Below, piece after piece: positions 1 to 20,641 of a stretch of 20,641 nt of DNA; the stretch's first letter is position 1; each line of letters begins with the position of its first letter. Under the pieces are notes generated by a model. That model saw nothing but the letters and a program-made list of their open reading frames with translations. It did not search any database and had not been told where the DNA came from. Location: NCBI GenBank assembly GCA_025435555.1, contig JAIWWG010000191.1, forward strand, positions 1 through 20,641. The letters run 5' to 3'. The DNA is from Chytriomyces cf. hyalinus JEL632 (taxonomy: Eukaryota; Chytridiomycota; Chytridiomycetes; Chytridiales; Chytriomycetaceae). A program made the translations under genes and the position numbers.

Positions 1-2
1 TT

Positions 3-128
3 GCAAAGGAGCAGGAGCTTTATCAGCAAAAGAGTCGTGATAAAGGTGTCATGATTGTAAGCTTAATTCAGGCAGGGATGTCTTTGAAAGATGCTACCAG
101 TGCTGCTGCTACAACGTTTGGTGCCTAA
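3..128 (+). CDS. C-terminal end of an unidentified protein (5' end outside window)
   Basis: An open frame enters from the left edge and ends at TAA 126-128, giving 41 residues. It starts charged and Gln-rich (EQELYQQKSRDKG) and ends in a short Ala/Thr-rich helix-like tail (SLKDATSAAATTFGA). I do not recognise the family. It converges on the Harbinger relic on the minus strand with a gap of only about 35 bp. PIF/Harbinger elements often carry a second ORF beside the transposase, so this could be the tail of that partner; this is inference from position only. The frame is short, so it could also be chance. Confidence 0.35.
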   Translation, partial: AKEQELYQQKSRDKGVMIVSLIQAGMSLKDATSAAATTFGA

Positions 129-162
129 ACAGTCACAGTTTATTCTTATTACATCCAGATTT

Positions 163-818
163 TCAAATAAACCCTCTATCAACCATATGCTGTTTTATCC
201 ACTCACGTTTTTGAAACCCAGTTTGAGCCATGCTTAAATCCTGCATTTTGCGAGCATATGACGCTGCATCTTGTGCAAACTCTTTATCTTCTTCATCCAA
301 CTCCCAACCATCTTCATGGGTCCAATTGTCTTGTAGTTCCATCATTATATTGTGCAGTATGATGCAGCAGATTTGCCAATTGGAAATATGCTCAAAATCT
401 TCCCCATTTTTTCGACAGCAACTGCAGCTTGGATCCAAACTGGAGCCTGTGGATTTCGCGAATTGTTCCTGAATACAGGATGGTTCCTTATCTTTGATAG
501 CAGAAACTGAAACGATGAACTGTTCATGCACATTTGTATTCGAAATTCCCGATCATCCACCTGCAATAGAAGATTCCTCAGTTCAAGCACTTTGGGGATG
601 CATTGCTGACGATCATTTAGATACCGCCTTTGCTGCAGAGTGTAGATCAGCTCAAGCAGTTCTTCTGAAGGCATATCAATGGAAAGCGCAGACAAAGCGT
701 TCAACTCAGGCCAGCAGCGGTGTTCATGATCCAAATTGCTGCTGTGCATGTTGAAACTGTTCTCACTGTTGAATGTCATCCTGGCACAAGCATCATAGTC
801 CAGGAAGGCACGCGTCAT
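163..818 (-). pseudogene. PIF/Harbinger-type transposase relic with internal deletion of the DDE core
   Basis: Two minus-strand frames join near 400-415. The upstream part (818 down to about 410) has the N-terminal helical region ending in HPVFRNNSRNPQAPVWIQAA, typical of fungal PIF/Harbinger (DDE_Tnp_4) transposases. The downstream part (about 415 to 163) is in another frame and has the family's C-terminal signature CIILHNIMMELQDNWTHEDG. In complete family members about 150-200 residues holding the DDE catalytic triad lie between these segments; here they are missing and the reading frame changes at the junction. An intact protein would be nuclear and cut and paste the element with a 3-bp target duplication. 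This copy cannot be catalytic. I saw no clear terminal inverted repeats. Confidence 0.8.
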
Positions 819-1053
819 TTATGGAATTATTTACATTCATTTCTAATTTTATAATCCGGGAGAACAGAGGACGCACCCAACACTGGCAAGCAAGATTGAC
901 ATGTGCGGATACGATTCCCCAAATGAGAGTGGAGCAGCAGGCCCGGCAAGACCATGGTAATAATCACACAAGGCGCACATTCATACAATATTTGTAACCA
1001 GCGATCAATAACAGCAGTCTCAAGCGATCGAGTGACTGATCTTGCCGACAATA

Positions 1054-1816
1054 TGGCGACCTTGAAACTTATTGAATCAACGGATGCTCTACTACCCAAT
1101 GGATCACTGGAGAAGGGCATGCGATCCACACGATCTGTCACTGCGAACAATGCCGAAGTCGTTGATTCGCCAAACCAACTCGTTGACAGTCACGGGGACC
1201 AATCTGGGGATGATGCTGACTTTTTGATGGATGAAATTGAACGGCTTGAAATGGAACTTGAGGAGATGACGACTCTATTTTGGAAGAAAGTTGAAGTCAA
1301 CGATGCATTCGAGTCTGATCATTCTGACACTGAAAGACATGGTTGAATGAAATTGCTCGAACCTCCGATGCAGATCAGATGTTGGAGTTGCTGAATGACC
1401 TCTCGGCCCTCCCACAACTGTGGACTACTCTAGCATGGATACACTGAGATTTATGGACTACTCTAGCATGGATAGACTGAGCTGGCGTGCATGGCGGAAG
1501 GAAGTAGAATGGTCAAGAAAACGTCAGAATCAAAAAGAAAGGTTCAATCAGCAAGCCACTTCTCAAAAGCAGTCCAGCATGACAACTGTGGAGCATGACA
1601 ACTGTGGAGCATCTTAAGAACGAGCCTAGGAAAATGAACGAGCGCCTGTACGATCAAATTTCTCTCACAGCTGCATGGCGAGAGTTTGTTTACACTGTGA
1701 AAGTGAGTGACTTATGGGAATTGGTTAAGTTCACATGTTGCTCATATCAGGACCACCTGCTCCGTAAAACTGGACTGCAATTGAATTCAAGCAACCCTCC
1801 TGACAATCATGTGTAA
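1054..1816 (+). pseudogene. Unidentified acidic/coiled-coil gene broken by small tandem duplications
   Basis: From ATG 1054 a plus-strand frame runs to about 1330 with an acidic coiled-coil-like stretch (FLMDEIERLEMELEEMTTLF). At about 1335-1345 the coding character moves to another frame (TWLNEIARTSDADQMLELLN). After a 33-bp tandem duplication (1421-1486) it moves again (LSWRAWRKEVEWSRKRQNQK). A 16-bp tandem duplication (gacaactgtggagcat, 1581-1612) then adds a +1 shift. Reading across that repeat as a single copy joins MTTVEH to LKNEPRKMNERLYDQ and stays open to the TAA at 1814-1816. Family unknown. The pattern suggests a gene that decayed by replication slippage; small introns or assembly errors are an alternative explanation for the first shift. 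Confidence 0.5.
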
Positions 1817-2478
1817 AGAAAAAATATAAAAGTCCAGTATTGTCTTGCATCGGTTTTGATTTTGGAAGATTGTTTGATGTGGACTGGGCGGCGGTAGAGA
1901 AGCAAGTACTTCATTTTGGTAAAATACGCGTGATGGCTTTCTGCCAATCACAAAATCAGCAAACCGCGATTTTGTTCGGAGGCTGCAATCGCTTTGAGCT
2001 GGGTTTTTGTTGGTGTTGAAAGCGGGCGCGCAAGATTCGAAGTGAGTGACGGCCAGAAAAGTCGCGTCCCATCTGCGATGCATGCCAGGGCATTAGGAAT
2101 CCTTGCCAACAAAGATTGCTTCAGTATGATTGCTGCATACTGCTCGTCGAGGATCCGGATAATATCCAAGCAAAAGGTGTGTTACTACGGTTTTGAGGAG
2201 ATGGTCGGTTCTTCGTTACAAAATGCTCCAAATAAAGTCATTCGGAGTAAGGCCGTGAACAATCGGACTCATTCCATCCCTGAAAAAAGTGCACAACTCC
2301 TCGTCCCACTGATCCTTTTTCCCCACTCTCAACAGTTTCTCCGCTCCTCATTTTTCCAATGCCGTGGGGCAGAGTCTCTTCTTTCACGCCATTTGGCTGT
2401 CATCATCTGTTTCCAGTCTTCGATATTAGCCTTTAGTTTTTTGTGTTCTTGTTTGTAATGACACTGCTTTTTGTTCAG
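1817..2478. other. Unresolved stretch, no convincing gene
   Basis: Both strands carry open frames of 70-150 codons here and I cannot choose between them. On plus, a frame at about 1985-2176 ends in a GT (AAG|GTGTGT at 2177) that would be in phase with the exon at 2479, implying an intron of about 302 nt, much longer than the others in this window. On minus, charged segments such as KKLKANIEDWKQMMTAKW (within 2329-2577) and a frame at 1948-2169 also look protein-like. Neither strand has a recognisable domain. Confidence 0.3.
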
Positions 2479-2751
2479 AGCCCAAAGGATCGGAAAGAAC
2501 TCCTCAAGTACATGGAGTTCACGCAAGACAGGCTGAATGGAGCAGACGATCCTGCCAAAACTGCGAGAAAATTTCAACGAGTCTTGTCCGCAAAGGGCCT
2601 CTCAATAGAAAGCCTTGAAGCAGATTACGAGGCACTTCAGCTGACTGGTTCCGTGCACGACTTTAAGATCCCACCTCACTTGATTATCATAAATGACCAT
2701 TCTCACAAACTCTTCACCAAATGCACAATGATATTTATTGGCAATTCTTGA
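2479..2751 (+). CDS. Probable exon of an unidentified protein
   Basis: The frame is preceded by a pyrimidine-rich acceptor (ctttttgttcag, AG at 2477-2478) and runs to TGA 2749-2751. Its first 55 residues look like real helical protein: SPKDRKELLKYMEFTQDR and KTARKFQRVLSAKGLSIESL. The tail (after about 2690) is less convincing. It converges on the end of the WD40 gene with 16 bp between stop codons. I do not recognise a family. The upstream exon is unresolved; a donor at 2177 would keep phase 0. Confidence 0.4.
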   Translation, partial: SPKDRKELLKYMEFTQDRLNGADDPAKTARKFQRVLSAKGLSIESLEADYEALQLTGSVHDFKIPPHLIIINDHSHKLFTKCTMIFIGNS

Positions 2752-2767
2752 CAAAGAAATAACACAT

Positions 2768-5700
2768 TCAGCTGGCACAGACCTCGTCTGAACTGCAGGC
2801 ACACCCCAGAGATACCATGAACAGCTCAGTCTTCAAGTCCATGGGTAGAGTGACCGAGCCAGCACAATCAGAGAGACTTTCCAAAGCAAGCATGCACGTT
2901 GCTGATTGAATGTTCCACAGCATAATTTGGTTGTCCTCTGAGCAAATGGCAATGCTAGCGTTGCCATCAGATGTAATGGCAATTGAACTCCCTTCAAATG
3001 ATTGAACTTTCTGGGTTACAATGCACTTGCGCATTTGCATATCCCATACCTTCACTTCCGCTGTGATTCGTACAGTATAGATGAGGGTATTGCCATCAGG
3101 TGTGATAGCAACTGAGTCTGCAATATCTGAGCAACTCCAACTGACGCTTCCACTTTCAATGTCCCAAACATAGACTCCAGCGCTGCCATAACCATTATAT
3201 GCGCATGAGCTAAAGGCAATAGTCTTGCCATCAGCAGTCACTGCAATTGCAGTCATGTAACCTTGGTGGTATTCATTTTCAGTCCGTTGTCCAGACTCAA
3301 TGTCCCATGCACAAACACGTAATTCCCATTCCCTTTCTTCGCTTTGAGTAATGGATGCTATGGTCTTGCCATCACAGGCAAGGGCTACCAAAATTACAGG
3401 GGCCTTGTGCTTCAAGATCTTATAACACTCTCTTGTTTGAGTGTTCCACACCTTGACTGTTGTATTCTGTGAGCCAGAGACAATGGTTTGCCCATCAGAG
3501 GAAATAGCAGTTGAGGTGACATAAGAATGACCCAGCAATGTTGCCCCATATGTTCCATTCTGCATTTCCCACACCTTGACTGTATCAGCATCTGCAGACA
3601 CAATAGTAGTACCATCAGAGGATATACTGACTGAGTTCCTACATGTTGAGTGATTCAGGCTTCCAGCACAATTTCCAGTTTGAGTACTCCAGACATTGAC
3701 TTGGTTGTCTAACCAGGAACCAGTAACAACAATTCGCCCATCAGGGGTTACAGCAGCTGAATTCATCTCAGAGTGACCAGGGAACGTCTTTTTCAAATAA
3801 ACTTTGATCTCAGGTCAACTTGTGACAAATAGTTTCACATTGGAAAGACGAAGAAAGGTCCCCAGCAGCAGATTGATATTCTCAGGTGTATCGGCTATTT
3901 CATGCAATGCATCAATGACAACTACAGCTGATGTATTCTTGGCCCAAGCGGTCATCGGTTCCTCAAGAAATTTTTGAAGCAATACTTCAACACTTGGCAT
4001 GGGTTTCTTGTCGTCATTCACATCTTGAAACTTGTAGTTTTTCAAGGTCTTGAGAAGTGCTTTTTGAAACTTGTTATTGGCTTCTGCCAGCTAAGTTGAA
4101 TTGTAAAAATTGAGCTTCATTTGCAAGGTACTGATTGACATGTATCAGGCTTACCTCAAATGCAATCGTCTGAATTAAAGCCACCAAACTCTCCCTTTTT
4201 GTGACTTTGCAGAAAAATACTGCGCCAAGCAATTGCTGCTCATCCAATTTCTGGGCAACACCCCTAGCAACAAACAATGTTCCAGTTCTGCATCGTAACC
4301 AACATACTGGTTTCCCTCCAATATCAATTGACTCCAGCACTTTGTCAACAAGACCTTTTCCACTTTTTTTGGGGGATTTGTTCACCAAAGCCAAGACTTC
4401 TCCTTTGTGGGGATCTGCTTGTTTGCATAGGATATGAAGTTGATCCATATCAGCTTCCTTTTCTTGTTCTTTGGCTGTTTCTTGAGCAACGTCAAATGCA
4501 TTTCGCATGTGTCCCATGTCACTTGCAAGACTGACAAGAATAACAAATTGCCCATTGTCCTTTGCAATTTTGTGTTCGTGCTGAACACTGGCCAGTCGCT
4601 CATTCATTTGATCCAGTGATTCCTTGTTTGATCGAAAAAACAAGTTACCCAATGTTGTGCTGGGGTTGTTGATGTATTTGGTGAACAAAATGGCAGCATC
4701 TGTCAGACAAAGGATAATGTCTCTGGAAGCCTTCACCAGAGTAATTCTTGTCTTATCATCCTTGATACCAGTTATTGGAAGCTTCAGGAAATCAGCAACG
4801 CACTCTAAGATCGTTTGAAGCCGTCCTAGCAATTTTAAGTATTTATGGTGGACTTCACTTGTGTCTTTGACCATCTAAAACACAGTAAATGAAAGGGAAT
4901 GAGGACTTCAATATAGTATCCAGAATCAAGGTCACTGGCTCGTTACCTTGTAACCGGCAGATACCGCAAACCATGACAGTTTCAAAATGGGGTGAACACT
5001 AGCGATACCATCGATGGTGGCCATCACATGGTCTATTGTTTCAGTTACTTTGCTCGACACGTTGGAGACTGTGGCCAAGAATGCTTTGGCATTCGCAGAA
5101 AAGACAATCGCATCGTCAATTGACTTGATCAAATCTTCAGCATTGATATGGGATCCCCTTGTCTTGGCCAGTTGCGTGATCATGTCCTCAAAAGCCTTTC
5201 CCAAGTCCTTGAGTAGCTGGGATCGAATTTCTGTCCCCACTGACGTTGAAAGGGTGTCGGGATCAAGCAGTTAGATGTCATGCAACGGGAATAACGTACG
5301 TGTTCCGTCTGGAAATTTGAGATCAATGCAAGGGGGAGTATCCTTCTTCACATGCTCATCAGCCGCCTTCTCGACTGGTAAGTTTTCGTAGTAACTTGTG
5401 ATATCAAATCTGCACACGTTACTGGTTAAAGCCGGTAACGTATGCACCCAAAAACCTCTTGCTTATATAGTGCAATAAAGCAATAAAAGAAACTTCGAGA
5501 AAAAACATTTGAAATAATTGGAAAAATTGCCAAGTGCACTCAAAATGAAACCTTCAACAGTTTCATGTGAGTTGAATCCTTCACATCGACTGCCACGATC
5601 GGAACATGCGCTGCGGTGGCGTTCTTGGCATCGAGATTTGCACTCTTGAGGGGATGATCGACTCCCTTTCTGTTCAATACCTGCACGGGCAACAATGCCC

Positions 5701-5770
5701 TTGCAGGTCTCTTGGCTGCTGTGGACGAGGGCGCAGCAGCGCTTCCAACCTTTGGATTGGCTCTGTCCAA
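2768..5770 (-). pseudogene. NACHT-WD40 (NLR-like) gene, probably inactive
   Basis: Exons by phase matching: about 5770-5552, 5456-5300, 5239-4947, 4874-4155 and 4090-2768; introns 5240-5299, 4875-4946 and 4091-4154 have clean GT/AG ends. The join between the first two exons does not keep frame, and no in-frame ATG is visible (5770 is TTG). In order: an N-terminal region containing HVPIVAVDVKDSTHMK, a helical segment (ATIDGIASVHPILKLSWF), a NACHT module and seven WD40 repeats (3790-2800; e.g. GHSYVTSTAISSDGQTIVSG). Walker B is good (AVVVIDALHEIAD, about 3885-3925). Walker A is degenerate: CWLRCRTGTLFVARGVAQ lacks the GKS/T expected after GT (about 4257-4304). An in-frame TGA at 3815-3817 replaces the Arg of the conserved VTSRPE motif, and WD40 repeats follow about 12 codons later, so the NACHT C-terminal half is missing. 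Intact relatives are STAND-type NTPases acting as intracellular sensors, with the repeats as the sensing part. Confidence 0.85.
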
Positions 5771-5955
5771 TGCTCAGTGTCAATTTGCTTGCTCAATTTG
5801 CTGGTCTGTTTAAATTGAGCAGCTGCGGTTGTATGCGAAACTGTTACACGGTCACGTGACAGAATCAATGTGCGCACATGCCATTCAAAGGATCCGATAA
5901 CAAGCAGTCCCGTCTTTTTACAGCACAAGCAATCCAACGCAAGTGCTGCATGCAT

Positions 5956-6361
5956 TCACATCTCTTCCTTTTCCTTCAAAGTGCCTGAAACTGTAAATTC
6001 CTCTTTCATTCCTGGTTTTACGGGCAACACAATTTTGAGAATTCCACTGACGTGAGCCGGCCTCGTAAGTTGATCAAAGCCATTTGGTGTTCTATTAGAA
6101 AATAACACATTAAATTGGACCAATTCGCGCGTGTTTGAAATTGAGCTGATCACCAAAGCCAACATCCAGGTCGCATCAGGTTGTGACAAAACTAAAGCGA
6201 CATTTCACTATTGACGGAACAGCACTTGCACCCTGTTTCTCTGTCAACAAGGTTGCCTTGATGGTCGGTGCAAGATCAACAAATTCATTGCACTCTGCTG
6301 CCCAATGTGTCACAGGATGTAGTAATTGAATACAAACCAAATTTAGAACCAGATTTATCAC
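5956..6361 (-). pseudogene. Unknown beta-rich domain, inverted relative of the 6372-7014 gene
   Basis: Two minus-strand frames look coding. One (6361 to about 6190) includes EFVDLAPTIKATLLTEKQG. The other (6189-5956) includes TWMLALVISSISNTRELVQF followed by SNRTPNGFDQL and GILKIVLPVKPGMKEEFTVS, and ends at a stop at 5956. The second aligns by eye with the plus-strand gene that follows (SWFVQIILVVSPSSNKAVSF, then PNGVWDL): matching W, SxSN, F and PNGxxDL positions. The two frames differ by one phase near 6185, where I see no normal-length intron, so this copy is likely broken. The alternating hydrophobic pattern suggests a beta-sandwich. The family is unknown and no function is assigned. Confidence 0.4.
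6156..6250. repeat. Direct repeat, copy 1 (partner 7013-7119)
   Basis: This stretch of about 95 bp is repeated about 857 bp downstream. Shared blocks include ccaggtcg, catttcactattgacg and acagcacttgcaccctgt. It overlaps the start of the minus-strand domain copy. The two copies bracket the plus-strand gene at 6372-7014. Confidence 0.85.
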
Positions 6362-6371
6362 CCGTTCAATT

Positions 6372-7014
6372 GTGACTCAACCCACTTCAGATTGGCAACC
6401 AGTCCCTGAAATACTTTTTGAAAACTATCCCAGTTGGTTTGTTCAAATCATTTTGGTTGTGTCTCCCTCAAGTAACAAAGCAGTATCGTTTACACTTGCT
6501 TTCGTTCAAAAACCCAATGGCGTTTGGGACCTTTCTCAAACATGTCTGGGTGATCCTACTGGATTTATCAGTTTTGGTGTTGGCGAGACAGGTTTAGTTT
6601 GTCGCGCTCTACAATCAGCACTGACACTAACATACTCGATCTCACCAATTAATCGAAAACGCGCGATACTTTTGACCTCTGCATCAATTAAAGAACAGAT
6701 TGGATTCATCGGAGGTGCAAGCGTTGTCAACTTGAGAGCAAAACCCAGTCTGAATTCAAGAGAGAGCATGGCAGCGAAAACTGCAGATGCTGGCAAAGAT
6801 GCAAACAAGTGGAGGCAGTTGGAAACAAATGAAGAATGCCGCTGCTGTAAGTATTCTGATCTGAATGTGGTTGCATCATTGCTCTAACTGATAGACAGGC
6901 GGAACGCACGCTGCCCATGAAAAAACTGCTGACGCGCTTTCGAATTTTACGCGTTCTCATGCTGACCTCACTGCGGTAATTATCAACAAACTGGTTTATA
7001 AACCGTCTGTTTAA
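6372..7014 (+). CDS. Unknown beta-rich domain protein, two exons
   Basis: Exon 1 is 6372-6846; the intron 6847-6898 starts gtaagt, has a ctaac branch-like site and ends gacag; exon 2 is 6899-7014. Splicing keeps frame and gives about 196 residues ending INKLVYKPSV. Residues 20-110 are a beta-rich domain (SWFVQIILVVSPSSNKAVSF, PNGVWDLSQ, GFISFGVGETG) shared with the minus-strand copy at 5956-6189. The C-terminal 50 residues are Ala/charged-rich (MAAKTADAGKDANKW, then GTHAAHEKTADALSNFT). Position 6372 is GTG, not ATG. Upstream, another frame at 6260-6370 looks coding (NVSQDVVIEYKPNLEPDLSP) and would need a one-base shift to join, so the start is unresolved and the gene may be 5'-damaged. Family not recognised. 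Confidence 0.5.
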
Positions 7015-7119
7015 GCCAAAGTCCAGGTCGTGTCAGTTTGTCACAAACAAAAGCGTCAAACAAAAGCGTCATTTCACTATTGACGAAACAGCACTTGCAC
7101 CCTGTTTCTCTGTCAACAA
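7013..7119. repeat. Direct repeat, copy 2 (partner 6156-6250)
   Basis: This is the second copy of the repeat at 6156-6250. It begins at the stop codon of the 6372-7014 gene. It is longer because it contains its own 13-bp tandem duplication (aaacaaaagcgtc twice, about 7045-7070). Confidence 0.85.
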
Positions 7120-7200
7120 AGAGGAATGTTATTTTCAGTGGTTCTCCTGTTTATTTTGATTCATCATTGTCCAAAACAATACAAGGACAGATGAAATCCG

Positions 7201-10200
7201 TCATTCCAATTTGATCTGGATGCCCGAAATTCTTGTCACATTCAACAGCTTTGTCTTCATGCCATCCATGTCCAGCAAACCTGAAGACATCATGTCTTGA
7301 TATAGTTCAAGAAGAGAGCCAAGTATTTTTTTGCATGCTGAGTGTCCAGGGCCAAGCTTTTCGGCAGCTGCGCCTAAAAACAAATTCAGCACATCCTCAC
7401 TTGATTCAAATTCACGTGAAGCTTTGTAGTGTTCGGAAAGAATTGACATGACAGTCAGCCCGGTGCCAGTAACAAGTTGGTTTTCCTCTTGAAGAGCCGA
7501 AAGTAAACTCATCCACGCTTCCATCACTTCTTGTTTCGCACTCAGTGGGGAATAGACTTGAAGGATGCGCTCAAGCTGGTCCATGGCTTCAAGAATTTGC
7601 GTGGCCTGGCTCCCATAAAGCATTTTAGTCAGAGAAACATGTTCACGTGCCCTTTCCACTGCTTCGATTTGTCCGGCAGATTCATGCGCCACGTAAATCT
7701 TGAGCAGAGATTTCAGGATGAGCAAGTAGTCCTTTCCAACGACATTCAGCGCTTTCAATTGTGTCAAATGCTCAACATAAAGCTCAGCTGCTTCCAAGAA
7801 CCTCCCGCGCGTTGTCTTGACACTTCCAAGAGAATAGAGGCACATGGACACCCATCCTCCGGTAATGCCGTCAGCAGAAACAACTGCATTGAAGCACTCA
7901 CTTGCTACCATTTCAGCCTCGTCAAATTCCTCCAATCCTATAAGACCGTCAACCAGCTGCCGCTTAAACATCATACTGTACTGGGTACTTTTCAGTTCTT
8001 CCAGCTCAGCTATTGCACCAACACAGAAATCCTTAAGCAGTTGAAATTCTTCGCGTCGAACCCACTCAAGGCATTGATTCAGTCCTGCATTCACAGCTTT
8101 CTGACTGGCAACGCCATAGAACAGCGTCATGCCCTCTCGAACATCCAGATATTCTTTTTGGGCCATTCCGACTTGGTAGTAAGTATCGCAAGCCATGGAT
8201 GTGGAAGGGGAAGTTGGGTCAACTTTAAACCACGTGTAACTCATCTCTCGTAAAAGGGGAAGTGCTTTTCCAGTGTTTTCCATGAGGTTGATGTACAAGG
8301 CTGCCAAATTGTTGAGCGCATTGAGATAATTCACATCCTCCAAGTTACCCAACTTTCTCCATCCTTCAACTTCTTCAAGAAGGTACAGTTCAGCCAAGTC
8401 AGCTTTACCTTCCCGCATGTAACGCATTCCCACCAGATGAAGAGCATAAAGGGTTTTCTGGTGCGTTTCGCCAAGGTACTTCTTGCAAACTGAGAGCCCT
8501 TTCTCTGGCTCATTTTTTCGGGTGTAGAGTCGCTGGAGACCTTCCACACTATCTTCAGTATCTGGATGCAACGGGCCCAGGACTTGATATCGTTTCTCAG
8601 CGCATTCAGACAGATAGGCCAAACTAGCATCCAAATCGTTTGCAGCAGCATGGCTGGATGCAAGTAGCATGAGGAGACTGAGAGTTTTTGGATGATCTTC
8701 ACCGATTGTTGCCTTGTATTTCTCCAGAACTGCAGCTTCTTGCTCAATTACTTTTTTGAAGTCGCCTTGTTCCTTGTAAACTTTGCATATGTTGATCATG
8801 GATGTGAGGGTTTTCTCATGAAGCTCCCCATATACTTGAATTTGGGCTTGAATAATCTCTGTGAATATCGATTCAGCGGCATCAAACTCAGACAGCTTGA
8901 CATGCACAAAGGCCAGATTATTCAAGAATTGAATAGTGTGTTGACTGCTGCGGCCGTATGCTCCCTGCGCAATTTCCACCATCGCTTCGTTATGACGCAC
9001 AGCTTCCGAAAGCTGGTTCAAATCACTATATAGGGCACCTTTTGTCAGCTGGAGAGAAAGCATGAGTGGGTTTGCTGGATCCAATGTTGAATCCCGTAAA
9101 GCCATATCGATCACTTCGCCGGCTTTTTCAGTGTCTTTCAGGTCTTGAAGATAAATGACAGCAAGTTGGTTCATCATGTTGAGCGTTTCCAGGTGCGAGG
9201 GGCCGAGAATAGCTTTCTGGTGTTCCAAATTCCGCTGCAGTATATCGACAGCAGCCTTGTGATCTCCAAGAAGAGAAGTCACGCTGGCAAGCGGCGGTGC
9301 CAAACTGCAGGTGCGATAGTCGTTGGGGCCAAAAAGAAGAAGAGCATTGGAAAAGACTTGTTTCGACAGATCCAATGCATCTTGGACTCGACCCAATTCG
9401 ACAAGCAAAGCTGCCTTTCCCATTTGTATTTGGAAAAGGCGAAAACTACCAAGGAATGCAGAGCGTGATTGTGATGCGATTGCCGCATCAAGGTATTCGA
9501 GACTTTTTCCCAACTCGCCCTTATCCTTGTAAATAGAGGAGAGGGACACAGTTTGACTGATGGCCAGGCCGCTGTCTTCCCCAAGATTGCGCTTGCTGCG
9601 AGTAAGAGCATCCTTCAGAACGGATTCGGCAGCGTCCCACTCTCGTAGTGCGACCAACGCCGCGCCATAATTATTAAGAGCAAGAATGCGGTCAGGATGG
9701 TTTTCCTCGAGAGCACGCTCACTCAATTCAACTATCAAAACGCCGCAGTCCTTGGCTTCTTGCAGCCGACCCTGCTTGCAAAGCAACGAGACATAATTTG
9801 CGTACGCACGAATATAAACTTCGTTTTCGCGTCCAGAAACACGTTCAGCAGTCGCCAATAATCTTGTCAACAACTCGCTTGCTTTCGAAAATTCGCCTTT
9901 GAGTTGGTAAACTTCAGCCAGGTTATTCATCATCCCAAAAATGGATGGATCATCTGGACCGACTTGTGCCAGCTTGCTTGGGTAACAGTGGTTGAGAATA
10001 TCTCCTGCTTTTTGAAGGTCCCCTATTTCCTGGTATAAGCTTCCCAGCGTGGCTTCGGTTGCCAAAGTATCGACTTCCTCAGGACCTGATGTGCGCCGCT
10101 GCAATTCCAAGCCTTGCTCCAACCAAACAATCGCCTCGTCGCTTCTTTCCAAGTGCTTCAAAAAGGAACCCAGCGCAACTGCCCAGTTACCGCGATTGCG

Positions 10201-11298
10201 TTCACTCTCTGCGTTTTCCACTTGCCATTTCAACTTGTCCGTTGCCCACTTTAAAAAAACCGAAAACACCATGCGATCGAGATTCGGGAACCCACCGACT
10301 TGCAGTTCCACAACGCGGAAGATTTGGTCACGGTCCGAGGGTTGGCTCGCCTCTGCTTTACTGCAACGGATTCTCCCAAGGATTCGATGCAATTCGTACC
10401 CATCGTATTGGAGTGCAGCAAGAAAAGATTTCGTCTCTTGATTCGTCATGGCGACATGAAAATTACTTTCCGTCTTAAGACACGAGTACAGCTCGAAAAT
10501 ACACCTGGAGCCAAGTTTGTGTTAGGGTGTGAGGTTAACCACAAGAAACAATTTTTCTTGTCACTCACCAAGCCCTTGTCAATGGAATTGGGTCGCTCCA
10601 AGGAGCCAAAACCATCACAACGTTCTTCATGGCCTTGATGGCACCCATAAACACATCCGTCCAAAAGGAGAAAGGCTTCGTCGCCGTGTCATGTTGAGAA
10701 TTCGAAAACAGATCGAACCAGATTATGACGGAGTCTGGATCCATCTTGCGTTCCCAGACAAAGAATTCTTCCAGGGCGTCGACAACGTCCAGAAACTTGT
10801 ACTTCCAAGCATGAGAAATGAACCATTCCGCGTCAGCGGTCACGTCATCGTTTGGGTCTTTTTGATCACGATTTGAGTATTTGTCTGTGTGAGTTTGATG
10901 CAGTTGGCTGCAGAGGGAGATGCGCGAGGATTCTGTTGCAGGCTTCACAAACTTAACGCTCATGTCTGCGGTCGTCATTTCAGCAAGAGCGTCTCTGCCC
11001 CCGCAGTCGTTCACGTATTGAAAAAGGAACGAAAGGCGGACGCCGCGGATGTCCATATCCGAGCCGGCATCGTGATCAGGGGTAGACTCCTGGAATGTAG
11101 CATTCAGAAGCTAGTAAGAACAGCAGTAATGGACGAACGTGGCACCTTTGGTGCTGCGACTTCCTTGGCAAGCGGCGAAGTGACACATTTTTCGTACACG
11201 ACACGGACTGTCTCTGTCACAGTTTCCTTGCAGCGTCCGGCAGCGAAAGTGGTGTGGACCGTCCTCGTTGTCGTTGTGGTTTTGCTGGCTTGAGGCAT
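7201..11298 (-). CDS. TIR-like domain plus TPR (kinesin-light-chain-type repeats) protein, 1325 aa
   Basis: Exons are 11298-11146, 11089-10569 and 10504-7201; introns 11090-11145 (56 nt) and 10505-10568 (64 nt) have GTGCC/CCAG and GTGAGT/CCAG ends. The spliced length is 3978 nt with no internal stop. The start ATG 11298 has an A-rich context (AAAATG). Residues 1-51 are Thr-rich. Residues about 95-245 form the 'FISHAW' domain: FISHAWKYKFLDVVDALEEF (141 on), IIWFDLFSNSQHD (about 172-184) and PWSDPIPLTRAWCIFELYSC (214-233, crossing the second splice). Its order resembles TIR folds, and Glu229 in WCIFEL sits where TIR enzymes place their catalytic Glu; that comparison is inference. Residues about 330-1290 are TPRs with the kinesin-light-chain/NPHP3 spacing (HPKTLSLLMLLASSHA). 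Probably a cytosolic signalling or sensor protein: TPRs bind a partner, the N-terminal domain is the effector. No central NTPase domain is present. Substrate unknown. Confidence 0.9.
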
Positions 11299-11385
11299 TT
11301 TGACCGGGCGGACTTGAGATTTGTGTTTTGATCAGTCAGTCAATCACAGGCACAGCAGCGTACACCCCCAATCTTTTCACGGGCG

Positions 11386-11560
11386 AAATCGGCCGATTTA
11401 TCAGTCGAAAACGGCGACGATGCGGCGACGATACACGACCGATAAATCGGCCGAGATCCGGACGCTCACGCCATTCGGCCGATGTTCTTCCGATTTATCG
11501 GTCGAACATCGGAAACCTATCGGCCGTATCTCGCAAGCATATCGGCCGCGTATCTGCAAA
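11386..11560. repeat. Cluster A of CGGCC/CGAT palindromic motifs
   Basis: Motifs of the form (A/T)TCGGCCGA(A/T) and CCGATAAATCGG recur about eight times in 175 bp on both strands. They include a perfect 14-bp palindrome (aaatcggccgattt, 11386-11399) and an inverted repeat CCGATGTTC (11479-11487) / GAACATCGG (11504-11512). It lies about 90-260 bp upstream of the TIR-like-TPR start codon. Could be protein-binding sites or a dispersed repeat element. Confidence 0.7.
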
Positions 11561-12004
11561 CCAGTCGATGAACGGTCAACCCAAAAGCTGGATTTATGGG
11601 CAGTAAAATAAAATATTTATCGTTCGTAAAGTTAAAAATTTATTATGTATAAAATGAGCACTCGTCGCAAGACCAGCTGTCGCAAGACCACCCGTCGCAA
11701 GGAACAATGCCGCTGTTGAGGTGAGCAGCGATTATACCCCTTCGTTCTCATCATTTGAGTCAGCGGCTGCCTGTGGGCCCTGATCTGTGTATGTTGCCAG
11801 ATCTAAGGCCTTGATCCGTTCCAGTTCAGCAGGACCCCCCGGCCCAAGACCTGCAATGCGCCTCATCTCCTCGATGAGGATCGCAAAGTAGGGAACCCTC
11901 ACCCTCAACATACCACGGACTCTGCGCTGTGTGAAGGTGAGTATTTATATTCGTGTCACAATTGCGAAACATCGTGAAACACTTACCATCAACACCGCCA
12001 ACGA

Positions 12005-12300
12005 AAAAACCGACCGATAACGGCCGCGAAAGAAATCGGAGCGGAATCGGCAAAGCTTTCGGCCGAAATCGGCGTCGGCCGGGATCGTCACCGATTCGGC
12101 AACGATGACCGGTTGATTTGCCTGTCAGTAAACTGTTGAATAAACTGCTAAAAAACGGGCCGATTGGCGGAGAATAAACGGCCGCTTTTGAAATCGGCCG
12201 TTATTCGGTCGCATGACACTGAAGATTGTCGCCCGATTTTTAGCCACAGATCATCGGCGGATGAGCTGGAGAAAAACGGCCGTTTCATCGGCAGAAAAGC
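12005..12300. repeat. Cluster B of CGGCC/CGAT palindromic motifs
   Basis: A second, longer cluster of the same motif vocabulary as 11386-11560: ataacggccgcg, ttcggccgaaatcgg, tcggccgggatcg, and a hairpin AACGGCCG (12177-12184) / CGGCCGTT (12195-12202). The copies are degenerate and occur on both strands. No ORF explains them. Confidence 0.7.
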
Positions 12301-12309
12301 GGTGCTAGA

Positions 12310-12385
12310 GATAAAAGTGACAAAAAGGGGACTTGAACCAGCATACCACGCAGTGGATGCGAGGGTTCCCACGACTATCCTGCAT
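12310..12385 (-). other. tRNA-like B box (pseudo-tRNA or SINE head)
   Basis: The minus strand contains ggttcaagtcc, close to the RNA polymerase III B-box consensus GGTTCGANTCC, with a weak A-box-like tagtcgtggga about 45 nt upstream. The expected T-stem does not pair well and no acceptor stem is found, so this is not an intact tRNA gene. It may be a tRNA-derived SINE head or coincidence. Confidence 0.25.
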
Positions 12386-12900
12386 GCCCAGTGACGATGG
12401 GACGGAATAGCTAATAGTGTGGAATGGCTCTGAGTACGAGGAGTTTTTCTGAGGATTGTCTTTAAGAGAATTAAGAGTTGTAAGAGAAGCTGCTTTATTC
12501 AAGTGAACGAGGAGCGCTTTAAATATTGAATTCCAGTTTTCTAAATAAAGAGTTTTCCAAAAATGTCGTGGGAAGTGGCGAGAGAGATTTCGACATGTCG
12601 AAATCCGGTTCCAAAAATGTTGTGAAGAACGGTTCCAAATATAGCTGAAAGGCGAGAGCGGTAGTTACGTGATCAGGCTGATTACGTAACAGAGGGCTTT
12701 GACAAGACTGAACATAAAACACTTAAAAGGCTGCGCTCTTATTTTGTGAGAGGATTTCATGACCAACCACTATTTGCCAATCAATTGCTCCACCAAATCA
12801 TCTCCTTTCACCTTTGTTTTGCAACACTACATGGGCCTTGGACCTCAAGTGCTCAGACAGGCTCTCAATTCTTTATTGAATCAAAGAAGCAACAAACATC

Positions 12901-15827
12901 TCAAGCTTTTGAGAGTAAAAAGTCAAGGAACACATCTGTTTGGGCACTTCCAAGTGTGTGATGACATTCCATGCGAAAGGGATTTAGAAAATACGTGTTC
13001 AAAGTTGAATGTGCAATAGATCCATCTTGTCTCCAGCTGCACAAAAACTGCTCTTCCCAGCAGTCGTGACTGACATCTGCTTGGTCATTGATATTGCCAA
13101 CAGGGACATAGAAGTTGTTGTGCAAACTACATGCACGTAATCTCCATGATGTTAACTGGCCGTTCAGCTCTAATTCTTGCATTAGACAAGTTTTGGTGTG
13201 CTCGTTATGTTGAATGACTTTTCCAATACGGCCCCAGTTGTCAAAAAAGAAGAATCTGCCAATCTGAATGCGAGCTCTTGATGGAACTGGCCTGATGGGA
13301 GGGAACAAATGCTTGACTATAATGGAATTTGCTCCAAGTTCAAGTAATCCAGGCCCTCCTCCTGATGCCCCTCGTAAATATGATACTGTCCCTTCCCGAA
13401 TTGCAAATGCCCATGCCACATCTCTTGATGGTGAATGCCGATTTGAATTTGCTATGTCTTTGCGCACATCTCCATTCATTTGTTCTGGAACTTCAACAGC
13501 ATACAGAGACAGTGGTCCCCAGATCCGGAAATTATCAGGGAGATGAGAAAGTAGATGGACTTTGAGCTTGTCTTTTGCTGATGGCAGTGAAACATGGAAC
13601 AGACGCTGAACTGCAATGGTAGCCTTTTGGAGATGGCGGTACCTTAACTCAAAGTGTGGATACTTGGAATCATATGCCAGTTTCGTAAGAATTGCACCAG
13701 CAAGCCAAAGCCAAGTTAGATTTGGCTGAAGCCAAGGGAAGAATAATGGCCCTATTTGTGCAAGGCCCTTGAAGTCTTTTCCATTCATGCTTCCAATGTA
13801 GCGAGTCACTTGTTTTGATGACAAATGACAGTGTTGATAGGTTGAGATGATTGCAAATAGAGATGCAGCTCTGAGTTTGAGAGACCTTGACTTCAGCTTT
13901 TCTTTGGACTCTGTCCCCAAGTATTTCATGACTCCAAGTAACAGTGTATGGAGAATTTCAACTGGAGTTTGCGCATGAGGTGAAAAACCAGGGAGGGAGA
14001 GATAGATGTTGGCGTGCTCAGATGGAACAGTTATCCCAGTTGCTTTTCTCAGAGACTCTGATTGTGTTTTGTTCATCTGTGCCATTCGAGACAGTACTTG
14101 CTTGGTTTCATATAACCATCGATAAGGATGAAGTTGCATGCAAGTGGATGGACTTCCAATAGGTGCAGTGCAAACTCGACAGTTGAAGTCACTTCGTGCT
14201 CCAGCTTGATGGCATATTTGGGCTGCACGTGGATTATCCACAAGCATTGCAAGTAATTGTGAAACAACAATCACATCCTCTCCGGTGCTTGAGTCAAGTA
14301 CTTTGATTCCAAGAGATAGAGGGCTGCCTGGTGATTTATTCAGTACTGCAATGTCAAAATAAATACAGATTAATGTTACCTTCTCTCAAATCGTGCAAGA
14401 CAACCTCAGCAATATCTGACCATGATCCAGTGTTTGTAGTGGCAGCAAAGTTGATATATCGAGGACCATAAAACTTGTGCGGAAGCAATGGAAATATAAC
14501 GAAAAAGTTTTCAAAGTGGTTGTAGCGCTTGGTTGTGTTTCCTGAAGTTTCATCTGAGCTGCAGATGACTGGAAAGTTGATGACTTTCCGGCCATTTGCT
14601 GAACAAATTCAGTTACTATCTTCAAAATAAATGCTTGCACACAAACCTCGAATACTGAGATTGCCCCTTTGAACAAGTGTCATTGCATCCCCTGGATGCA
14701 GTTCAACTGTAGTTGTGAAGTTTTGCAACAACACAGAATGGAAATGCTCAGCAACTTGCCCAAATGCCACAATACCAGGTTTTGGAAAACACTTAATAAT
14801 GCCTTCTTCAAAATTGGGCATTACAACAGTATCTCTAAAAGTGATATCAGCTAAATCACTAAAAACATTTAAGGAAGATCTCACCCAGCGTAAAATCGAG
14901 TTGAATTGTTGTCCATCCAAAGGCAAGGCGCTCTCACAGAAAATGCTAATGACTCAAAAATTTCTTGTGGATGTGTTGATAACTGTGGACCATATCGGAT
15001 TTCCTTTGCAATAGATGGTGTTGCAAACGCAGATTCAATGAGCTCAGGAATAGGCCTGACAAAGATTTGAATGCCTGATGCAGATTTCCTTTCAATGGGC
15101 TGCACTTTGCAAAGCTTCTTGCGTAGCTTCAAAATTGCATTCAAAGAAGGGCACTTGACTTGCAGCAGTTCAAATATTCCCCAGAGAAGTTTCATTTGAG
15201 TAATACTGATGCGGCGACGCTTAGCAAATAGCAGACTGAATAGCAGAGCATGTGTTCTTGATGGAAATGGGTAGAAATGGCTGGATCCAAAGTCAGAAGC
15301 TGCATCATCAGAGTCCATATCAGAACCATCATCAGAGTCCATATCAGAACCATCATCAGTGTCTGACAATTCCATGTCAGTTCTATCTGACTGATCAATA
15401 CTGTTGCTGTCGCTTGTGCTGTGATGTTCATCTGGTCCAGCCACAATTGCGCATTGTTCTTCTGCTCTGACACTTTTGTCACTGAGACAATCATTGGAAT
15501 CTGCTGGCAACAGATCTGTCAGTCCATTTTGTAAATTGCTAACCCAGTCAAAAAGCCTTTACCTGCTTCAGTCTCAGCAATCATATTGATGCACTCTTGG
15601 TTGAATGCAAGGCTGTCAAAACTTTGCTGAGCAGAGCTTGTACTCTTGCATGAATGCATACTCCAAGCATCATCTGATTCCGACTCATTTGTGCAACGCT
15701 GCAGATGATGGTTCAGATTCCTTGCCCAGCGTTTCCCAGCAAATGGCGTGTTGCAGTTTGGACATCTGTGCTGACTTTGATGCATGTTGGGCACAAATTG
15801 GGATGAATCACAGAACAAATTGGGCAT
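12901..15827 (-). CDS. Zinc-finger DDE-type transposase, CACTA/Tnp2-like fungal family, 923 aa
   Basis: Five exons: 15827-15563, 15515-14885, 14858-14647, 14598-14380 and 14345-12901. Introns are 47, 26, 48 and 34 nt, all GT-AG; the spliced length is 2772 nt with phases matching throughout. Residues 22-45 are a C-x2-C-x14-H-x4-C zinc finger (CPNCNTPFAGKRW...HHLQRC). An acidic repeat (GSDMDSDD twice, 15300-15355) follows, then the conserved FPSRTHALLFSLLFAKRRRI block. The core has PVICSSDETSGNTTKRYNHF and LLAMLVDNPRAAQICHQAGA with Cys pairs, then TPVEILHTLLLGVMKYLG and KVHLLSHLPDNFRIWGPLSL, signatures of a large fungal family usually annotated Tnp2/CACTA-like. The product would act in the nucleus on element ends. 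No CACTA-type termini or target duplication found by eye. It looks intact, so it may be recent or active. Confidence 0.8.
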
Positions 15828-15846
15828 GTCGGAACAAATTGGAGCA
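15790..15846. repeat. Three spaced copies of acaaattgg at the transposase 5' end
   Basis: The block acaaattgg occurs three times about 20 bp apart (about 15793, 15814 and 15834), spanning the start codon of the transposase and the beginning of the gap to the divergent gene. It could be subterminal transposase-binding repeats or a slippage product. Confidence 0.5.
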
Positions 15847-15940
15847 AAGAAAAATGAGCCTCAGAACTGATCAGCATGCAAGGGTGATCTGATACAGTGT
15901 ATCTTCCACTGCACAGGGGTCAATCAGCTTTACTTTCCAG

Positions 15941-16728
15941 GGATCTACTGGCCAGCCAGTTTCTTACCGCCCTCGTCATCAGGATGAAGAGTTTGACCAA
16001 TTCAGCCCCCAACAAAGGGGACCTGCCAGATTCTCCAACTCACCTCTTCAGGCTGGTCCATCAACTCAGATTGGTATGTTGCCTTTCACTACATGATGTT
16101 TCTCACCTCACTGTCTCATTCAAATTCAGATATGCAGCCCTTTGTCTCTGTGATCAGAGATCTGAAAGAACAGTTTCAAGAGCAGGCTGAATACAGTAAC
16201 AGTGAAACCACAGCTTTGAGGCAGTCTATTGCTATGCTCAGCAATAGCTTTGTGCCCAAGATGCGTGAGACAATTCCAAAAGCGTTGAGGACAGACATCA
16301 AACGTGCAAATGAGAAATATTTTGTCGCAACTGCCACCAAGTACGTTCTGAAACCAAATCTCACTAAGATAGAGGTGAAAACAAGTCCTATTGATATTCA
16401 TCTTTATTAACTCTGCTTCTTCACATTCAGCATCACCTTGAAACAGAATGGGGACCCTTGATTGCAACATACAATGAAGATCAGCGCACCATGTTTATTG
16501 AAGAGATCAAGAGCTCATTTCGAAGCGCTCGCGACACTATGGTGAAGAAGGTGAGTTGATGGCATTGAGTATGAATGGCTCTGTTGTGCTGAACTAACTT
16601 TGCATTAATAGATCAAAGGACACTACAATAAAAACACCGCTAATCTCACCCTTCAAAAATACGCTGTAGTTGTATTCGGTGATAGGTGCAAGTTGACGAA
16701 TGACGTTCTGAAGCGTGCAGCGTTTTAG
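15941..16728 (+). CDS. Unidentified helical protein divergent from the transposase, 5' end unresolved
   Basis: Exons are 15941-16073, 16130-16374, 16431-16550 and 16612-16728. Introns are 16074-16129 (gtatgt...ttcag), 16375-16430 (gtgaaa...attcag) and 16551-16611 (gtgagt...aatag); phases match and TAG is at 16726-16728. About 204 residues: a Gln/Pro-rich start (YRPRHQDEEFDQFSPQQRG), then a long charged helical region (FVSVIRDLKEQFQEQAEYSN) and a basic C-terminus (DRCKLTNDVLKRAAF). No in-frame ATG precedes Met 16132, and the frame closes at a TGA about 50 bp before the proposed acceptor at 15940. So either an upstream exon is missed or the 5' end was lost, for example by transposon insertion. 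It could be a DNA-binding partner of the neighbouring transposase; that is inference. Family not recognised. Confidence 0.6.
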
Positions 16729-16782
16729 TTAACAAGTTGCAAAGTTGCTCGAATAAAATCAGAATTGCTCAACAATCAAAGA

Positions 16783-16853
16783 ATGGATTGATTGGATTGA
16801 TTGATTGGATGGATGGATGGATCGAATGCATTGGATGGATTGGATTGGATTGG
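16783..16853. repeat. Simple repeat, GATTG/GATG units
   Basis: An imperfect microsatellite of ggattg and gatg units (gattgattggatggatggatg) follows the stop codon of the 15941-16728 gene. Confidence 0.9.
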
Positions 16854-17015
16854 CACAGCGAAGTGGCTGATTGACTGTCCGTGTCTTTGTCGCCAGGCAC
16901 GCATTTGATCAACCCAGAGATTAAAAAGCACACACGCTCTGCAAACGCTCTGACTGAATCGTGGAAAAGAGAAATATGGAAATAAAAGCGCGAATGCCAA
17001 TTCACCTTATTCAAA

Positions 17016-17086
17016 ATATGACGACAATGAATGAAAATAACGCATGAATGAATACAATGAATAAGATAAGGTGAATGAGTTAAATA
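17016..17086. repeat. Simple repeat, GAAT-rich
   Basis: Interrupted gaat units (atgaatgaaaataacgcatg, then atgaatgaatacaatgaat) lie immediately upstream of the exon at 17088. The interval 16729-17087 otherwise shows no gene. Confidence 0.75.
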
Positions 17087-17087
17087 G

Positions 17088-17429
17088 AATAAAAACGATC
17101 CAGATCGCTTGGTCAAAAACATTGCTCTCGTTACCATCCATGATAACTACGTCAATAAGCCACATGACTGGAAACATGTCGAGTCCGTGTGGAACATCTT
17201 CCATTTCACTGGGCTGTACAACCTGGACACAATCTTCATGGACTGTCTGTGCGAGTCGGATCTTGCGGGGATCGAGTTCTTCATCATCCATCTGGACTAC
17301 GAGCTGCCACCCTTCTATCTCATCGAGGACTTACTTCGCTCCTGTACACAGGAGGTGTTGGACTTTCTGGTGTTGCATGTTCCATCGTCCGAGCTGATTG
17401 ACATGGTTCATCTGTTGGACTTTCTCTGA
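17088..17429 (+). CDS. Last exon of an unidentified protein
   Basis: The frame from a possible acceptor (gttaaatag, AG at 17086-17087) to TGA 17427-17429 gives 113 residues, including LVKNIALVTIHDNYVNKPHD, FHFTGLYNLDTIFMDCLCES and FFIIHLDYELPPFYLIEDLL. Codon third positions are strongly C/G, unlike the flanking DNA, which supports coding on this strand. AATAAA-type polyadenylation signals follow at about 17443-17453. No ATG is available upstream in frame, so earlier exons are missing or were displaced by the simple repeats. It is rich in Leu, Asp and aromatic residues and probably alpha-helical. Family not recognised. Confidence 0.6.
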   Translation, partial: NKNDPDRLVKNIALVTIHDNYVNKPHDWKHVESVWNIFHFTGLYNLDTIFMDCLCESDLAGIEFFIIHLDYELPPFYLIEDLLRSCTQEVLDFLVLHVPSSELIDMVHLLDFL

Positions 17430-17439
17430 CTGTTTTATT

Positions 17440-17456
17440 TGTTAAATAAATAAACA
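17440..17456 (+). promoter_or_regulatory. Polyadenylation signal region
   Basis: The sequence ttgttaaataaataaaca holds overlapping AATAAA hexamers 15-25 nt after the stop codon of the exon at 17088-17429 and supports plus-strand transcription ending here. Confidence 0.6.
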
Positions 17457-17505
17457 TCTGTCACATTCCAATCGCACTCGGACGAAATCAAAGGACTTTC
17501 TTGAT

Positions 17506-18751
17506 TCATTCGTACGAGGGTGGACTTTCTTGAGCGAGTGCGCTCTGTTGCGCACTTTGCCTTCGCAACTCAGCGACTGCTTCTTCAAATATAAGTCGAC
17601 GTCCAACTGTTTCAAGCTTCAGCGCAGATATCATATCTTGTCTTTCCAGCATCAACAGTGCACGCCCATTGATATTTTGACCTGTTTGATTATATCAGCG
17701 TCAAAAAGCAGACTATCAACGTTTGGGTCTTACTGAGAGCCAGTGACGATAACTCCGCATCCCTAAATATTTCAAGTATCCATTGCGCAGTTTCATCTTG
17801 GTTCCAGTCTCTGGGGTTGTCAGGCAGTGCCATGCGATGCGCCGAACTTCCAGTGTTCTCACTTATTGACGCATATTCAACCAGGGGATCGGCAGTTGTC
17901 ATTTCGTGGTGAGCAACCGTTTGTAGCGCGGCCACTTTGCCTTCTACAGACACTGACATTGAACCTGGAGAGAATACCAATGTACTGCCTTCAGGAAGTC
18001 CTGCTTTCAGACTGGAAACAGTTTCAAGTTTGCGGTCATCCGGCGTGACATGGGGGGAATTTCCCGAGATGGTCGAGGGCAGGAACTCTTTCAGGCAATA
18101 GCTTATAATTGCTGGCCAATGGAAAGCCGTTCAACACGGAACAGTTGGCTGCTTCCCTTTCAGAAGGATCTTGGTGGGACAATCCGTCGAGATTGTTGAA
18201 TTTTTGAGACTTTTCAGGCAACAGTTTGTAATTGCTCGCCACCAGAAAACCATCGACTGGCGCCGAGTCGGGCGTGTTCTTGTCATTATTCAGGATGGCG
18301 TTGGACGGGGGTGGGTTACTAGATGGTGGGAACTGCTCCATGCTTTCAACTCTGGTTGCATTCCTGTCAAAATGAAATTCATTCAACCAAAGCAACATCA
18401 ATCGAGCTTGTCTGTCTTACGTTGACTGCCTTTCATGACTTGCGATATCAGATTGACTTTTACTTTTGGCGCGTTTTTGGCGACACCAGAAACCAACAGC
18501 AATGGTGAGCACTGAAAGGACTGCTGCACCAACAGCCCCACCAATAATAGAGGAACTCGTATTGGTGACATGGTTACTGTTGCAGGACTGACGGAAGGCT
18601 CGTTTTAACTGGATATTGTGGATTCAATTTTTTGAAAAGGATTTGATCAACTCACTGCAGCATTGAAGGAAGTGGTCTCAAGGGGATTTCCTGTAAATTT
18701 GCTTGATGTTGTGTGAACACAATGATTCAGTTTTGCTTTGCTTGCACCCAT
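17506..18751 (-). pseudogene. Single-pass membrane protein with C-terminal SAM domain, one-base frameshift
   Basis: Exons are 18751-18656, 18587-18421, 18363-17734 and 17681-17506; introns are 68, 57 and 52 nt with GT-AG ends. Start ATG is 18751 and TGA is 17506-17508. The total is 1069 nt, one base too many; the extra base sits in a C6 run (plus-strand g at 18052-18057), where the frame moves from LDHLGKFP to HVTPDDRKLETVSS. With one fewer base the product is about 355 residues. Residues 1-45 are Ser/Thr-rich, 46-67 are a membrane segment (IIGGAVGAAVLSVLTIAVGF) followed by RQKRAKSK, so the C-terminus should face the cytosol. A motif recurs (GFLVASNYKLLPE, GFPLASNYKLLPE). Residues about 270-340 are a SAM domain split by an intron (WNQDETAQWILEIF, then NINGRALLMLERQDMISALK), a protein-interaction or oligomerisation module. 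The shift may be a sequencing error. Confidence 0.7.
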
Positions 18752-19309
18752 CTCACCCCTGTCATCGCGCCGCCCAGTCAGGAGACGTTCCGTTCAAACG
18801 ACCGCAAACCTAGTAACTGTGTGTTGAGCACAAATGGGCTTGTTCCTCTTAGCGCAAGAATGATGCAGGCGCCAGGTGAAGACGATCATCCGTGCCGGGT
18901 AGATACTCGGAGTATGTTGTCCAACCAATATGTTCAAGGTGCCGTCAATCACCTGAAATCCATTGACGAAACAGTGACTCTGTTGTCTAAGCTGGACAAT
19001 GACGCGTTTGACGAACTGCTCATGACCAACGTCGTATTTCTGAACCTCATTGGCGCGGGGTCCGTCAATACCATTTTGGAGTGTATTGTGCGCAACACTC
19101 CGGTGGTTGTCAATCGGTTACCTACATTTGTGGAGAAGTACCCATTGTTTTACGACACTCTCGACCAGGTACCAGGACTTTTGACACTGGACACTATCGA
19201 CAAGGCTTGTCGGTATCTTCACAGCGTGGATAAGACGCGATTCAAGATTGAATCATTCATGAACGATTTCAGGTTAATTCTCGGCAAAATCACGTCGAAA
19301 AAGAAGTGA
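18722..19309 (+). CDS. C-terminal part of a glycosyltransferase-like protein
   Basis: The frame ends at TGA 19307-19309. Its last 110 residues match a family of predicted GT-B-like glycosyltransferases known to me from bacteria, large DNA viruses and some protists and fungi: FDELLMTNVVFLNLIGAGSV, then NTILECIVRNTPVVVNRLP and YPLFYDTL. In the family this region reads roughly NVVFLxLYDASAxNxxxECIxRNTPLLVN and is followed by VVEYLG before YPL. Here about four residues (YLGx) are missing between VE and YPLFY, and DASA reads GAGS, so activity is doubtful. Relatives are usually over 300 residues, so the N-terminal half is absent. The first codons (ATG 18722, or 18860) overlap exon 1 of the SAM gene on the other strand, so the true start may be a splice acceptor near 18780-18860. 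Confidence 0.6.
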   Translation: MIQFCFACTHLTPVIAPPSQETFRSNDRKPSNCVLSTNGLVPLSARMMQAPGEDDHPCRVDTRSMLSNQYVQGAVNHLKSIDETVTLLSKLDNDAFDELLMTNVVFLNLIGAGSVNTILECIVRNTPVVVNRLPTFVEKYPLFYDTLDQVPGLLTLDTIDKACRYLHSVDKTRFKIESFMNDFRLILGKITSKKK

Positions 19310-19330
19310 GATGCCTGACAGTCGTCTTTT

Positions 19331-19801
19331 TTGTTTCTCCCTCCTCCTCCTCTGGGTGGACTTCCACCTCCACCGCCACCTCCGCCTCCACCACTGGGCG
19401 GGCCTCCACCGCCGCCGTCAAGACTGCCTCTGGGACCGCCAGTCGCAATTTCCAATGGCCACCCCGGAAGTGCGATGAGTAGTATTTTCGACGAAATTAA
19501 AAAGGTGGGAAAAGCAAGGGCACAGAGAGTGCAAGTAATCGGGTACAGTCTAATCGGGTCTCGATGTGAAGAGGCGAAAGACACTGCCCCCGAATTCCGC
19601 TCTTTGGAAGAGTGCGAAAAATTTGTTGCGTCATGGTGTGTCCGACACTACTTGGAACAACTGAGTGCTCCGTTCTCAGGCAAGGCCGCCCTGATTTCAA
19701 CCAAGCAAGATGACATAAAGCAGCTGAAAGATGTTCAAATTCGGATCCTGGAAGTGTTGGAGTTGTTGGAGTTAATAGCAGCAGCAGGAATGCGTCCATA
19801 A
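19331..19801 (+). CDS. Proline-rich protein with a conserved-looking C-terminal helical region
   Basis: The frame starts after a TGA at 19316 and runs to TAA 19799-19801. Residues 1-45 are poly-proline interrupted by LGG (LPPPPPPPPPPLGG), a typical profilin/SH3 ligand. Residues 50-150 are helical and charged: MSSIFDEIKKVGKARAQR (weakly WH2-like), FRSLEECEKFVASWCVRHYL and DVQIRILEVLELLELI. The last block faintly recalls the C-termini of MTBP/Sld3-type replication proteins, but I would not assign it. No ATG starts the frame (first codon TTG; first Met at 19474), so an upstream exon is likely. Whether it belongs to the glycosyltransferase-like frame 20 bp upstream is unclear. Confidence 0.5.
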   Translation: MFLPPPPLGGLPPPPPPPPPPLGGPPPPPSRLPLGPPVAISNGHPGSAMSSIFDEIKKVGKARAQRVQVIGYSLIGSRCEEAKDTAPEFRSLEECEKFVASWCVRHYLEQLSAPFSGKAALISTKQDDIKQLKDVQIRILEVLELLELIAAAGMRP

Positions 19802-19959
19802 GCACCAAAACTCACAGGAGTGCAGGAAATGGGGAGTTGAGCATTTCCGAGTATTCTGAGAGTTCTATGAATGATCCGGAGGTGGGAAGTCGCGCATTTT
19901 ATGCAGTTTTGGGTGGCACATTGGTTTGTCATGCATCCGGACCGGAAAGGAATGTTTCC

Positions 19960-20000
19960 GGTGTAAAAACGAGGGTTACTGGTGTAAAAACGAGGGTTAC
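19960..20000. repeat. Two tandem copies of a 21-bp unit
   Basis: The unit ggtgtaaaaacgagggttac occurs at 19960-19979 and 19981-20000 (period 21) inside the presumed LTR. Confidence 0.95.
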
Positions 20001-20140
20001 CAGCGAAATTACGCAATCCACCAATCAGAAGAGATCGGAATAGCGAGAATCGTGGGACATGAGGGCATGCACTGGGGCACGCTGCTGAACAGCCTGGAAA
20101 AGGGATATAAGAAGGAGTTTTTGTTTTAGTTTTTCTCTTT

Positions 20141-20257
20141 AAGTTGTTATCTCTGATCTGGCTGTACACACAACTAACAGTTGCTGTGTTTAAGGTATTA
20201 AATAAGTTGTTATCTCTGATCTGGCTGTACACACAACTAACAGTTGCTGTGTTTAAG
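20141..20257. repeat. Two tandem copies of a 54-bp block (period 63)
   Basis: The block beginning aagttgttatctctgatctg is identical at 20141-20194 and 20204-20257. Each copy contains cacaactaacagttgctgtg, where CAACT and AGTTG form a small inverted repeat. It lies 30-150 bp downstream of the TATA-like site, in the presumed transcribed part of the LTR. Confidence 0.95.
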
Positions 20258-20352
20258 TTTGGTAGAAAGGCCTCATAGAAATTCAAACACGTTATCAGCA
20301 CCAGCTGGCCTCATCTACCGTTCCAAACACCTGTTAAACACATCCCTGAGCA

Positions 20353-20641
20353 ATGTCTGACTCCGACGGTGCCTACAAATCGATCCCTGACTTTGATGCT
20401 ACGCTGGCAAAGTGGCCTGTCTTCAAACTGAAGTTCAGGACCTACTTGGAGGGCAGAGATCTTCTGTATATCATTGACAGAACTGCTGCAGAGGATAATA
20501 TTGCTCCTACAAAGGAAACCGACGCTGCCAGGACGCTCAGATTGGAACAACTACGTGATAGACGAAAGAATGATGCTCTGGTTCGATCCCACTTGATCAG
20601 CAAAATCGATTCATCAGTCCTGGGTCTTATTGGGGATCTAC
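20353..20641 (+). CDS. Ty1/copia-type Gag N-terminus (runs off the window)
   Basis: ATG 20353 opens a frame that continues to the right edge (96 codons, no stop). It shows the copia Gag pattern (UBN2/gag-polypeptide type): W-x2-FKLKFRTYLEGRDLLYII, a charged linker with DAARTLRLEQLRDRRKND, then a helix ending LISKIDSSVLGLIGDL. In the family Gag forms the cytoplasmic particle that packages the element RNA, and a Pol region with protease, integrase, reverse transcriptase and RNase H follows outside this window. The intact frame and Kozak-like AGCAATG context suggest a fairly young copy. Confidence 0.8.
   Translation, partial: MSDSDGAYKSIPDFDATLAKWPVFKLKFRTYLEGRDLLYIIDRTAAEDNIAPTKETDAARTLRLEQLRDRRKNDALVRSHLISKIDSSVLGLIGDL

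Follow-up and report, generated by a model that had tools for sequence, protein, structure and literature searches.

A TPR-repeat protein with a TIR- and HET-like domain, a candidate one-piece effector-sensor receptor in a flagellated fungus

The window, by which we mean the whole stretch of 20,641 nucleotides analyzed here, carries an intact gene for a protein in which a domain that we call FISHAW (a word we did not find in the literature) is followed by a long array of kinesin-light-chain-type TPRs. We lean towards reading this protein, encoded by a flagellated (chytrid-like) fungus, as a one-piece effector-sensor receptor belonging to the TIR/HET superfamily; matches to class-1 chitin synthases at 18 places in the genome, together with radial-spoke matches at 12, indicate a flagellated fungus. 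The FISHAW domain would be a divergent TIR-type α/β effector whose W225-x3-E229 is the counterpart of the catalytic WxxxE of TIR NADases, and the long TPR superhelix would bind a ligand or a target protein. With no NTPase switch separating the FISHAW domain from the TPRs, FISHAW domains would come together directly once the TPR part binds or clusters, and the clustered domains would cleave NAD+ or a related nucleotide, with cell death or a signal as the outcome. We infer the fold, the catalysis, the activation by proximity and the immune or allorecognition role of this protein from the comparisons presented below. The gene has the following parts (window coordinates):

11298 to 7201, minus strand: FISHAW-TPR gene, ATG at 11298, three exons, 1325 residues, one frame
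11146..11298, minus strand: exon 1, residues 1-51, a Thr-rich segment at the N-terminus
11090..11145, minus strand: intron 1, 56 nt, GT..AG
10569..11089, minus strand: exon 2, residues 52-225 with the final codon split, holding the conserved lead-in (starting at G67) and the beginning of the FISHAW domain
10805..10822, minus strand: FISHAW motif, residues 141-146 (S143, H144, W146)
10688..10726, minus strand: IIWFDLFSNSQHD, residues 173-185, including D177, HET-like signature
10505..10568, minus strand: intron 2, 64 nt, GT..AG, within the W225 codon
7201..10504, minus strand: exon 3, remaining FISHAW domain, linker, TPR array, stop ending at 7201
10492..10494, minus strand: E229, candidate catalytic glutamate (W225-x3-E229)
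7204..10182, minus strand: kinesin-light-chain-type TPR array from about residue 333, by Pfam and PDB sequence matches

The protein thus runs from a Thr-rich N-terminus through the FISHAW domain (residues ~134-290) to the kinesin-light-chain-type TPR array. The preliminary description had placed three motifs in a TIR-like order, in one frame and with two clean introns, and the gene model gives the same order: FISHAW, IIWFDLFSNSQHD and, third, LTRAWCIFEL (residues 221-230). Its numbering was right for E229, while the tryptophan and the aspartate given there as W144 and D176 are W146 and D177. The ..LTRAW/CIFEL.. splice is supported by paralogs that lack intron 2 and cross the same spot free of gaps. 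The TPR assignment likewise stands: Pfam finds 13 TPR_12 stretches in exon 3 (E 5.8e-67), and KLC1 and KLC2 are the top PDB sequence matches of these repeats. An NTPase module had been reported missing, and this too was borne out. No NTPase family is listed by Pfam for residues 1-372 or for exon 3 at E<=10, a limit at which the HMMER filters discard most matches above ~0.1, nor is there an NTPase match in any of the ten paralog reading frames scanned (E<=0.01; some frames are single exons, and the scan left out the C13 copy, the second C172 tandem copy, the C131 copy and the degenerate C177 copy).

To collect these paralogs, the genome to which the window belongs (37.8 Mb in 242 contigs) was searched at the protein level, giving 25 places that we grouped into about 15 copies:

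The window: one copy
Contig C172: three copies, two of them in tandem
Contig C3: one copy
Contig C177: a tandem pair, one intact and one degenerate
C1:553984, C190, C13, C186, C207, C1:83624 and C179: one copy each
Contig C131: one copy, interrupted

C128, whose scores are identical to those of C1:83624, was omitted from this count, and a further genome search found an additional, truncated copy on C33. The family is both tandem and dispersed, with some members interrupted or truncated. TPR matches are present in eight of the ten paralog reading frames scanned (Pfam, E<=0.01; some frames are single exons); the frames scanned for the other two, L027 and L029, encode a FISHAW domain with no Pfam match of any kind, TPRs included. 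Short patterns or tblastn, searches that distant relatives would escape, turned up no relative in viral contigs, among prokaryote genomes, or in phages and plasmids.

The preliminary description called the domain TIR-like, and here the outcome is divided: a profile relationship stands up to shuffle controls, and a Pfam TIR match is lacking. Neither Pfam TIR model (PF01582/PF13676) is listed at E<=10, under the same filters, for the window protein or for eight family members, whose scan yielded a single chance-like match in one member (E 0.29). The FISHAW domain is likewise without a match in NCBIfam and PADLOC at E<=1 and unrecognised in a PDB sequence search with the window protein, and a FISHAW profile run against PDB gave a lone chance-like match to an ABC transporter (E 0.01). 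We compared the FISHAW profile by hhalign with several TIR sets, all of them small. The first consisted of bacterial TIRs retrieved with a PdTIR fragment in which the letters FISHAW also occur, and gave P 3.8e-6 (score 41.1, against a maximum of 27.3 in 100 shuffles); with the first strand removed the score fell to 15.2, within the shuffles (maximum 19.5). We rejected the link from this set as biased by the FISHAW-selected strand.

Since the first set had been selected on that strand, further sets were built. A second set joined four viral-contig TIRs, three own-genome TIRs and four PDB chains; the viral-contig sequences were fetched with a query beginning after the first strand, yet they read FISHAS and are near copies of one another. 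The whole second set gave P 3.6e-6 and, minus PdTIR, P 2.5e-6 (score 42.1, maximum 17.5 in 60 shuffles), the latter dropping to 19.3 without the first strand, barely above its shuffle maximum of 18.0. Set A, from which PdTIR and 4c7m were both taken out, gave P 2.9e-7 (score 48.0, shuffle maximum 21.4) and, without the first strand, 19.5, within the shuffles (maximum 21.7). Set B has eight rows (four viral-contig, three own-genome and one C. elegans/SARM1 chain) and no bacterial PDB chain; it gave a probability of 93.4% and P 2.5e-7 over 81 columns, reaching from the first strand to helix C; its score of 48.3 exceeded the best of 60 column shuffles (20.8), and removing the first strand from both sides left a score of 25.0 (P 0.002), clearly above the maximum of 17.3. 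The outcome is thus mixed, two of the four TIR sets beating their shuffles once the first strand is gone. For comparison, the own-genome TIRs matched the bacterial set at P 5.8e-11 as a positive control, and hhalign in global mode was weaker in probability, at 19.8% for TIR (P 2.4e-4) and 47.3% for HET (P 3e-5). By these profile comparisons a relationship between FISHAW and TIR is supported, with much of its strength coming from the first strand.

FISHAW and the TIR NADases (PF01582/PF13676; e.g., PdTIR and SARM1) have in common the order of the motifs, the WxxxE and a W(F/Y)D strand, aligned in register over the 81 columns. They differ in the loop after WFD, which in FISHAW mostly reads SNxQHxTxxKPFxWW, in the conserved lead-in that precedes the FISHAW domain, and in the missing Pfam match. 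E229 falls on the TIR WxxxE glutamate wherever the alignment reaches that far, and WxxxE is present in 25 of the 28 bacterial and all four viral-contig TIRs fetched. An AlphaFold model of residues 62-225, made with no alignment, is all-helical at a confidence too low to decide the fold (pLDDT 42.2, pTM 0.33). In the part of the literature consulted here, NADase activity of TIR domains has been described for animals and plants as well as for bacteria and archaea (PMC8494770).

Among 14 aligned copies of the family, E229 and H144 are retained together in 12, W146 in 13 (it is L in L037), and D177 and W225 in all 14. The alignment omitted L038 (interrupted and close to L033b), C128 (scores the same as L036), L059 (which ends before E229) and C46 (E 0.34, its frames myosin-like by eye). 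The two copies without E229 have G and C (L028b) and K and D (L037) at the E229 and H144 positions. Such joint loss of two polar residues suggests an active site, and the proposal of Glu229 as a candidate catalytic residue holds up insofar as it aligns to the TIR glutamate and is kept in 12 of 14 copies. Of the 12 non-degenerate rows, 11 have a cysteine immediately after W225; for plant TIRs, a passage of one paper relates that a cysteine adjoining the catalytic glutamate is important to the synthesis of 2',3'-cNMP (PMC9153377).

A rather unlikely alternative is that FISHAW is a TIR-fold scaffold devoid of catalysis, which stacks on itself or on HET/TIR partners and recruits effectors, with E229 serving a structural role. 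The same paper states, in its section on the point, that some TIRs do not hydrolyse NAD+ and that their function still needs assembly (PMC9153377), and both copies without E229 keep long open frames (392 aa in L028b and 537 aa in L037); both points favor this alternative. However, the retention of E229 with H144 in 12 of 14 copies and their joint loss in the other two look more like the loss of an active site. On C177, the copy in tandem with the E229-less paralog is an intact FISHAW-TPR gene (L028), and the two could form an active/inactive pair. The degenerate FISHAW-TPR paralog on C179 (L037), which lacks both H144 and E229, has MGCGTSK in frame, which we take to be a possible start for N-myristoylation and palmitoylation.

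The second relationship is with the HET domain (PF06985) of fungal incompatibility proteins. By eye, FISHAW and the HET proteins of the same genome have the HET-type signatures SHxW, WxDxFxxxQ and RxWxxxE in common, as well as a fungal host; the preliminary description makes no mention of HET-type signatures. Hhalign matched FISHAW to five own-genome HET sequences at P 4.8e-5 over 21 columns (score 35.0, maximum 18.2 in 100 shuffles) and to four of them at P 8.7e-5 over 20 columns (33.2, maximum 18.3 in 60 shuffles), the match being centred on WFDLFSNSQH. PF06985 is not listed at E<=10, again under the HMMER filters, for the window protein or any of the eight members. It would also be unlikely, to about the same degree as a scaffold, that FISHAW is simply a HET domain missed by Pfam and the protein a plain HET-TPR protein: the common signatures and the two hhalign scores above their shuffle maxima favor this, but the similarity spans just 21 and 20 columns, with five HET sequences underlying the one match and four the other, TIR gives a longer and stronger match, and PF06985 is absent for eight of eight members.

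HET and TIR matched one another at P 0.02 and 0.0036 with a nine-row TIR set; with the bacterial set P was 0.0053, and 0.93 in global mode. In these small sets FISHAW is thus closer to TIR (P 2.5e-7) and to HET (P 4.8e-5) than HET is to TIR, which makes it a compact subject for testing whether NAD+ is consumed by the TIR/HET branch. The connection between HET and TIR is one of remote similarity. HET has been related to TIR, with the glutamate retained, in portions of three earlier studies (PMC4986451, PMC9815663, PMC9153377), and two reports, in the parts at hand, describe the HET domain as retaining the glutamate and inducing cell death (PMC9815663, PMC12881547); a 2023 review notes in its relevant lines that the activity of the fungal HET domain is still to be demonstrated (PMC10197012). 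A bolder suggestion, which we consider doubtful though conceivable, is that FISHAW is a distinct enzymatic family bridging TIR and HET, and that zoosporic fungi have NTPase-free receptors, a nucleotide-consuming death domain being switched directly by its TPR sensor, alongside TIR-NACHT genes of one and the same genome, with the glutamate-less paralogs as possible regulators.

Between close paralogs, dN/dS is 0.05-0.26 for FISHAW pieces and 0.16-0.59 for TPR pieces. It is greater in the TPRs in four of four pairs, which are not independent (L030 and L031 are each used twice) and three of which span only ~265 TPR codons, and no value among the four pairs exceeds 1. As these values are well below 1, the frames are taken to be real genes, and together with the 34-54% identity of the window domain to seven paralogs in the alignment they place the domain beyond chance. 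Slower change in FISHAW than in the TPRs fits a putative fixed effector joined to a looser sensor. A cargo or scaffold adaptor of the kinesin-light-chain type, in which the TPRs do the work and FISHAW merely binds, unconnected with defence, is improbable: kinesin light chains have these TPRs in common and are their best PDB matches, but the family has undergone duplication, some of it in tandem, and includes interrupted and truncated copies, constraint is stronger on FISHAW than on the TPRs, and in L027 and L029 the frame scanned has FISHAW and no TPR match.

A one-piece receptor of the kind we favor would resemble several known designs. Fungal and plant NLRs with TPRs, plant TNPs among them, have an N-terminal effector-type domain and C-terminal TPRs, according to the sections that treat them (PMC12881547, PMC9153377). 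FISHAW followed by TPRs agrees with this NLR-like order, the effector role of FISHAW being putative; unlike NLRs, the FISHAW protein has no NB-ARC or NACHT match between the domain and the repeats. Oyster TIR-TPR (PMC4346834) and oomycete ankyrin-TIR proteins (PMC9153377) combine TIR with repeats, and the passages describing them name no NTPase; they differ in being called TIR proteins in their papers. As far as those passages go, TIR joined to repeats with no NTPase named was thus already known (PMC4346834, PMC9153377). What is new here is that the members scanned lack an NTPase, that E229 and H144 are conserved and, where lost, lost jointly, and that the domain lies near both TIR and HET.

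The same genome has TIR_2 matches at 15 places (11 over the cut-off), HET matches at six, and NACHT matches at six (four over the cut-off). TIR_2 lies just upstream of a NACHT match, within ~1 kb and on one strand, on C166 (L095) and on C187 (L096), the latter in three similar units with TIR_2 below the cut-off. From this arrangement, the genome probably has TIR-NACHT genes in addition to the FISHAW family; NLRs of Chytridiomycota with TIR have been reported, in the portion of the study consulted (PMC9815663). If the FISHAW proteins are one-piece receptors, they would exemplify a design that dispenses with the NLR switch, although TIR and NACHT exons adjoin one another in the same genome.

Thr-rich first exons comparable to the window's sit upstream of seven other FISHAW copies; these segments have composition in common, not the order of residues. 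A HET protein of the same genome, L053, also begins with a Thr-rich segment. An N-terminal model that included L053 gave it a good score, and we rejected an N-terminal signalling motif common to both groups, as 3076 of 5000 L053 shuffles scored as high with a model of six FISHAW N-termini. Nor did six-FISHAW models prefer the left-out window protein (1013 of 5000 shuffles as high) or L034 (466 of 5000). In pairwise shuffles restricted to the residues beyond the Thr run, the pair of window and L053 stands out (11 of 2000); the other five of the six pairs gave 284-1720 of 2000.

A repeated element adjoins the start of the FISHAW gene:

11363 to at least 11562: terminal part of a high-copy transposon, starting CACCCCCAATCTTTTCACGG, with palindromic CCGATTTATCGG subrepeats

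Near-identical copies of this end lie at 33 places in the genome, one of them in the window, and its boundary, set by three other copies, lies 64 bp upstream of the ATG, which makes the expression of the window copy uncertain; the native promoter of this copy may have been displaced by the transposon. On the other side, a minus-strand gene at 2768-5800 resembles a dead NACHT-WD40 gene. Pfam detects its WD40 part only, the NACHT part being recognized by eye; the Walker A region has no lysine, and the frame meets a stop codon ahead of the WD40 part. By eye, a stretch of ~50 bp (catttcactattgacg.aacagcacttgcaccctgtttctctgtcaacaa) occurs twice downstream of the FISHAW gene, at about 6200-6252 and 7067-7122.
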